From contig NZ_JACIFP010000001.1 in NCBI RefSeq assembly GCF_014197435.1, forward strand, positions 2,728,001 through 2,792,000: a DNA stretch of 64,000 nt, written 5' to 3'. A model generated the notes under the pieces. It saw nothing but the letters and a program-made list of their open reading frames with translations. It did not search any database and was not told where the DNA came from. Position 1 is the stretch's first letter; every line of letters begins with the position of its first letter. This DNA comes from Gordonia humi (lineage in GTDB: Bacteria > Actinomycetota > Actinomycetes > Mycobacteriales > Mycobacteriaceae). Shown here piece by piece: positions 1 to 64,000 of the stretch. A program made the translations under genes and the position numbers.

Positions 1-551
1 CGTTGATCGACGACGTCGCGCACGCCCGGGTCGACGCGGTGGCGTTCACGTCGGCGCCGGCCGCCGCATCGATGCTGCTGCGCGCGGGCGAGCTCGGCGT
101 GCGCGACCGGCTCGTGCGGGTCCTCGAAACCGATGTGACGGCCTACAGCGTCGGGCCGGTGACCTCGGTTCCCCTCGACCAGGCCGCGATCCCCAGCGTG
201 GCGCCTGATCGGATGCGGCTCGGTGCGCTGGCCAGGCTGATCGGTGAGGACCTGCCGGTCCGGTCGCCGGACCTGGACGTCGCCGGTCACCGGCTCGGTG
301 TGCATGCGGCGTCGGCCGTCGTCGACGGTGAGGTCCGCGAGGTGTCGGCGACCGGTCTGGCCGTGCTCAGAGTGCTGGCGTCGACACCCGGCGAGGTCGT
401 CTCCCGACAGGACCTGCTCGAGGTGCTGCCGGTCGCGGGCGACGATCCGCACGCCGTCGAGGTCGCCGTCGCACGTCTGCGGACCGCGCTCGGCGTCCGC
501 GAGATGATCGGGACCGTGGTCAAGCGCGGGTATCGACTGGCGGTGGACTGA
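1..551 (+). CDS. nnaR: HemD-like transcriptional regulator, C-terminal part (NnaR type)
   Basis: The frame is open from the window edge, so the 5' end is missing. The visible part (about 183 residues) has the end of a uroporphyrinogen-III synthase (HemD) fold, with the segment VDAVAFTSAPAAASMLL, followed by an OmpR-type winged helix over roughly the last 90 residues, ending in VVKRGYRLAVD. HemD-winged-helix fusions next to nitrite reductase genes are known in Streptomyces and mycobacteria as NnaR, a partner of GlnR in activating nitrate and nitrite assimilation. It converges on the nir cluster, and its stop lies 2 bp from the stop of the sirohydrochlorin chelatase. A purely enzymatic HemD is less likely because of the DNA-binding domain. 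Confidence 0.85.
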   Translation, partial: LIDDVAHARVDAVAFTSAPAAASMLLRAGELGVRDRLVRVLETDVTAYSVGPVTSVPLDQAAIPSVAPDRMRLGALARLIGEDLPVRSPDLDVAGHRLGVHAASAVVDGEVREVSATGLAVLRVLASTPGEVVSRQDLLEVLPVAGDDPHAVEVAVARLRTALGVREMIGTVVKRGYRLAVD

Positions 552-553
552 GA

Positions 554-1291
554 TCAGCCGGTCGCGGCACCGCCCGCCGACACCTCCGCGTCGTCGAACG
601 CCCCGGGCGCGTGGCCGAGCGAGGCGAGCCGACACACCCGGTCGAGGACCGACGGATGCAGACCGAGCGGCCGCGCGACGACATCGGCGCCCGCGGCGTC
701 GAGCCGCGACTGGAACAGTCCGGGCGCCAGCAGGTGCGACGCGACGGCGACGCGATCGTGGCGGCGCCGCATCGCCGTGACGACGGCCTCGACCGAACGA
801 TAGTGCGGCGCGGCGGCGGTCGGCGCCGCGAACGCCACCTCGACCGGTGCGTCCACCCGCGCCGCGAGGTCGCGTGCGACGGTCTCGACATCGGCGTGCG
901 AGGAGGGGTCCGACGAGCCCGCGGCGGCCAGGACCACCGCGTCGCCCGGACGGCGCCCGGCCTGCGCCAACCGGTCGGCGAGCGCACGCACGATCTCCGC
1001 GGAAGGTCCGAGCGAGTCGGTGACACGAGTCGGCGGCAGTCCCGGACGCGTGAGGTGCCGCGGCAGATCCCGTCGCACGTGATGCCCGCGGCCGAGGAAT
1101 GCGGGTACGACGGTCACCTCGTCGTCGAGTGGAGACGAGGCGAGGGCCTCGGCGGGGTTCGGCCCGAGAACGTCGACGAACGCGACCCGGACGCGGACAC
1201 GGAGCCGCTCGCGCATCGCCGCCGCGAGATCGCCGATCACGGCAACGCCGTGCGGACTCCTGGTCCCGTGCGCGACGAGCAGCACGCTCAC
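554..1291 (-). CDS. Sirohydrochlorin chelatase (CbiX/SirB family)
   Basis: This 245-residue protein begins VSVLLVAHGTRSPHG, the N-terminal metal-binding His signature of CbiX-type chelatases, and has a second chelatase-like half with AVASHLLAPGLFQSRLD. It probably inserts Fe2+ into sirohydrochlorin to make sirohaem, the cofactor of the adjacent nitrite reductase NirB; a cobalt chelatase role cannot be excluded from sequence alone. The GTG start at 1291 overlaps the nirD stop by 4 bp (GTGA), so it is translationally coupled as the last gene of the nir operon. The frame is open further upstream, but that part is the nirD shadow. Confidence 0.88.
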   Translation of the reverse strand: MSVLLVAHGTRSPHGVAVIGDLAAAMRERLRVRVRVAFVDVLGPNPAEALASSPLDDEVTVVPAFLGRGHHVRRDLPRHLTRPGLPPTRVTDSLGPSAEIVRALADRLAQAGRRPGDAVVLAAAGSSDPSSHADVETVARDLAARVDAPVEVAFAAPTAAAPHYRSVEAVVTAMRRRHDRVAVASHLLAPGLFQSRLDAAGADVVARPLGLHPSVLDRVCRLASLGHAPGAFDDAEVSAGGAATG

Positions 1292-1704
1292 CGCGCGACC
1301 TCGGAGACGACGGGCTCGGGTCGCGAACCGAACCGGATCTGCGGTGAGTTCGCCACGAACACCGTGCCGTCTATTCCGATCCGAGTGGCGTAGACCGGGA
1401 CTCGGACTCCGTCGACGTCGAGGCAGCGGCCGTCGATCAGGCTGAACACCTGCTTCTTCAGGGGCGACGCGACGACGGGGAAGCCGCCGCGGTCGCCGAC
1501 GATCCCGCGGGAGAGCACCGCGGCGCGTCCGATCGGATCGATGTTGCCGATCGCGCGCAGCGAGTCGTCGGCGAGCCGGAACAGGGCCACCTGGCCGCCG
1601 TCGGGCAGCAGCACGGCGACGCCGCGCAGCGGCTGCAGTCGGTGATACGCGCACGCGGGAGTCCAGTCGCGGGTCCAGCGGTGCAGGTCGAAGTTCACGC
1701 TCAC
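1288..1704 (-). CDS. nirD: Assimilatory nitrite reductase small subunit
   Basis: This 138-residue protein is the Rieske-like small subunit of NADH-dependent assimilatory nitrite reductase. It contains the typical segments VALFRLADDSLRAIGNIDPI and LKKQVFSLIDGRCL. Like other NirD proteins it lacks the Cys/His ligands of true Rieske proteins, so it is structural rather than redox active. The GTG start at 1704 overlaps the nirB stop by 4 bp and the gene's own stop overlaps the chelatase start by 4 bp. It lies between nirB and the sirohaem chelatase, which fits a single transcript running from nirB. Confidence 0.93.
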   Translation of the reverse strand: MSVNFDLHRWTRDWTPACAYHRLQPLRGVAVLLPDGGQVALFRLADDSLRAIGNIDPIGRAAVLSRGIVGDRGGFPVVASPLKKQVFSLIDGRCLDVDGVRVPVYATRIGIDGTVFVANSPQIRFGSRPEPVVSEVAR

Positions 1705-4226
1705 GCGTTGCTCCTCACAGTCGGTTCCCCGAGCAGTACGGGGACGCGTCGGCCGTGGCTCTCGCCGAACGACACGGTCGGGTCCGGCACGTCGGGGGCG
1801 TTGACGAACGAGACGAATCGGGCCAGCTTGTCCGGGTCGTCGAGTACGCCCTTCCATTCGCAGCGGTAGCCGTCGACGTGGCGTGCCATCGCCGCCTCGA
1901 AGTCGGCGGCGAGGCCGAGGTCGTCGTTGACCACCACCGAGCGCAGGTGATCGAGGCCGCCGTCGAGGTTCTCCAGCCAGGGCGCGGTCCGTTGCAGACG
2001 GTCGGCGGTCCGGATGTAGTACATGAGGAACCGGTCGATGTAGGCGACGAGGGTGTCGGTGTCGAGGTCGCCCGCCAGGAGTTGCGCATGACGGGGTGTC
2101 ATGCCGCCGTTGCCGCCGACGTAGAGGTTCCAGCCGTTCTCGGTCGCGATGACGCCGACGTCCTTGCCGCGGGCCTCCGCGCATTCGCGGGCGCAGCCGG
2201 ACACGCCCATCTTGATCTTGTGCGGCGATCGCAGACCCCGGTAGCGCAGTTCGAGGTCGATGGCGAGTTGCACGGAGTCCTGCTGGCCGTAGCGGCACCA
2301 GTCCGAGCCCGCGCAGCTCTTCACCGTGCGCAGACTCTTGCCGTACGCCTGACCGGACTCCATTCCTCCGTCGACCAGCCGCCGCCAGATGTCGGGGAGC
2401 TGGTCGACGGTCGCACCGAACATGTCGATGCGCTGGCCGCCGGTGATCTTGGTGTACAGGCCGTGATCACGTGCGATCTCGCCGATCAGGATGAGGTGTT
2501 CGGGGGTGATGTCGCCGCCGGGGACGCGCGGCACCACCGAGTAGGTGCCGTTGCGCTGGATGTTGGCCAGGAAGTGATCGTTGGAGTCCTGCAGCGACGC
2601 CTGCTCGCCGTCGAGGATGTGCTCGCTCGACGTCGACGCGAGGATCGAGGCGACGGTCGGTTTGCAGATGTCGCAGCCGGTACCGGTGCCGAAGCGCTCG
2701 ACCAGACCCGAGAAGGTGCGGATCCCGCTCGCCTGTACGAGTTCGAACAGCTCCGCCCGCGAGTGCTCGAAGTGCTCGCACAACGCGGTCGACTGCTCGA
2801 CGCCGGAGTCGGCGAGGAGCTGAGACAGCAACGGCACGCACGATCCGCACGAGGTGCCGGCGCCGGTGCACCTCTTGAGGGCGGCGACGTCACATGCGCC
2901 GTCGGCGATCGCGCCGCACACGGCGCCCTTGGACACGTCGTTGCACGAGCAGATCTGGGCGTCGTCGCCGAGCGCGCCGACGCCGAGGGCCGGGGCGTCG
3001 CCGGTCACCGGGCTGATCAGCGCGACGGGATCTCCGGGTATCGAGGAGCCGACGAGCGGACGGAGCACCCCGTAGGCGCTCGCGTCTCCGACGAGCACGC
3101 CGCCGAGAAGGGTCGCCGCGTCGTCGGAGAGCACGAGCTTGGCGTACGTCCCGTTGATCGGATCGCTGACCACGACGTTCAGCGCGCCCGCGGTGGCGCC
3201 GTGGGCGTCGCCGAAGCTCGCGACGTCGACGCCGAGGAGTTTGAGCTTGGTGGAGAGGTCGGCGCCGGGGAAGTCCGCGTCGCCGCCGAGCAGGCGGTCG
3301 GCGACCACTTCGGCGGACGCGTAACCCGGTCCGACGAGGCCGTAGCAGCGTCCCTCGATCGCGGCGACCTCGCCGACGGCGAAGACGGCCGGGTCGCTCG
3401 TGGTCCCGCTGAGATCGGTGAGGACGCCGCCGCGTTCGGCGGTCGCCAGGTCGGCCGCACGCGCCAGCTCGTCCCGCGGTCGGACCCCGGCGGCGAACAC
3501 GACGAGCGCCGCGTCGACGACGGTGCCGTCGGCGAGTGTGACGGCGAGTCCGTCGCCGGCCCGAGCGATCTCCCGGGTGCCGGAACTGAGCGTGATGTCG
3601 ATGCCGAGCGCACCGATCATCCGGGCCAGATGCTCACCGCCGGCCTCGTCGATCTGCTGCGGCATGAGCCGCGGATTCACCTCGACGACGTGCGGTCGCA
3701 GGCCGAGAAGGCGCAGTGCGTTCGCGGCTTCGAGACCCAGGAGACCCCCGCCGACGACGACGCCGATCGGTCGGTCCGCGCCGCCGCGGGCGATCGCCGC
3801 CTCGGCGTCGGCGCGGATCGCGTCGAGATCGTCGAGGGTGCGATAGACGTGACAGTGCGGGGAGTCGTTGCCGGGAACGGGCGGCACGAATGCGTACGAG
3901 CCGGTCGCCAGGACGAGAGCGTCGTAGTCGACAGCGGTGCCGTCGTCGAGGCGGACGGTGGTGCTGTCCCGGTCGATCGCGACGACCCGCCGTCCCGATA
4001 CGACGCGGACCGCCGGATCGTCGACGTACTCGTTGCCGGGCAGCGCGAGGGCCGTTCGATCCCAGGCGCCGACGTACGACGAGAGTCCGACACGGTCGTA
4101 CGCACGATCGGCCTCCTCACCGATCACGACGACATTCCACGCCGACGCCTCATCGCGCGTGCGGAGCGCTTCGACGAACCGGTGACCGACCATTCCGTGC
4201 CCGATGACGGCGACTGTTCTGCTCAT
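1701..4226 (-). CDS. nirB: Assimilatory nitrite reductase large subunit
   Basis: This 841-residue enzyme reduces nitrite to ammonium in the cytoplasm with NAD(P)H. It has an N-terminal FAD/NAD module (dinucleotide motif VIGHGMVGHRF at residues 7-17 and a second, GVVVGGGLLGLEAA), a BFD-type [2Fe-2S] domain with CSC and C-x2-C near 424-465, then the sirohaem/[4Fe-4S] sulfite-nitrite reductase half. The cluster cysteines are visible as SCAGSDWC near 634 and SGCAREC near 675. The start chosen is ATG 4226 (MSRTVAVIGHG); the frame runs 20 codons further up without a family match. It lies 112 bp downstream of the nitrate reductase gene and overlaps nirD by 4 bp. Confidence 0.96.
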   Translation of the reverse strand: MSRTVAVIGHGMVGHRFVEALRTRDEASAWNVVVIGEEADRAYDRVGLSSYVGAWDRTALALPGNEYVDDPAVRVVSGRRVVAIDRDSTTVRLDDGTAVDYDALVLATGSYAFVPPVPGNDSPHCHVYRTLDDLDAIRADAEAAIARGGADRPIGVVVGGGLLGLEAANALRLLGLRPHVVEVNPRLMPQQIDEAGGEHLARMIGALGIDITLSSGTREIARAGDGLAVTLADGTVVDAALVVFAAGVRPRDELARAADLATAERGGVLTDLSGTTSDPAVFAVGEVAAIEGRCYGLVGPGYASAEVVADRLLGGDADFPGADLSTKLKLLGVDVASFGDAHGATAGALNVVVSDPINGTYAKLVLSDDAATLLGGVLVGDASAYGVLRPLVGSSIPGDPVALISPVTGDAPALGVGALGDDAQICSCNDVSKGAVCGAIADGACDVAALKRCTGAGTSCGSCVPLLSQLLADSGVEQSTALCEHFEHSRAELFELVQASGIRTFSGLVERFGTGTGCDICKPTVASILASTSSEHILDGEQASLQDSNDHFLANIQRNGTYSVVPRVPGGDITPEHLILIGEIARDHGLYTKITGGQRIDMFGATVDQLPDIWRRLVDGGMESGQAYGKSLRTVKSCAGSDWCRYGQQDSVQLAIDLELRYRGLRSPHKIKMGVSGCARECAEARGKDVGVIATENGWNLYVGGNGGMTPRHAQLLAGDLDTDTLVAYIDRFLMYYIRTADRLQRTAPWLENLDGGLDHLRSVVVNDDLGLAADFEAAMARHVDGYRCEWKGVLDDPDKLARFVSFVNAPDVPDPTVSFGESHGRRVPVLLGEPTVRSNA

Positions 4227-4338
4227 GGGGCCACGGTATGGAGGCGGTGTTGCGGGAGACCGCGGCGCGCGTTGCCCGCCCGTCACGGGGATCTCACTGT
4301 GTTACGTGGCAGGGTGTGAGGGTTGCGCGTCGACGGAA

Positions 4339-7300
4339 TCAATACACGTCCCGCACATATCGGTGTTCGGCGGTGAGCGCGGCCACGTACGCGTCGGCGC
4401 TGCGCGGCGACAGGCGCCCCTGCTCGGCGACGATCCGGTGCAGGGCGTCGTCGACGTCGCGCGCCATGCGCGAGGCGTCGCCGCAGACGTAGACGTGCGC
4501 TCCTCGGGAGAGCCACTCCCAGACGTCGTCGGCGTACTGGATCATCAGGTCCTGGACATAGATCTTCTCCGATCGGTCGCGGGAGAACGCTACGTCCAGA
4601 CGGGTGAGGACTCCGGCGGCACTCAGGTCGGCGAACTCCTCCTCGTACAGGAAGTCCGTCGCGCGGTGCTGGTCGCCGAAGAACAGCCAGTTGTCGCCGG
4701 ATGCACCCGTGGCCTCTCGTTCGTGCAGGAACCCGCGGAACGGGGCGACGCCGGTGCCCGGTCCGATCATGATCATCGGAGCGTCCGGATCCGCCGGGGG
4801 ACAGAAGTGCCGGTTCGGCTGGACGAAGACCCTGACCTCTGCGGACTCGGGAGCATCGGCCAGATAGGTGGAGCAGACGCCGCCGCGGCGGACGTCGCCG
4901 CAGTCGAATCGGACGGCCGACACGGTGACCTCGACGCTGTCTGGGGTGCGGGCCGGACTCGACGAGATCGAGTAGAGACGCGGCTGCAGGGGACGGAGCA
5001 CCGTCAACCAGTCGGCGACCTCCGCGACCACCGGATACTCGGCGAGGACGTCGACGCTCTGGCGTCCCCATGCCCACTCGTCGAACGCCTCGCGGTGCTC
5101 CAACAACGCGTCGAGAGCCGGATCGTCATGGTGAGCGGCGACGAAGCCGACCAGATCGCGGGTGACCCGGGCGATCTCGAAGTGATCGGTGAGAGCCGCT
5201 CGCAACGACATGGTGTCCTCCGCCGCGTCGACCGGGAGGTCCCCGTCGAGACCGGTCACCGCGAGCCATTCGTCGACCAGTGCCGGACTGTTCGTCGGGA
5301 GCACGCCGAGCGCGTCTCCCGCGGTGTAGCTCAGTGATCCCGGCGGGAGTTCGAATGCGAAGCGTCGTACCTCCTTGGCCGATTCCGCACCGGTGAGCAG
5401 CACGTTCTCTACGAGCCGCACCGCAAGCGGATTCCGCCGCGACCAGTCGACGGCGGGACGGGGGTCGGCGGTGAGCGCGTCGGTCACCGCGGTGAGCCAG
5501 TCGGACGCGTCGTCGCCGGGCTCGCACGAGACCCGATCGAGCATCCGGGTGGCACCGAGGTGCGCCAACCGTGCGTCCAGCCGTCGGGCGAAACCGCAGA
5601 AGTCGGCGTACGACGAGTCGCCGAACCCGAGCACCGCGAAGTGCAGATCCGGTACGTCCGACGAGGTCGCCGCCGACAGCCTCGACCAGAGGTTCGCCGC
5701 ATCGTCGGGCGGGTCGCCGTCGCCCGTCGTCGCCACCGCGAACAGGACCGTCCCGGTCAACTCGTCGACGCCCACCTGCGCGGCGCGGCGCGCCGAGACG
5801 ACGAAACCGGCGTCGGTCAGCACGGCGACGGCGCGCTCGGCGAACTCCTCCGCGGTGCCGGTCTGCGACGCCCACACGAGGGTCACGCGGGGACCGGAGA
5901 CCGGAGCCGGTGCGGCGGCGGCCGCGGTGCGTGAGAAGTAGCCCGCGAGAACCCCGTCGGCCCACGCCCGGACGGGCGGCGAGAGGGGAGCGGCGGCCGG
6001 GATCACCGGCACCGCATCGTCGACGGGCGGATTCGCCGCGATACCCGCGGCGAGCCCGGACAGATACGCCGACTCCTCCGGGGCGGGTGACGGGGCGGGC
6101 GCGCCGCCCAGGACGGAGGCGAGGGCGTGCACGATCGGTTCCTCCTCGACGGGGACGGGGGTCAGCGACACCGCGCACGCTTTGAACTCCGGTTGCAGCG
6201 AGTCGGCGTCGACGGCGTCGTTGGTCACGGTGTTGATCGCCGCGTCGGCGAAGTGCATCGGCACGAAACAGCAACCGGGAGTGATCTTCTCGTCGATCTG
6301 GGCGGACACCGTGACCGAGCCTCGGCGCGAGACGACCTCCACCCGGCCGCCGTCCTCGACGCCGAACTCGGCGGCGGTGTCCGGATGCATCTGCACGAAA
6401 CTCGACGGATTCAGCTTGTTCAGCTTCGCGACCCGCCCGGTCTTGGTCATCGTGTGCCACTGGTGCGCCAGGCGTCCGGTGGTCAGCAGCACTGGATAGT
6501 CGGCGTCGGGGATCTCGGCCGGCGGCAGATACGGTCGCGGCAGGAAACGGGCGCGACCGTCGGCGGTCGGGAACCTGACACCGTCGGGGTTGCGGTAGCG
6601 GATCGGATTCCGTGACTCGCATCCCGGTGGCGCGGGCCACTGCACCGGGCCCTCGCGCAGCCTCTCGTGTGTGGCGCCGCGGACGTCCCAGCCGGTCACG
6701 GGATTGTGGAAAGCGGCCAGCTCGTCGAAGACGGCGGCCGCGTCTGGGTAGTCGAACGAGGCGCCGAATCCCATCGCGCGAGCGATGTCGGCGATCAGCC
6801 GCCAGTCCGGTCGCGCGTCGCCCGGCGGTGGCACGGCGGGGGAGCACAACGTGAGGTTCCGCTCGGAGTTCACCATCACGCCGTCGGTCTCCGACCACAG
6901 TGCGGCGGGCAGCACGACATCGGCGTAGGCGGTCGTCTCGGCGCCGTCGAAGGCCTCCTGCACGATCACCAGATCGGCGCGTTCGAGTGCGTCGACCACG
7001 GTCTGTCGGTTGGCCATCGACGCCACCGGATTGGTGCAGATGATCCACGCGGCCCGGATCTCGCCCGCGGCCATGCGCTCGAACATGTCGACGGTGCCGC
7101 CGCCCGGATCGGAGTCGATCGTGCCGGCCGGCACACCCCATACTCGCTCGGCGAACACTCGGTCGGCCTCGACCAGAGCCGAGCGCTGACCGGGCAGCCC
7201 CGGACCCATGTACCCCATCTCCCGCCCGCCCATCGCATTCGGCTGCCCGGTCAACGAGAACGGTCCCGACCCGGTCCGGCAGATCGCGCCGGTCGCCAGA

Positions 7301-8226
7301 TGCAGGTCGATCAGCGCGTTCGTGTGCCAGGTGCCGTGCGTCGACTGATTGAGGCCCATCGTCCACAACGACGTCCACTCGTCGGCGTCGACGATCCACC
7401 GCGCGAGCGTTCGCAGATCGTCCGCGTCGAGACCGGTGAGTTCGGCGACGACGTCGGCGGGATACTCGGCGAGCAACGGCGCCATCGTCTCCCAGCCGGT
7501 GGTGTGTTCGGCGACGAACTGATCGTCGACCCCGCCGAGATCGACGATCAGACGCAGCAGACCGTTGAGCAGCGCCAGATCGGTGCCGGGTCGGATCGCC
7601 AGGTGCAGATCGGCCTTCTCCGCGGTGGCCGTGCGTCGAGGATCGACGACCACCAGCCGCGCACCCCGCTTGACCCGCTCCATCATCCGCAGGAACAGGA
7701 TGGGGTGGCAGTCGGCCGCATTCGACCCGATCACCAGGAACAGGTCGGCGTGGTCGAGGTCGTCGTAGCTGCCCGGCGGACCGTCCGCGCCGAGCGACTG
7801 CTTGTAGCCGGTGCCCGCCGACGCCATGCACAGCCGCGAGTTCGACTCGATCCGATTGGTGCCGAGAAAGCCCTTGGTCAGCTTGTTCGCCAGATACTGA
7901 GCTTCCAGCGTCATCTGACCGGACACGTAGACGGCGATCGCGTCGGCGCCGTGCTCGTCCCGGATCGCCGACAGACGGCGCGCGGCCTCCGCGACGGCGT
8001 CGTCGGTGCCGGTGATACGGCCGTCGACGGTCGCGGCCGTGAGACGTCCCGGGGCGGTGAGCATCTCCGCGGTGGTTGCACCCTTCGTGCAGAGCCGACC
8101 GCGATTGGCCGGGTGATCGGGGGTGCCGGTGGACGATGCGACCCGGCCGTCGTCGACGGTCATCGTCATCCCGCAGCCGACGCCGCAGTAGCCGCAGACG
8201 GTCGAGACGGTGTGGGAGTCAGCCAT
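4339..8226 (-). CDS. Assimilatory nitrate reductase fused to CysJ-type NADPH flavoprotein reductase
   Basis: This 1295-residue fusion reduces nitrate to nitrite. Residues 1 to about 690 form a Mo-bisMGD oxidoreductase of the NarB/NasC type, with a [4Fe-4S] motif at the N-terminus (C-x2-C-x3-C, then RLCTKG), the likely Mo-ligand Cys in SNSRLCMAS, and the C-terminal molybdopterin domain from about 574. After a linker, residues from about 780 form a flavodoxin domain (WASQTGTAEEFAE), an FAD domain (RLYSISSSP near 1080) and an NADPH-binding domain (GPGTGVAPFRGF near 1150). Electrons could therefore pass NADPH-FAD-FMN-[4Fe-4S]-Mo within one chain. The start is ATG 8226. It is the first gene of the minus-strand nitrate cluster, behind a GlnR-like site. 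Confidence 0.94.
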   Translation of the reverse strand: MADSHTVSTVCGYCGVGCGMTMTVDDGRVASSTGTPDHPANRGRLCTKGATTAEMLTAPGRLTAATVDGRITGTDDAVAEAARRLSAIRDEHGADAIAVYVSGQMTLEAQYLANKLTKGFLGTNRIESNSRLCMASAGTGYKQSLGADGPPGSYDDLDHADLFLVIGSNAADCHPILFLRMMERVKRGARLVVVDPRRTATAEKADLHLAIRPGTDLALLNGLLRLIVDLGGVDDQFVAEHTTGWETMAPLLAEYPADVVAELTGLDADDLRTLARWIVDADEWTSLWTMGLNQSTHGTWHTNALIDLHLATGAICRTGSGPFSLTGQPNAMGGREMGYMGPGLPGQRSALVEADRVFAERVWGVPAGTIDSDPGGGTVDMFERMAAGEIRAAWIICTNPVASMANRQTVVDALERADLVIVQEAFDGAETTAYADVVLPAALWSETDGVMVNSERNLTLCSPAVPPPGDARPDWRLIADIARAMGFGASFDYPDAAAVFDELAAFHNPVTGWDVRGATHERLREGPVQWPAPPGCESRNPIRYRNPDGVRFPTADGRARFLPRPYLPPAEIPDADYPVLLTTGRLAHQWHTMTKTGRVAKLNKLNPSSFVQMHPDTAAEFGVEDGGRVEVVSRRGSVTVSAQIDEKITPGCCFVPMHFADAAINTVTNDAVDADSLQPEFKACAVSLTPVPVEEEPIVHALASVLGGAPAPSPAPEESAYLSGLAAGIAANPPVDDAVPVIPAAAPLSPPVRAWADGVLAGYFSRTAAAAAPAPVSGPRVTLVWASQTGTAEEFAERAVAVLTDAGFVVSARRAAQVGVDELTGTVLFAVATTGDGDPPDDAANLWSRLSAATSSDVPDLHFAVLGFGDSSYADFCGFARRLDARLAHLGATRMLDRVSCEPGDDASDWLTAVTDALTADPRPAVDWSRRNPLAVRLVENVLLTGAESAKEVRRFAFELPPGSLSYTAGDALGVLPTNSPALVDEWLAVTGLDGDLPVDAAEDTMSLRAALTDHFEIARVTRDLVGFVAAHHDDPALDALLEHREAFDEWAWGRQSVDVLAEYPVVAEVADWLTVLRPLQPRLYSISSSPARTPDSVEVTVSAVRFDCGDVRRGGVCSTYLADAPESAEVRVFVQPNRHFCPPADPDAPMIMIGPGTGVAPFRGFLHEREATGASGDNWLFFGDQHRATDFLYEEEFADLSAAGVLTRLDVAFSRDRSEKIYVQDLMIQYADDVWEWLSRGAHVYVCGDASRMARDVDDALHRIVAEQGRLSPRSADAYVAALTAEHRYVRDVY

Positions 8227-8248
8227 GCCCCGATCGTCGGCGAGCCGT

Positions 8249-8286
8249 GTTTCGGGAAGGAACGGATCGCGTTACGAAGGTGTTCA
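8249..8286 (-). promoter_or_regulatory. Probable GlnR-type binding array upstream of the nitrate reductase gene
   Basis: Read on the minus strand, four pentamers TGAAC, GTAAC, CGTTC and GAAAC occur with exactly 6 bp between each, an 11-bp period 23-60 bp upstream of the start codon. GlnR of Actinobacteria binds half-sites of the form GTnAC/GAAAC with this spacing, often described as an AC-N9-AC core. Three of the four half-sites fit well and CGTTC is poor. The context (nitrate assimilation, NnaR-type regulator nearby) supports the assignment; binding is inferred. Confidence 0.6.
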
Positions 8287-8390
8287 CGATCGAGCGGGCC
8301 GACCCCTCCACCGAGGCGTTCCACTGTGACATATCTCGACTTATCCGATCCGGTGTGAGATGTCGCGATGATCTGATGCATAGTGACCTC

Positions 8391-9521
8391 ATGCGTGATG
8401 CAGTGATCGTCGATGCGGTTCGCACCCCCATCGGCAGACGAAACGGTTCCCTGTCCGAGATCCACCCGGCCGACATCTCCGGCCACGTGCTGACGGCGCT
8501 CGCCGACCGGGTCGGGTTCGACCCCGCCACCGTCGACGACGTCGTGTGGGGCTGCGTGCAGCAGGTCGGCGACCAGTCCGGACACGTCGGTCGTCTCGGC
8601 GTGCTCGCGGCCGGATGGCCCGAGTCGGTTCCGTCGGTCGTCGTCCAGCGCCAGTGCGGTTCCAGCCAGCAGGCCGTCGCCCAGGCCGCTGCGGGCGTCA
8701 TCGCCGGTCAGTACGACATCGCCGTCGCGGGCGGCATCGAGTCCATGTCGCGGGTGCCGATGGGCATGCCGACATGCGGCGGCGAGCCGAACCCGAAGTC
8801 GGTCCTGGACCGCTACGGCGTCGACGGTTTCAACCAGGGCATCGGCGCCGAGATGGTCGCCAAGCGCTGGGGGTTCTCCCGCACCGACATCGACGCGTAC
8901 TCGGCCCGCTCGCACGAGCGCACCGCCGCCGCGATCGACGCCGGGGCGTTCGACGGGCAACTCGCCCCGCTCGGCGGCCTCACCCAGGACGAGGGTCTGC
9001 GCCGCGGCACCACCGTCGAGAAGCTCGCCGGACTCAAGCCGGCCTTCGACCCCGAGGGCGTCATCACCGCGGGCAACGCCTCGCAGATCTCCGACGGTGC
9101 GGGTGCGCTCCTGATCACCACCGGCGAGATCGCGGCCGCCAACGGCTGGACGCCGCTGGCACGCGTGCACACCACCGTCGTCGCCGCCGACGATCCGGTC
9201 ATCATGCTGACCGCGCCGATCGCCGCCACGAGGAAGGCGTTCGAGCGGTCCGGACTCAAGGTCGACGACATCGGCGCCTACGAGGTCAACGAGGCGTTCG
9301 CGCCTGTCCCGATGGCCTGGCAGGCCGAGATCGGGGCGTCCGACGACGTGCTCAATCCGGTCGGCGGCGCCATCTCGGTGGGCCATCCGCTCGGCGGCTC
9401 CGGTGCCATTCTCATGACGCGACTGGTGCATCACATGCGCGACAACGGAATCCGCTACGGACTCCAGACCATGTGCGAGGCGGGCGGCATGGCCAACGCC
9501 ACCGTTCTCGAACTGCTCTGA
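8391..9521 (+). CDS. Acetyl-CoA acyltransferase (thiolase), FadA5-like
   Basis: This 376-residue thiolase has all catalytic elements: the nucleophile Cys89 in QRQCGSS, NEAFAP at 300-305, His332 in GGAISVGHPLGGSG and the second Cys362 in CEAGGMANA. Such enzymes cleave 3-ketoacyl-CoA with CoA or make acetoacetyl-CoA. The N-terminal pattern VIVDAVRTPIGRRNGSL resembles the steroid and fatty-acid degradative thiolases (FadA5 group) of mycobacteria, but substrate cannot be read from sequence. ATG 8391 is preferred; an in-frame ATG lies five codons upstream at 8376. It is divergent from the nitrate reductase gene and is followed by a strong terminator. Confidence 0.92.
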   Translation: MRDAVIVDAVRTPIGRRNGSLSEIHPADISGHVLTALADRVGFDPATVDDVVWGCVQQVGDQSGHVGRLGVLAAGWPESVPSVVVQRQCGSSQQAVAQAAAGVIAGQYDIAVAGGIESMSRVPMGMPTCGGEPNPKSVLDRYGVDGFNQGIGAEMVAKRWGFSRTDIDAYSARSHERTAAAIDAGAFDGQLAPLGGLTQDEGLRRGTTVEKLAGLKPAFDPEGVITAGNASQISDGAGALLITTGEIAAANGWTPLARVHTTVVAADDPVIMLTAPIAATRKAFERSGLKVDDIGAYEVNEAFAPVPMAWQAEIGASDDVLNPVGGAISVGHPLGGSGAILMTRLVHHMRDNGIRYGLQTMCEAGGMANATVLELL

Positions 9522-9528
9522 CACCTCT

Positions 9529-9574
9529 CCTGTCCGGTGGCCGTCGAGCCGCGCCTCGACGGCCACCGGACAGG
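9529..9574. terminator. Intrinsic terminator after the thiolase gene
   Basis: A perfect 20-bp inverted repeat (left arm 9529-9548, right arm 9555-9574) with a 6-nt loop begins 7 bp after the thiolase stop. There is no clear U-tract, as is common in high-GC actinobacteria. It ends 12 bp before the start codon of the next gene. Confidence 0.75.
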
Positions 9575-9586
9575 TAGCGTGAGGCC

Positions 9587-10234
9587 ATGACGACCCTGTC
9601 TGCACGCGCGGTCCTGCTCGACATGGACGGCACCCTCGTCGATTCGGACGCCGTCGTCGAGCGGTTGATCGGGGAGTGGGCGCGTCGGCACGGCCTCGAC
9701 GTCGACCGAGTGGTTCGACTGTCCCACGGACGACAGGGACACGAGGTGATGGCCGAACTGCTGCCGGACCGTCCGATGGAGCAGAACCACATCGAGAACC
9801 GGGAGCTGCTCGCCCGCGAGACGGTCGAGACCGACGGCATCGTCGCGATACCCGGTGCGGCCGCGCTTCTCACCGCGCTCGCCGACGTACCGCACGCTCT
9901 CGTCACCTCGGCGACCCTCGCGTTGGCGCGGGCCAGGATGCGCGCCGCCGGACTCGGTGTCCCCGCGGTCGCGGTGACCGCCGACGACGTCACCGAGTCG
10001 AAGCCGAGCCCCGAGGGGTTCCTGCGCGCGGCGCGGCTGCTCGGGGTGCCCGGTTCGGAGTGCGTCGTCTTCGAGGACTCGCGGGCGGGCGTCGCCGCGG
10101 GCAGGGCCGCGGGTGCGACGGTCGTCGGAGTCGGCGCCGCCTCCGCGGACTACGGCGCCGACCACGTCGTCAACGATTTGACGGACGTCACCGTCGGTGA
10201 CGATTCTCTGTCAATTCATCTCCTCGACCGATAG
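9587..10234 (+). CDS. HAD-superfamily sugar-phosphatase-like hydrolase
   Basis: This 215-residue protein has the HAD motifs in order: motif I DMDGTLVDSD near residues 14-23, motif II with LVTSATLA, motif III Lys in ESKPSPEGF, and motif IV FEDSRAGVAAG. The helical cap between motifs I and II and the motif IV sequence match the beta-phosphoglucomutase/sugar-phosphate phosphatase group (YfbT, DOG-phosphatase types). It probably dephosphorylates small sugar phosphates in the cytoplasm; the substrate is unknown. It lies immediately downstream of the thiolase terminator, so it is likely transcribed from its own promoter or by read-through. Confidence 0.88.
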   Translation: MTTLSARAVLLDMDGTLVDSDAVVERLIGEWARRHGLDVDRVVRLSHGRQGHEVMAELLPDRPMEQNHIENRELLARETVETDGIVAIPGAAALLTALADVPHALVTSATLALARARMRAAGLGVPAVAVTADDVTESKPSPEGFLRAARLLGVPGSECVVFEDSRAGVAAGRAAGATVVGVGAASADYGADHVVNDLTDVTVGDDSLSIHLLDR

Positions 10235-10272
10235 TGTGATCGGAGTAGACCCCGTCAACGGAAGGTTCGACC

Positions 10273-10578
10273 ATGGACGCCATTGCGGCGACTGAAATCC
10301 TCGCCCGTTCCTCCACGCTCACCAACGTCGGCTGGATCGGTTATCTCATCATCGGCGCGATCGCAGGCCTCATCGCGGGAAAGATAGTCAACGGCGGCGG
10401 CGCCGGATTCTTGATGAACATCGTGATCGGCGTCGTCGGTGCGTTGATCGGCGGATTCCTGTTGAGCTTCTTCCTCGACACCGCGGGCGGTGGATGGTGG
10501 TTCACCTTGTTCACCGCGATTCTGGGATCGGTCATCCTGTTGTGGATCGTCGGAAAGTTCCAGAAGAGCGGGAGCTGA
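10273..10578 (+). CDS. GlsB/YeaQ/YmgE family stress-response membrane protein
   Basis: This 101-residue protein carries the family signature, three glycine-rich hydrophobic segments: GWIGYLIIGAIAGLIAGKI, a second with NIVIGVVGALIGGFLL, and a C-terminal TM segment with ILGSVILLWIVGKFQ. Members (transglycosylase-associated family) are small inner-membrane proteins induced by stress in many bacteria, with no defined biochemical activity. The start ATG 10273 follows GGAAGG by 7 nt. It stands alone and converges with the secreted-protein gene, with only 10 bp between the stops. Confidence 0.9.
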   Translation: MDAIAATEILARSSTLTNVGWIGYLIIGAIAGLIAGKIVNGGGAGFLMNIVIGVVGALIGGFLLSFFLDTAGGGWWFTLFTAILGSVILLWIVGKFQKSGS

Positions 10579-10588
10579 ATGCTCGTCC

Positions 10589-11080
10589 CTACGTGATCGC
10601 TATGTCGCCGTCGAAGCGGAACGGCGTCGCTGCGGGGGCGCAGCCGCGGAACGACCCGGTCGGGGCCGGACCCATCACGCCGACACGGTCGACGGCACCC
10701 TTGCGGACCGTGATCTGAACCGCTGCCATGTTCTTCGCGGCGGCGGGTACGAGGTTCGGCACGGTGCCCGAGATCGGATACACCAGCGACGCGGTGTCGC
10801 CGTGCGTCCAGATACAGGTGATCGGCCCCTTGACCTGGAACGGCAGCTTGGACCGACCGTTCATGAGCGTGGCGGTGTAGGTGCCGGTGGTGGTTCCGTG
10901 AGCGTCCCGGGCGCCGGTGGCCTCGATGTCGAGCACGTGGACGCCGGGTGCGATCTGCAAGTCGCCTGCGATGTGCAGGCTCGCCGGTGGGGCGGCGTCG
11001 GCGGTCGGCGTCGCGACCGCGCCGACGACTGCTGCGCCGACGACGGCGACCGGAAGAAATCGATAGATCGTACGATTCAT
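10589..11080 (-). CDS. Secreted protein of unknown function
   Basis: This 163-residue protein begins MNRTIYRFLPVAVVGAAVVG and has a Sec signal peptide with likely cleavage after TADA (about residue 29). The mature part looks like a beta-rich, small secreted domain with two cysteines (TCIWTHGD and FRGCAPA) that could form a disulfide. It contains the phrase GPITCIWTHGDTASLVYPISG, which resembles uncharacterised exported actinobacterial repeats. I do not recognise a characterised family. ATG 11080 is chosen because it gives the signal peptide. A 13-bp inverted repeat lies 15-48 bp upstream. Confidence 0.75.
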   Translation of the reverse strand: MNRTIYRFLPVAVVGAAVVGAVATPTADAAPPASLHIAGDLQIAPGVHVLDIEATGARDAHGTTTGTYTATLMNGRSKLPFQVKGPITCIWTHGDTASLVYPISGTVPNLVPAAAKNMAAVQITVRKGAVDRVGVMGPAPTGSFRGCAPAATPFRFDGDIAIT

Positions 11081-11094
11081 GATGGATCCTGTCG

Positions 11095-11128
11095 TTGATC
11101 GGTGGAGTCTGTCGGCTCCACCGATCAA
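11095..11128. promoter_or_regulatory. 13-bp perfect inverted repeat, possible operator or terminator
   Basis: The arms TTGATCGGTGGAG (11095-11107) and its exact complement (11116-11128) flank an 8-nt loop. The repeat lies between the stop of the MpaB-type gene (11239) and the start of the secreted-protein gene (11080), both on the minus strand. It could terminate the former or regulate the latter; no U-tract is visible. Confidence 0.5.
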
Positions 11129-11238
11129 ATTACGCCGGTGAACACCGCCGATCCACGGGTCGAACCGTGTTCTCATCGTCTCTTGTCCATACCATTCCCA
11201 ATCGAATGGAGACCGATGGTTTCCGATAGGGGAGCTCG

Positions 11239-12171
11239 TTACCGAATGCGTGACGTCGACGGACTGCAGCCTCCGGCGAGGCGTCGGCGTCCGCCGCCGT
11301 CGGCGATCCGAACATCGGACACCCGCATGCGGCCGAGGACTCGTTCGGTGTACCGGGCACGGAGACGGAAATCGGCGAGCATGAGGTGACCTCCCAGGCG
11401 CAGCAGGCGGGCGACACCGAGCCGATCGGCGATCCGACAGAGCCTGACGGTCCTCTCGAACGCGCGCTGGTCGTCGTCGCTCCACGTCCAGCCCATCATG
11501 GTGCGGAACTCCGGTGGCAGTGCGGCGCGCGTCATGAAGTGGTAAGGACGGCCAGCGACGGCGGGGAGGACTCGGCCGATCGGGCCCCACGCCTCGACGA
11601 CGAACCGCATGCTCGCCAGCGATTCGAAGTCCTCACGGATCGGTTCGTCGATCGACAACGTCGGCAGCATCGAGTCCCAGTAGTCGAGATAGGCCGACCA
11701 CGACTGCGGCCACGCGGATTCGTGGACGTTGAGCGTCGTCGCCAGCACCGATGCCGACCGGACCAGTCGATCGAGGACATCGGCGGGAAGCTCGCCGTAC
11801 AGGTGCGTGTACTGGTCCAGATAGAAGCGGAGCAGGCACGCTGCGACCCACTTCTGCAGTTCGGGGCTGTTGCCGCTGTAGCGGACCGGACTGTCGGCGG
11901 TCGAGACGACGGCCTTGTGCACACCGGCGACCTCGACGCGCATCCGCGCACGATCCTCGTCGTCGCCGAGCAGGGCCACCGCAAGATACTGCGTCGTGGT
12001 CCGCGCGCGCTTGATCGGATGTCGGCGCGGACTCCCCGACACCACACGCGATTCGTGGACCCCGTAGCCGACGCCCGGCAGGGACAACTGCATCATGATG
12101 TTGGCGACGCCGCTGGTGAGGCCGAGCGCAGTGATCAGGTCACTCATCGTCTCTGGATTACGAGTGGACAT
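11239..12171 (-). CDS. MpaB/latex-clearing-type (DUF2236) oxygenase-like protein, paralog 1
   Basis: This 310-residue protein shows the DUF2236 core: an Arg/Thr/Tyr segment RARTTTQYLAVALLG near residues 55-69, and a downstream His in GVHKAVV followed by SPELQKWVAACLL, the region that holds haem in the latex-clearing protein Lcp. Family members are b-type haem oxygenases or of unknown substrate. A paralog with the same motifs lies at 21729-22697. The C-terminus ends in a basic tail (RIADGGGRRRRLAGG type). The start is ATG 12171 with GAGGAG 4 nt upstream. Function is inferred from family resemblance only. Confidence 0.78.
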   Translation of the reverse strand: MSTRNPETMSDLITALGLTSGVANIMMQLSLPGVGYGVHESRVVSGSPRRHPIKRARTTTQYLAVALLGDDEDRARMRVEVAGVHKAVVSTADSPVRYSGNSPELQKWVAACLLRFYLDQYTHLYGELPADVLDRLVRSASVLATTLNVHESAWPQSWSAYLDYWDSMLPTLSIDEPIREDFESLASMRFVVEAWGPIGRVLPAVAGRPYHFMTRAALPPEFRTMMGWTWSDDDQRAFERTVRLCRIADRLGVARLLRLGGHLMLADFRLRARYTERVLGRMRVSDVRIADGGGRRRLAGGCSPSTSRIR

Positions 12172-12418
12172 AGGCTCCTCGAATTCTGATAACGGTCATG
12201 TTCAGATGTACGGTACGACTGTGCGCCGTGCTCGTCAACGGTTCGGTCCACCGGGCGATGCCGCGCTGGCGCACGTCCTCGAGCCGCGCGGACACTGTCC
12301 GGCGTCCGTTCTCGACTCGCCGCGGTCGGATGTCGTGGTTCTGCCCGCGGGCCGATGCCGGTCGCAGTAACGTCCCGCTAGTCGGGGGATCTTCCTCCAA
12401 CGGTGAGGTGGCGGTGTG
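12172..12418. other. Intergenic region between divergent MpaB-like and antiporter genes
   Basis: These 247 bp separate the oxygenase start (12171) from the antiporter start (12419). On the oxygenase side a loose dyad TCTGA-N12-TCAGA (12187-12208) could be an operator. A short open frame at 12198-12419 is present but has no family resemblance and I do not accept it as a gene. Nothing else is evident. Confidence 0.4.
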
Positions 12419-13858
12419 ATGACCGATACGACCTCGGCTCGGGCCACGGGCTCGTCGTCGCCTGCCAGACTCTCGGTTCTCGCGATGACGGCGATGGTCG
12501 TCGGTTCGATGGTCGGCGCCGGGGTGTTCTCTCTCCCAGGACGATTCGCCAGGGAGACGGGTGTCGCGGGCGCGCTGATCGCCTGGGTCGTCGCCGGTGC
12601 GGGCATGCTGATGCTGGCATTCGTGTTTCAGATGCTCGCGGTGCGCCGACCGAGTCTGGACTCGGGCGTGTTCGCGTACGCGAAGGCGGGCTTCGGCGAG
12701 TACCTCGGCTTCTTCTCCGGATTCGGATACTGGGCGAGCGCGTGCGCGGGCAACACGTTCTACTGGGTCTTCATCATGTCGACGCTGACCGGGCTCGGTG
12801 TGGGAGGGCTGGGCGAGGGCGACACCGTGCTCGCCGTCGCGATCTCGTCGGTCGCCCTCTGGTGCTTCTTCATGCTGATCCGCAGAGGCGTGCAGAACGC
12901 GACGTTCATCAACACCGTCGTGACGATCGCCAAGGTGGTGCCGATCGTCGTCTTCGTCCTGCTCTGCCTGTTCGTGTTCGACCCCCACGCCTTCGCCGAG
13001 AACTGGGGAGGCGCCGACTATGCGGGGTCGCTCTTCACCCAGGTGCGCGGCACCATGCTGGTCACAGTGTTCGTGTTCCTGGGCGTCGAAGGCGCGAGCG
13101 TGTACTCCCGGCACGCCCGTCGACGATCGGACGTCGGACGTGCGACGATCCTCGGCTTCGTGTCTGTGTTCTCGATCTTCGCCTCCGTGACCATCGTGTC
13201 GTACGGCGTGATGCCGATGGCCGACATCGCGGAGCTGGCCCAACCGTCGATGGCCGGCGTGCTCGACGAGGCCGTCGGCTCGTGGGGGAGATGGTTCGTC
13301 AGCATCGGGCTCATCGTCTCGGTCCTCGGCGCGTATCTCGCGTGGTCGCTCATGGCCGCCGAAGTGCTGAGCGTGATGGCCGAGGCGCGGGACATGCCGC
13401 GTTTTCTGGCGCGGAACAACAGGCACGGTGTCCCGCAGAACGCGGTGCTGCTGTCGGCGCTCATGGTGCAGACGCTGCTGGTCGTGCTGATCTTCGCGAG
13501 CGACGCGCTCGATCTCGCCCTCGACCTCACCGCGTCGCTCACCTTGATCCCGTTCCTCCTCGCGGCGTTGTACGCGCTGAAGGTCGTGTTCGCGGACGAC
13601 GCCCCGCCTGGTGTGAAGGATCGGGTCGTCGCGATTCTGGCGACCGTGTACACGGTGTTTCTCATCTTCGCCGCCGGACTGGAGTTCCTGCTCCTTTCCT
13701 TCATCATCTACGCGCCGGCCTCGATCCTGTTCGCCATGTCACGGCGCGAGCAGGGGCGTCGCATGTTCACCGGCGTCGAGCCCGTCGTTCTCGCGATCTC
13801 GCTCATCGGCGCCGTGCTCGGCATCATCGCACTGGCCGTCGGATGGATCGACATCTGA
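12419..13858 (+). CDS. arcD: Arginine/ornithine antiporter (APC family)
   Basis: This protein of about 479 residues has around 12 hydrophobic segments and the APC signature near the N-terminus, [19 protein letters not shown], as in ArcD/YdgI-type basic amino acid antiporters. It would exchange external arginine for ornithine to feed the arginine deiminase pathway. The start is taken as ATG 12419, 7 nt after GAGGTGG; a GTG one codon upstream is also possible. The downstream arginine deiminase gene starts 37 bp after its stop and was probably co-transcribed with it. No arcB or arcC is present in the window. Substrate is inferred from this neighbour. Confidence 0.87.
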
Positions 13859-13895
13859 CACGCTGTTCACCGACGAAAGCAAGGGACCTCATCAC

Positions 13896-15142
13896 ATGAC
13901 CGCGACTTCGAACTTCGGCGTCCACTCCGAGGTCGGCAGGCTTCGCCGCGTGCTGGTCTGCGAGCCGCGCCTCGCGCATCGCAGACTGACCCCGTCGAAC
14001 TGCGACGAACTGCTCTTCGACGATGTGATGTGGGTGGAGAACGGGCAGCGGGACCATCGGGCGTTCACCGCCGACCTGCGTGAGCGCGGCGTCGAGGTCC
14101 TCGAACTCCACGATCTCCTGGGGCAGACGATGCGGATTCCGGACGCCAGAGGATGGCTGCTCGATCGCAAGGTGGTGGCCGACGACGTCGGTCTCGGGCT
14201 GGTCGAGGGCACCCGCGCGTACCTGGAGTCGCTCGACGAGGACCGGCTCGCCGAATTCCTGGTCGGCGGACTGTCGACCACGGACCTGCCGGAGGACTAC
14301 CGCACCGACTACGTCTCGCTAGCACGGGAGTCCGCGGGCGTCAACGAGTACCTGATGCCGCCGTTGCCCAACACGCTGTACACCCGGGACACGACGTGCT
14401 GGATCTACGGAGGCGTCACCCTCAATCCGCTGTACTGGCCGGCACGACACGACGAGACGTTGCTGATGAAGGCGATCTACCGCTTCCACCCGGACTTCGT
14501 GGACGCGCCGGTGTGGTGGGGCGACCCGGAACGGGGCTGGGTCGGGCGACGCTCGAGGGCGGCGACGTGATGCCGATCGGCAACCGCACGGTCCTGGTCG
14601 GCATGAGCGAGCGGTCGTCGCGTCAGGCCATCACGCAACTGGCGGTGGAACTGTTCGCCGGCGACGGCGTCGATCAAGTCATCGTCGCCGGTATGCCGCG
14701 ACTGCGGTCGGCGATGCATCTGGACACCGTCTTCACCTTCGTCGATCGGGACGTCGTGACGCTCTACCCGAAGATCCTGGACCAGGTGCACACCTTCTCG
14801 CTCCGTCCGTCGGACACCGCGCCGGGCATCGACGTGATCGACCACGGCTCGCGGGCCTTCGTCGACGTGGTCGCCGAGGGGCTCGGCCTCGACGCGTTGC
14901 GCGTGGTCGAGACGGCGGGCGACAACTACGAGTCCGAACGCCAGCAGTGGGACAGCGGGAACAATGCGGTCGCGCTGGAGCCGGGTGTCGTCTGCGCGTA
15001 CGACCGCAACACGCTGACCAATGACCAGTTGCGCAAGGCGGGTATCGAGGTGATTCCGATCGTCGGCGCAGAACTCGGACGCGGACGTGGCGGAGGACAC
15101 TGCATGACGTGCCCGATCCACCGGGAACCGGTCGACTTCTGA
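13896..15142 (+). pseudogene. arcA: Arginine deiminase interrupted by a one-base frameshift
   Basis: The first frame (13896-14570) encodes a normal N-terminus ([19 protein letters not shown]) up to VWWGDPERG and then runs into a premature stop. The rest continues in another frame with [29 protein letters not shown] and the catalytic-Cys segment [15 protein letters not shown], ending at 15142. Adding one G to the GGG run at 14539-14541 restores [10 protein letters not shown] and a 415-residue protein, the normal family length. All catalytic residues are otherwise present, so the lesion is recent or is a homopolymer sequencing error. The intact enzyme would convert arginine to citrulline and ammonia. 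Confidence 0.9.
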
Positions 15143-15296
15143 GCCCGCCGTGATCTACGACAGAACGTAGTTCTCATCACAGTGCTCGCCGCGCTGCGGT
15201 CACCGCGGCAGTCGCGCGGCCGGGTCGCCCCGGGCGCCGATTCCGAGCACCCGAACCGGACTATGTCGCGCGGAAATGCGCTCACCAGCGTCGACG

Positions 15297-15373
15297 TGGT
15301 GCCCCCGGCAGGACTCGAACCTGCGACCTAGAGATTAGAAGGCTCTTGCTCTATCCACCTGAGCTACGGAGGC
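15297..15373 (-). tRNA. tRNA-Arg (anticodon TCT)
   Basis: The minus strand folds as a cloverleaf with acceptor arm GCCTCCG/CGGGGGC, anticodon loop CTTCTAA (anticodon TCT, reading AGA) and T-arm GGTTCGAGTCC. An encoded CCA follows the discriminator A. It lies between the deiminase remnant and the CopD-CtaG gene. Confidence 0.93.
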
Positions 15374-15432
15374 GTCGGCCGACGGCGTACGACGTCGACG
15401 ATCGATGAGTATATCGGTCTTACGATGGTCTC

Positions 15433-17553
15433 ATGCCAATGACGTCCCCGACGATTGATGCCGAACCCGATCCCGAGCACGCTCTCGACCGTGATCGGCT
15501 GTCGGATCCCTCGGGGCCGCGCCGTCTGCTCGTGGCGGCGATGGTGGTCGTCGGCGCCGTCGCGGGCGCCCTGGTGACCGCCGCGTCGGCGGCGACGGCA
15601 CTGCGCCTGGCCGGTGTTCCGGACGCGGGCGGACTGACCACGTACGGTGTCCCGGTGGTGACCGCCGTCGGGCAGATCAGCGCCGCGATCGGTCTGGGCT
15701 CGGCGATGTTCGCCGCGTTCTTCGTGCCGCCGCAGAAGGGCGGTGCGCTCGACGTCGGCGGCTTCCGGGCCATCCGGTGGGCGTACACCGCGATGCTGAC
15801 CTGGGCGGTCTGCGCGTTGTTGATGATCCCGCTGACGATCTCGAACGTCAGCGGCTACTCGCTCAGCGAGACGCTCAAGCCCGACAACCTCGCCACCGCG
15901 TACGGCCAGGTCGCAGACGGCCGATACTGGCTGTGGACGGCGATCTTCGCGCTCCTGGCCGCGATCGTCGCCCGCGCGGCACTTCGCTGGGGATGGACGT
16001 TCGCGGTCCTGGGGCTGGCGTTCCTGTCGCTGATGCCGTCCGCGCTGGCGGGGCACTCCTCGGCAGGCGGCGGCCACGACATCGCGACCAACAGCCTGAT
16101 CCTGCACATCGTCGCGGCGGCCGTGTGGACGGGCGGGCTGCTCGTGGTCCTGGCGTACGCGTTCGGCGGCGGCCGGTGGCGGACCCTGGCGTTGCACCGG
16201 TACTCGCGGGTCGCGTTCTGGTGCCTGATCGTGGTCGGTGTCAGCGGCGTGATCAACGCCCTGGTGCGCATGCCGATCGGTCAGCTGTTCACCACCACCT
16301 ACGGACTGATCGTCCTCGGGAAGCTGTTGGCGTTCGTCCTCGCCGGTGCGATCGGCGGTCTGCACCGCTGGGTCACGATCAGAGAACTCGACGCCACCGA
16401 CGAGCCGAAGAAGTCGCTGTTCGTGCGGTTCGCGGCCGTCGAGTTGATCGTGCTGGCGGTCGCGTTCGGATTCGCCGCCGGCCTGTCTCGCACTCCGCCG
16501 CCCGACCTCGCGACCGCCGACGTCTCGCCGATGGAACTCAAGATCGGTTACGACCTCAACGGCCCGCCGACTGTCGCGCGTCTGCTCTTCGACTGGCGGT
16601 TCGACATCGTCTTCGGTACGGCCGCGGTCATCATGGCCGTGGTCTACCTGCGGGGCGTGTGGCGCCTGCACAAGCGGGGCGACGCCTGGCCGGTGGGCCG
16701 AACGGTCGCCTGGCTCCTGGGATGTCTCAGCCTGCTCATCGCGACCTCGTCGGGTATGGGGCGGTACTCGCCCGCGCTGTTCAGCAGCCACATGATGGGC
16801 CACATGATGCTGTCCATGCTGGCACCGGTGCTCCTCGTGCTGGGAGGCCCCGTGCTCCTGGCGCTGCGCGCGCTCCCGCCCGCCGGTCGCGGCAACCCGG
16901 ACGGGCCCCGCGAATGGATTCTCACGGCGCTGCACAGCAAGTTCTCGCGCTTCATCACCCACCCGGCGATCGTCGTCGTGGTGTTCGTGGGCAGCTTCTA
17001 CGTTCTGTACCTGGGCGGGCTCTTCGACATCGTGGTCGAGCATCACTCGGCCCACCTGCTGATGAATCTGCACTTCATCGTGAGCGGCTACCTGTTCTAC
17101 TGGATCACCATCGGCATCGACCCGGCGCCACGGCAGCTGAGTCCGGTGGCGAAACTGGGCATCGTCATCGGCGCACTGCCTTTCCACGCGTTCTTCGGCG
17201 TCGCGCTGATGATGACGCAGCGGATCATCGCCGGCGACTACTACAGTCAGCTGCTGCCGTCGTTCCCGCTGGATCTGGCCGCCGACCAACGGGTCGGCGG
17301 TGGAATCGCCTGGGCCACCGGTGAATTCCCCCTCGTGATCGTGATGCTCGCGCTGCTCGTGCAGTGGCGGCGTCAGGACGACCGGGCCGCGAGACGATTC
17401 GACCGCAAGGAGGACCGCGACTCCGATGCCGAACTCGAGGCCTACAACGCGATGCTGCGGGGGATGTCGCCCGGTCACGAGCCCGAACCGCCGACCGGAG
17501 AGACGCTCGACGACGGCGCCGCGGACTCCGTGGACACCGATTCGCGAACCTGA
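15433..17553 (+). CDS. CopD-CtaG fusion membrane protein (copper handling / cytochrome oxidase assembly)
   Basis: This 706-residue polytopic membrane protein has an N-terminal block of TM segments, a CopD-like domain over roughly residues 190-340 (conserved His in GHSSAGGGHDIATNSLILH), and a caa3-type CtaG domain from about 400 with HMMGHMMLSMLAPVLLVLGG near 450. Such fusions occur across Mycobacteriales and are thought to move copper across the membrane or deliver it to cytochrome c oxidase. A hydrophilic, acidic C-terminal tail of about 50 residues follows. ATG 15433 is used; a second ATG lies two codons later. It is followed by a strong bidirectional terminator. Confidence 0.9.
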   Translation: MPMTSPTIDAEPDPEHALDRDRLSDPSGPRRLLVAAMVVVGAVAGALVTAASAATALRLAGVPDAGGLTTYGVPVVTAVGQISAAIGLGSAMFAAFFVPPQKGGALDVGGFRAIRWAYTAMLTWAVCALLMIPLTISNVSGYSLSETLKPDNLATAYGQVADGRYWLWTAIFALLAAIVARAALRWGWTFAVLGLAFLSLMPSALAGHSSAGGGHDIATNSLILHIVAAAVWTGGLLVVLAYAFGGGRWRTLALHRYSRVAFWCLIVVGVSGVINALVRMPIGQLFTTTYGLIVLGKLLAFVLAGAIGGLHRWVTIRELDATDEPKKSLFVRFAAVELIVLAVAFGFAAGLSRTPPPDLATADVSPMELKIGYDLNGPPTVARLLFDWRFDIVFGTAAVIMAVVYLRGVWRLHKRGDAWPVGRTVAWLLGCLSLLIATSSGMGRYSPALFSSHMMGHMMLSMLAPVLLVLGGPVLLALRALPPAGRGNPDGPREWILTALHSKFSRFITHPAIVVVVFVGSFYVLYLGGLFDIVVEHHSAHLLMNLHFIVSGYLFYWITIGIDPAPRQLSPVAKLGIVIGALPFHAFFGVALMMTQRIIAGDYYSQLLPSFPLDLAADQRVGGGIAWATGEFPLVIVMLALLVQWRRQDDRAARRFDRKEDRDSDAELEAYNAMLRGMSPGHEPEPPTGETLDDGAADSVDTDSRT

Positions 17554-17566
17554 CGTCGCCCCGCGA

Positions 17567-17608
17567 GACGACATCGGCCCCCGCTCGAAAGCGGGGGCCG
17601 ATGTCGTC
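17567..17608. terminator. Bidirectional terminator between convergent genes
   Basis: A perfect 19-bp stem (17567-17585 and 17590-17608) with a CGAA tetraloop lies between the CopD-CtaG stop (17553) and the TIGR02611 gene stop (17615). Its position suits termination in both directions. Confidence 0.85.
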
Positions 17609-17614
17609 GTCGGA

Positions 17615-18031
17615 TCAGGCGAAGGCGTACGGGGCCGGGAACCACCACTGATGGTCGAGCCAGGTCTGCACGAGGCGCGCCCCGGTGAGCCGCTCGACGC
17701 GGCGATGCGCGGCGGCGTCGAACCGCTCCCAGTAGACGCGGGCCGTCGACGCCGCACGCCGGATGAAGGCGAAGACGAACGACGTCACCCGATGCGCCCA
17801 GGCGAACTCGGTGGACAGCACCCCCAGGCCGAGGAAGAACGAGCCCCACCCGGGGCCGGGGATCGGCAGCGGGATCATCACGAGCCCCGCGAGGATGAGG
17901 ACGGTGCCGACGACGGCGACTCCGAATCGGTACAGGCGGTCGAGCGACCGGTGGCGACGGATCGCGTACCGCTGCTTTCGATGCCAGATCTTGATCCGCA
18001 GTCGAGTGCTCAAATCGCCGGCCTCTCTCAT
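17615..18031 (-). CDS. TIGR02611-type membrane protein, paralog 1
   Basis: This 138-residue protein has a basic N-terminus (RLRIKIWHRKQRYAIRRH), two hydrophobic segments around the hallmark IPLPIPGPGWGSFFLGLGVL, and STEFAWAHRVTSF. These identify the PGPGW-containing TIGR02611 family of small actinobacterial membrane proteins, whose function is unknown. A second copy with near-identical core motifs is at 23050-23532. The C-terminus is soluble and ends with DHQWWFPAPYAFA. The gene stands alone and converges on the CopD-CtaG gene. Confidence 0.85.
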   Translation of the reverse strand: MREAGDLSTRLRIKIWHRKQRYAIRRHRSLDRLYRFGVAVVGTVLILAGLVMIPLPIPGPGWGSFFLGLGVLSTEFAWAHRVTSFVFAFIRRAASTARVYWERFDAAAHRRVERLTGARLVQTWLDHQWWFPAPYAFA

Positions 18032-18116
18032 GTACGTACGTCGGTCCGAAGCGTGGTTCCGGATGCAGGGTCAACGGCCCGGAGTCGCACAGCGGTTCCC
18101 AGTGTGACATACGACA

Positions 18117-18135
18117 CCGTCTCAGTGTGAGACGG
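18117..18135. terminator. Short hairpin after the MarR gene
   Basis: CCGTCTCA and its perfect complement are separated by GTG, 18 bp past the stop of the minus-strand MarR gene. The stem is only 8 bp and could be a weak terminator or an operator for the TIGR02611 gene. Confidence 0.35.
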
Positions 18136-18152
18136 ATCGCCGGAATGTCGCC

Positions 18153-18602
18153 TCAGTCGACGGCCGACGCGGGAGGGGTCGAGTTGTAGCGGTGCAGCAG
18201 GCGGGCGAAGGTCGCGATGTCCTCCGGCGGCCAGTCGGACAGCAGCGCGGAGATCGCTGTCGCGCTCGCGTCGGAGATCTCGTCGAGCGTGGCCACGGCC
18301 CGGTCGGTGGGTTCGAGGCCGTGTCCGCGGGTGCTCCGGCCGTCGGCCGTGCCTGCGAGGAATCCTCGGCGGCGCAGCGCGCCGAGCTGTCTGCTGGCCG
18401 TCGACTTGTCGATCGCCGCGGTGACGGCGAGCTCGGCGGCGGTGATCCCCGGCGTGTCGTCGATGATCCGCAGCAGCGAGTACTCGGTGAACGTGAGCCC
18501 GTTGGCCGCATAGATTCCGCGCGCGCCGTTGCGCAGTCGGCGGGAGAGTGCGATCAGTTCGCGCTCGACGGTGATCAGGTCGTCTTGCTCGTATTCGGCC
18601 AT
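18153..18602 (-). CDS. MarR family transcriptional regulator
   Basis: This 149-residue protein has the MarR winged helix: LTFTEYSLLRIIDDTPGITAAELAV, then the recognition helix region DKSTASRQLGALRRRGFL and the wing DGRSTRGHGLEPTDRAV. Such proteins act as dimers and usually repress a divergent efflux or export gene until a ligand binds. It is divergent from a membrane permease gene at 18679, and two 7-8-bp inverted repeats lie in the gap, the first overlapping this gene's own ATG. This suggests autorepression and control of the permease. The ligand is unknown. Confidence 0.92.
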   Translation of the reverse strand: MAEYEQDDLITVERELIALSRRLRNGARGIYAANGLTFTEYSLLRIIDDTPGITAAELAVTAAIDKSTASRQLGALRRRGFLAGTADGRSTRGHGLEPTDRAVATLDEISDASATAISALLSDWPPEDIATFARLLHRYNSTPPASAVD

Positions 18603-18645
18603 AGTTGTATATTACAACTCAGTTGCTAGTTGCACTATGCAACTA
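18602..18645. promoter_or_regulatory. Two MarR operators between divergent genes
   Basis: Operator 1 (18603-18619) is AGTTGTA-TAT-TACAACT, a perfect 7-bp dyad overlapping the MarR start codon. Operator 2 (18627-18645) is TAGTTGCA-CTA-TGCAACTA, a perfect 8-bp dyad. They share the consensus AGTTGYA-N3-TRCAACT and their centres are 25 bp apart. The region is much richer in A/T than its surroundings. Assignment to the adjacent MarR protein is inferred from position. Confidence 0.75.
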
Positions 18646-18678
18646 CTGATTCTCCTCATCGAAAGGTCCTCTGCGCCG

Positions 18679-19722
18679 ATGTCCGCCAGCCCCAGTCCGG
18701 CATTGCCGGTCAAGACGATCGCCTCCCATGTCGTGGTCCCCGCACTGATCGGTGTGGTGATGGCTCTGTGCTACCTGGGCGGGTTCGGCAGACCCGATCC
18801 GCACGAGCTGCCCGTCGACATCGTCGGACCGGTGTCGTCGTCGCAGCAGGTGGGGCAGGAGCTGTCCGCGACGCTCGGCGACAAGGTCGAGTTCGGGTAC
18901 GTCGAGACCGTCGACGAGGCCCGTCGCGCCGTCGAGAGCCGTGAGGTCTCGGCCGCCTTCGTTCCGCGCGTCGATCATGCCGAACTGCTGGTGTCGTCGG
19001 CCGCCGGTGATCCGACGGCCATGGTCGCCGAACGGATCTTCGGCGCCGTCGCGGGGGAGTCGCAGACGAGACTGGTGATCACCGATGTGGTTCCCGCCGA
19101 CGCGGACCGCGATCCGTCGGGGCAGAGCCTGTTCTTCCTTCTCGTCGCGCTAACCGTCGGTGCGTACGGAACCGGTATCGCGATCGCGGTGGCCGGCGGC
19201 GGGCGTGCGTTGCGCGTGCGGCTCGCGTTCGCCGCGGTCGGCGCCGTGGTGGTCTCGGCCGCAGTGGTCGCGATCGCCGCCGGGTTCGACGTCCTGCCCG
19301 GTTCGGGGTGGGAGGTGTACGGACTGGCCGTCCCGTACGCGCTCACGACGATGCTCTTCGCGATCGGCCTGCACCCGCTGATCGGCCGGTTCACGACATT
19401 CGCGATGGTGACGATCTTCGTGGGACTGAACTTCACCTCGAGCGGCGGTGTGTTCGCCCCCGCACTGCAACCGGCGTTCTTCGGCGCGCTGCACGAGTTC
19501 TGGATCGGTGCCGGATTCAACGAGGCGGCGCGGAATCTGGCCTACTTCCCGAGCCTGAGCATCGCGGGCGAGCTCGGCAAACTGATCGGCTGGCTCGTCG
19601 TCGCGGCAGTGCTCGTCGGTGTCGCCGAGGTGGTCGACCGGCGTCGCCGCGCGACCCTCCGGCCGGCGCCGGAGCCGTCGGTGGAGCAGCTGGAGGAGTT
19701 GGCGGAGGAGGTCGTCGCGTGA
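18679..19722 (+). CDS. YhgE/Pip-like (DUF3533-type) membrane permease
   Basis: This protein of about 347 residues has one N-terminal TM segment (HVVVPALIGVVMALCYLGGF), a large extracytoplasmic domain of about 140 residues, then about five TM segments and a C-terminal acidic helix. This layout and the phrase AAFVPRVDHAELLVSSAAG match the ABC-2-like membrane proteins of the YhgE/DUF3533 group, which often sit next to MarR or TetR regulators and are linked to export or drug tolerance. ATG 18679 with GAAAGG 12 nt upstream is used; an in-frame ATG at 18637 falls within the operator. It is probably derepressed when MarR leaves the operators. Confidence 0.75.
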   Translation: MSASPSPALPVKTIASHVVVPALIGVVMALCYLGGFGRPDPHELPVDIVGPVSSSQQVGQELSATLGDKVEFGYVETVDEARRAVESREVSAAFVPRVDHAELLVSSAAGDPTAMVAERIFGAVAGESQTRLVITDVVPADADRDPSGQSLFFLLVALTVGAYGTGIAIAVAGGGRALRVRLAFAAVGAVVVSAAVVAIAAGFDVLPGSGWEVYGLAVPYALTTMLFAIGLHPLIGRFTTFAMVTIFVGLNFTSSGGVFAPALQPAFFGALHEFWIGAGFNEAARNLAYFPSLSIAGELGKLIGWLVVAAVLVGVAEVVDRRRRATLRPAPEPSVEQLEELAEEVVA

Positions 19723-19889
19723 GCGGTACGGCGCGGTCCTGATTCGGGCGGCGCACCCGGCGGCGACCGTTGACGTCGGCGTGGGCGTCTGCCGATAGGA
19801 TGGGCGTCGAACCATGCCGACCCGCGACGAGCACGGTCGGCGAGCATGTCCGAAACCGCAGCGATGGCTGCAGGCAGGAGCGATTACCG

Positions 19890-21566
19890 GTGGCCGGTGA
19901 GTTCATATACACGATGAAGAAGGTCCGAAAGGCGCATGGCGACAAGGTCATCCTCGACGACGTCACCATGAGCTTCTACCCGGGCGCCAAGATCGGTGTC
20001 GTCGGGCCGAACGGTGCCGGTAAGTCGTCGATCCTGAAGATCATGGCCGGCCTGGACCAGCCGTCGAACGGTGAGGCGTTCCTCGATCCCGAGGCGACGG
20101 TCGGCATCCTCATGCAGGAGCCGGAGCTCAACGAGGAGAAGACGGTCAAGGAGAACGTCGAGGAGGGGATGGGCGAGATCGGCGTCAAGCTCGCCCGCTT
20201 CAACGAGATCGCCGAACTGATGGCGACCGACTACTCCGATGAGCTCATGGAGGAGATGGGCAAGCTCCAGGAGGATCTGGACAACGCCGACGCATGGGAT
20301 CTGGACAGCCAGATCGACCAGGCCATGGACGCACTGCGCTGCCCGCCCGGCGATTCGCCGGTCACCCACCTCTCCGGCGGTGAGCGACGCCGCGTCGCAC
20401 TGTGCCGACTCCTGCTGAGCAAGCCCGATCTGCTGCTCCTCGACGAGCCGACCAACCACCTCGACGCCGAGTCGGTGCTGTGGCTCGAGCAGTTCCTCGC
20501 GAATTACGAGGGCGCCGTCCTGGCCGTCACGCACGACCGCTACTTCCTCGACCACGTCGCGGGCTGGATCTGCGAGGTCGACCGCGGCAAGCTCCACCCG
20601 TACGAGGGCAACTACTCGACCTACCTGGAGAAGAAGGCCGAGCGACTCGAGGTCCAGGGCAAGAAGGATCAGAAGCTGCAGAAGCGCCTCAAGGAGGAGC
20701 TCGAGTGGGTCCGGTCGGGTTCCAAGGCCCGTCAGACCAAGAACAAGGCTCGTCTGGCCCGCTACGACGAGATGGTCACCGAAGCCGAGAAGCACCGCAA
20801 ACTCGACTTCGAGGAGATCCAGATCCCGACGCCGCCGCGTCTGGGCAACGTCGTCGTCGAGGTGAACAACCTCGACAAGGGCTTCGACGGCCGCGTCTTG
20901 ATCAAGGATCTGTCGTTCACGCTGCCGCGCAACGGCATCGTCGGCGTGATCGGTCCGAACGGTGTCGGTAAGACCACGCTGTTCAAGACCATCGTCGGAC
21001 TCGAGGAGCCCGACTCGGGGTCGGTCAAGGTCGGCGAGACGGTCAAGCTGAGCTACGTCGATCAGAACCGCGCCAACATCGACCCGAAGAAGACCGTGTG
21101 GGAGGTCGTCTCCGACGGTCTGGACTACATCGAGGTCGGGCAGAACGAGATGCCGTCGCGGGCATACGTGAGCGCGTTCGGTTTCAAGGGACCCGATCAG
21201 CAGAAGCCGTCGGAGGTCCTCTCCGGTGGTGAGCGCAACCGGCTGAACCTCGCGCTGACCCTGAAGGAGGGCGGCAACCTGATCCTGCTGGACGAGCCGA
21301 CCAACGACCTGGACGTCGAGACCCTGAGTTCGCTGGAGAACGCCCTCGAACAGTTCCCGGGCTGCGCCGTCGTGATCTCCCACGACCGCTGGTTCCTGGA
21401 CCGGACCTGTACGCACATCCTCGCGTGGGAGGGCAACGTCTCCGAGGGCCAGTGGTTCTGGTTCGAGGGCAACTTCGAGGCCTACGAGGCCAACAAGGTG
21501 GATCGTCTCGGTGCCGAGGCCGCTCGCCCGCACCGCGTGACGCACCGCAAGCTCACCCGCGACTGA
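19890..21566 (+). CDS. ettA: Energy-dependent translational throttle protein EttA (ABC-F ATPase)
   Basis: This 558-residue soluble ABC-F protein has two ATPase domains: Walker A GPNGAGKSS near residue 39 and GPNGVGKTT near 354, with signatures LSGGERRRV near 160 and LSGGERNRL near 443. The linker between them is the charged helical P-site tRNA-interacting motif (YLEKKAERLEVQGKK). EttA binds the ribosomal E site and gates entry into elongation according to ATP/ADP ratio. The GTG start at 19890 follows CAGGAG by 9 nt and gives the canonical MAGEFIYTMKKV start. A terminator follows. Confidence 0.96.
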   Translation: MAGEFIYTMKKVRKAHGDKVILDDVTMSFYPGAKIGVVGPNGAGKSSILKIMAGLDQPSNGEAFLDPEATVGILMQEPELNEEKTVKENVEEGMGEIGVKLARFNEIAELMATDYSDELMEEMGKLQEDLDNADAWDLDSQIDQAMDALRCPPGDSPVTHLSGGERRRVALCRLLLSKPDLLLLDEPTNHLDAESVLWLEQFLANYEGAVLAVTHDRYFLDHVAGWICEVDRGKLHPYEGNYSTYLEKKAERLEVQGKKDQKLQKRLKEELEWVRSGSKARQTKNKARLARYDEMVTEAEKHRKLDFEEIQIPTPPRLGNVVVEVNNLDKGFDGRVLIKDLSFTLPRNGIVGVIGPNGVGKTTLFKTIVGLEEPDSGSVKVGETVKLSYVDQNRANIDPKKTVWEVVSDGLDYIEVGQNEMPSRAYVSAFGFKGPDQQKPSEVLSGGERNRLNLALTLKEGGNLILLDEPTNDLDVETLSSLENALEQFPGCAVVISHDRWFLDRTCTHILAWEGNVSEGQWFWFEGNFEAYEANKVDRLGAEAARPHRVTHRKLTRD

Positions 21567-21575
21567 CCCGTTCGC

Positions 21576-21620
21576 GCGAGAAGTCCCCGTCCGGCCACCC
21601 GCCGGGCGGGGACTTCTCGC
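21576..21620. terminator. Intrinsic terminator after ettA
   Basis: A 14-bp perfect stem GCGAGAAGTCCCCG with its complement ends at 21620. Further pairing continues inside it through a G-T wobble. It starts 10 bp after the ettA stop. Confidence 0.8.
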
Positions 21621-21655
21621 ATTCCGCGAGGGTTCGGACGATCGATTCTGGCGTG

Positions 21656-21684
21656 ATGATACAAACTATCGTAGTCTGTATCAT
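21656..21684. promoter_or_regulatory. 29-bp near-perfect palindrome upstream of the MpaB paralog
   Basis: The arms ATGATACAAACTA and TAGTCTGTATCAT, separated by TCG, match at 12 of 13 positions. The site is AT-rich and lies 45 bp before the MpaB gene start. Its size and symmetry are typical of TetR-family operators. No TetR gene is adjacent, so the regulator would act from elsewhere. Confidence 0.65.
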
Positions 21685-21728
21685 GTACGAGGGGTGGGAA
21701 CGCCTCTAGTCGGACGGAGGGGGCATTC

Positions 21729-22697
21729 ATGACCAGCGCGGAGCAGATCGACGCCGGCGACGAGCGGCAGCACAGCCCAAGCGTACGACGCGGCTATGTG
21801 CCGGACTGGCGTGATCGGACGCCGACTCTGACCACCGAGCAGACTCGCATCACCATCGTCACCCCGCCCCGCAAGCCGAACGACAAGTACCACCGAGCCG
21901 ATCTGCGGGATGCCTTCGACTTCTGGGCGGCCGCCGGCTCGGCGTCGAACGTCGCCATGCAGCTCGGCTGGCCCGAGGTGGCCTACGGAGTCATGGAGTC
22001 CAAGGTCGAGTCCGGCGCTCTCATGCATCACCCGTGGAAGCGGCTGCGCACCACGGCGACGTATCTGGCCGTCGCCGTGCTCGGCACCCAGGCCGAGCGC
22101 GACGCCTACCGCGACGCGATCAACACGGCGCATCGCCACGTGCGCAACGATGAGAACTCGCCGGTCAAGTACAACGCGTTCAACCGCGAACTCCAGATGT
22201 GGGTGGCCGCCTGCCTGTACATCGGTTTCGAGGACGCACACGAACTGCTGCACGGGAAGATGGACGCCGAACAGGCCGAGCAGTTCTACTCCCGTGCGAG
22301 TCAGCTCGGTACCACCCTGCAGGTGACCGAGGAGATGTGGCCGGCCACTCGCGGAGAATTCGACCACTACTGGAATGTCGCGTGCGAGCGCATCACCTAC
22401 GACGACACGCAGAAGCAGTTCATCAACGACCTGATCGACCTGCGGATGATCACGCCGGTGCTGGGACTTCCGCTGCGGAGTCTGCTGCGATTCCTGTCGA
22501 TCGGGACCCTGCCACCGTACTTCCGGGACGCACTCGACCTCCGGTGGCGACCCGTCGACCAGCGAAGATTCGACAACCTGTTCCTCTTCGTCGGGTTCGT
22601 CAACCGCTTCCTGCCGCGCCCGCTGCGCTTCGGGAGCTTCTACGCCAACATGTTCGATCTGCGCCGCAAGATCGCCAAGGACCGCCCCCTCATCTGA
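21729..22697 (+). CDS. MpaB/latex-clearing-type (DUF2236) oxygenase-like protein, paralog 2
   Basis: This 322-residue protein has the DUF2236 motifs: KRLRTTATYLAVAVLG (Arg, Thr, Tyr pattern), the His of INTAHRHVRN, and FNRELQMWVAACLY. These correspond to the haem-pocket region of Lcp, so a b-type haem oxygenase role is plausible; the substrate is unknown. It is a paralog of the protein at 11239-12171 but has an extra N-terminal segment of about 50 residues. ATG 21729 follows GGACGGAGGGGGC. It is preceded by a TetR-like palindrome and followed by two small membrane protein genes on the same strand, likely one operon. Confidence 0.8.
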   Translation: MTSAEQIDAGDERQHSPSVRRGYVPDWRDRTPTLTTEQTRITIVTPPRKPNDKYHRADLRDAFDFWAAAGSASNVAMQLGWPEVAYGVMESKVESGALMHHPWKRLRTTATYLAVAVLGTQAERDAYRDAINTAHRHVRNDENSPVKYNAFNRELQMWVAACLYIGFEDAHELLHGKMDAEQAEQFYSRASQLGTTLQVTEEMWPATRGEFDHYWNVACERITYDDTQKQFINDLIDLRMITPVLGLPLRSLLRFLSIGTLPPYFRDALDLRWRPVDQRRFDNLFLFVGFVNRFLPRPLRFGSFYANMFDLRRKIAKDRPLI

Positions 22698-22763
22698 GCG
22701 CGCTCGTCCCGCCGCGCGTTCCCCACCTCGCGCGTTCCCCACCTATCGAAAAGGTTCACTTCT

Positions 22764-22991
22764 GTGTGGAAGTACATCTCCAAGGCGCTCGATCACGAGA
22801 TGAAGGTGTCCGAGTTCCTCGGCGCCCTGATCCTGATCGGCATCCCGTACGGCATCGTCGGCATCGTCTGGACGTTGACGCACACGTCCCACCTGGCCGA
22901 CGTCGACGATCCGATCGACAAGGTGGTCTCGTTCCTCGGCGCCATCGTCTGCTGGCCGGTGTTGACGTTCTCGAACGTCACGATGACGTAG
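22764..22991 (+). CDS. Small membrane protein of unknown function
   Basis: This 75-residue protein starts at GTG 22764 (MWKYISKALDHEM) about 9 nt after AAAGG. It has two hydrophobic segments, LGALILIGIPYGIVGIVWTL and VVSFLGAIVCWPVLTF, joined by an acidic loop. I recognise no characterised family. It lies 66 bp after the MpaB paralog and 10 bp before the next small membrane gene, so it may assist that oxygenase or share its regulation. Confidence 0.65.
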   Translation: MWKYISKALDHEMKVSEFLGALILIGIPYGIVGIVWTLTHTSHLADVDDPIDKVVSFLGAIVCWPVLTFSNVTMT

Positions 22992-23001
22992 GGGAGGCCT
23001 C

Positions 23002-23199
23002 ATGATGCTCGTGGTGCAACTCATCGACGCCGTCGTCGAATTCGTGAAGCTACTCGTCGGCGCGCCGGGCCGCCGGAACGTCGTCGCGCGGATCGTCGCC
23101 TGGCTGCTCGTACTGACTCTCGTCGCGGCCGCGATCGGACTCATCGCGTGGGGGATCTCGCTGATCCCGACGCTCATCGACGCCCTCAACGGCGACTGA
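23002..23199 (+). CDS. Small membrane protein of unknown function
   Basis: This 65-residue protein has an amphipathic N-terminus (LVVQLIDAVVEFVKLLVG) and one clear TM segment (AWLLVLTLVAAAIGLIAWGI). ATG 23002 follows GGGGAGG at good spacing, and the gene begins 10 bp after the preceding small membrane gene. Its 3' part (23050-23199) is antisense to the tail of the TIGR02611 gene on the other strand. No known family is recognised. Confidence 0.6.
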   Translation: MMLVVQLIDAVVEFVKLLVGAPGRRNVVARIVAWLLVLTLVAAAIGLIAWGISLIPTLIDALNGD

Positions 23200-23532
23200 G
23201 TCGCGGGGACGGCCGAATCTCGCACGCCAGGCCCGCACGACGCGTTCGGTGGTCCGCGCCCGCCACGCGTTGGCGCGGCGCAGCTGTCGTCGCAGAAACG
23301 AGGTGACCCGGTGCGCCCACGCGAACTCGGTCGACAGGACCGCCAACCCCAGGAACAGCATGACCCAGCCGGGCCCCGGGATCGGCAGCGGGATCATCGC
23401 CAGTCCGCCCAACATCATCAGCCCGCCGACGACGCCGACGGCCGCGCGATAGGTGCGGTCCAGATGCGGGTTCTGCCGGATCGCGTACCGCCGGCGTCGA
23501 TGCCAGATCTTGATACGCAGACGCAGCGGCAC
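23050..23532 (-). CDS. TIGR02611-type membrane protein, paralog 2
   Basis: The first 105 or so residues match paralog 1 closely: RLRIKIWHRRRRYAIRQ, then MIPLPIPGPGWVMLFLGLAV and STEFAWAHRVTSF. The family is small actinobacterial membrane proteins of unknown role. The last 50 residues are a low-complexity charged tail (many Arg, Asp, Glu) that is simply the reverse of the coding sequence of the small membrane protein at 23002-23199, so the real functional part may end near residue 110. It is divergent from gdh, with 226 bp between the starts. Confidence 0.8.
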   Translation of the reverse strand: MPLRLRIKIWHRRRRYAIRQNPHLDRTYRAAVGVVGGLMMLGGLAMIPLPIPGPGWVMLFLGLAVLSTEFAWAHRVTSFLRRQLRRANAWRARTTERVVRAWRARFGRPRDSVAVEGVDERRDQRDPPRDESDRGRDESQYEQPGDDPRDDVPAARRADE

Positions 23533-23758
23533 GGCCGACCTCTCTCAGCGCTGCCGGACGACAGCGACACGACCGAGTATAAGGAGGCCGCTGATCACGC
23601 CGCTGGAGTTCGACGACGGCGCGCTGATCGATCTGCTCGCGGGGCCGCGGGGTCGAGCGGTCTCCCGGTTGCGGGTGGGGCCTGCGTGATCGATCGACCG
23701 GCGGACACCGCCGAGCCCCCGTACCCTGTCGGGTAGTCGATCGAGAGGTGTGGCACCG

Positions 23759-26700
23759 ATGGGATCCGAACTCACGGCACAGTATCTGGCGGGCATCGGA
23801 GAACAACCGGACGAACGACGACAACAGCAACTGGCCCGGCATCTGGCGGTGGGTGCCGTCCGGACGCCGGGCCGGACTCGTCTGGCGGCGACTCGCCTCG
23901 ACGACGGCGCGATCGAGGTGCAAGCGGTGCTCGAGGACGTGCCGCTGCTGGTGGAGTCGATTCTCACGGTGGTCGACGCCGCGGGCTATACCGTGATCCG
24001 GACCGATCATCCGCAGCTGACCGTCGTACGCGACGGCGACGGTCGCCGCGTCGACGATCCGGCGGCGGGCGACGCCGTCGCGGAGTCGTGGATCACCCTG
24101 GTGATCGCTCCCGACCCGGACGCCGACCTCGACGCACTCGCCGACGCGGTGACCGTCGCCGCGAACCGCGCGACGACGGTCCGCGACGACACCCCGGCCA
24201 TGCGCGAACGCCTCGCCGAGGTCGTCCTCGCGCTCGCCGACACCGACGCCGACCTCGAAAACGTTCGACTGCTGGAGTGGCTCGCGGAGCGGACCAACTT
24301 CGTCGGAGTCGGCTACCGCGCGGCCACCGCCGATCCGGAATCCGGTGCGACGCTCGGCGTCTGGCGGGACCGCACCACTCACCGGCCGAGACCGGTGACC
24401 GCCGACACCGGTGTCGCGATCGACCGTGTCTGGCTGCCGACCGGGCTGCTCCGTCGCCAGTTCCCGATTCTGGTCCGCACCACCCACGACGGCGTCGAGC
24501 ACCAGTTCCTCGGCATCATCACCTCGGCGGGACTGCACCAGTCGGTGCACGAGATCCCCGTCGTACGGGGTAAGGCGCAGTATGTGCTCGACGAACTCGG
24601 CTACGTCGCCGACTCCTACGGCGGCATGGCCACGGTCGAACTGCTGCAGTCGTTCCCGCTGATCGAACTGTTCGCGGTGCCTGCCGACGAACTCGTCGCG
24701 CTGATCCGCGACCTGCTCGGCGCGCAGGCGGCCCGCACCCCGCGCTTCCATGTCCGCCCGGGAGTGGACGGGCACACCGTCTCCGCACTGGTCTTCATGC
24801 CGCGCGAGGCGTACTCGACGGCCGTGCGCATCAAGGTCAGCGAGATCATCAGGACCTCTCACGGCGGTCACGAGAGCGAGTTCATGACGCGCTTGTCGCA
24901 GTCGCCGCTCGCCCAACTGCAGTTGCTGATGCACGTGCCGCATCCGGTGGTCCTCGACGACGCCGAGGGCCGCTCGTGCGTGGCGCGGCTCGCCGACGCC
25001 GTCCGGACCTGGGACGATCGGGTCCGCGAACGACTCGCCGTCGACGCACCCTCGCTGCGGCTGCTCGGCGCCGTATCCGAGCGGTACCGCGACGGCCGCG
25101 AGCCGGCCGACGCCGCGGTGGATCTGCCGATCGCCGCGACCCTGCCCGCGGACGGGATGCACGTGCGCGTCGACGCTCGCTCGGATGCGGAGTGGACGTT
25201 CACGCTGTACCTGTGCGATCGCCGTGCCGCCCTCACCGACGTCCTGCCCATGCTGCAGAGCCTCGGCCTGACGGTGGTCGACGAGCATCCGTTCACCGTC
25301 GACCGCCCCGACGGCCTCGAAGTGGGCGTCTACGAGTTCACCGTGGCGCCGCGGCCGGGACTCGTCGTCGACGACTCCCCGGATCTGCCCGCGCGCGTCG
25401 CGGACGCCTTCGAGCAGATGTGGCGCGGCGAGGCCGACGTCGACGGACTCGGCGAGCTCGTACTGCGCGCGGGACTCTCCGCCCGCTGGGTCGCGATGCT
25501 GCGCACGTACGCGCGCTACCTCGCGCAATGCGGGTTCGGGTACAGCCTCGCGCACATCGCGGGCGTCCTCGGCGATCACCGGGAGGCCACCGCGGCCGTC
25601 GTCGCCGAGTTCGAGGCGAGTCTGCATCCCGAGTTCGCCGACGCCGACCGTCGGTCCGTCGCGGCGGCGCATCTCGACGAGCAGATCGCCGCCATCCTCA
25701 GCCTGGACGCCGACCGGGTGTTCTCGGCGTTCGCGGCCCTGGTCCGGGCGACGCTGCGCACCAGTTTCTACGCCGAGGCCGACACCTGGACCCGGCCCAC
25801 GATCGCGGTGAAGCTCGCGACCGAGCGGATCCCGCAGGCCCCGCAGCCGCGCCCGGCGTACGAGATCTTCGTGCACTCGCCGCTGGTGGAGGGCGTGCAC
25901 CTGCGGTTCGGCGACGTCGCGCGCGGCGGTCTGCGCTGGTCCGACCGCCGTGAGGACTTCCGCACCGAGATCCTCGGGCTGGTGAAGGCCCAGGCGGTGA
26001 AGAACGCGGTGATCGTGCCGGTCGGAGCCAAGGGCGGGTTCGTCGTGCGTCGCGGTCCCGCGACCCGCGACGAGGCGATCGAATGCTATCGAGCGTTCAT
26101 CGCCTCGCTCCTGGGGCTTACCGACGATCTCGACCCGGTGACCGGTGAGGTGATCGCGCCCGCGCGCGTCGTACGACGCGACGGCGACGACCCGTACCTG
26201 GTGGTGGCCGCGGACAAGGGCACCGCGTCGTTCTCCGACATCGCCAACGAGGTGTCCGCGCGCCGCGGATTCTGGCTCGGCGACGCCTTCGCCTCCGGCG
26301 GATCGGTCGGCTACGACCACAAGGCCATGGGAATCACCGCGCGCGGCGCCTGGGAGTCGGTGAAGCGTCACTTCCGCGAGATGGGTGTGGACGTGCAGAC
26401 CCAGGACTTCACCGCGGTCGGCGTCGGCGACATGAGCGGCGACGTCTTCGGCAACGGCATGCTCGCCTCCCGACACACCCGACTGATCGCCGCCTTCGAC
26501 CACCGGCACGTATTCGTCGACCCCGACCCGGATCCGGCGGCGTCGTACGCCGAACGCGAGCGCCTGTTCGGACTTCCGCGGTCCTCCTGGGCGGACTACG
26601 ACCCGACACTCGTCTCGGCCGGCGGGGGCGTGTGGTCGCGGGAGGTCAAGGCGATTCCGATCAGCCCGCAGATGCGGCGCGCCCTGGGCCTCGACGACGA

Positions 26701-28303
26701 TGTGGTCGAACTGGCACCGCCCGAACTGCTGCGAGCAGTGCTGCTCGCTCCCGTCGATCTGCTGTTCAACGGCGGGATCGGCACCTATGTGAAGGCCTCC
26801 GACGAAACCGACAGCGACGTCGGCGACAAGGCCAACGACCCGATCCGGGTCACCGGGGCTCAGCTGCGCGTCAAGGTGGTCGGGGAGGGCGGCAACCTGG
26901 GCGTCACCGAGCACGGACGCATCGAGGCCGACCTGGCCGGTGTTCGGATCAACAGCGACGCCATGGACAACTCCGCGGGTGTCGACTGCTCCGACCACGA
27001 GGTCAACATCAAGGTGCTGCTCGACGCGCAGATCGCCGCGGGCACGCTGGCCGCCGACGACCGGGTGACTCTGCTCGAATCGATGACCGACGACGTCGCA
27101 GACCTCGTGCTGGCCGACAACGTCGCGCAGAACGCCGAACTCGGGCTCGCTCGGGCCACCGCCGACGACGACGCCGAACTCCATGCGCGACTGCTCGCCG
27201 ATCTGGCCCTCGACGGTGTCGACCTGGCCCTCGAAGCGCTGCCGAGCCCGAGCCGACTGCTCGCCCGGCGTGCGAGCGAATCGGCCCGCGGCCTGACCAG
27301 CCCGGAACTGGCGACGGTGATGGCGCATGTGAAACTGCAGACCAAGGGTCGGCTGCTCGCGACGACCCTGCCCGACAGTCCGCTGCTCGCCCCGCTCGCC
27401 ACCGAGTACTTCCCGGCCGCGGTGCGCGACAGATTCGCCGACGGCATCGCGGCCCACCGCCTGCACCGGGAGATCGTCACCACGTGCCTGGTGAATCAGA
27501 TCGTCGACGACGGCGGCATCACCGGACTGCTCTCGACTCGGGAGACGACCGGCGCCGACACCGAGGCGGCCGCGCGCGCATTCGTCGTCGCCGACGGCGT
27601 GTTCGGCCTCACCGCCCTCGTCGACGCGATCCGCGCGCAACCGATCCCCGCGGCGGTCGGCGACCACATGACCCGCCGCGTCCGCGGACTGTTGGCCACC
27701 GCGTCCCGGTGGCTCCTCGCTCACCGCCCCCAGCCGCTGGCGATCGCGGCCGAGACCACCCGCTACGCCGACATCACCCGGTTCGCACCCGATCTCGCCC
27801 CGTGGTTGCGACCGAGCGGGGCCGATGCGATCGAGGCCGAGCACGCGGCGTACGTCGACGCCGGGTGCGACGGCGATCTCGCGCGCACCGTCGCGCAGAT
27901 CACTCGGCGCGTGCACCTGCTCGACGTTCACGACCTCGCCGACATCGCCGACCGCGAACCCGACGAGGTCGGCGAACTGCTGTTCGCGGTGCTCGACCAC
28001 TTCGGCATCGACCGGCTGATCGCCGCCGTCGACGAGCTGCCGCACGGCGACCGGTGGAACCTCCTGGCCCGTGTCGCGCTCCACGACGACCTCCTGGCCG
28101 TGCTCCGCGGACTGACCGGCTCCATCCTGGCGATGAGCGAACCGGAGGAGACGCCGCGGGAGAAGATCGCCGACTGGTCGGCCGGACGCAGCGCCCTCCT
28201 CCAGCGGTCCGGTGCGAGCATCGACGAGCTGACCGCACTCGGTCGCTGGGACATCGCCACCCTGTCGGTGGCGGTGCGCTCGTTGCGTAGTGTGATCGGG
28301 TAG
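23759..28303 (+). CDS. gdh: Large NAD-specific glutamate dehydrogenase
   Basis: This protein of about 1514 residues belongs to the large (about 180 kDa class) bacterial NAD-GDH family, which oxidises glutamate to 2-oxoglutarate and ammonium. The catalytic domain is recognisable from about residue 720: RGGLRWSDRREDFRTEILG, then AVIVPVGAKGGFV, with GDMSGDVFGNGML and GGNLGVTEHGRIEAD further on. The long N-terminal half carries ACT-like regulatory domains. ATG 23759 (MGSELTAQ) is preferred because GAGAGG lies 10 nt upstream; a GTG at 23750 sits too close to it. Next to ettA and the thioesterase, the order matches Mycobacterium. It is the catabolic counterpart to the nitrate assimilation genes. 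Confidence 0.95.
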   Translation: MGSELTAQYLAGIGEQPDERRQQQLARHLAVGAVRTPGRTRLAATRLDDGAIEVQAVLEDVPLLVESILTVVDAAGYTVIRTDHPQLTVVRDGDGRRVDDPAAGDAVAESWITLVIAPDPDADLDALADAVTVAANRATTVRDDTPAMRERLAEVVLALADTDADLENVRLLEWLAERTNFVGVGYRAATADPESGATLGVWRDRTTHRPRPVTADTGVAIDRVWLPTGLLRRQFPILVRTTHDGVEHQFLGIITSAGLHQSVHEIPVVRGKAQYVLDELGYVADSYGGMATVELLQSFPLIELFAVPADELVALIRDLLGAQAARTPRFHVRPGVDGHTVSALVFMPREAYSTAVRIKVSEIIRTSHGGHESEFMTRLSQSPLAQLQLLMHVPHPVVLDDAEGRSCVARLADAVRTWDDRVRERLAVDAPSLRLLGAVSERYRDGREPADAAVDLPIAATLPADGMHVRVDARSDAEWTFTLYLCDRRAALTDVLPMLQSLGLTVVDEHPFTVDRPDGLEVGVYEFTVAPRPGLVVDDSPDLPARVADAFEQMWRGEADVDGLGELVLRAGLSARWVAMLRTYARYLAQCGFGYSLAHIAGVLGDHREATAAVVAEFEASLHPEFADADRRSVAAAHLDEQIAAILSLDADRVFSAFAALVRATLRTSFYAEADTWTRPTIAVKLATERIPQAPQPRPAYEIFVHSPLVEGVHLRFGDVARGGLRWSDRREDFRTEILGLVKAQAVKNAVIVPVGAKGGFVVRRGPATRDEAIECYRAFIASLLGLTDDLDPVTGEVIAPARVVRRDGDDPYLVVAADKGTASFSDIANEVSARRGFWLGDAFASGGSVGYDHKAMGITARGAWESVKRHFREMGVDVQTQDFTAVGVGDMSGDVFGNGMLASRHTRLIAAFDHRHVFVDPDPDPAASYAERERLFGLPRSSWADYDPTLVSAGGGVWSREVKAIPISPQMRRALGLDDDVVELAPPELLRAVLLAPVDLLFNGGIGTYVKASDETDSDVGDKANDPIRVTGAQLRVKVVGEGGNLGVTEHGRIEADLAGVRINSDAMDNSAGVDCSDHEVNIKVLLDAQIAAGTLAADDRVTLLESMTDDVADLVLADNVAQNAELGLARATADDDAELHARLLADLALDGVDLALEALPSPSRLLARRASESARGLTSPELATVMAHVKLQTKGRLLATTLPDSPLLAPLATEYFPAAVRDRFADGIAAHRLHREIVTTCLVNQIVDDGGITGLLSTRETTGADTEAAARAFVVADGVFGLTALVDAIRAQPIPAAVGDHMTRRVRGLLATASRWLLAHRPQPLAIAAETTRYADITRFAPDLAPWLRPSGADAIEAEHAAYVDAGCDGDLARTVAQITRRVHLLDVHDLADIADREPDEVGELLFAVLDHFGIDRLIAAVDELPHGDRWNLLARVALHDDLLAVLRGLTGSILAMSEPEETPREKIADWSAGRSALLQRSGASIDELTALGRWDIATLSVAVRSLRSVIG

Positions 28304-28321
28304 GCGAAAGGAGCTGCGCGC

Positions 28322-28804
28322 GTGACGGATCAGGATCACCCGGCATCGGGGGAGCGACGGTTGTTCGACGACGGCGGTCACCGCACCGACGACGGCTACG
28401 TCGTGTCGGTACCGGTCCGCTGGTCGGATATGGACGTCTTCCAGCACATCAACCATGCGCGAATGGTGACTCTGCTCGAAGAGGCGCGGATACCGTGGCT
28501 GTTCTACGACGACAAGCCGACGGTCGCGATGCGCCAGGGCTGCCTCGTGGCCGACCTGCACGTGAAGTATCAGGGACAGATCAAGCACGACGAGTCGCCG
28601 ATCGAAGTGACCATGTGGGTGCAGAAGCTGCGAGCCGTCGACTTCACCGTGGGCTACGAGGTGCGTCCGCACGGCGCCGAACCCGGATCCAAACCGGCCG
28701 TGGTCGCAAGCACCCAACTCGTGTCCTTCGACATCGACACGCAGCGGCCCCGCCGGATGACTCCGGAGGAGAAGGCGTACCTGACCGGATTCGTCCGCTC
28801 GTGA
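28322..28804 (+). CDS. Acyl-CoA thioesterase (hot-dog fold)
   Basis: This 160-residue protein has the 4HBT signature in VRWSDMDVFQHINHARMVTLLEEARI, with the catalytic Asp in DMDVFQHINH. Members hydrolyse acyl-CoA thioesters, often as YbgC/FcoT-like dimers or tetramers. The GTG start 28322 follows GAAAGGAG by 9 nt. Its stop overlaps the next gene's GTG start (GTGA), so the two are coupled. Acyl chain specificity is not visible in the sequence. Confidence 0.88.
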   Translation: MTDQDHPASGERRLFDDGGHRTDDGYVVSVPVRWSDMDVFQHINHARMVTLLEEARIPWLFYDDKPTVAMRQGCLVADLHVKYQGQIKHDESPIEVTMWVQKLRAVDFTVGYEVRPHGAEPGSKPAVVASTQLVSFDIDTQRPRRMTPEEKAYLTGFVRS

Positions 28805-29481
28805 GCGACGACGCGCGCGGAGTGCGACCGTACCGCGACTCCGACCGTGCCGACATCGCCGCCTTCCTGGTCCGAGCCCGCCGCGCCGACGAGGCCGGCG
28901 TGCTCCGACTGCACGAACGCGACGACGCTCGCGTCGGACTGTGGGTCCGCACCGGATTCGACGTGCTGGCCACCCGGTCGGTGTTCGGATCGGTCACCCC
29001 GAACGACGTCGTCGCCGACGCCGCCGTCATGGCCGCCTCGGTTCAGGCGGGCGACGACCTGATCGAGATCGGCACGATGCCGACGGTCGCCTGGCACGGT
29101 GCGCTGCCGGGAAACAAGGGATTCGTGCACGTCGACGATGTCCCGGCCCGCGAAGTGGTCGGCCTGGCGCGCCGTGGGGCGGACGTGGCCCGCGACGAGT
29201 CGGGTGCGCTCGGCATGGCGTCGTCGTTGCTGGATCAGAAGGTGCTGTCGGTCGCGGGCGGCGGTGACGACGTCGACGTCACCATGCGCGCCGTGTTCGC
29301 GTTGACGTCGATGGGCTTCGTCCGCGATGCGAACGGCCGTGAGGTCACGGTCGACTCCCCGCTGGAGAACATCAGTCCCGATGAGCCCGTCCGCATCCGA
29401 GCGTCCGCCGCCTGGCTGCGCCTGGACGCGCGCTTCGGCTCGGTCTACCAGCGACGAAGCGTCCTGAACGTGCTGACCTAG
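28801..29481 (+). CDS. Conserved hypothetical protein coupled to the thioesterase
   Basis: This 226-residue soluble protein starts at GTG 28801, overlapping the thioesterase stop by 4 bp. I see no catalytic motif or membrane segment. It has an acidic, Val/Ala-rich sequence (FGSVTPNDVVADAAVMAASVQAG, MRAVFALTSMGFVRDANGREVTVD). A gene of similar position follows gdh and the thioesterase in mycobacteria (from memory). Translational coupling suggests a role with the thioesterase, but the function is unknown. Confidence 0.75.
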   Translation: MSDDARGVRPYRDSDRADIAAFLVRARRADEAGVLRLHERDDARVGLWVRTGFDVLATRSVFGSVTPNDVVADAAVMAASVQAGDDLIEIGTMPTVAWHGALPGNKGFVHVDDVPAREVVGLARRGADVARDESGALGMASSLLDQKVLSVAGGGDDVDVTMRAVFALTSMGFVRDANGREVTVDSPLENISPDEPVRIRASAAWLRLDARFGSVYQRRSVLNVLT

Positions 29482-29554
29482 CCCGGTCGGTCGGTTGTGC
29501 CGGTCTCGACTCGGCCCGACCGGTGTACGCCGCCGGGACGGGCGTGTCCGCGGC

Positions 29555-31174
29555 CTACGCGCCCGGAACGGGCACCAGCCAGGCCGCGGTGTTCGGAGGC
29601 AGCAGACCCTCTTCGAGCGGGGTGCTGACCAGAAGCACCTGGCCGGGCGGCAGCGGGATCGGCGCGGGCGAGGCGTTGAGGGCACAGATCAGGCCGCCGG
29701 GGCGACGGAACGCCAGGCAGCCGTCGGGGGCGCCGTACCAGTCGACGGTGTCGCCGGAGAACTCCGGGCGCGCATAGCGCAGCTCCAGTGCCTGCCGGTA
29801 CAGCGACAAGGTGGAGAAGATGTCCTCCAACTGCGCTTCGACGGTCAGTCCCGCCCAGCTCGCCGGGATCGGCAGCCACGTGTTCGGGTTGGTGCTGAAC
29901 CCGAACGGCGGTTCGGTGCCCTCCCACGGGATCGGCACCCGGCAGTCGTCGCGTCCACGATCGGTGTGGCCGGAGTACTCCCACACCGGATCGACGCGGG
30001 CCTCGTCGGGCACGTCTCCGTCGGGGAGTCCGAGCTCGGCGCCGTTGTAGACGAAGACGGTGCCGGGCAGGGCGAGTTCGACCAGCGCCATCGCCCGGGC
30101 GCGCATCGCGCCGACGGCGAGCGAGGCGGCGTCGGGTGCGTACCGGGTCACTTCGCGCGGCACGTCGTGGTTCGACAGGGTCCACGTGGGGACCGCGCCG
30201 ACCGACGACGTCGCGGCCAGCGACTCGGTGATCGCGGCCCGGACGTCGGCGGCGTCGAAATCGGCGGTGGCCAACCGGAAGTTGAAACCCAGGTGCAGTT
30301 CGTCCGGTCGCACGTAGCGGGCGAACTGCTCGTTCGAGGACACCCATACCTCGCCGACATTGGCCGTGCCCGGGTACTCGTCCATCACGGCGCGGATCGC
30401 GCGATGGATCTCGTGCACGCCGTCGTCGTTGAACCGGGGATCGTCATCGGTGTGCCTGAGGACCTCTCCGGGACGATCCATGTCGGGCAGGCCCGCGGGT
30501 TTGGCCATGCCGTGGGAGACGTCGATGCGGAACCCGTCGATACCGCGATCGAGCCAGAAGCGCATGGTGGTGCGCAGATCGTCGAGGACCTCGGGGTTGT
30601 CGAAGTTCAGATCGGGCTGTTCCGGTGCGAACAGATGCAGATACCACTGCTCGGGGGTGCCGTCGGCGTCGACGACGCGACTCCACGCGGGTCCGCCGAA
30701 CACACTGGTCCAGTTGTTCGGCGGCAGTGAGCCGTCGTCGCCGCGACCGTCGCGGAAGTAGTAGCGGGCGCGTTCGGGGCTGCCCGGGGCGGCGACCAGC
30801 GCCTGCGCGAACCACGGATGCTGATCGCTCGTGTGATTGGGGACCAGGTCCATCGTGACCTTGATGTCGCGGTCGTGAGCCTCCGCGACGAGTCGGTCGA
30901 AATCGGCGAGGTCGCCGAACACCGGGTCCACATCGCGCGGATCGGAGACGTCGTATCCGTGATCGGCCATGGGCGAGCGCATGATCGGCGACAGCCAGAT
31001 CGCGTCGACTCCGAGGAGTTCCAGGTAGCCGAGCTTGTCGATCACGCCGGCGAGGTCGCCGACACCGTCGCCGGTGCAGTCCGAGAACGACCGCGGATAC
31101 ACCTGGTAGACGACGGCGTCGCGCCACCATGCGTCATCGTTGTCTGCGGCATCGGTCACGTACTGTTCGCTCAC
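29555..31174 (-). CDS. aglA: GH13 alpha-glucosidase
   Basis: This 539-residue glycoside hydrolase is a GH13 enzyme: the N-terminal WWRDAVVYQVYPRSFSDCTGDG, region I DLVPNHTSDQHPWF, the nucleophile Asp in GIDGFRIDVSHGMAKP, the acid/base Glu in NVGEVWVSS, and the third Asp in TWTLSNHDVPRE. It would hydrolyse alpha-1,4 (or 1,6) glucosyl ends of maltose-type sugars or trehalose-related glucosides in the cytoplasm (no signal peptide). GTG 31174 is the start. It is convergent with the hypothetical gene at 28801-29481, with a 73-bp gap, and lies just after glbO on the same strand. Confidence 0.93.
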   Translation of the reverse strand: MSEQYVTDAADNDDAWWRDAVVYQVYPRSFSDCTGDGVGDLAGVIDKLGYLELLGVDAIWLSPIMRSPMADHGYDVSDPRDVDPVFGDLADFDRLVAEAHDRDIKVTMDLVPNHTSDQHPWFAQALVAAPGSPERARYYFRDGRGDDGSLPPNNWTSVFGGPAWSRVVDADGTPEQWYLHLFAPEQPDLNFDNPEVLDDLRTTMRFWLDRGIDGFRIDVSHGMAKPAGLPDMDRPGEVLRHTDDDPRFNDDGVHEIHRAIRAVMDEYPGTANVGEVWVSSNEQFARYVRPDELHLGFNFRLATADFDAADVRAAITESLAATSSVGAVPTWTLSNHDVPREVTRYAPDAASLAVGAMRARAMALVELALPGTVFVYNGAELGLPDGDVPDEARVDPVWEYSGHTDRGRDDCRVPIPWEGTEPPFGFSTNPNTWLPIPASWAGLTVEAQLEDIFSTLSLYRQALELRYARPEFSGDTVDWYGAPDGCLAFRRPGGLICALNASPAPIPLPPGQVLLVSTPLEEGLLPPNTAAWLVPVPGA

Positions 31175-31196
31175 GGTCGCGATTCTTCCATATTTG

Positions 31197-31580
31197 TCAG
31201 CCCGGACTGTTGATCATCGAGTCCGCGGCCATCTCCATGTACTCCAGAAGCTTTCGACGATGATCGGCGTCGAGCACATCGTCGCCGATCGAACCGATCG
31301 CGATCCGCATGCATCGCAACCACGCGTCGCGCTCGAGGAGACCGATGCGATACGGCATGTGACGCATGCGGAGACGAGGGTGCCCGCGCTCGTCCGAATA
31401 GGTGTGCGGGCCGCCCCAGTACTGTTCGAGGAACATCCGCATACGACGCTCGGCCGGGCCGAGGTCCTCCTCGGGGTACAAGGGGCGCAGGATCTCGTCG
31501 TCCGCGACCTCCTCGTAGAACCGCGCGGTGATCTTGGTGAAGGTGTCGTGTCCGCCGACTTCGTCGTAGAAAGTGCTCAC
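31197..31580 (-). CDS. glbO: Truncated haemoglobin O
   Basis: This 127-residue group II truncated globin begins [17 protein letters not shown]. Conserved haem-pocket residues are visible at Tyr22 (B10), Tyr35 (CD1), proximal His74 in RMRHMPYRI and Trp87 (G8) in RDAWLRCM, one position off the M. tuberculosis numbering. GlbO binds O2 tightly and is proposed to aid oxygen supply or detoxify NO and peroxide. GTG 31580 is chosen because it aligns with the 128-residue mycobacterial protein; the frame runs further upstream without support. It is adjacent to the GH13 gene, as in Mycobacterium. Confidence 0.95.
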
Positions 31581-31754
31581 GCACACCATTGTCCACGACG
31601 GCGGCCGCCCGCCGCGGGCGGAGCGGGTCGATCTACGACGCTGTGTAGGGCCTATGGGGACACCGCCGTCCCGGTGCGATAAATTGGTCGACAGTGATCT
31701 GCACACGGCAGGTCGTGTGCGCTGACCTCCAGGCACTAGTCGAAAGGATGGGGT

Positions 31755-32003
31755 GTGGACAGTCTTCTTGTCCCCGTCGGAATGACAGTTGTCGTACTGT
31801 GCGGAATCGCAGTGCTGCTGTGCGTCGTCTCGATGGCGTTCTCATGGGGCGTCAAGCGCCCTCAGCCCAAGGAATACACGCTCGACCAGCGGTGGGACCG
31901 CGGCCCCGCCCTGTTCACGGCGACCGACATTCAGCCGATGACCCTCGCTCGTCACACCGAGCCGGGCGACACCGAAGGAGCGTCCGCAAGTGGCAAGTGG
32001 TGA
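31755..32003 (+). CDS. Small membrane-anchored protein of unknown function
   Basis: This 82-residue protein has one N-terminal TM segment ([21 protein letters not shown]) and a soluble, charged C-terminal tail ([21 protein letters not shown]). The GTG start at 31755 follows AAAGGATGGG. Its stop overlaps the start of the next gene by 14 bp, so the two are probably translated together. I recognise no function. Confidence 0.7.
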
Positions 32004-32457
32004 CATCGCCCATGTCGATCCGGCGTCGCTGCCGATGGGTTCCGCCGTCACTCCGAGCGGTCGCGTGTCGTCCGCTCTGTGGCCGGGCACCGGTTTCGGT
32101 ACACCGCCGTTCGCTCGTGACGAGCTGATCCTCCTCGACGACACGCTGAAGGAGACCAGCGACGTCGCCGAGATCCGCTTCTCGGTCTTCATCGGCGACC
32201 TCGGCTCCGATGCCGTCGCCGGCGCCCGCGCCGCTCTCGAGCAGGCCCCGGAGCCGTACAACGGCGCCGTGCTCGCCGTCTCGCCGAACACGCGCGACGT
32301 CGTCGTCGTGTCCGGCAAGGACGTCGCCGGTCGCCTCAACGACCGGGTCGCCGAGCTGGGCGTGTCCGCCGCACTGTCGGCGTTCAAGCAGGGCAGGCTC
32401 GTCGACGGTCTCGTCTCCGCGTTGCGGGTGATGGCGACCGCGGTCTCGCGCCCGTAA
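31990..32457 (+). CDS. DUF5130-type conserved protein
   Basis: This 155-residue protein starts at GTG 31990, 9 nt after AAGGAG. Visible segments are ALWPGTGFGTPPFARDELILLDD and YNGAVLAVSPNTRDVVVVSGK, resembling the DUF5130/TPM-like group found in Mycobacteriales between glbO and pepN. It has no signal peptide or enzymatic motif. It is coupled to the preceding small membrane protein and followed by a terminator. The family name is from memory and the role is unknown. Confidence 0.7.
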   Translation: MASGDIAHVDPASLPMGSAVTPSGRVSSALWPGTGFGTPPFARDELILLDDTLKETSDVAEIRFSVFIGDLGSDAVAGARAALEQAPEPYNGAVLAVSPNTRDVVVVSGKDVAGRLNDRVAELGVSAALSAFKQGRLVDGLVSALRVMATAVSRP

Positions 32458-32471
32458 GGTCCTCTCGTTCA

Positions 32472-32511
32472 GCAGAACAGCCCCCGGCCGAATGGTCGGG
32501 GGCTGTTCTGC
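32472..32511. terminator. Intrinsic terminator between convergent genes
   Basis: A 15-bp perfect stem GCAGAACAGCCCCCG with its complement, extended by three inner pairs around a GAAT loop, lies between the DUF5130 gene stop and the pepN stop. It is positioned for both directions. Confidence 0.8.
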
Positions 32512-32552
32512 GTCATCGGAGCCTCGAGGTCCCGAACGACCGCTTCGTCAGA

Positions 32553-35135
32553 TCAGCTCGACGCCGCGTCGAACGCCCGCGCCCGCATCGCACGCTGTGC
32601 GGAGTCGCGACCCTCGAGGATCAGGCGACGCAGCGCGGCCGGGACGTCGGTCGCCAGGAGCGAGTCCGCCGCGGCGATCGCCTCATCGGACAGATCCCAC
32701 GCGGGGTAGAGGCCGATCACGACGGTCTGCGCCACTTCGCTGGTCCGCCGCGCCCAGAGGTCGACGACGGAGTCGAAGTAGCGACCGGTGTAGGGCCGCA
32801 GGATCGCGCCCTGACCGGGTCGGGTCAGCCCCTCGACGATGGCGCGGACCGTCACGTTCGCGATCGCGTCGTCGTCGAACGCGGCCGTCCACGACGTCTC
32901 CTTCGCCTCGGCGGTGGGGAACGCTGCGCGGGCGGCGGCCGCGTGACGGACGCCTGCCGCGGTGTTGTCGCGCGCGGACTCCGCGACGATCACCGCGTCG
33001 TCGATGCTGCCGTGCGTGGCCAACGCCTTCACCAGACGCCAGCGGAGCTCGTCGTCGACCACCAGACCGGTCAGCCCGTGCGACTCGGGCGCGTCGCCGT
33101 CGAGCAGACTCCGCAGCACCGACTGCTGTGCATCGGTGGTGACACCGGCCAGCAGCGTGTTGACGAACGCGAGCTGGTGGTCTGATCCTGCCTCGGCCTC
33201 GCGGGCCAGTTCCAGAAGCCGGTCGGCGAACCGAGGCCACCCGGTCGCGGCGGCCCACGTCGGTTCGGCGTACGACTCCAGCGCGGTGGTGGCCTGCATC
33301 AGGACGCGCTGAACCACGCCGACCTCGGTCTCGGCGGCGATACCGCGAGAGACCAGCTCGACGAAGTCGCGCGCGGTCATCTCCGCCTGGCGGGTCATCT
33401 CCCAGGCGGCCGACCACACCAGAGTGCGGGGCATCGAGTCCTCGATGTCGCCGATCCGCGCGGTCGCCGTCGCGAGTGACGCGGGGTCGAGGCGGATCGA
33501 GGCGTAGGTGAGGTCGTCGTCGTTGAGCAGGATCAGCTCGCCCCGGTGCTTCCCGATGAGCTCGGGCACCTCGGTGCGCGGGCCGTCGACGTCGAGCTCG
33601 ACGGATTCGGCGCGGGCGAGTCGGCCGGTGGGGGAGTCGGCGTAGACGCCGATCTTCATCCGGTGCACGCGGGTCTCGCCCGCCCCGGGCGCGGCGCCCT
33701 CCTGGACGACGGCGAACGAGGTGATGACACCGGAGTCGTCGGTGCTGAACTCGGGCCGCAGCACGTTGATGCCCGTGGTCTTGAGCCACTGGGCGCCCCA
33801 GTCCGACAGATCGCGACCCGAGGAGCGCTCCAGTGCGCCGAGCAGATCGTCGAATGTGGCGTTGCCGAAGCGGTGCGCGGCGAAGTAGTCCCGCAGCCCG
33901 GCCAGGAAGGGCTCGAGACCGACGTAGGCGACGAGCTGTTTGAGGACCGATGCGCCCTTGGCGTACGTGATGCCGTCGAAGTTGACCTCCACCGCGGCCA
34001 GATCGGGGATGTCGGCGGCGATCGGGTGGGTGGAGGGCAGCTGGTCCTGGCGGTAGGCCCACGACTTCTCGACATTGGCGAAGGTCGTCCAGGCGTTGGT
34101 GTACTCGGTGGCCTCCACCTGTGAGAGGACCGAGGCGAAGGTCGCGAACGACTCGTTGAGCCACAGGTCGTCCCACCAGGTCATGGTCACCAGATCGCCG
34201 AACCACATATGCGCCATCTCGTGCAGGATGGTCTCGGCGCGACGCTCGTACAGATAGCGCGTGACCCGTGACCGGAAGACGTAGTCCTCCAAGAACGTGA
34301 CCGCGCCCGCGTTCTCCATGGCGCCCGCGTTGAACTCCGGGACGAACAGCTGGTCGTACTTGCCGAACGCGTACGGGACGCCGAACACGCGGTGGTAGAA
34401 GCCGAAACCCTGCTTGGTCTCGGTGAACAGGCGCTCGGCGTCCATGAACTCGGCCAGCGACGCGCGGCAGTACAGGCCGAGCGGGATCGTGCCGTGCTCG
34501 TCGGTGTACTCGTCGGTCCACGTCGCATACGGTCCGGCGATCAGGGCGACGAGGTAGGTGCTCATCAGTTCGGTGGTCGCGTACCGGTGCACCACGGCAC
34601 CAGAGTCGATCGACTCCGGCTCGCCGACCGGGGCTCCGTTCGTGATGACCCGCCAGTCGGCCGGCGCGGTCACCGTCGTCGTGAACGTCGCCTTGAGGTC
34701 GGGCTGGTCGAAGCAGGCGAACATGCGCTTGGCGTCCGCGGTCTCGAACTGCGAGTACAGGTAGACGGCGCCGTCGGCCGGGTCGACGAAACGGTGGAGA
34801 CCCTCGCCGGTGTTCGAGTACGCGCACTCGGCGACGACGGTCAGCGTGTTCTGCGCCGCGAGATCGGGCAGGGGCAGTCCCACCGACTCGTCGTACCCGG
34901 TCACGTCGAGCGGGGCGCCGTTGAGCGTCGCCGAGACGATGCGCGGGGCGATCAGATCGATGAAGGTCGACGCGCCCGCCGTCGCGGAGAAGGTGACGGT
35001 CGTCGTCGAGGCGAACCGTTCCTCGCCCGGTGCACCCGCACCGTCGGTCAGATCGAGGTCGACGACGTACGCGTCGACCTCGAGAAGTGCTGCGCGCTGC
35101 TGCGCCTGGTCACGTGTCAGATTCGGTGCGCTCAC
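32553..35135 (-). CDS. pepN: Aminopeptidase N
   Basis: This protein of about 860 residues is an M1 zinc metallopeptidase that removes N-terminal residues from peptides in the cytoplasm. It has the substrate-binding GAMEN motif near residue 270 and the zinc site HEMAHMWFGD near 304 with the third ligand Glu in NESFATF. The C-terminal half is the ERAP1-like helical domain. GTG 35135 (VSAPNLTRDQ) is preferred to ATG 35144, because it matches the N-terminus of the mycobacterial enzyme. It is divergent from the DsbA-like gene, starting only 59 bp away. Confidence 0.95.
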   Translation of the reverse strand: MSAPNLTRDQAQQRAALLEVDAYVVDLDLTDGAGAPGEERFASTTTVTFSATAGASTFIDLIAPRIVSATLNGAPLDVTGYDESVGLPLPDLAAQNTLTVVAECAYSNTGEGLHRFVDPADGAVYLYSQFETADAKRMFACFDQPDLKATFTTTVTAPADWRVITNGAPVGEPESIDSGAVVHRYATTELMSTYLVALIAGPYATWTDEYTDEHGTIPLGLYCRASLAEFMDAERLFTETKQGFGFYHRVFGVPYAFGKYDQLFVPEFNAGAMENAGAVTFLEDYVFRSRVTRYLYERRAETILHEMAHMWFGDLVTMTWWDDLWLNESFATFASVLSQVEATEYTNAWTTFANVEKSWAYRQDQLPSTHPIAADIPDLAAVEVNFDGITYAKGASVLKQLVAYVGLEPFLAGLRDYFAAHRFGNATFDDLLGALERSSGRDLSDWGAQWLKTTGINVLRPEFSTDDSGVITSFAVVQEGAAPGAGETRVHRMKIGVYADSPTGRLARAESVELDVDGPRTEVPELIGKHRGELILLNDDDLTYASIRLDPASLATATARIGDIEDSMPRTLVWSAAWEMTRQAEMTARDFVELVSRGIAAETEVGVVQRVLMQATTALESYAEPTWAAATGWPRFADRLLELAREAEAGSDHQLAFVNTLLAGVTTDAQQSVLRSLLDGDAPESHGLTGLVVDDELRWRLVKALATHGSIDDAVIVAESARDNTAAGVRHAAAARAAFPTAEAKETSWTAAFDDDAIANVTVRAIVEGLTRPGQGAILRPYTGRYFDSVVDLWARRTSEVAQTVVIGLYPAWDLSDEAIAAADSLLATDVPAALRRLILEGRDSAQRAMRARAFDAASS

Positions 35136-35194
35136 GCGGCCCATCGTACTGACGGCGGGGAATGCGGCGCGGCGAACGGTGGTTGAATCGGCAC

Positions 35195-35803
35195 ATGGCT
35201 GAAAACGATCGCGTTGACTTCTGGTTCGACCCCTTCTGCCCGTGGTGCTGGATCACATCGCGGTGGATCCTCGAGGCGGCCCAGGTGCGCACCCTGGACG
35301 TCCACTTCCACATCATGAGCCTGGCGGTTCTCAACGAGGGCAAGGACATTCCCGACTCGTACCGCGAGATGCTCAAGAACGTGTGGGGTCCGGTCCGCGT
35401 CCTCGCCGCCGCTCAGGCCCGCCACGGCGACGAGATCCTCGCCCCGCTGTACACCGCCATGGGCACCGAGCTCCACGACAACGGCAACAAGGACGTCCCG
35501 TCGGTCGTCGTCAACTCGCTGGCCGCGGCCGGCCTGGAGGCCGACCTGGCGAAGGCCGCCGAGTCCGACGAGTTCGACGCCACGATCCGCACCAGCCACC
35601 ACGAGGGCATGGACAAGGTCGGCGACGACGTCGGGACGCCGACCATTCACGTCAACGGCGTCGCGTTCTTCGGCCCGGTGCTCTCGCGGATCCCGCGCGG
35701 TGAGGACGCGGGCAAGGTGTGGGACGGCGTCGTCGCCCTGGCGTCCTACCCGCACTTCTTCGAGCTCAAGCGCACCCGCGACGAGGACCCGGTCTTCGAC
35801 TGA
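35195..35803 (+). CDS. DsbA-family thiol oxidoreductase, probable mycothiol-dependent nitroreductase
   Basis: This 202-residue protein has a thioredoxin-like fold with the N-terminal active site CPWC at residues 15-18 (FWFDPFCPWCW) and a cis-Pro-like region in GTPTIHVNGVAFFG. No signal peptide is present, so it acts in the cytoplasm. The sequence and the position between pepN and rpiB match M. tuberculosis Rv2466c, a mycothiol-dependent reductase that activates nitro compounds. ATG 35195 is chosen over upstream in-frame codons because it gives this N-terminus. A terminator separates it from the M48 gene. Confidence 0.9.
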   Translation: MAENDRVDFWFDPFCPWCWITSRWILEAAQVRTLDVHFHIMSLAVLNEGKDIPDSYREMLKNVWGPVRVLAAAQARHGDEILAPLYTAMGTELHDNGNKDVPSVVVNSLAAAGLEADLAKAAESDEFDATIRTSHHEGMDKVGDDVGTPTIHVNGVAFFGPVLSRIPRGEDAGKVWDGVVALASYPHFFELKRTRDEDPVFD

Positions 35804-35815
35804 GCACTCCCGCAC

Positions 35816-35846
35816 GACCGGTCCGGGTCCCGCGCCCGGGCCGGTC
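35816..35846. terminator. Intrinsic terminator between convergent genes
   Basis: GACCGGTCCGGG pairs with CCCGGGCCGGTC (one T-G wobble) around a 7-nt loop, ending exactly before the M48 gene stop. It sits 12 bp after the DsbA-like gene. Confidence 0.75.
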
Positions 35847-36887
35847 TCAGTAGGTGCCCGTCTCCGACAGCCCGTTGGGGAGTGATCCGGCGGCCACCGA
35901 GGCCGGTGGATGCGGTGCGGGCACGGCGGCGACGTTGCCGCTGCCGGTGCCCCGGACGAACCATCGGGGCCGGAACAGGATCGCGCCGCTGCGCGTGCGG
36001 TCGCGGAGGGCGGCGGCCCGCCAGGTCAGGATCGGGTGCGATGCGAGCAGGTTCACGACCCAGATGAAGAATCCGCGTTCGTGGACGGCGCGGTCGGCGA
36101 ACTGGTCGAAGTCGACGGCGCTCAGCAGGTACTTGCCCGAGGAGAGCGCGCCGATCATCGGTGCGGCGCCGTCCGGCCGCGAGTAGTAGCCGTAGTTGTC
36201 GGCCGTGTACTCCTGGGCGCGTGAGAGCAGCGAACCGAAGATCGGCAGGCTCATGATCAGACTGCTCAGCAGTTGGCGCCAGTACGAGGTGTGTCCGGCC
36301 GCGATATGCCCGATCTCGTGGCCGATCACGAACTCCAACGCCTCCGGGCTGCGCGCGGCGCCGCCGACCTCGAACAGGTCCGAGTAGACCACCACGTACC
36401 GGCGGAATCCGTGGCCCGACGCGAACGCGTTGAGCTGCCCGTTCCCGTTCATCACGTAGGCGTCCGGCACGAACTCCATGCCGTAGCGCGCCGACGCCTC
36501 GACGACGATGCGGAACGCGTCGGGGAACTGTGTCGGCGTGATCTGGACCGCGTTGGCCCGGATGCTCGCGTAGCCGACGCCGCGCCCGAGGAACACCAGG
36601 ATCGGCAGAGCCAGCGGGATCAGCAGGAACTCGCTGATGGCGCCGAGGGCGACGAACGTGATCACCGCGGCGTACGCGCCGAGTGCGGCGAGAACCGCGA
36701 TCACCAGGACCGGGATCTCCCACGGATGTCGTCGCGGGCGACCGGCGTACGCGGCGGGCGGCTGCCAGACTGACGTCGCCCCGATCGGCCGGGGCTCGAC
36801 GGGCAGGACCGAGTCGTCGACACCGGGCACCGACGGGATCGGCGCGCCGGGAAGGCGATGGTGGGGTATCGATTCAGCGGGGTCCAC
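35847..36887 (-). CDS. M48-family membrane zinc metalloprotease
   Basis: This 346-residue protein has an N-terminal proline-rich stretch, two adjacent TM segments (VLVIAVLAALGAYAAVITFVA and LLIPLALPILVFLGRG), and a peptidase domain with HEIGHIAAGH, the M48 (HtpX/Ste24) zinc site. Hydrophobic segments flank the catalytic site, so it is probably membrane-anchored with a cytoplasmic or periplasmic catalytic face. HtpX-type members degrade damaged membrane proteins. GTG 36887 is 23 bp from the divergent rpiB ATG, so the two promoters overlap in a very small space. Confidence 0.88.
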   Translation of the reverse strand: MDPAESIPHHRLPGAPIPSVPGVDDSVLPVEPRPIGATSVWQPPAAYAGRPRRHPWEIPVLVIAVLAALGAYAAVITFVALGAISEFLLIPLALPILVFLGRGVGYASIRANAVQITPTQFPDAFRIVVEASARYGMEFVPDAYVMNGNGQLNAFASGHGFRRYVVVYSDLFEVGGAARSPEALEFVIGHEIGHIAAGHTSYWRQLLSSLIMSLPIFGSLLSRAQEYTADNYGYYSRPDGAAPMIGALSSGKYLLSAVDFDQFADRAVHERGFFIWVVNLLASHPILTWRAAALRDRTRSGAILFRPRWFVRGTGSGNVAAVPAPHPPASVAAGSLPNGLSETGTY

Positions 36888-36909
36888 GCCTTGAAACTAT
36901 AGTGACCCC

Positions 36910-37389
36910 ATGCGCATTTACCTCGGGGCCGACCACGCTGGATTCGAACTGAAGAACCAGATCGCCGATCATCTGACGTCCGCGGGCCACGAGGTGGTCG
37001 ACTGCGGCGCACACGAGTACGACGCCGTCGATGACTACCCGGCGTTCTGCATCGCGGCCGCCGAACGCGTCGTCGCCGATCCGGGCAGCCTCGGCTTCGT
37101 CCTCGGTGGCAGCGGCAACGGTGAGCAGATCGCGGCGAACAAGGTCACGGGTGCCCGCTGCGCCCTCGCGTGGAGCGTCGAGACCGCGCAGCTCGCCCGC
37201 CAGCACAACAACGCCCAGCTGATCGGCATCGGGGGACGCATGCACTCCACCGAGGAGGCGTTGGCCATCGTCGACGCGTTCATCGGAGCCGAATGGTCCG
37301 ATGAGGCGCGTCATCAGCGTCGCATCGACATCCTCGCCGAGTACGAGACCACCGGTGTCGCGCCGGAGCTGCCTGAGCCGCCGCGCTGA
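36910..37389 (+). CDS. rpiB: Ribose-5-phosphate isomerase B
   Basis: This 159-residue enzyme interconverts ribose 5-phosphate and ribulose 5-phosphate in the pentose phosphate pathway. The N-terminus MRIYLGADHAGFELKN with the Asp-His pair and the phosphate-binding loop GGSGNGEQIAANK identify RpiB. As in the mycobacterial enzymes, a Glu in GNGEQIAANK replaces the catalytic Cys of many other RpiB proteins. It lies upstream of the nei gene on the same strand with a 17-bp gap, so the two are likely co-transcribed. Confidence 0.94.
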   Translation: MRIYLGADHAGFELKNQIADHLTSAGHEVVDCGAHEYDAVDDYPAFCIAAAERVVADPGSLGFVLGGSGNGEQIAANKVTGARCALAWSVETAQLARQHNNAQLIGIGGRMHSTEEALAIVDAFIGAEWSDEARHQRRIDILAEYETTGVAPELPEPPR

Positions 37390-37406
37390 TTCCGATCGGG
37401 TAGGCG

Positions 37407-38225
37407 GTGCCGGAAGGCCATGCGCTGCACCGTCTCGCGCGGCGACAGCAACGATTCTTCGGTGGACAGCGAGTCCGCGTCACCAGCCCGCAGGGAAGGT
37501 TCGCCCGCGAGGCGGCCGACCTCGACGGGTTGGTGTTCCGTCGTGCCGAGGCGTGGGGCAAGCACCTGATCCACCGCTATACCGAGCAGAACGTCGGACC
37601 GGTCGACGCCGGCCCGATGGTGCACGTGCACCTCGGCATCTACGGCGCGTTCAGCGAGGAGCCGACGCCGATGGGCGCGCCGACCGGCGAGGTCCGGATG
37701 CGGATCGAGGGAGACGAGACCGGCAGCGACCTACGCGGTCCGGCGGCGTGCGAGCTGTATTCGCCCGCCGATCTCGACGCCCTCATCGGGCGGCTCGGAC
37801 CGGACCCGCTGCGCGACGACGCCGACCCGGACAGGGCCTGGCGGGCGATCTCCCGTTCCCGCCGCGCCATCGGCTCCCTGCTGATGGATCAGAAGGTCAT
37901 CGCCGGCATCGGCAACATCTACCGCGCCGAGGTGCTGTTCCGCGTCGGCGTCGACCCGTACCGTCCGGGAACGCGGATCTCCCGTGACGAGTTCGACGCG
38001 ATCTGGGCGGATCTGTTGCATCTCATGCCGATCGGCATGCGGCGCGGACTGATTCACGTGGTCCGTCCCGAGGACGATCACGGTGCGCCCGCCTACGCCG
38101 TCGACCGTCCGCGCACGTACGTGTATCGGCGGGCGGGGGAGCCGTGCCGACTCTGCGGCACCACGATCGTGTGGCGTGAGATGGAGGGGCGAAACCTGTT
38201 CTGGTGCCCCGGCTGTCAGTCGTAG
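37407..38225 (+). CDS. nei: Fpg/Nei family DNA glycosylase
   Basis: This 272-residue base-excision-repair enzyme begins with the catalytic MPEGHALHRLA (Pro2 as nucleophile, Glu3). It has the helix-two-turn-helix region LLMDQKVIAGIGNIYRAEVLF and a C-terminal zinc finger (C-x2-C...C-x2-C in CRLCGTTIVW and WCPGCQS). It removes oxidised pyrimidines and cleaves the strand. The start is GTG 37407. The position after rpiB matches the mycobacterial nei1 (Rv2464c), so I favour Nei rather than Fpg/MutM. Confidence 0.93.
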   Translation: MPEGHALHRLARRQQRFFGGQRVRVTSPQGRFAREAADLDGLVFRRAEAWGKHLIHRYTEQNVGPVDAGPMVHVHLGIYGAFSEEPTPMGAPTGEVRMRIEGDETGSDLRGPAACELYSPADLDALIGRLGPDPLRDDADPDRAWRAISRSRRAIGSLLMDQKVIAGIGNIYRAEVLFRVGVDPYRPGTRISRDEFDAIWADLLHLMPIGMRRGLIHVVRPEDDHGAPAYAVDRPRTYVYRRAGEPCRLCGTTIVWREMEGRNLFWCPGCQS

Positions 38226-38293
38226 GCGATCCACAGCGGCTCCTCAGCAAGTCGAGGAGAGTCCTGTCAGAGTCGGCGGGCACAGTGGAGTCC

Positions 38294-39181
38294 ATGAGCG
38301 ATTCCACCGCACCGATCACCGTCCTGGCCGTGGGCGGCACGGGCGAATCGCGTCCCGGGGACCACCGACTCGAGGTGACCGGGATGCTCGCCGCCGTCAC
38401 AGACGTCCTCGACGACCGTTTCCGCAGTCGCTGGGTGGGGTACCCGGCGAGCTACGGACCCACCGCGGGGCGACACGGCATGGCCTACGTCGACAGCGTC
38501 GCCTGCGGCGTGGCCGCCCTCGCGCGGGCGGTGCGCGCCGTCGACGGTCCGATCATGATGATCGGCTACTCGCAGGGGGCCGCCGTCGTCCGCACGTTCC
38601 TCGCCCATCCGGCGACCACGGATCTGCTGGCGCGGGTGATGGCCGTGGGCTTCGTCGCCGATCCCCATCAGCCTCCGGGGGCCGTCGACGGCTGCACCGG
38701 ATGGGGCGTCGCGGGTCCGGGGGCGCCGGTTCCCGGCGACGTCCCGGCGTGCTGGGTCGGCACGTCCGCCGACGTGATCTGCAACGCCTCCGACGACTCG
38801 CTCGTCCGTGACATCGCGGATCTGACCGACTCGCTGTCGATCCTTCACCTCCGTCGGTGGATCACCGACATGGGCGCCGCCGTGCTCGGCAGGCGGATGC
38901 AGAACGCCGAACGGACGTCCGTGACGCCGCGGCAGTGGAGGCGTGACGCCCACCGAGTGCGCGCCGCCTGCCGCGAGGTCCGCGGATACCTGCCCGCGCG
39001 TATCGCCGTCGGCGGCCGGACGCTTCCGAATCCGATCGGCGGACGCCACGTCTCCTACGACGCTGAGCCGTACCTCCACGCGCCGTTGACCGACCCGGAC
39101 ATCACCGGCTGCCAGATGCTGGCGCAGTGGATGCAGGTCGAGGCGACGATGCAGCACGCGCGACTGGCACTCGCGGCGTAA
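38294..39181 (+). CDS. Cutinase/LysB-like alpha/beta hydrolase
   Basis: This 295-residue protein has a serine-hydrolase fold: after a short N-terminus (APITVLAVGGTGES) the nucleophile elbow GYSQGA is near residue 90-95 (Ser92), followed by VGFVADPHQPPG, an Asp-containing segment ADVICNASDDS, and a C-terminal His region RHVSYDAEPYLHAPL. The motif order matches mycobacteriophage LysB and PE-PPE/cutinase-type esterases, which cleave mycolyl-arabinogalactan or polyester bonds. No signal peptide is seen, as in phage LysB. ATG 38294 follows GTGGAG. It sits where mycobacteria have lipP. The chromosomal role is unknown; a phage-derived origin is possible. Confidence 0.75.
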   Translation: MSDSTAPITVLAVGGTGESRPGDHRLEVTGMLAAVTDVLDDRFRSRWVGYPASYGPTAGRHGMAYVDSVACGVAALARAVRAVDGPIMMIGYSQGAAVVRTFLAHPATTDLLARVMAVGFVADPHQPPGAVDGCTGWGVAGPGAPVPGDVPACWVGTSADVICNASDDSLVRDIADLTDSLSILHLRRWITDMGAAVLGRRMQNAERTSVTPRQWRRDAHRVRAACREVRGYLPARIAVGGRTLPNPIGGRHVSYDAEPYLHAPLTDPDITGCQMLAQWMQVEATMQHARLALAA

Positions 39182-39200
39182 CCCTCAGACCCGCCGACGA

Positions 39201-39241
39201 GACCGGGCCCCTACCGACTGATCGTCGGAAGGGGCCCGGTC
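39201..39241. terminator. Intrinsic terminator between convergent genes
   Basis: GACCGGGCCCCT pairs with AGGGGCCCGGTC, with a second inner stem CCGAC/GTCGG, between the LysB-like gene stop and the transpeptidase stop at 39270. Confidence 0.8.
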
Positions 39242-39269
39242 GTACGTCGCGTGGATGCGACGCGGGAGT

Positions 39270-39962
39270 CTAGCTGCCGGGGACGTACTGTCCGCCGACG
39301 GTGTTGCGCACCACGATGGCGGTGCCGCGTCCGACGTTGTCGAACACCCACTTGCCGTTCTCGGTGCTCACGTTGATGCAGCCGTGGCTGGCGTTCGAGA
39401 CGCCCTGCTGGGCGACCGACCAGGGAGCGGCGTGGATGAAGATGCCGTCCCACGACATGCGGGTCGCGTACTCGACGTAGGTGCGGTAACCCTCCGGGGA
39501 GTCGACCGGCACACCGTACGTGGACGAGTCCATGTACATGTCGCGGTACTTCTCCATGGTGTGGTACACGCCGTTCGGCGTCGGGTGCTGGTTGGTGCCC
39601 ATCGAGATCGGCATCTGCTTGACGAACTCGCCGTCCTTCCACCAGTAGATCTGGTGGGTGGCGTCATCGGCCAGGGCGACGTAGCCGGTCTCGGTCTGGA
39701 CCTTCGGCATCGCCGGGATCGCGGGCTTGGCCGGAGTGGTCGACTTCGGCTTGGGCTTCGGCGTCTCCTTCGACTTCGGAGTCGTCGGGGTGGGCAGCTT
39801 CGGAGGCGTCGGGAGATCGGGGACCTCGACCGGCGGAAGGCCCGGGATGACCGTGACAGGCGTCGCAGAGGCGACGGCGGGGACGCCGGCGCCGAGGGCC
39901 GCCACGCTCACTGCGATAGCGGTCAGGCGAGCCGCACGGCTCGCACTCTTCTTCTTGAACAC
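39270..39962 (-). CDS. L,D-transpeptidase (YkuD domain)
   Basis: This protein of about 230 residues has a signal peptide (KKKSASRAARLTAIAVSVA, cleavage near ASA) and a proline/lysine/threonine-rich linker of about 60 residues. It ends in a YkuD domain with the catalytic motif His in FIHAAPW and SHGCINVS (Cys in SHGC). It makes 3-3 crosslinks in peptidoglycan or attaches proteins outside the membrane. GTG 39962 is chosen because GAAGG lies 10 nt upstream and gives a typical signal peptide; an upstream GTG at 39995 is possible. The long Pro/Lys linker fits spanning the wall. Confidence 0.88.
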   Translation of the reverse strand: MFKKKSASRAARLTAIAVSVAALGAGVPAVASATPVTVIPGLPPVEVPDLPTPPKLPTPTTPKSKETPKPKPKSTTPAKPAIPAMPKVQTETGYVALADDATHQIYWWKDGEFVKQMPISMGTNQHPTPNGVYHTMEKYRDMYMDSSTYGVPVDSPEGYRTYVEYATRMSWDGIFIHAAPWSVAQQGVSNASHGCINVSTENGKWVFDNVGRGTAIVVRNTVGGQYVPGS

Positions 39963-40146
39963 GTCGTTTCTACCTTCGTTTCGTCGTAACGACACGCCAC
40001 CCCCGTGGACGCTCGCTGATCATCGTTACACAACCGTTGTCTCTCCGCCAACCGAAATCGCCGCGGGATCGGCTTCCGCCGTCCGATTAACGAGACATTT
40101 GCCCGTGAATCCGGTCACAGGAGTGTCCGATGTGATGCTCGTGTGG

Positions 40147-40710
40147 TCAGAGGGGAAGTGGGCTGGTGATGACCACGACGGCCTCGGCGGCGCCGTCGAC
40201 GGCGGTGAACTCGTGCGGACGGTCGCTGCGCCAGGTGTGGACGTCACCGGAACGCAGCGTCGTCGTGGCGCCCACGTGGCCGGCCCGCACGATGCCGGTG
40301 ACGACCGCGAGCTGCTCGCGGACGTCGCTGCCGTGCGCGGGGGAGACGTGGTGGGCGCCGCGCGGGAACTCGAGGCGGAACACCTCGACGGTCGCTCCGG
40401 TCGGATGATCGGTCGACGGCTCGAGTCGGCGTGTGGAGAGAAGGACGGTCACCATTCCGCCCGCCGCGGTGCCGTGTGCGCCGGGGGACTCGCCGAGGAG
40501 GGCGGTCAGTGGCACGTCCAGCGGCGCACACAGGGCGTACAGGGTCTCCACCGTCGGATTCCGGCGCCCGCTCTCGATCTCCGACAGCGTCGCCTTGCCG
40601 ACGCCGGCGCGCCGGGCGAGTTCGGACAGGCTGAGCGCGCGCGCGGCGCGCAGTTCCCGCAGGCGATCGCCCGGGCCGTTGTCGTTCACCTCGATGATCC
40701 TATCCGTCAT
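40147..40710 (-). CDS. XRE-family regulator with C-terminal cupin
   Basis: This 187-residue protein has an N-terminal helix-turn-helix (LSLSELARRAGVGKATLSEIESGRR) over about residues 15-70 and a cupin domain with the ligand-binding segment RGAHHVSPAHGSDV and a second half ending in PHEFTAVDG. Such HTH-cupin proteins regulate adjacent transport or catabolic genes with a small ligand. It is divergent from the benE gene 45 bp away, and two overlapping operators lie between them, so it likely represses both itself and benE. Confidence 0.9.
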   Translation of the reverse strand: MTDRIIEVNDNGPGDRLRELRAARALSLSELARRAGVGKATLSEIESGRRNPTVETLYALCAPLDVPLTALLGESPGAHGTAAGGMVTVLLSTRRLEPSTDHPTGATVEVFRLEFPRGAHHVSPAHGSDVREQLAVVTGIVRAGHVGATTTLRSGDVHTWRSDRPHEFTAVDGAAEAVVVITSPLPL

Positions 40711-40712
40711 AA

Positions 40713-40746
40713 CGTTCCGTTTACAGAACGTTCTGTTTATGGAACG
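40713..40746. promoter_or_regulatory. Two overlapping operators between the XRE regulator and benE
   Basis: Sites CGTTCCGTTTACAGAACG (40713-40730) and CGTTCTGTTTATGGAACG (40729-40746) fit CGTTCYGTTTAYRGAACG, each an imperfect dyad with 5-bp outer arms. They share a central CG and repeat in the same direction at 16 bp. Both lie between the two start codons. Binding by the adjacent XRE protein is inferred. Confidence 0.7.
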
Positions 40747-40754
40747 ATCGCAGC

Positions 40755-41951
40755 ATGGCTGACGGGACGACAGGGCAGGGGGTGTCGATCGGCGTGCCGA
40801 TCGGTGCCGGGATCGTGTGTGCGCTGGTGGGATTCACGTCGTCGTTCGCCGTCGTGCTGGCCGGGCTGCGCGCGGCGGGCGCCGACGCCGGTCAGGCCGC
40901 GTCGGGACTGCTGGCGGTGAGCGTGGCCATGGGGGCGGCGACCGTTCTCCTGTCGTGGCGGTTCCGGATGCCGATCACGTCGGCGTGGTCGACGCCCGGT
41001 GCGGCTCTTCTGGTGACCACCGGTGCGGTCGGCGGAGGCTGGGCCGCCGCGGTCGGCGCCTTCGTGTGTTGCGGTGTGCTCCTCGTCGTCACCGGACTGT
41101 GGCCGAGTCTGGCGGCCCTGGTGGCGCGTATTCCGACGCCCGTCGCGCAGGCGATGCTCGCGGGCGTCCTGCTGCCGCTGTGCGTGGAGCCGCTGCGCGG
41201 ACTCGTCGCCGATCCCGTGGCCGTGGCGCCGGTCCTGGTGGTCTGGCTGGTCCTGTTGAAGGTCCGGCCGCGCTGGGCGGTACCCGCGGCGTTCGCGGCG
41301 GCGCTCGTGGTGATCGTGGTGGCGATCGTGCGCGACGGTTCGGGTCCGGCGCTCGGCGATCTGGTGCCGACGTTGACCTTCACCGCGCCGTCGCTCACGG
41401 TGAGTGCGCTGACCGGTGTCGCGATTCCCCTCTATCTGGTGACCATGGCGGCCCAGAACATTCCGGGGGTGGCGGTGATGGCCGGCTACGACTACCGGGT
41501 GCCGTGGCGGCCGGCCCTGACGGTGACGGGCGTCGGCTCGATCGTCGCGGCGGTGTTCGGCGGGCACGCGATCAACCTCGCCGCGATCAGTGCGGCCTTG
41601 GCCGCCGCACCGGAGGCCGACCCCGACCATCGGCGACGCTGGGTCGCCGGATTCACGGCGGGTGTGACGTACCTGGTGCTCGGTCTGGGGTCGGCGGGAC
41701 TGGTCGCGGTGATCGTCGCCGCGCCGGACGGGGTCGTGCAGGCCGTCGCCGGGGTCGCGCTGGTCGGCGCGTTCGCGGGCGCCTGTGCGGGCGCCATGGG
41801 TGATGCCGACGGGCGCATCCCCGCGGCGGCGACCTTCGTCGTGGCCGCGTCGGGCGTGTCCGTCGTCGGCATCGGTTCGGCGTTCTGGGCGCTCGTCGTC
41901 GGTGTGGTGATGTGGACGCTCGGCGTCGGGCGGGTGCGCGCTCAGGCGTAG
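40755..41951 (+). CDS. benE: BenE-family aromatic acid transporter
   Basis: This 398-residue membrane protein has about 12 TM segments and matches BenE (benzoate/H+ symporter) in its pattern of repeats: AGLRAAGADAGQAASGLLAVS, AWSTPGAALLVTTGAVGGG, and the central NIPGVAVMAGYDYRVPWRP with GHAINLAAISAA. It would import benzoate or a related aromatic acid. No aromatic degradation genes are seen near it. ATG 40755 is just after the second operator. Its stop overlaps the convergent hypothetical gene by 10 bp. Confidence 0.88.
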   Translation: MADGTTGQGVSIGVPIGAGIVCALVGFTSSFAVVLAGLRAAGADAGQAASGLLAVSVAMGAATVLLSWRFRMPITSAWSTPGAALLVTTGAVGGGWAAAVGAFVCCGVLLVVTGLWPSLAALVARIPTPVAQAMLAGVLLPLCVEPLRGLVADPVAVAPVLVVWLVLLKVRPRWAVPAAFAAALVVIVVAIVRDGSGPALGDLVPTLTFTAPSLTVSALTGVAIPLYLVTMAAQNIPGVAVMAGYDYRVPWRPALTVTGVGSIVAAVFGGHAINLAAISAALAAAPEADPDHRRRWVAGFTAGVTYLVLGLGSAGLVAVIVAAPDGVVQAVAGVALVGAFAGACAGAMGDADGRIPAAATFVVAASGVSVVGIGSAFWALVVGVVMWTLGVGRVRAQA

Positions 41952-42262
41952 TCGGCGAACGGCTTCGGTCGCTTCGAGACCTCGTCCCACCTGATCGCGA
42001 GGCGGGTCGGGTCGGCGCGGTCGACGATCACCGGGAGGTTCTGACCGCTTTTCGGATACTTCTTCACCGGAACCGAGCAGTGGTGTCTGACCTTCTTCGG
42101 CGGAACGTCCGGCGCCGACACGACTCCGAGAATAAGCGCCGAATAGGAGATCGACGGAATGTCGCCGCCGCCGCTCGCGGGAGTGGGGCACACGTCCACC
42201 GTGAACTTGCCTAGGACCGGGTCTTTCATCCGCTTGGTCCGCCACCACAGCATCAGGCCCAC
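41942..42262 (-). CDS. Conserved hypothetical protein
   Basis: This 106-residue soluble protein (GTG 42262, or ATG 42253) has a compact sequence with two cysteines (VDVCPTPASG and RHHCSVPVKKYPKSGQNLPVIVD). The pattern suggests a small beta-barrel-like domain. I recognise no named family. It is convergent with benE, overlapping it by 10 bp at the 3' ends. The coding potential looks real because the frame has the expected GC-rich third positions. Confidence 0.6.
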   Translation of the reverse strand: MGLMLWWRTKRMKDPVLGKFTVDVCPTPASGGGDIPSISYSALILGVVSAPDVPPKKVRHHCSVPVKKYPKSGQNLPVIVDRADPTRLAIRWDEVSKRPKPFADYA

Positions 42263-42431
42263 GGCTCGGCGCTCCTCGTGTCATGTGTTCGGACGATCGA
42301 TGTGACCATCGCTGTGTTCTACCACGCGGTCCGGGTGGATCCGGCGGTTAACCCGCATGCGTCGTGATCGGGATGGGATGCTCTTTGCGCATGTCCCTCA
42401 CAAGGGGGACAAATCCGTGAAGGGGACGCTC

Positions 42432-42920
42432 ATGAGAAGAACAATCGGCCTGGCCGCGACCGTGCTCGCGGCGGGCGCGTTGCTCGTCGGCTGCAGCAGC
42501 GACGACGACTCGAAGGACAACACGTCGTCCGACTCCTCGTCGGCCTCGACGACGACCGACACGTCCTCGGGCGGCGGCACTGTGGTGAAGGTCGACGGAT
42601 CCGACCTCGACGGACTCGACCTCGACTCGGTGAGCTGCATGAAGCGGGCAGGCAAGATCACCATCGGCAGCACCGCGACCGCGGACGGGAAGGAAGCGCT
42701 CGGTGTGGTCATGAGCGACGGCAACCCGCCGAAGGTCGACACATTCGGCATCGTCTACGACGGCTCCGCGCTGGCCGTGGCCCCCGGTGTGGGGTCGGCC
42801 GAGGTGAAGGTGGACGGCGACGAGTACACCATCACCGGAACCGCCGCGGGAGCCGATATGGCGAATCCGACCGCGGGCATGCTCGAGAAGGACTTCGAGA
42901 TCGTCGTCACCTGCAAGTGA
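42432..42920 (+). CDS. LpqH-like lipoprotein (19-kDa antigen family)
   Basis: This 162-residue precursor has a lipoprotein signal (MRRTIGLAATVLAAGALLVGC) with the lipobox LVGC and a Ser/Asp-rich linker. The mature domain has two cysteines (VSCMKRAGK and VVTCK at the C-terminus) and resembles the LpqH/19-kDa lipoprotein group (ITGTAAGADMANPTAGM). It is anchored to the cell envelope and is likely surface exposed. ATG 42432 follows AAGGGG by 6 nt. A terminator follows. Confidence 0.9.
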   Translation: MRRTIGLAATVLAAGALLVGCSSDDDSKDNTSSDSSSASTTTDTSSGGGTVVKVDGSDLDGLDLDSVSCMKRAGKITIGSTATADGKEALGVVMSDGNPPKVDTFGIVYDGSALAVAPGVGSAEVKVDGDEYTITGTAAGADMANPTAGMLEKDFEIVVTCK

Positions 42921-42949
42921 GGTCATGAGCGCGTAGGCGCGAGAGCGAT

Positions 42950-42984
42950 CAGGGCCCGGTCTCCACACTGGAGACCGGGCCCTG
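42950..42984. terminator. Intrinsic terminator after the lipoprotein gene
   Basis: A perfect 16-bp stem CAGGGCCCGGTCTCCA with CAC in the loop begins 30 bp after the stop codon and ends just before the convergent tRNA-Gly. Confidence 0.85.
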
Positions 42985-42993
42985 ATTCGAATG

Positions 42994-43064
42994 AGCGGGC
43001 GACGGGAATCGAACCCGCGTAGCTAGTTTGGAAGACTAGGGCTCTACCATTGAGCTACGCCCGC
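42994..43064 (-). tRNA. tRNA-Gly (anticodon TCC)
   Basis: A 71-nt cloverleaf on the minus strand has acceptor GCGGGCG/CGCCCGC, anticodon loop CTTCCAA and T-arm GGTTCGATTCC. No CCA is encoded. It is divergent from tRNA-Pro. Confidence 0.93.
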
Positions 43065-43198
43065 GTCGCACTGCTGTGCGCTTGCAGAACACTACAGCAG
43101 ACGCGTCGGGAAGTTCAAAATCGGTGCCGGGTTCGTGTCGTACGGCCGTCGGCCCGTACTATGTGCGTTTGGCCGTGTCCGACCTTCGGATCCGACCA

Positions 43199-43272
43199 CG
43201 GGATGTGGCGCAGCTTGGTAGCGCATCCGCTTTGGGAGCGGAGGGTCGCAGGTTCGAATCCTGTCATCCCGA
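43199..43272 (+). tRNA. tRNA-Pro (anticodon TGG)
   Basis: A 74-nt cloverleaf has acceptor CGGGATG/CATCCCG, anticodon loop TTTGGGA and T-arm GGTTCGAATCC. No CCA is encoded. It lies 41 bp upstream of tig. Confidence 0.93.
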
Positions 43273-43313
43273 CGATCACGAGTCGTCCGTAAGACCTAAG
43301 GAGCATCTACGCC

Positions 43314-44672
43314 GTGAAGAGCATCGTCGAGCAGCTGAGCCCGACCCGAGTCAAGCTGAATGTCGAGGTCCCGTTCGAGGAACTCTCCGGCGACTTCGAC
43401 CAGGCCTACAAGGCTCTCGCTCAGCAGATCCGCATCCCCGGCTTCCGTCCGGGCAAGGCCCCCGCGAAGCTGATCGAGGCGCGCGTCGGTCGGCAGTCGA
43501 TTCTCGAGCAGGTCGTCAACGACGCCCTCCCGAACAAGTACTCTCAGGCCGTCGCCGAGGCCGACGTCAAGGCCATCAGCCAGCCGGAGATCGACGTCGC
43601 CGAGCTCGTCTACGGCGAGCCCGTCAAGTTCACCGCCGAGGTCGACATCCGTCCGGAGATCGAGCTCCCCGATTTCGCGACCCTGTCGGTCGAGGTCGAT
43701 CCGATCGAGATCTCCGACGCCGACGTCGAAGAAGAGCTCGAGAACCTGCGTGCCCGCTTCGGCACCCTGGTCGGCGTCGAGCGCGGCGCCCAGGACGGCG
43801 ACTTCGTCTCCATCGACCTGGAGGCCTCGGTCGACGGCGAGGTCGTCGATGACGCCACCACCGAGGGTCTCTCCCACGAGGTCGGCAGCGGCAATCTCAT
43901 CGAGGGACTCGACGAGGCGCTGCAGGGACTGTCCGACGGTGAGAAGAGCACCTTCACCACCAAGCTCGTCGCCGGTGATCACGCGGGCGCCGATGCCGAG
44001 GTCACCGTCACCGTCCAGTCGGTCAAGGAGCGCGAGCTGCCCGCCGTGGACGACGACTTCGCCCAGCTCGCCAGCGAGTTCGACACCGCGGACGAGTTGC
44101 GCGCGAGCCTGAGCGACCGGGTCGCCGAGGGCAAGAAGTACGAGCAGGCCGGCGCGATCCGCGACGCGGTCCTCGCTCAGCTGCTCGACACCGTCGAGTT
44201 TCCGCTTCCCGAGGCCGTCGTCGACGCCGAGGTCGAGGGCGTCCAGCACCAGCTGGTCCATGCCCTGGGCCACGACGACGCTCAGGTCGACAAGTTCCTC
44301 GAGGCGCAGGGCAAGACTCGCGACGAGTGGAACGCCGAGAGCCGCGAGGAGGCCGAGAAGTCGGTCCGCACGCAGCTGCTGCTCGACGCCATCGCCGACG
44401 AGGCCGGCACCGAGGTCGACCAGAACGAGTTGACCCAGCAGATCATCATGCAGAGCCAGCGCTACGGCGTCGCTCCGCAGGAGTTCATCCAGCAGCTGCA
44501 GAGCGCCAACCAGATCGGCGCCCTGTACGCGGACGTCCGCCGCAACAAGTCGCTCGCCGACATCATCGGTCAGGTGTCGGTCACCGACACCAACGGTGAG
44601 GTCATCGACACCGAGGCGTTCTTCGGCGGCGACGACGAGGACGAGACCGAAGGCGACGACGCCGACGCGTGA
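43314..44672 (+). CDS. tig: Trigger factor (ribosome-associated chaperone and prolyl isomerase)
   Basis: This 452-residue protein begins MKSIVEQLSPTRVKLNVEVPFEEL with the ribosome-binding motif GFRPGKAP. It has a central FKBP-type PPIase domain (DGDFVSIDLEAS and DGEKSTFTTKLV) and an extended helical C-terminal domain, with an acidic tail (GGDDEDETEGDD). It binds nascent chains at the ribosome exit. GTG 43314 follows AAGGAG. It is upstream of clpP1P2-clpX, the conserved order in bacteria, but a hairpin terminator separates it from clpP1. Confidence 0.95.
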   Translation: MKSIVEQLSPTRVKLNVEVPFEELSGDFDQAYKALAQQIRIPGFRPGKAPAKLIEARVGRQSILEQVVNDALPNKYSQAVAEADVKAISQPEIDVAELVYGEPVKFTAEVDIRPEIELPDFATLSVEVDPIEISDADVEEELENLRARFGTLVGVERGAQDGDFVSIDLEASVDGEVVDDATTEGLSHEVGSGNLIEGLDEALQGLSDGEKSTFTTKLVAGDHAGADAEVTVTVQSVKERELPAVDDDFAQLASEFDTADELRASLSDRVAEGKKYEQAGAIRDAVLAQLLDTVEFPLPEAVVDAEVEGVQHQLVHALGHDDAQVDKFLEAQGKTRDEWNAESREEAEKSVRTQLLLDAIADEAGTEVDQNELTQQIIMQSQRYGVAPQEFIQQLQSANQIGALYADVRRNKSLADIIGQVSVTDTNGEVIDTEAFFGGDDEDETEGDDADA

Positions 44673-44695
44673 TCTCCTCGCCCGCACGGGCCTTT

Positions 44696-44730
44696 CGACA
44701 GCCGGGACGGCGAGTACGTCCCGGCTGTCG
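44696..44730. terminator. Intrinsic terminator after tig
   Basis: A 13-bp perfect stem CGACAGCCGGGAC with its complement and a 9-nt loop begins 23 bp after the tig stop. It isolates tig from the clpP1P2 promoter region. Confidence 0.75.
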
Positions 44731-44746
44731 TGTTCTCCGGGACCGG

Positions 44747-44784
44747 TTTCGCTTCGGGCGAAGGGGTTCCGCTGTAAGCGAATT
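44747..44784. promoter_or_regulatory. Two ClgR-like boxes upstream of clpP1P2
   Basis: Dyads CGC-TTCGG-GCG (44750-44760) and CGC-TGTAA-GCG (44770-44780) have the CGC-N5-GCG form of ClgR sites, with flanking TT and AA (TTTCGC...GCGAA, and CCGC...GCGAATT). Their starts are exactly 20 bp apart, about two helical turns. ClgR activates clp protease genes in Corynebacterium, Streptomyces and Mycobacterium, so this placement 110-140 bp before clpP1 is as expected. Binding is inferred. Confidence 0.65.
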
Positions 44785-44891
44785 AGGGGTGTCGGCGGAA
44801 CAATCCGAGGCCCGGAATTGATTAATCTCGATGACAACGCCGCGACCTCCCGCGTGAGCACGGCCACCATTTCGACAGATAGGGACAACCA

Positions 44892-45494
44892 GTGAGCAAT
44901 CTCTACACGCCCTCCATGAGCTCGGGCGTCGCCGGCCTGAACCTGACTGATTCGGTCTTCGAGCGACTGCTCCGCGAGCGCATCATCTTCCTCGGCACCC
45001 AGGTTGACGACGACATCGCCAACCGCCTCTGCGCGCAGATCCTGCTGCTGGCCGCGGAGGACGCGGAGAAGGACATCAACCTCTACATCAACTCGCCGGG
45101 CGGCAGCGTCACCGCGGGTATGGCGATCTTCGACACCATGCAGCTGGCGCCCTGCGACGTCGCGACCTACGCGATGGGCATGGCGGCCTCGATGGGCCAG
45201 TTCCTGCTCGCCGCGGGCGCCAAGGGCAAGCGTCACGCTCTGCCGCACGCCCGCATCATGATGCACCAGCCGTCGGCGGGCATCGGCGGCACCGCGGCCG
45301 ACATCGCCATCCAGGCCGAGCAGTTCGCCGCCACCAAGCGCGAGATGAACCGCCTCAACGCCGAGTTCACCGGTCAGCCGCTCGAGACGATCGAGGCGGA
45401 CGCCGACCGCGACAACTGGTTCACCGCGACCGAAGCCAAGGAGTACGGCTTCGTCGACCACGTCGTGGCCAACGTCGCGCGTCCGAACGCCTGA
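44892..45494 (+). CDS. clpP1: ATP-dependent Clp protease proteolytic subunit 1
   Basis: This 200-residue serine protease subunit has Ser100 (GMAASMGQ), His125 (MMHQPS) and Asp174 (ADRDNWF), with the oligomer motif [16 protein letters not shown]. It forms the mixed ClpP1P2 tetradecamer that is essential in mycobacteria and partners ClpX and ClpC1. GTG 44892 starts 40 bp before the next clear feature and follows AGGGAC. It is in a row with clpP2 (40-bp gap). Confidence 0.96.
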
Positions 45495-45534
45495 TCGCCC
45501 ACCGACCACCTCTCTCACCGGTTACGGAGACACC

Positions 45535-46218
45535 ATGAACTACTCCTCCCTTCCCGCCGACGTGCGCGCCGGCATCCCGGACTCGGCGCTGGCACTGAAG
45601 AGCATGCAGGCCCGCTACATCCTTCCGTCGTTCATCGAGAACACCCCGAACGGTCAGCGCCAGTACGACCCGTACGCGAAGCTCTTCGAGGAGCGCATCG
45701 TGTTCGTCGGCACGCCGATCGACCAGACCGTCGCCAACGACGTCATGGCGCAGCTCCTGGTTCTGGAGAGCCAGGACCCCGACCGTGACATCACCATGTA
45801 CATCAACTCGCCGGGCGGCAGCGTCCCGGACATGCTCGCCATCTACGACACCATGCAGTACGTGCACTGCGACGTCGTCACCGTGTGCCTCGGCGAGGCG
45901 GCGTCGGCGGCGGCCATTCTGCTGGCGGGCGGCACTCCGGGCAAGCGGGCGGCGCTGCCGAACGCGACCGTCCTGATCCACCAGCCGCGGACCGGCGGCG
46001 CATACCAGGGCCAGGTGTCCGACCTGGAGATCCAGGCCGCCGAGATCGAGCGCATCCGCAAGCGCCTCGACGAGATCCTCGCCTCGCACACCGGCCAGGA
46101 CCCCGAGAAGATCCGCAAGGACACCGATCGCGACAACATCCTCACCGCCGACCAGGCCAAGGAGTACGGGATCATCGACGAGGTGTTCGACTATCGGAAG
46201 AAGTCGGCGCGCAAGTAG
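45535..46218 (+). CDS. clpP2: ATP-dependent Clp protease proteolytic subunit 2
   Basis: This 227-residue protein has Ser124 ([12 protein letters not shown]), His149 (VLIHQPRTG) and Asp200 (DTDRDNIL). Its N-terminus has a longer leader ([33 protein letters not shown]), probably removed by processing, as in the mycobacterial protein. It complements ClpP1 in the mixed double-ring protease. ATG 45535 lies after GGTTACGGAGA. The gene lies 92 bp upstream of clpX. Confidence 0.96.
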
Positions 46219-46310
46219 TGCGCGTTCGACCCGTCGATCTCGCTGTGCGCGAGTACCGTTGCCGGTGACGCGCATCATCCCCACGAAGCCCTAGAAAGCA
46301 GGTGCGACCC

Positions 46311-47597
46311 ATGGCACGAATGGGAGACGGTGGCGACCTCCTGAAGTGCTCGTTCTGTGGAAAGAGCCAGAAGCAGGTCAAGAAGCTCATCGCCGGTCCG
46401 GGCGTGTACATCTGCGACGAGTGCATCGACCTGTGCAATGAGATCATCGAAGAGGAGCTCGCCGAGTCGAGCGGCGACGTGAAGCTCGACGAACTCCCCA
46501 AGCCCGCCGAGATCCGTGACTTCCTCGACAACTACGTCGTCGGACAGGACACGGCCAAGCGGACGCTCGCCGTGGCGGTCTACAACCATTACAAGCGGAT
46601 CCAGGCGGGCGAGCGCAAGACCGACAAGCGGACGACCGGTGAACCGGTCGAGCTGGCGAAGTCGAACATCCTGATGCTCGGCCCGACGGGCTGCGGTAAG
46701 ACCTACCTCGCGCAGACTCTCGCGAAGATGCTGAACGTTCCGTTCGCGATCGCCGATGCCACCGCCCTCACCGAGGCCGGATACGTCGGCGAGGACGTCG
46801 AGAACATCCTGTTGAAGCTGATCCAGGCCGCCGACTACGACGTCAAGCGTGCCGAGACCGGGATCATCTACATCGACGAGGTCGACAAGATCGCTCGCAA
46901 GAGTGAGAACCCGTCGATCACGCGCGACGTGTCCGGCGAGGGCGTCCAACAGGCTCTGTTGAAGATCCTGGAGGGCACTCAGGCGTCGGTGCCGCCGCAG
47001 GGTGGACGCAAACACCCGCATCAGGAGTTCATCCAGCTCGACACGACCAACGTCCTGTTCATCGTCGCCGGTGCGTTCGCCGGCCTCGACAAGGTGGTGG
47101 CCGACCGGATCGGCAAGCGCGGCATCGGTTTCGGCAACGACGTGCCGAGCAAGAACCAGGCGGACCTGAGCGACTACTTCGCCGAGGTGATGCCCGAGGA
47201 TCTGATCAAGTTCGGTCTGATCCCCGAGTTCATCGGCCGTCTGCCGATGGTGGCGTCGGTGCGCAACCTCGACAAGGAGGCGCTCGTCTCGATCCTCTCC
47301 GAGCCGAAGAACGCACTGGTGAAGCAGTACACCAAGCTGTTCGAGATGGACGACGTCGAGCTCGACTTCACCCAGGACGCGCTGGAGGCCATCGCCGATC
47401 AGGCCATCCACCGCGGCACCGGAGCTCGCGGCCTCCGCGCGATCATGGAAGAGGTCCTGCTCCCGGTGATGTACGACATCCCCAGCCGCGACGACGTCGC
47501 CAAGGTGGTCGTCACCGGCGAGACCGTCCGCGACAACGTCCTGCCCACCGTCGTGCCCCGCAAGGACGACGACGGTCCCGCGGAGAAGTCCGCGTAA
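46311..47597 (+). CDS. clpX: ATP-dependent Clp protease ATP-binding subunit ClpX
   Basis: This protein of about 428 residues has an N-terminal zinc-binding domain (C-x2-C in CSFCGK and CDECIDLC near 35), Walker A GPTGCGKT at 123-130, Walker [10 protein letters not shown] near 185, and the IGF-like loop KRGIGFGND that docks on ClpP. It unfolds tagged substrates and feeds them to ClpP1P2. ATG 46311 ([16 protein letters not shown]) has AAAGCAGG upstream; the frame is open nine bases earlier. A hairpin that also serves as repeat A ends the transcript. Confidence 0.97.
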
Positions 47598-47610
47598 AGT
47601 TCGTCAGTCG

Positions 47611-47677
47611 GCTCACGCCCGAGGCGTCGGTTCCCGCTCCATCTCAGACAGAGAGCGGGAACCGACGCCTTCGGCGT
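47611..47677. repeat. Hairpin element A (left copy), also clpX terminator
   Basis: The core 47622-47639 AGGCGTCGGTTCCCGCTC pairs perfectly with 47653-47670 around a 13-nt loop. Short palindromes of the form ACGCC-N3-GGCGT adjoin both sides. It is the terminator of clpX, and it aligns without gaps to copy B (48661-48727) at 51 of 67 positions. It ends 2 bp before the stop of the AbiEi-like gene. Confidence 0.85.
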
Positions 47678-47679
47678 AT

Positions 47680-48666
47680 TCAAGTCTCGATACCGGCGCG
47701 ACACATCCGTCGCCGGAGCATCGGGATCATCGCGCCGCTGCGGAGGTCGTCGTAGATCCATCGGGCGACGTCGCCGACGTGATCGCGAAGGCGATCCTCA
47801 CGGATCTTCTCGGCGACGACGGCGTCCTCGACGTTCTGTCCTGGTTTGAGATCGCGCCAATATTTTCGTAACCCGTCGAACTCGGCGGCGAGCGAATCGC
47901 CCCAGCAATAGTCCGTGTACGCGATGGTTCCATCGACGAAGTCGAATCGGCGCTGGAGCACAGGGGACGGCAACTTGGCCTCGATCATCTGAGCGCGACT
48001 CCACGATTCGCCCGGATTCGCCGAGAGTGGATCGGCATGGCGCAGGGCGATGCGGACGACGGCGACTCCTGCGCGTCGTCGCTTGTCGATCTCGTTTTGG
48101 AGAGCTTCTCGCGACGCGCCCAGACGCAGTGCACTGTCGAGAGCGGCGAGAGCCTTCGGAAACGGTTTGCCCGCTGCGACGTCGACCGCGGTGCAGACGA
48201 GGTCGGATACGAGCACGCCGTCGACTTCAACGACACTGTCGTCGGGGAGGCCGGTGTGGATGTGCCGACTCGCCATCGTGCGTCCGCCGCTGCTCGTCGG
48301 CTTCGAGACGTGAACGACGGCATGATCGGGGAACAGCAATTCGAGACCGTGGACAGCCGCTGCCGAATCGTAGCTGAGTGGAAGACTCTGCGTGTCGGCG
48401 GCGGCGAGGGCTCGGAGTCGGTACTTCGCGTCCTGGACATCGTACTTCGGCAGCCGATCGCCCAGTACGTATGCTCCGGCCTCAATCTGTGCGAGGGTGC
48501 AGTCCCGCAGGCGGCGCTTGATCTCGGCGTCCGACATTCCCGTGTCGATCAGATCCGATCGGCGGATGACGCCGTGTCTTCCTTCAGGCCACATGCGAGC
48601 AGTGAACACCGGAACGTCAGATTTGTCTCTCCCGTTATCCACAGGCACGTTGCGATGAGTGTTCAC
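47680..48666 (-). CDS. AbiEi-like N-terminus with nuclease-fold (DUF559/Vsr-like) C-terminus
   Basis: This protein of up to 328 residues starts around MWPEGRHGVIRRSDLIDTG, which resembles the AbiEi antitoxin-type HTH domain (residues 25-80). The C-terminal part has ESWSRA, then FDFVDGTIAYTDYCW, AAEFDGLRKYW and EKIREDRLRDHVGDVARW, the Asp/Glu/Lys pattern of a Vsr/DUF559 restriction-nuclease fold. The GTG at 48666 lies inside repeat B; ATG 48594 is an equally good start. Genes of this kind are common in Mycobacteriales and of unknown role. Base composition is a little lower in GC than its neighbours. It has no partner toxin gene next to it. Confidence 0.75.
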   Translation of the reverse strand: MNTHRNVPVDNGRDKSDVPVFTARMWPEGRHGVIRRSDLIDTGMSDAEIKRRLRDCTLAQIEAGAYVLGDRLPKYDVQDAKYRLRALAAADTQSLPLSYDSAAAVHGLELLFPDHAVVHVSKPTSSGGRTMASRHIHTGLPDDSVVEVDGVLVSDLVCTAVDVAAGKPFPKALAALDSALRLGASREALQNEIDKRRRAGVAVVRIALRHADPLSANPGESWSRAQMIEAKLPSPVLQRRFDFVDGTIAYTDYCWGDSLAAEFDGLRKYWRDLKPGQNVEDAVVAEKIREDRLRDHVGDVARWIYDDLRSGAMIPMLRRRMCRAGIET

Positions 48667-48727
48667 GCCAGAGGCGTAGCTTCGCGCTCACTGTCGGACA
48701 AGGTGCGCGAACCGACGCCGCGGGCGT
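48661..48727. repeat. Hairpin element B (right copy)
   Basis: This 67-bp copy aligns with element A without gaps (8/10, 38/50 and 5/7 identities over consecutive blocks). Its stem GGCGTAGCTTCGCGC pairs imperfectly with GCGCGAACCGACGCC. At one stem position A has C-G and B has G-C, so pairing is kept. It overlaps the first codons of the AbiEi-like gene and lies 25 bp before mobA. Confidence 0.8.
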
Positions 48728-48751
48728 CCTTGCGCGGTTACGGTGGTCTCT

Positions 48752-49354
48752 ATGAGCTACGACACAGTCGCTGGAATCATTCTCGCGGGCGGGCGTTCGC
48801 GCCGCATGGGGCAGGACAAGGCAGGGCTCGAGTTCGAGGGGGTGACGATGCTGACGCGGGTCGCGGGCGTCGTCGAGCAGCGGTGTGCGCCGGTGCTCGT
48901 CGCCGCGCCGGAGACCTCTCAGGCGTACCGAGAGCTGTCGCGGGAGTCGGATCTGCGGTGGGTCACCGACGAGAAGCAGGGGAGCGGTCCGCTCGGCGGA
49001 CTCGCCGCGGCGCTCGCGGCCGCAGGTGCCGCCGGGGCCGACGTCGCGTTCGTGTGCGCCACCGACATGCCCCTCATCGGGACGGGTCTGATCGAGGAAC
49101 TGCTCGCCGGACTCACCGAGCAGGCCGACGCCGTGATCGCGCGCGACGCACAGCGGGACCACCCGATGGCCGGTGTGTACCGGACCCGGGTCGCCGAGAC
49201 TCTCCAGGCGTTGGTCGATGGCGGCGAACTCCGTATGACGGCGGCCGTCGAGGCGCTCGACACCCGACGCGTGAGCGTCACCGATGAGAACTGGCTCACC
49301 AACGTCGACGCGCCCGAGGACCTGCACCGACTGCGCGTCGGGAGCGTTTCCTAA
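48752..49354 (+). CDS. mobA: Molybdenum cofactor guanylyltransferase
   Basis: This protein of about 200 residues has the nucleotidyltransferase signature ILAGGRSRRMGQDKAGL near residue 11, and the acidic motif CATDMPLIG. It converts Mo-molybdopterin with GTP to the bis-MGD-type cofactor required by the nitrate reductase at 4339-8226. ATG 48752 (MSYDTVAG) is used; GTG 48743 is possible. It lies in the mycobacterial order after clpX, with the AbiEi-like gene inserted between. The gap to valS is 9 bp. Confidence 0.94.
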   Translation: MSYDTVAGIILAGGRSRRMGQDKAGLEFEGVTMLTRVAGVVEQRCAPVLVAAPETSQAYRELSRESDLRWVTDEKQGSGPLGGLAAALAAAGAAGADVAFVCATDMPLIGTGLIEELLAGLTEQADAVIARDAQRDHPMAGVYRTRVAETLQALVDGGELRMTAAVEALDTRRVSVTDENWLTNVDAPEDLHRLRVGSVS

Positions 49355-49363
49355 GATTGAAGG

Positions 49364-52017
<2,654 letters not shown>

Positions 52018-52018
<1 letters not shown>

Positions 52019-53418
52019 TGTCCGCCCCGTCGCCCGACGACCTCGCCGAACTGACGGCGGTCGAAGCCGAACTCGACACCCGCTGGCCTGAGACCAAGAT
52101 CGAGCCGTCGCTGGCCCGGATCACCGCGCTCCTCGAACTCCTCGGGAACCCGCAGCACGCATATCCGTCGATTCAGATCGCGGGCACCAACGGCAAGACG
52201 TCGGTCACCCGCATGATCGACGCCCTGCTGCAGGCGTTCCACCGGAGGACGGGCCGGATCACCAGCCCGCATCTGCAGCTGGCGACCGAGCGGATCGCGA
52301 TCGACGGCGCGCCGATCAGCCCGCGCCTGTACGTCGACACCTACCGCGAACTCGAGCCGTTCATCACCATGGTCGACGACTCGTCGACCGCCCAGGGCGG
52401 TCCGCGGATGAGCAAGTTCGAGGTGCTCACCGCGATGGCGTACGCCGCCTTCGCCGAGGCGCCGATCGAGGTCGCCGTGGTCGAGACCGGGATGGGCGGA
52501 CGCTGGGACGCGACCAACGTCGTCGACTCGCAGGTCACGGTCATCACGCCGATCGCCATGGATCACGCCGACTACCTGGGCGACACGCTCGCCGAGATCG
52601 CCGGGGAGAAGGCCGGGATCATCAAACCCGGGCCGGCCGACGCACTGGTCCCCGCCGACCCGATCACCGTGGTCGCACCGCAGGCGGCCGAGGTCAGCGA
52701 CGTGATTCTGCGGGCGAGTGTCGAGGCGGGCACGATCGTCGCCCGTCAGGACTCGGAGTTCACCGTGCTCTCCTCGGCGACCGCGGTCGGGGGACAACTG
52801 CTGTCCATCCGCGGACTCGGCGGCGTGTACGACGAGATCTTCCTGCCGTTGCACGGGGCGCACCAGGCGGCCAACGCCGCGCTCGCACTCGCCGCGGTGG
52901 AGGCGTTCTTCGGCGCCGGGGTGGACCGGCGACTCGACGTCGACACGGTGCGGGATGCGTTCGCCGCCGTGACGACGCCGGGACGACTCGAACGCATGCG
53001 CAGCGCGCCGAGCGTGTTCATCGACGCAGCGCACAATCCGCACGGCGCTCAGGCTCTGGCACGCGCCGTCACCTCCGAATTCGACTTCCGGCGCCTGATC
53101 GGCGTGATCGGGGTGCTCGGCGACAAGGACGCCCGCGGTCTGCTGACCGAACTCGAGCCGGTGCTCGACACGGTGGTGCTGACCAACAACGGCTCGCCCC
53201 GAGCCCTCGACACCGAGGACCTCGCCGACGTCGCCCGCTCGATCTTCGGGGACGAACGAGTGGAGACCGTGCCGTTCCTGCCCGACGCCGTCGAACGCGC
53301 TGTGGCCCTCGCCGAAGACGGCGAGACGGGCACCGTGTCGGGTGCGGGCGTGATCATCACCGGATCGGTCGTCACGGCCGGCGCCGGCCGCACATTGTTC
53401 GGGAAGGACCCGTCATGA
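52018..53418 (+). CDS. folC: Folylpolyglutamate synthase / dihydrofolate synthase
   Basis: This 466-residue Mur-ligase-type enzyme has the ATP-binding loop in IQIAGTNGKTSVTR, ETGMGGRWDATN, and the substrate loop MDHADYLGDTLAEIAGEKAGIIK. It adds glutamate residues to folates and may also make dihydrofolate. ATG 52018 overlaps the valS stop. The C-terminus overlaps the next gene by 4 bp (ATGA), so valS, folC and the DUF4233 gene form one coupled transcript. Confidence 0.95.
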
Positions 53419-53816
53419 CCGAGAACCCGGAACGCCGAGTCAACCCGCCCGCGACCGACCCCTGGAAGGGATTCCGCGGCGTCATGGCGGGCACCCTGAT
53501 CCTCGAAGTCATCATCGTGCTGCTGGCCCTGCCGATCGTCGCGAAGCTCGGCGGCGGTCTCGGTTGGGGATCGGGCCTGTTCCTTGGGCTCCTGACACTC
53601 GCGTTCATCCTCCTGTCCGGCATGTGCGCGCGTCCATGGGCGTTGCCGACCATCCTGGGCCTGCAGGTCGTGCTGATCATCGGCGGTCTGTTCCACTGGT
53701 CGATCGCCGTGGTCGGGGTGATCTTCCTTTGCGTCTGGCTGTACATCGCGTACATTCGACGCGACGTCGCTCGTCGGATCGAGCGAGGACTGCTGCCGAG
53801 CCAGCAGATGAACTGA
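53415..53816 (+). CDS. DUF4233 membrane protein
   Basis: This 133-residue protein has about four TM segments (GTLILEVIIVLLALPIV, GLFLGLLTLAFILLSG and two more). Its sequence and position after folC match the DUF4233 proteins of Mycobacterium (Rv2446c), of unknown function. It overlaps folC by 4 bp. A basic C-terminus (RRDVARRIERG) is cytoplasmic by the positive-inside rule. Confidence 0.88.
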   Translation: MTENPERRVNPPATDPWKGFRGVMAGTLILEVIIVLLALPIVAKLGGGLGWGSGLFLGLLTLAFILLSGMCARPWALPTILGLQVVLIIGGLFHWSIAVVGVIFLCVWLYIAYIRRDVARRIERGLLPSQQMN

Positions 53817-53907
53817 CACGACTGGCGTGTCGTTCGTTCGGGGGATCGAGTCGACTAGACTCGACATTCGAGATCTCGCCGCTCGGCGAGGGAGAAGGGT
53901 GGAGCGC

Positions 53908-54378
53908 ATGGCATTGCGGCACGATCGGGTACGACGCGGCACGACGCGGATCGCCCTGGCGACGATGGCCTGTGCGGTCGCGATGTCGGCGGCGGTCACC
54001 GGGACGGCGCAGGCCGATACGAGCGAGTCCGCGGTCCCGACGCCGGACGCACCCCCGCGCAGTGCTCCGTCGGCGACGCTCGACGACGCCGTCAAACCCG
54101 GCGTCCCGCAACCGGTCGCCGAGGGGTCCTTCGGCTACATCGCCACACCGAGCGCCACCAAGTGGATGCACGATCGGCACCCCGAGGACGTCATCGCGAA
54201 CCTGCCGGTGGGTCACCACAGCGACAACCAGATGATGGCGCAGCTGCTCGGCGGGCAGCTCGACGCGGCCGTCGCCCAGCGCGGTGCCTGTGTGCAGATC
54301 ATCGTCGGCGGCCCCCGCGACGGAGGCCTGTTCACGTACGGTTTCTACGCGGTGGAGCCCGAATACTGCCCCCGCTGA
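53908..54378 (+). CDS. Secreted protein of unknown function
   Basis: This protein of about 156 residues has an N-terminal signal peptide (MALRHDRVRRGTTRIALATM, cleavage likely after AQA) and a short Pro/Ala-rich linker. It ends in a domain with FGYIATPSATKWMHDRHPEDVI and two cysteines (RGACVQI and PEYCPR). I do not recognise its family. ATG 53908 gives the best signal peptide and follows GGAGAAGGG; the frame is open from 53827. It lies between the DUF4233 gene and ndk. Confidence 0.7.
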   Translation: MALRHDRVRRGTTRIALATMACAVAMSAAVTGTAQADTSESAVPTPDAPPRSAPSATLDDAVKPGVPQPVAEGSFGYIATPSATKWMHDRHPEDVIANLPVGHHSDNQMMAQLLGGQLDAAVAQRGACVQIIVGGPRDGGLFTYGFYAVEPEYCPR

Positions 54379-54414
54379 CGTGTGGCCGAGGCATCGGGTC
54401 GTTACAGTGTGCTG

Positions 54415-54831
54415 GTGACTGAACAGACTCTCGTACTCATCAAGCCCGACGGTGTGCAGCGCGGTGTCATCGGCGAAGTGATCTCCCGCATCGAGCGCAA
54501 GGGCCTGCGTCTGGCCGCTCTGGAACTGCGGACCGTCTCCGTCGAGGTGGCCTCCGAGCACTACGCCGAACACGCCGAGCGGCCGTTCTTCGGTTCGCTG
54601 CTGGAGTTCATCACCTCCGGTCAGGTGGTCGCCGCCGTCGTCGAGGGCCCGCGCGCCATCACCGCGTTTCGCCAGCTCGCCGGCGGAACCGATCCGGTCG
54701 AGAAGGCCACGCCCGGCACGATCCGCGGGGACTTCGGCCTCGAGACCCAGTTCAACCTGGTCCACGGCTCGGACTCACCGGAGTCCGCCGCCCGCGAGAT
54801 CGCCCTCTGGTTCCCGAACTTGACCGCCTGA
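54415..54831 (+). CDS. ndk: Nucleoside diphosphate kinase
   Basis: This 138-residue enzyme starts at GTG 54415 ([17 protein letters not shown]). The catalytic His is in [16 protein letters not shown] and the kinase fold motif [12 protein letters not shown] is intact. It transfers gamma-phosphate between NTPs and NDPs. The frame continues to GTG 54382, but the shorter start matches the mycobacterial length of about 136. A strong terminator follows. Confidence 0.95.
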
Positions 54832-54847
54832 CGAACACCCGAAGACC

Positions 54848-54888
54848 AGTAGAGCCGTGCGACCGGGACCCGGTCGCACGGCTCTACT
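54848..54888. terminator. Intrinsic terminator after ndk
   Basis: A near-perfect palindrome of 19 pairs begins 16 bp after the ndk stop (AGTAGAGCCGTGCGACCGG with its complement). Confidence 0.85.
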
Positions 54889-55232
54889 CGTCCGCGGCGC
54901 ACCAGCGGAGTCGGCGACGCGCGGAGGGGATTTCTCCATGCCGTGCGGGTCTTGCCCGATCCGTATGGGATACTTGCAGAGGTTCGTACGCGTCACACTT
55001 TGACACATGCGGATCAGGCGGAGCTCTCGACGACCCGCCCGCCGTCCGTCGCACCCCACCGGGTCCGGGTGAGCGGTGGTCGTCGGGGAACCGTCGACAG
55101 CCAGGCGTCGAAAGCAGACGCGAAGACCACACAACACCCGGTCGTCAGGCCGGCACACATTGGGAAGGCCCTCGCGTGGCCGCGTCGTACCAGCACACGG
55201 TGTGACGCGCCCGGGGGTCTCGAGGAGACCAC
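54889..55232. other. rne upstream region, 344 bp with no gene
   Basis: This is the longest gene-free stretch in the window. It holds no convincing open frame. A TTGACA at 54999-55004 could be a -35 element but has no good -10 partner. It probably contains the rne promoter and a long 5' leader; RNase E is autoregulated through its leader in E. coli, but I see no clear structure here that proves this. Confidence 0.5.
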
Positions 55233-58200
55233 GTGACCGATAACGGGTCGCCGGTGAACGCCGATACGGCGCATCTCACGGCGGAAGACATTCCCCTCCG
55301 ACTCCGCGTGCACGCGCTCGCCCGCCTGGTGGGAACCACCAGCCGGGACGTGCTCGGGCACCTCGGAGAACTCGGAGTGACGGCGCGCACCGCGCAGTCG
55401 TCGATCTCGCGCGACGACGCCATGCTCGTCGCGCGACGCCTCGGTGTCGCCGCACCCGAGGACACCGCGCAGTCGGATGCGCCCGCCGCCGAGGAGTCGA
55501 CGCCGGGCGAATCGACGCCCGACTCCCGGGCCGCGGACGCGTCGACGGCGGACGTGCGGCCGACCGCCGAACCGAATCTGTTCTCGGCCGTCGAGGTCGT
55601 GGAGCCGACGGCGCCGCCCGCGGCGTCCGAGCCCGCGGTGCCGCTGTTCCTGGCGGCGGAGCCGGGGGAGAAGAAGGCCGACGCCAAGAAGTCCGATGCC
55701 AAGAAGGAGACGGCGAAGAAGAGCGACGGCAAGAAGTCGGACGCCAAGCGATCCGCCGACAAAGCCGCCGCCGAGCAGGCCGACGACGCGGCGCGGCAGG
55801 ACAAGAGCGCCGAGAACAAGAGTTCCGAGAACAAGGGCGCCGAGAACAAGAAGACCGACGACAAGAAGAGCGACGGCAAGAGATCTGACGGCAAGAAGTC
55901 GGACGCGAAGAAGTCCGACACCAAGAAATCGTCGAAGAAGGCCGACTCCAAGAAATCGTCGAAGAAGTCCGACGCCAAGGAACCGACGGTCGCGACCGAG
56001 GCCGACGGGGCGACCGAGACCGACGGGGCGACCGAGACCGACGGGGCGACCGAGGTCCGGGCGGACGGGCCCGCCGTCGAGACCACCGACGTCGTGCCGG
56101 CCGCCGAGAGCGAGACGGCCGCACCCGAGTCGGCGACCGCGGACGCCGACGCATCGCCCGCCGCGGACTCCGAGCAGACCGACGACCAGACGGACCAGTC
56201 CGACGACGGCGCGGGCGAATCGCGCTCTCGTCGCCGTCGCCGCGGCCGTCGCGGACGCGGACGCGGACGCGGCGACCAGCCGGAGGCCGGCGAGCAGGAC
56301 GACGCCGAGGCCGCCGAGTCGACGGACGGCCCGTCCGAGGACGGACGGTCCGCGGAGAGCACCGACACCGAGCAGCCGACCGACGACGACTCGACCGATG
56401 ATGATTCGGACGCCGACGACGCGTCCGACGATCAGGCGCCGAGCAGCAAGCGTCGCCGTCGCAGGCGTCGTCGCCGTGGCACCGGCGACTCCGACGACGC
56501 CGCGACCACCGACGATCCGCCGAACACCGTCGTGCACGAGCGCGAGCCGCGCACCAAGCGGGTCCGCGACGAGGTCCAGGGCATCTCCGGGTCGACGCGT
56601 CTGGAGGCCAAGCGTCAGCGTCGTCGTGACGGACGCGACGCCGGGCGTCGTCGTCCGCCGATCCTGACCGAATCGGAGTTCCTGGCCCGCCGGGAGTCCG
56701 TCGAGCGGGTGATGGTGGTCCGCGAGCGCTCTGCGAACGCCGCCGTCGCCTCGCACGAGTCGCACGCCGCGCCCACCGAGGACTACACGCAGGTGGCCGT
56801 CCTCGAAGACGGCGTCTTGGTGGAGCACTTCGTCACCACCGAGACCAGCCAGTCGATGGTCGGCAACATCTACCTCGGTCGTGTGCAGAACGTGCTGCCG
56901 GGCATGGAGGCCGCCTTCGTCGACATCGGTCGCGGACGCAACGGCGTCCTGTACGCGGGCGAGGTCAACTGGGAGGCCGCCGGACTCGACGGCCGCTCGC
57001 GCAAGATCGAACAGGCGCTCTCCCCGGGCGACTACGTCCTCGTCCAGGTCAGCAAGGACCCGGTGGGGCACAAGGGCGCGCGACTCACCACGCAGATCTC
57101 GCTGGCCGGCCGCTATCTCGTCTACGTGCCGGGCGGCTCGTCCACCGGGATCAGCCGAAAACTGCCCGACACCGAGCGCAAGCGGCTCAAGCAGATCCTG
57201 GCGAAGGTCGTTCCGTCCGAGGCCGGTGTCATCATCCGCACGGCGTCCGAGGGCGTCAGCGAGGACGAGCTGGCCGCCGACGTCGCGCGCCTCGAATCGC
57301 AGTGGAAGAGCATCGAGGCCTCGGCCGCCGAGCACCAGGAGAAGGCGTCGGGCAGCCCCCGAGCCCTCTACGAGGAGCCGGACCTGCTGGTCCGCGTGGT
57401 CCGGGACCTGTTCAACGAGGACTTCTCCAAGCTCGTCGTCGAAGGCGACAAGGCGTGGTCGCTGGTCTCCGGGTATGTCGGCGACGTGGCGCCGGACCTG
57501 TCCGAGCGCGTCGAGCGGTTCACCAAGGCGCATGCCGACTCGCCCGACTCGTTCGTGGTGCACCGGATCGACGAGCAACTCGCCAAAGCGCTCGATCGCA
57601 AGGTGTGGCTGCCCTCGGGCGGCACACTGATCATCGAGCACACCGAGGCGATGACGGTCGTCGACGTCAACACCGGCAAGTTCACCGGATCGGGCGGCAA
57701 TCTCGAGGAGACGGTCACCCGGAACAACCTGGAGGCGGCCGAGGAGATCGTTCGTCAGATGCGCCTGCGCGACATCGGCGGCATGATCATCGTCGACTTC
57801 ATCGACATGGTGCTCGAGAGCAACCGCGATCTGGTCCTGCGCCGTCTCACCGAGGCGCTCGCCCGCGACCGGACCCGCCACCAGGTGTCGGAGGTCACCT
57901 CGCTCGGACTGGTCCAGATGACGCGTAAGCGGCTCGGCACGGGTCTGCTGGAGGCGTTCTCCACGACCTGTACCGCGTGCGCCGGTCGAGGAGTCATCGT
58001 CCACGCGAACCCGGTCGAGGTGCGTCCCTCCGACGACGCCGGCCGCGGTGACGCGGGCGGCCGACGGTCGCGTCGGAAGAAGAGCGGCGGTCGCGGCGAC
58101 GGCGCGCCGTCGCCGACCGCCCCGGAACAGCCGAAGGCGCAACAGCACAAGCCCGCCGCCGAGCATCCGATGTTCAAGGCGATGGCCCACCACGACGAGG

Positions 58201-58682
58201 ACGGCGCGGCCGAGCCCGAGAACGCCGATACGGCAGATCGGGGTCGGGTCGACGCCGAACGCGCCGCGGAGCCGGAGACCTCGACACACGGGGGCCAGGC
58301 GCAGGACACTCGCTCGAACAACGCCGACGGCTCCCGCGGAAGCAGGCGTTCGCGTTCGAACGGCGGTCGTAACGGACGCCCGATCGACGGCGCCGCCGAG
58401 TCCGCACCGACGGCGACGGAGACGGGTACGGCGTCGGCCGATGCACCGGCACCCGTGACCGCGGACGAGGCCGCACCGGTCACGACCGTCACGCGGCGTC
58501 GCCGGGCGGTGCGTCGTACGTCGGCGCCCACCGCGGTGCCGCCCGAGCCGATCACCGTGACGCCCGACCACCCGGTGACCACCGTCGCCGCGCAGACGGC
58601 GGAGCCCGTCGTGGCGGCCACCCGGACACCTCGTCGGCGCAGCGGCCGTCGGGCGGCGGGACCTCCGCCGTCGGAGCAGTGA
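55233..58682 (+). CDS. rne: Ribonuclease E/G
   Basis: This 1149-residue endoribonuclease has an N-terminal extension of about 500 residues: an IF2_N-like helical segment (LARLVGTTSRDVLGHLG), then a long Lys/Asp/Ser-rich disordered region with KKSD repeats, and an Arg-rich region RSRRRRRGRRGRGRG. The catalytic half starts with the S1 domain near 540 (NIYLGRVQNVLPGMEAAFVD). Catalytic Asp residues are in VVDVNTGKFTG near 810 and IIVDFIDM near 855, and the Zn-link is CTACAGRG near 913. The C-terminal disordered tail has another Arg-rich stretch. It cleaves single-stranded RNA in decay and rRNA processing. GTG 55233 follows GAGGAG. Confidence 0.96.
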   Translation: MTDNGSPVNADTAHLTAEDIPLRLRVHALARLVGTTSRDVLGHLGELGVTARTAQSSISRDDAMLVARRLGVAAPEDTAQSDAPAAEESTPGESTPDSRAADASTADVRPTAEPNLFSAVEVVEPTAPPAASEPAVPLFLAAEPGEKKADAKKSDAKKETAKKSDGKKSDAKRSADKAAAEQADDAARQDKSAENKSSENKGAENKKTDDKKSDGKRSDGKKSDAKKSDTKKSSKKADSKKSSKKSDAKEPTVATEADGATETDGATETDGATEVRADGPAVETTDVVPAAESETAAPESATADADASPAADSEQTDDQTDQSDDGAGESRSRRRRRGRRGRGRGRGDQPEAGEQDDAEAAESTDGPSEDGRSAESTDTEQPTDDDSTDDDSDADDASDDQAPSSKRRRRRRRRRGTGDSDDAATTDDPPNTVVHEREPRTKRVRDEVQGISGSTRLEAKRQRRRDGRDAGRRRPPILTESEFLARRESVERVMVVRERSANAAVASHESHAAPTEDYTQVAVLEDGVLVEHFVTTETSQSMVGNIYLGRVQNVLPGMEAAFVDIGRGRNGVLYAGEVNWEAAGLDGRSRKIEQALSPGDYVLVQVSKDPVGHKGARLTTQISLAGRYLVYVPGGSSTGISRKLPDTERKRLKQILAKVVPSEAGVIIRTASEGVSEDELAADVARLESQWKSIEASAAEHQEKASGSPRALYEEPDLLVRVVRDLFNEDFSKLVVEGDKAWSLVSGYVGDVAPDLSERVERFTKAHADSPDSFVVHRIDEQLAKALDRKVWLPSGGTLIIEHTEAMTVVDVNTGKFTGSGGNLEETVTRNNLEAAEEIVRQMRLRDIGGMIIVDFIDMVLESNRDLVLRRLTEALARDRTRHQVSEVTSLGLVQMTRKRLGTGLLEAFSTTCTACAGRGVIVHANPVEVRPSDDAGRGDAGGRRSRRKKSGGRGDGAPSPTAPEQPKAQQHKPAAEHPMFKAMAHHDEDGAAEPENADTADRGRVDAERAAEPETSTHGGQAQDTRSNNADGSRGSRRSRSNGGRNGRPIDGAAESAPTATETGTASADAPAPVTADEAAPVTTVTRRRRAVRRTSAPTAVPPEPITVTPDHPVTTVAAQTAEPVVAATRTPRRRSGRRAAGPPPSEQ
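56004..56054 (+). repeat. 18-bp tandem repeat inside rne
   Basis: The unit GACGGGGCGACCGAGACC occurs nearly three times (starts 56004, 56022, 56040) and encodes repeats of DGATET in the disordered extension. The number of copies may vary between strains by slippage. Confidence 0.85.
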
Positions 58683-58699
58683 CACACTACGCGATGAGT

Positions 58700-58729
58700 T
58701 TGACCTGATAGGTTGCGGTGCCGTAGCCT
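58700..58729 (+). promoter_or_regulatory. Probable promoter of the rplU operon
   Basis: TTGACC (58700-58705) and TAGCCT (58724-58729) are separated by 18 bp, a reasonable SigA-type promoter about 160 bp before rplU. It starts 18 bp after the rne stop. Confidence 0.45.
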
Positions 58730-58734
58730 TGACA

Positions 58735-58840
58735 GGTCGCCTTCCGCAGACGCGCGCTGATGTGCGCGCAAGGCGCGGAAGCTGCTTCGAGAGGATTCTC
58801 GAGGCTGCAGTACACCACAGAATCGCCGATGAGCAGGATT
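58735..58840 (+). other. Structured 5' leader of the rplU mRNA
   Basis: Two hairpins can be drawn: CTTCCGC pairing with GCGGAAG around an inner GCGCGC/GCGCGC stem, and GCTTCGAGA pairing with TCTCGAGGC with one wobble. Together they occupy much of the region between the promoter and the rplU start. A regulatory role, such as L21 leader autoregulation known in other phyla, is inferred. Confidence 0.4.
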
Positions 58841-58886
58841 GGCCTGCGGGTTCGGCCCGATGAGACGAGTTAAGAGGACAGCGGGA

Positions 58887-59198
58887 ATGGCAACGTACGC
58901 GATCGTCAAGACCGGCGGTAAGCAGTACAAGGTCGCAGAGGGCGACATTGTGAAGGTCGAGAAGATCGACGCAGAGCAGGGCAGCAGCGTGTCGCTCCCT
59001 GTCGCGCTGGTCGTCGACGGTGCGAACCTGACCACCGATGCAGACAAGCTGGCCGCGAAGTCGGTCGACGCCGAGATCCTCGAGCACGTCAAGGGCCCGA
59101 AGATCCGCATCCACAAGTTCAAGAACAAGACCGGCTACCACAAGCGCCAGGGTCACCGTCAGAACCTGACGGTCCTCAAGGTCACCGGTATCAAGTAA
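58887..59198 (+). CDS. rplU: 50S ribosomal protein L21
   Basis: This 103-residue protein starts [21 protein letters not shown], the L21 signature, and ends with [18 protein letters not shown]. It binds 23S rRNA. ATG 58887 follows AGAGGA by 8 nt. It is the first gene of the conserved rplU-rpmA-obg-proB order. Confidence 0.98.
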
Positions 59199-59255
59199 TC
59201 CTGCTCGGGCTCACCCCCGGCACCGAATTCCCTTTCTTCCCAGGAGGATTGATTC

Positions 59256-59519
59256 ATGTCAAGCAAGAAGGGTGCATCAAGCACTCGGAACGGTCGCGAT
59301 TCCAACGCCCAGCGCCTCGGTGTGAAGCGCTTCGGTGGCCAGGTCGTCAGCGCCGGTGAGATCCTGATCCGCCAGCGCGGCACCAAGTTCCACCCGGGCG
59401 TCGGCGTCGGTCGCGGCGGCGACGACACCCTGTTCGCTCTGCAGGCCGGCTCCGTCGAGTTCGGCACCAAGCGCGGCCGCAAGACGGTCAACATCGTTCC
59501 GCAGCCGTCCGAGGTCTGA
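59256..59519 (+). CDS. rpmA: 50S ribosomal protein L27
   Basis: This 87-residue protein begins [16 protein letters not shown] and has [23 protein letters not shown], the L27 signature. It contacts the peptidyl-transferase centre. The start follows AGGAGGA. It is followed by a hairpin that may weaken read-through into obg. Confidence 0.98.
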
Positions 59520-59553
59520 CGACCCGGTCGAACGCCGAACAACTCAGCTCTGC

Positions 59554-59597
59554 AGCAGGGCGGGTCAGGGTCACTGAGAACCCCGACCCGCCCTGCT
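59554..59597. terminator. Hairpin between rpmA and obg
   Basis: A stem of 18 pairs with one mismatch (AGCAGGGCGGGTC pairing with GACCCGCCCTGCT) lies 35 bp after the rpmA stop and 47 bp before obg. It could terminate or attenuate between the ribosomal genes and obg. Confidence 0.7.
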
Positions 59598-59643
59598 TCA
59601 TTCTCTCTCCGGCCTCTGCGGTCGTTATGTAAGGAGACGCCAC

Positions 59644-61140
59644 GTGTCACGCTTCGTCGACCGCGTCAAGATCGATGTCGTCGCCGGTAACGGTGGGCAC
59701 GGCTGCTCGTCGGTCCACCGGGAGAAGTTCAAGCCGCTGGGCGGACCGGACGGCGGCAACGGCGGTCACGGCGGCGACGTCCGCCTCGTCGTCGACCCGC
59801 AGGTGCACACGCTGCTCGACTTCCACTTCCGGCCGCACGCGCGGGGCACCAACGGGCGTCCCGGTGAGGGCGGCAACCGCAACGGTGCGAACGGTGACGA
59901 ACTGGTTCTTCCGGTGCCCGACGGCACCGTGGTCCTCGACTCGCGCGGACAGATCGTCGCCGACATGGTCGGGGAGGGCACCGAGTTCATCGCAGCGCAG
60001 GGCGGCCGCGGAGGGCTGGGCAACGCGGCGCTCGCCTCGCGCGCCCGACGCGCCCCGGGATTCGCGCTGCTCGGCGAGCCCGGTGAGGAACGCGAGCTGG
60101 TCCTCGAACTCAAATCCGTCGCCGACGTCGGTCTCGTCGGCTTTCCGTCGGCGGGCAAGTCGTCGCTGGTGTCCGTGCTCTCGGCTGCGAAGCCGAAGAT
60201 CGCCGACTACCCGTTCACCACGCTGACGCCGAACCTCGGCGTGGTGACCGCCGGATCGGACGTGTTCACCGTCGCCGACGTGCCCGGACTGATTCCGGGT
60301 GCGTCCGAAGGACGGGGACTCGGACTGGAGTTCCTGCGCCACCTCGAGCGATGCGCGGTGCTGGCACACGTCGTCGACTGTGCGACGCTCGAACCCGGCC
60401 GCGACCCGATCTCCGACATCGACGCGCTCGAAGCGGAGCTCGCGGCGTACAAGCCGGCACTGGACGCGGACCACTCGCTCGGCGACCTCGCCCACCGTCC
60501 TCGCATCGTCGTCCTGAACAAGGTCGACATCCCGGAGGCCGACGAACTCGCCGACCTCGTCGAGGCCGACATCGCCGAACGCGGCTGGCCCGTGTTCCGT
60601 ATCTCCGCCGTCGCTCACAAGGGACTGGCCGAACTCACCTTCGCGCTCGCCGAGATGGTGCGCGAGTACCGCGCGACCCAGGCGAAGCCGGTCGCCCGCC
60701 GGACCGTGATCCGTCCGAAGGCCGTCGATCAGAACGAGTTCACCGTGGTGCCCGATCCCGCGGTGGAGGGCGGCTTCATCGTGCGCGGCGCACGCCCGGA
60801 GCGGTGGATCCGACAGACGCAGTTCGACAACGACGAGGCCGTCGGCTACCTCGCGGACCGACTCAACCGGCTCGGTGTGGAGGACGCCCTGGTCAAGAAC
60901 GGCGCGGTGCCGGGCGCCTCGGTCACCATCGGCGACGTCTGCTTCGACTGGGAGCCGTCGACGCCGACGGGTGAGCACGTGCCGCTCACGGGCCGCGGAA
61001 CCGACGTCCGCATGGAACGCAACGATCGCGTCGGTGCGGCCGAACGCAAGGTCGCTCGCGCCATGCGTCGGCAGCGCGCCGACGCCGAGTCGGAGGATTC
61101 GCTCGGCTGGGACGGCGATCTCCCCGACGACGATGAGTGA
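59644..61140 (+). CDS. obg: Obg-family GTPase (ObgE/CgtA)
   Basis: This 498-residue GTPase has the glycine-rich Obg fold at the N-terminus ([14 protein letters not shown]), G1 [10 protein letters not shown] near 164, the G3 motif DVPGLIPGA near 212, and NKVD near 292. It ends in an OCT domain (residues about 350-440) and an acidic tail. It binds the 50S subunit and controls ribosome maturation and the stringent response. GTG 59644 follows AAGGAGA. It overlaps proB by 8 bp. Confidence 0.96.
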
Positions 61141-62248
61141 GCTGCGCGCCGGGATCGCGGGCGCCCGCAGCATCGTCGTCAAGATCGGCTCGTCGGCGCT
61201 GACCGACCTGGCCAGCGGGCTCGACCGGGACAGGCTCGACGCGCTCGTCGACGCCCTCGAAGCACGGATGCAGGCCGGATCGGACGTCGTCGTCGTCTCG
61301 TCGGGAGCCATCGGGGCGGGAATCGCCCCCCTCGGCCTGCGGAAGCGTCCGACCGATCTCGCGACCAAACAGGCCGCCGCCAGCGTCGGACAGCTGGCCC
61401 TGGCTCATGCGTGGGGGACGTCGTTCGCACGTTACCGGCGCGTGGTGGGCCAGGTCCTCCTGACCGCCGACGACTTCTCCGACCGGGCGCATCACGCCAA
61501 CGCGCAGCGGACGCTCGACCGTCTGCGTGCGTTGCACGCCGTGGCCGTGGTGAACGAGAACGACACGGTGGCCACCAATGAGATCCGCTTCGGCGACAAC
61601 GATCGTCTGGCCGCCCTCGTCGCGCACCTCGTCAGCGCCGACGCGCTGGTGCTGCTCTCGGACGTGGACGGTCTCTACACCGGCGATCCGCGACGCCCGG
61701 GGCCGGACGGTCGACCCGCACGTCTGATCGAGCAGGTCGACGGACCGGAGGACCTCGACGGAGTGATCGCCGGATCGGGTGGGGCCCTCGGCACCGGCGG
61801 CATGGCCTCGAAGCTCGCCGCGGCGCGGCTCGCCTCCGACTCCGGGGTGCCGGTGCTGTTGGCGTCGGCGTCGGACGCCGCGGCGGCTCTGCGCGACGCG
61901 TCCGTCGGCACAGCGTTCGCCGCACGTCCCGAGCGACTGTCGGCCCGACGTTTCTGGGTTCGGCACGCCGCCCAGTCGCACGGCCGCCTCGTCCTCGACG
62001 ACGGTGCCGTCCAGGCTGTCTGCCTGCGACGACGTTCGCTCCTCGCGGCGGGCGTGACCGCCGCGCACGGCAACTTCTCCACCGGGGACGTGGTCGACCT
62101 CGTCGATCTGCGCGGCGAGGTCCGAGGCCGCGGAGTGGTCGGCTACGACGCCGACGACGTCGCCCGAATGATCGGACGCTCGACCGATGAGCTGCCCGCG
62201 GATCTGCAACGACCGCTCATCCACGCCGACCATCTGGTGCCGGTGTAG
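61133..62248 (+). CDS. proB: Glutamate 5-kinase
   Basis: This 371-residue enzyme has the amino-acid kinase domain ([39 protein letters not shown]) and a C-terminal PUA domain (residues about 280-370). It phosphorylates glutamate in proline synthesis. ATG 61133 overlaps obg by 8 bp, so translation is coupled. A terminator follows, convergent with ectC. Proline and ectoine are both compatible solutes, so the neighbours share an osmotic theme. Confidence 0.95.
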
Positions 62249-62271
62249 ACGATCCCTCCCACGACCGGAGA

Positions 62272-62313
62272 GAGGGGAGTGCGCCCGACCCTCGGGTCGA
62301 GCGCACTCCCCTC
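62272..62313. terminator. Bidirectional terminator between proB and ectC
   Basis: A stem GAGGGGAGTGCGC with its complement, extended by an inner CGACCC/GGGTCG stem, lies 23 bp past the proB stop and 29 bp past the ectC stop. Confidence 0.8.
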
Positions 62314-62342
62314 AATCGACCGGAAAGTGAACCGGCGGTCCC

Positions 62343-62768
62343 TTACGCGCGATGCCGTCCGGCATCCTCCAACGGCGGGACCTCCACGAGCGGGTAGATG
62401 CCGTTCTCATCGTGCACCTCGGTGCCGACCACGGGCGGGTTGAAGACGCACAGCATGCGGAGCTGGGTCTTCGCGGTGACCGTGTGGCGGTCGTACTTGT
62501 CCATCATGTACATCGTCCCCGCGGCGAGCGGATAGGTGATGCCGGTCTCGCGGTCGAGGAGTTCACCCTCGCCCTCGACGAGCCAGACGGCCTCGATGTG
62601 GTTCGCGTAGTGGAACTCGTTGACCGATCCCGCCTTGATGGTGGTCTCGTGGAACGAGAACCCGACGCGGTCGCCTCCGAGGACGATCCGCTTGGAGACC
62701 CAGTTGCCCGACGGGTCGGCGACTTCGCGGTCGGTGCCGGTGATCTCTTCGGTGGTGCGGACGATCAT
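62343..62768 (-). CDS. ectC: L-ectoine synthase
   Basis: This 141-residue cupin starts MIVRTTEEITGTDREV and has FSFHETTIKAGSVNEFHYANHIEAVW, the metal-binding and substrate region of EctC. It cyclises N-gamma-acetyl-diaminobutyrate to ectoine, an osmoprotectant. ATG 62768 overlaps the ectB stop by 4 bp (ATGA). It is the last gene of the ectABC order in this direction. Confidence 0.96.
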   Translation of the reverse strand: MIVRTTEEITGTDREVADPSGNWVSKRIVLGGDRVGFSFHETTIKAGSVNEFHYANHIEAVWLVEGEGELLDRETGITYPLAAGTMYMMDKYDRHTVTAKTQLRMLCVFNPPVVGTEVHDENGIYPLVEVPPLEDAGRHRA

Positions 62769-64000
62769 GCGAAGACCTCCTCGACAGAAGCGAACAGGAT
62801 GTTCAGGCCCTCGGTCAACTCGTCGTCGGTGATCGTGAGGGCGGGCAGCAGCTTCACGACCTCGCCCGACGGGCCGGACGTCTCCGCGAGCAGGCCGCGC
62901 TTGAACGCCGCGGCGCAGACCTCGCCCGCCTTGGCCGGATCGTCGAAGACGAGTCCCTGGGCCATGCCGCGGCCGCGGTGCTTGATGCCGTCGAACTTCG
63001 CGCACAGCTCGTCGAAGTGTTCGGAGATCGCGATGCCCTTGGCCTTGGTCGAGACGGCGAGCTTGTCGTCGGACCAATAGGTGTCGATGGCCGTCTTGGC
63101 GGCGACGAACGCGGGGTTGTTGCCGCGGAACGTGCCGTTGTGCTCGCCCGGCTCCCACACGTCGAGCTCGGGCTTGATCAGGACCAGCGCCATCGGCATG
63201 CCGTAGCCGCCGATCGACTTCGACAGGGTGACGATGTCCGGAACGATGCCTGCCTCCTCGAACGAGAAGAAGTCGCCGGTGCGGCCACAGCCCATCTGCA
63301 CGTCGTCGACGATGAGCAGCATGTCCTGGCGCTTGCAGAGGTCGGCCAGGCCGCGCAGCCATTCGGCGCGCGCGACGTTGACGCCGCCCTCTCCCTGCAC
63401 GGTCTCGACGATGACGGCGGCGGGCTTGTTGAGGCCCGACCCCTCGTCGTTGAGGACGCGCTCGAACCACGCGAAGTCCTCGGTGGCGCCGCCCATGTAG
63501 TTGTCGAACGGCATCGGCGTCGAGTGGACCAGCGGGATGCCCGCACCGGCGCGCTTCATCGCGTTGCCGGTGACCGACAGCGATCCGAGCGTCATGCCGT
63601 GGAAGGCGTTGGTGAAGTTCACGATGGCCTCGCGACCGGTCACCTTGCGGGCCAGCTTCAGTGCGGACTCGACGGCGTTGGTGCCGGTCGGTCCGGGGAA
63701 CTGCATCACGTAGTCGAGGCCTCGCGGAGCGAGGATCTTCTCGGCGAACGTCTCGAGGAACTCGCCCTTGGCGCGGGTGTTCATGTCGAGACCGTGGGTG
63801 ATTCCGTCGCGCTCCATGTAGTCGAGCACGGCGCGCTTGAGGATCGGGTTGTTGTGCCCGTAGTTGAGTGCGCCTGCGCCCGCGAAGAAGTCGAGGTAGG
63901 TGTTGCCGTCCACGTCGGTGAGACGAGACCCGACGGCGGTGTCGAACAGTGCCGGCCAGTCCCGGCAGTACGAGCGGACTTGTGATTCGTGCTTGGTGAA
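62765..64000 (-). CDS. ectB: Diaminobutyrate-2-oxoglutarate transaminase (partial at window end)
   Basis: The frame is open to the window edge and reads FTKHESQVRSYCRDWPALFDT at the truncated start, so only a few N-terminal residues are missing. The PLP-binding Lys is in IVTLSKSIGGYGMPMAL, and the class III aminotransferase motifs (FPGPTGTNAVESALK, QGEGGVNVA, DDVQMGCGRTG) are present. It makes L-2,4-diaminobutyrate from aspartate semialdehyde for ectoine synthesis. ectA is expected just beyond the window, upstream on the same strand. Confidence 0.95.
   Translation of the reverse strand, partial: FTKHESQVRSYCRDWPALFDTAVGSRLTDVDGNTYLDFFAGAGALNYGHNNPILKRAVLDYMERDGITHGLDMNTRAKGEFLETFAEKILAPRGLDYVMQFPGPTGTNAVESALKLARKVTGREAIVNFTNAFHGMTLGSLSVTGNAMKRAGAGIPLVHSTPMPFDNYMGGATEDFAWFERVLNDEGSGLNKPAAVIVETVQGEGGVNVARAEWLRGLADLCKRQDMLLIVDDVQMGCGRTGDFFSFEEAGIVPDIVTLSKSIGGYGMPMALVLIKPELDVWEPGEHNGTFRGNNPAFVAAKTAIDTYWSDDKLAVSTKAKGIAISEHFDELCAKFDGIKHRGRGMAQGLVFDDPAKAGEVCAAAFKRGLLAETSGPSGEVVKLLPALTITDDELTEGLNILFASVEEVFA

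Follow-up and report, generated by a model that had tools for sequence, protein, structure and literature searches.

A nuclease-like gene between two matching palindromes: a proposed mobile cassette of Gordonia and other Actinomycetes

Introduction

Between clpX and a mobA-like gene of Gordonia humi lies a gene for an AbiEi-like protein, closely bracketed by two similar hairpin repeats. This locus raises the question whether gene and repeats belong together as one unit and, if so, what the protein has to do with its palindromes. The initial annotation of the 64,000-nucleotide stretch analyzed here (the window) saw in this layout a likeness to REP sequences with their RAYT transposases. We have followed the gene family and its flanking palindromes through Gordonia, the order and the class, and compared the resulting picture with known systems.

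Results

The two repeats flanking the gene, A and B, had been described as aligning without gaps at 51 of 67 positions. This count is confirmed, and the core of each repeat (Table 1) is 63 bp long within the earlier bounds of 47611-47677 and 48661-48727. Because both are palindromes, they match when one is inverted (81% over 63 nt) as well as directly (77% over 65 nt). The hairpins fold with energies of -50 (A) and -32 kcal/mol (B). All four ACGCC-N3-GGCGT palindromes of the window fall within A and B; the chance mean is 0.43 per window and four were reached by 1 of 100 shuffles. Covariation of the structure is present among aligned element copies and the compensatory change of a C-G to a G-C stem pair between A and B is real. 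Six copies were used: A and B, the two solitary ones of G. humi, and the 3' copies of G023 and G044; the G058 copy was excluded from the count as it aligned with an insertion. Stem cells pair in 87% of cases versus 34-45% with slid partners, and the covariation score was reached by 0 of 500 shuffles; both-sided changes occur in 8 of 30 stem pairs, a count that taken alone was reached by 62 of 500 shuffles. Palindrome A is located 17 bp past the clpX stop and is plausible as the clpX terminator. The description of the gene as flanked within a few bases holds on the side of A, but on the upstream side about 70 bp separate B from the probable start. An Rfam search of the window returned tRNAs only. 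Positions 55668-55961 of the window contain serial 15-bp repeats with many triplets resembling AAG codons, which probably encode a lysine-rich stretch.

Table 1. Features of the cassette and its flanks in the window.
Feature	Position	Strand	Basis or remark
clpX, flank	46302..47597	+	NCBIfam ClpX above cut-off
Palindrome A, cassette 3' end	47615..47677		Repeat comparison, folding, stem covariation, motif count
Gene for AbiEi-like HTH plus Vsr/PD-(D/E)XK-like protein, 304 aa	47680..48594	-	Open frame to 48666, 328 aa
TTATCCACA box (TGTGGATAA on the gene's strand)	48635..48643	-	Between palindrome B and start codon
Palindrome B, cassette 5' end	48665..48727		Repeat comparison, folding, stem covariation, motif count
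Whole proposed mobile unit, palindrome-gene-palindrome	47615..48727	-	Analogy with the unit ends of other cassettes and one-palindrome site L107
mobA-like gene, flank	48743..49354	+	Pfam MobA-like NTP transferase above cut-off; NCBIfam MobA models below theirs

Translation probably begins at the ATG at 48594 (residue 25 of the long frame), because record P0001 holds the 304-aa form and most relatives align from about there. PADLOC AbiEi models cover residues 28-195 of the long frame; with Pfam AbiEi_4 the window protein remains below the cut-off and 28 of 52 relatives match at E 0.01 or better. The AlphaFold model of the window protein (mean pLDDT 95.6) matches the AbiEi antitoxin 6y8q (E 1.8e-5, TM 0.28/0.41) and Rv2827c 1zel (E 3.6e-5), and its C-terminal part shows a weak match with the homing endonuclease I-Bth0305I (3r3p, E 0.077, target TM 0.63). 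Invariant in all 52 aligned sequences are E196, R200, Q214, D228, E238 and D240 as well as G241, K244, E262, R265, E266 and R278, which, going by known motifs, we take to be a putative PD-(D/E)XK/Vsr-type site. The protein is thus AbiEi-like, with a C-terminal Vsr/PD-(D/E)XK-like domain and a putative nuclease role. A sequence search of the PDB gave no significant match, and none of the transposase families in Pfam and NCBIfam was matched by the window protein. In the window, an AbiEii toxin gene is absent beside the gene, whose neighbors are clpX and the MobA-like gene. The names shown for family members are mostly 'hypothetical protein' or AbiEi-type antitoxin/regulator.

Upstream of the start codon lies a TGTGGA[CT]AA box, the single occurrence in the whole window, which we take to resemble a DnaA box. 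Among the 72 Gordonia loci described below it is found upstream in 21, mostly 49-50 bp ahead of the start codon, downstream in none and inside 700 bp in none. In many box-less loci of the genus (e.g. L056, L085, L102), inspection by eye reveals GGAACC ... CGTC[CT]AA immediately ahead of the ATG, a motif pair presumably resembling an ECF sigma promoter.

Matching palindromes beside other members of the gene family were the observation that the initial annotation proposed to look for, and they are found at 61 of 72 Gordonia loci and 24 of 25 distant ones. The pair score of these 61 Gordonia loci is at or above 17, the 99th percentile of 4951 control pairs formed across loci, from which 161 orthologous opposite-orientation pairs were left out; in 59 of the 72 loci it is at least 25. 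Of these 72 loci, 3 are those of the G. humi genome and 29 are search hits; the remaining 40 were selected by going down the ranking, with some ranks skipped and the choice made before the flanks were seen. A named set of 80 loci (3 unscoreable), which overlaps in genomes with the 72-locus set, gave pairs in 58 of 77 loci versus 1 of 311 control windows shifted by 1.2-1.7 kb at the same loci; orthologous loci within each set are not independent.

Family members are present in 58 of 59 Gordonia genomes, in at least 144 of 298 genomes of the order (E 1e-10 or better) and, for the class, in at least 216 of the 296 genomes sampled, spread over 98 of 114 genera. At the level of the order, the 99th percentile of 620 controls is 23.5, a score attained by 18 of 27 loci and, with Gordonia excluded, by 16 of 25. 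In the class-level set of distant actinobacteria, where one of 26 loci is cut by a contig end, all but one of the 25 scoreable loci carry a pair, versus 1 of 91 controls; the order and class sets have two loci in common (L139/L339 and L140/L352). These distant pairs are inverted in 20 of 24 cases, and two of the 24 (L358, L359) are short and weak. Tips of the form [TC]GA[TC]CA[CT]GT (e.g. TGATCACGTT) occur at both ends in 18 of the 26 distant loci, 1.20-1.34 kb apart, the motif being derived from the same 26 loci in which it was counted; no common tip was noticed in the Gordonia cassettes. The distant loci of genus g111 are assigned to Jiangella on the strength of a protein name, that of the protein identical to L344's. 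At locus L140/L352 (G215) the repeats on either side are composed of palindromic units in tandem and measure about 240-260 bp, longer than elsewhere.

The palindromes listed are mostly 50-113 bp long, one around the start and the other after the stop, and their sequence differs from site to site; nearly every site has its own type. The G. humi genome has three family members, each with its own palindrome pair. Besides the window locus these are L034 (63 bp at 79%) and L035 (C1:3316898-3317826; 80 bp inverted, 74% complementarity), whose gene is split over two frames and, given this two-frame reading, may be broken. The pair score remains below the threshold at 11 of 72 loci of the genus and 9 of 27 of the order. 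L259, L262, L268 and L092 have orthologous, apparently intact genes that lack a detectable palindrome pair; the flanks of L259 and L268 are near-identical along much of the locus. Relatives with the gene at this locus and no repeat B had been named beforehand as counter-evidence, and to some extent they exist: the clpX-region loci L038, L039 and L041 (G042, G044, G052) are without a detectable pair. A search of plasmids yielded 5 weak matches, and one of phages none.

The two ends of a cassette change in step with each other and with the protein. Palindrome similarity at orthologous sites tracks protein identity (rho 0.81, 63 pairs), as calculated for 57 of the 59 loci scoring at least 25, with repeats longer than 130 bp dropped. 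In 24 of the 29 pairs whose loci are orthologous on both sides, the two palindromes of one locus resemble each other more closely than they resemble their same-side counterparts in the other locus; where protein identity is below 80%, this holds for 20 of 20 pairs. At the clpX site, G. humi, G022 and G029 carry unrelated palindrome pairs at the same place. For 1533 pairs from different sites, palindrome similarity and protein identity correlate weakly overall (rho 0.05), but palindromes scoring at least 20 are found mainly between closer proteins (4 of 41 pairs at 60-70% identity, 0 of 863 below 45%).

Related cassettes occur in different surroundings. L061 and L088 (85% protein identity) share DNA similarity only in the cassette, save one 46-bp match. 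For L061/L088, L034/L069 and L034/L071 the similarity ends at most 5 bp from the palindromes at all four ends; of the ten different-site pairs, which were chosen by hand, these 3 stop within 5 bp, 4 stop up to 48 bp off and 3 more distant ones stop short. In a tree of 97 proteins the genes of the fad site are distributed over separate branches: six group together (support 100/99), L293 with L295 (100/99), L291 with L085 (100/94) and L297 with genes of another site (93/83), L085 lying about 15 kb from the fad gene of its own genome. The ndh-site L036 groups with the clpX-site L001 and L037 (100/98). The tree had also raised the suspicion that in G058 the clpX-site gene recently jumped to the ndh site; this is not supported, since G022 carries a cassette at each of the two.

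Among the 30 nearest genomes, the fad site is filled in 11, empty in 18 and ambiguous in 1 (L282). All filled sites have palindrome pairs, with 8 cassettes convergent and 3 in the opposite orientation. Of the 18 empty sites, L283 and L284 each retain a palindrome whose best match is the G008 cassette of this site, with scores of 27.5 and 26.0 versus shuffle maxima of 13.5 and 15.0. The solo palindromes at L280 and L281 are decayed and do not clearly exceed the shuffles (14.5 and 13.5 versus maxima of 14.0 and 13.5). At the clpX site, 8 of the 30 nearest genomes have the gene in the region (one 1.3 kb away), 7 are empty with mobA adjacent and 15 are ambiguous. An empty clpX-mobA site with one copy, for which the initial annotation proposed to look in relatives, was found at one of the 7 (L107, G058), whose palindrome best matches the cassette of the window (34.5; shuffle maximum 16.0), but not at the other six, which have unrelated hairpins or none alike. 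Empty sites often have unrelated long terminator hairpins and many are without a cassette-like palindrome.

Cassettes also differ between closely similar flanks. At the fad site of G034 and G025 the gene is 74% identical, while the flanks are mostly 89-99% identical upstream and 93-100% downstream, with a low-identity stretch of about 500 bp just upstream of the gene; for L257/L261 at the same site, low identity starts about 500 bp upstream of the gene, away from the palindrome. Among nine pairs chosen by hand for comparing gene with flanks, four fad-site pairs show a drop in identity (genes 73-83%, flanks mostly 89-100%); of five pairs at other sites, four are without a drop and one has a mild one (L055/L057).

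Three pairs are flipped: L391/L392 (flanks 90-92%, inverted interior 78%), L402/L401 (flanks 86-87%, interior 67%) and L293/L295 (flanks 92-94%, interior 72%, proteins 74%). Both orientations at one site between inverted repeats were thus seen, between species only. As the interiors are more diverged than the flanks, replacement by another cassette that entered reversed may explain them equally well; fast gene evolution might also do so, and the data do not separate the two. At the mshC site of Jiangella, the cassette is present in 7 of 12 genomes, 5 one way and 2 the other; a clean empty mshC site was sought among the five gene-less genomes, of which four hold another gene and the fifth (L400) differs. 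Likewise, no clean empty site was found for L088, whose cassette is part of a strain-specific region about 3.4 kb long. By eye, no target-site duplication was seen at the distant tips or in the ten different-site pairs, nor did any clean empty site turn up that derived from the same recent event, and no near-identical cassette copies were seen within one genome.

Solitary palindromes, for which the initial annotation proposed to search, exist in the G. humi genome, in G045 and in G004. The window type has two in G. humi, at C1:1675917 and C1:3854094 (E 6.6e-11 and 3.4e-8). Of the L034 and L035 types, for which 40 of 86 candidates were scored and the other copy of L035's pair was unlisted, L035 has at least 10 further matches at E 0.05 or better, nine of them palindromic and four of these nine at E 1.3e-6 or better, and L034 has none beyond its own pair among the candidates scored. 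As lower bounds, the dispersed copies beyond the cassettes of this genome are 2 of the window type, about 9 of the L035 type and 0 of the L034 type. The type with most solitary copies found in G. humi is that of L035, despite its two-frame gene. Within 1.5 kb of 12 solitary matches of this genome, no family remnant was found at E 1e-4. The L088 type has at least 4 solitary copies in G045 and at least 2 in G004.

Discussion

In this study, we propose as the probable explanation that the cassette is a small mobile unit, in which a nuclease gene lies between two long palindromes that serve as its ends and the protein cuts the palindrome. Movement of palindrome, gene and palindrome as a unit is well supported by genome comparison, which shows the unit at different sites, differing between near-identical flanks, flipped, and absent from a few sites that keep one palindrome. 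Cognate binding, cutting and the repair route we infer as follows. The protein would bind its own palindrome of about 60 bp via the AbiEi-like part, probably as a dimer across the two-fold axis, and the Vsr/PD-(D/E)XK-like domain would cut the bound palindrome. With a filled copy as template, repair of the cut would insert or replace the cassette in a homing-like manner, and repair between the two ends would delete the gene, leaving one palindrome, or flip it. Repeated repair of palindrome from palindrome would keep the copies alike while protein and palindrome change jointly, and solitary copies would be relics or non-autonomous copies. A dimer on a 60-bp palindrome is a reasonable assumption by analogy with I-Bth0305I, an EDxHD/Vsr-like homing endonuclease of which a review states that a target of nearly 60 bp is bound by a dimer (PMC3943268).

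Several observations argue against this explanation: target-site duplications, sought by eye, and near-identical copies were not seen, and further points are the sub-threshold loci including the well-kept L259, L262, L268 and L092, the many empty sites without a cassette-like palindrome, the start of low identity off the palindrome in L257/L261 and the weak nuclease match. The main rival holds that the cassette is passive: its ends would be long two-way terminators or REP-like repeats on which host homologous recombination flips, deletes and swaps the gene, merely accompanied by a protein whose job lies elsewhere. Such recombination could do all of it, since flips, one-palindrome sites and exchange are reachable by ordinary repeat recombination; moreover, long intergenic palindromes are common here and gene-less sites often carry unrelated terminator hairpins. 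We nevertheless consider this rival unlikely, because mutually matching palindromes are specific to the family by the shifted-window and class-level controls (1/311 and 1/91), palindrome and protein change jointly, the tip conserved over distant loci suggests recognition, and local recombination alone would not account for related cassettes in unrelated surroundings.

Less probable still is an orphan AbiEi-type regulator with the palindromes as operators, or a defense nuclease swapped between strains, the second palindrome being a terminator. The AbiEi models matching the N-terminal part and the fold shared with 6y8q speak for it, and defense genes turn over fast, like the fad-site gene; yet the AbiEii toxin gene is absent next to the window gene, and this explanation leaves the matching copy past the stop codon, the solitary copies and the gene-less one-palindrome sites unaccounted for. 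That two ordinary terminators look alike by chance is conceivable in a G+C-rich genome where terminator-like hairpins are common, but is contradicted by the cross-locus and shifted-window controls (61/72 versus 1% of 4951 cross-locus pairs, 58/77 versus 1/311, 24/25 versus 1/91) and deserves hardly any credence.

Taking the mobile-unit explanation to its full extent, the cassettes may form a new class of self-mobile elements across Actinomycetes, in which an AbiEi-like HTH fused to a Vsr-type nuclease cuts its own palindrome as a dimer and homes, replaces, flips and deletes its cassette, dragging the palindromes along with a joint change of specificity and seeding REP-like palindromes; to this complete version we give even chances. 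If true, many 'AbiEi family antitoxin' annotations refer to mobile-element nucleases and not to antitoxins, and the lifestyle of a gene with its palindromes has arisen at least twice with unrelated enzymes. It would also provide a natural series of enzymes and palindromes from which recognition can be read in sequence and which is open to testing.

Among known systems, AbiE type IV toxin-antitoxin systems (AbiEi 6y8q, Rv2827c 1zel) share the N-terminal fold and the AbiEi profiles with the cassette protein, but the cassette differs by its extra nuclease-like domain, the lack of a toxin gene beside it in the window and the palindromes at both ends. The homing endonuclease I-Bth0305I has the nearest, though weakly matching, solved C-terminal fold, and the cassette gene is replaced between near-identical flanks; the replacement at the fad site would fit homing and does not prove it. 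Unlike I-Bth0305I, the cassette has an AbiEi-like N-terminal part, lies between genes and not in an intron, and has palindromes as ends. Insertion sequences are similar in size (about 1.1-1.3 kb) and in carrying one gene, and their terminal inverted repeats have a counterpart in the distant loci with inverted ends and a common tip (20 of 24 pairs and 18 of 26 loci, respectively). The cassette differs from them in that no target duplication or near-identical copies were seen and no transposase family was matched.

The comparison with REP/RAYT systems drawn in the initial annotation stands for layout and behavior and fails for the protein, which is no RAYT relative. As far as the accessible parts of two reports on REPtrons go (PMC2817692, PMC3733652), both systems have one gene between two palindromes, co-evolution of gene and palindrome, and solitary copies elsewhere in the genome. 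The RAYT enzyme is an HUH tyrosine transposase, whereas the cassette protein combines an AbiEi-like HTH with a Vsr/PD-(D/E)XK-like domain. REPs are 20-40 bp long in these sources, shorter than the cassette palindromes, and 37-427 copies are given for Stenotrophomonas, compared to few known solitary copies here (0 to about 10, as lower bounds). In addition, the flips and the replacement between species set the cassettes apart. By eye, the GT(A/G)G head that REPs carry at one end was not seen; the window copies read ACGCC...GGCGT and the distant tips TGATCACGTT or alike. Because the defining enzyme is not found, the cassette is not a REPtron. CGTC-tagged REPs are likewise palindromic repeats, for which the authors found no dedicated transposase, and the accessible part of that report (PMC3733652) names no actinobacteria, Gordonia, Rhodococcus or mycobacteria; a link to the cassette is speculation. 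No description of the association between gene and palindrome was found in the open-access PMC literature. Compared with the element types considered here, the cassette has a known layout, but an enzyme that is that of none of them, and in this sense it would be new in kind.
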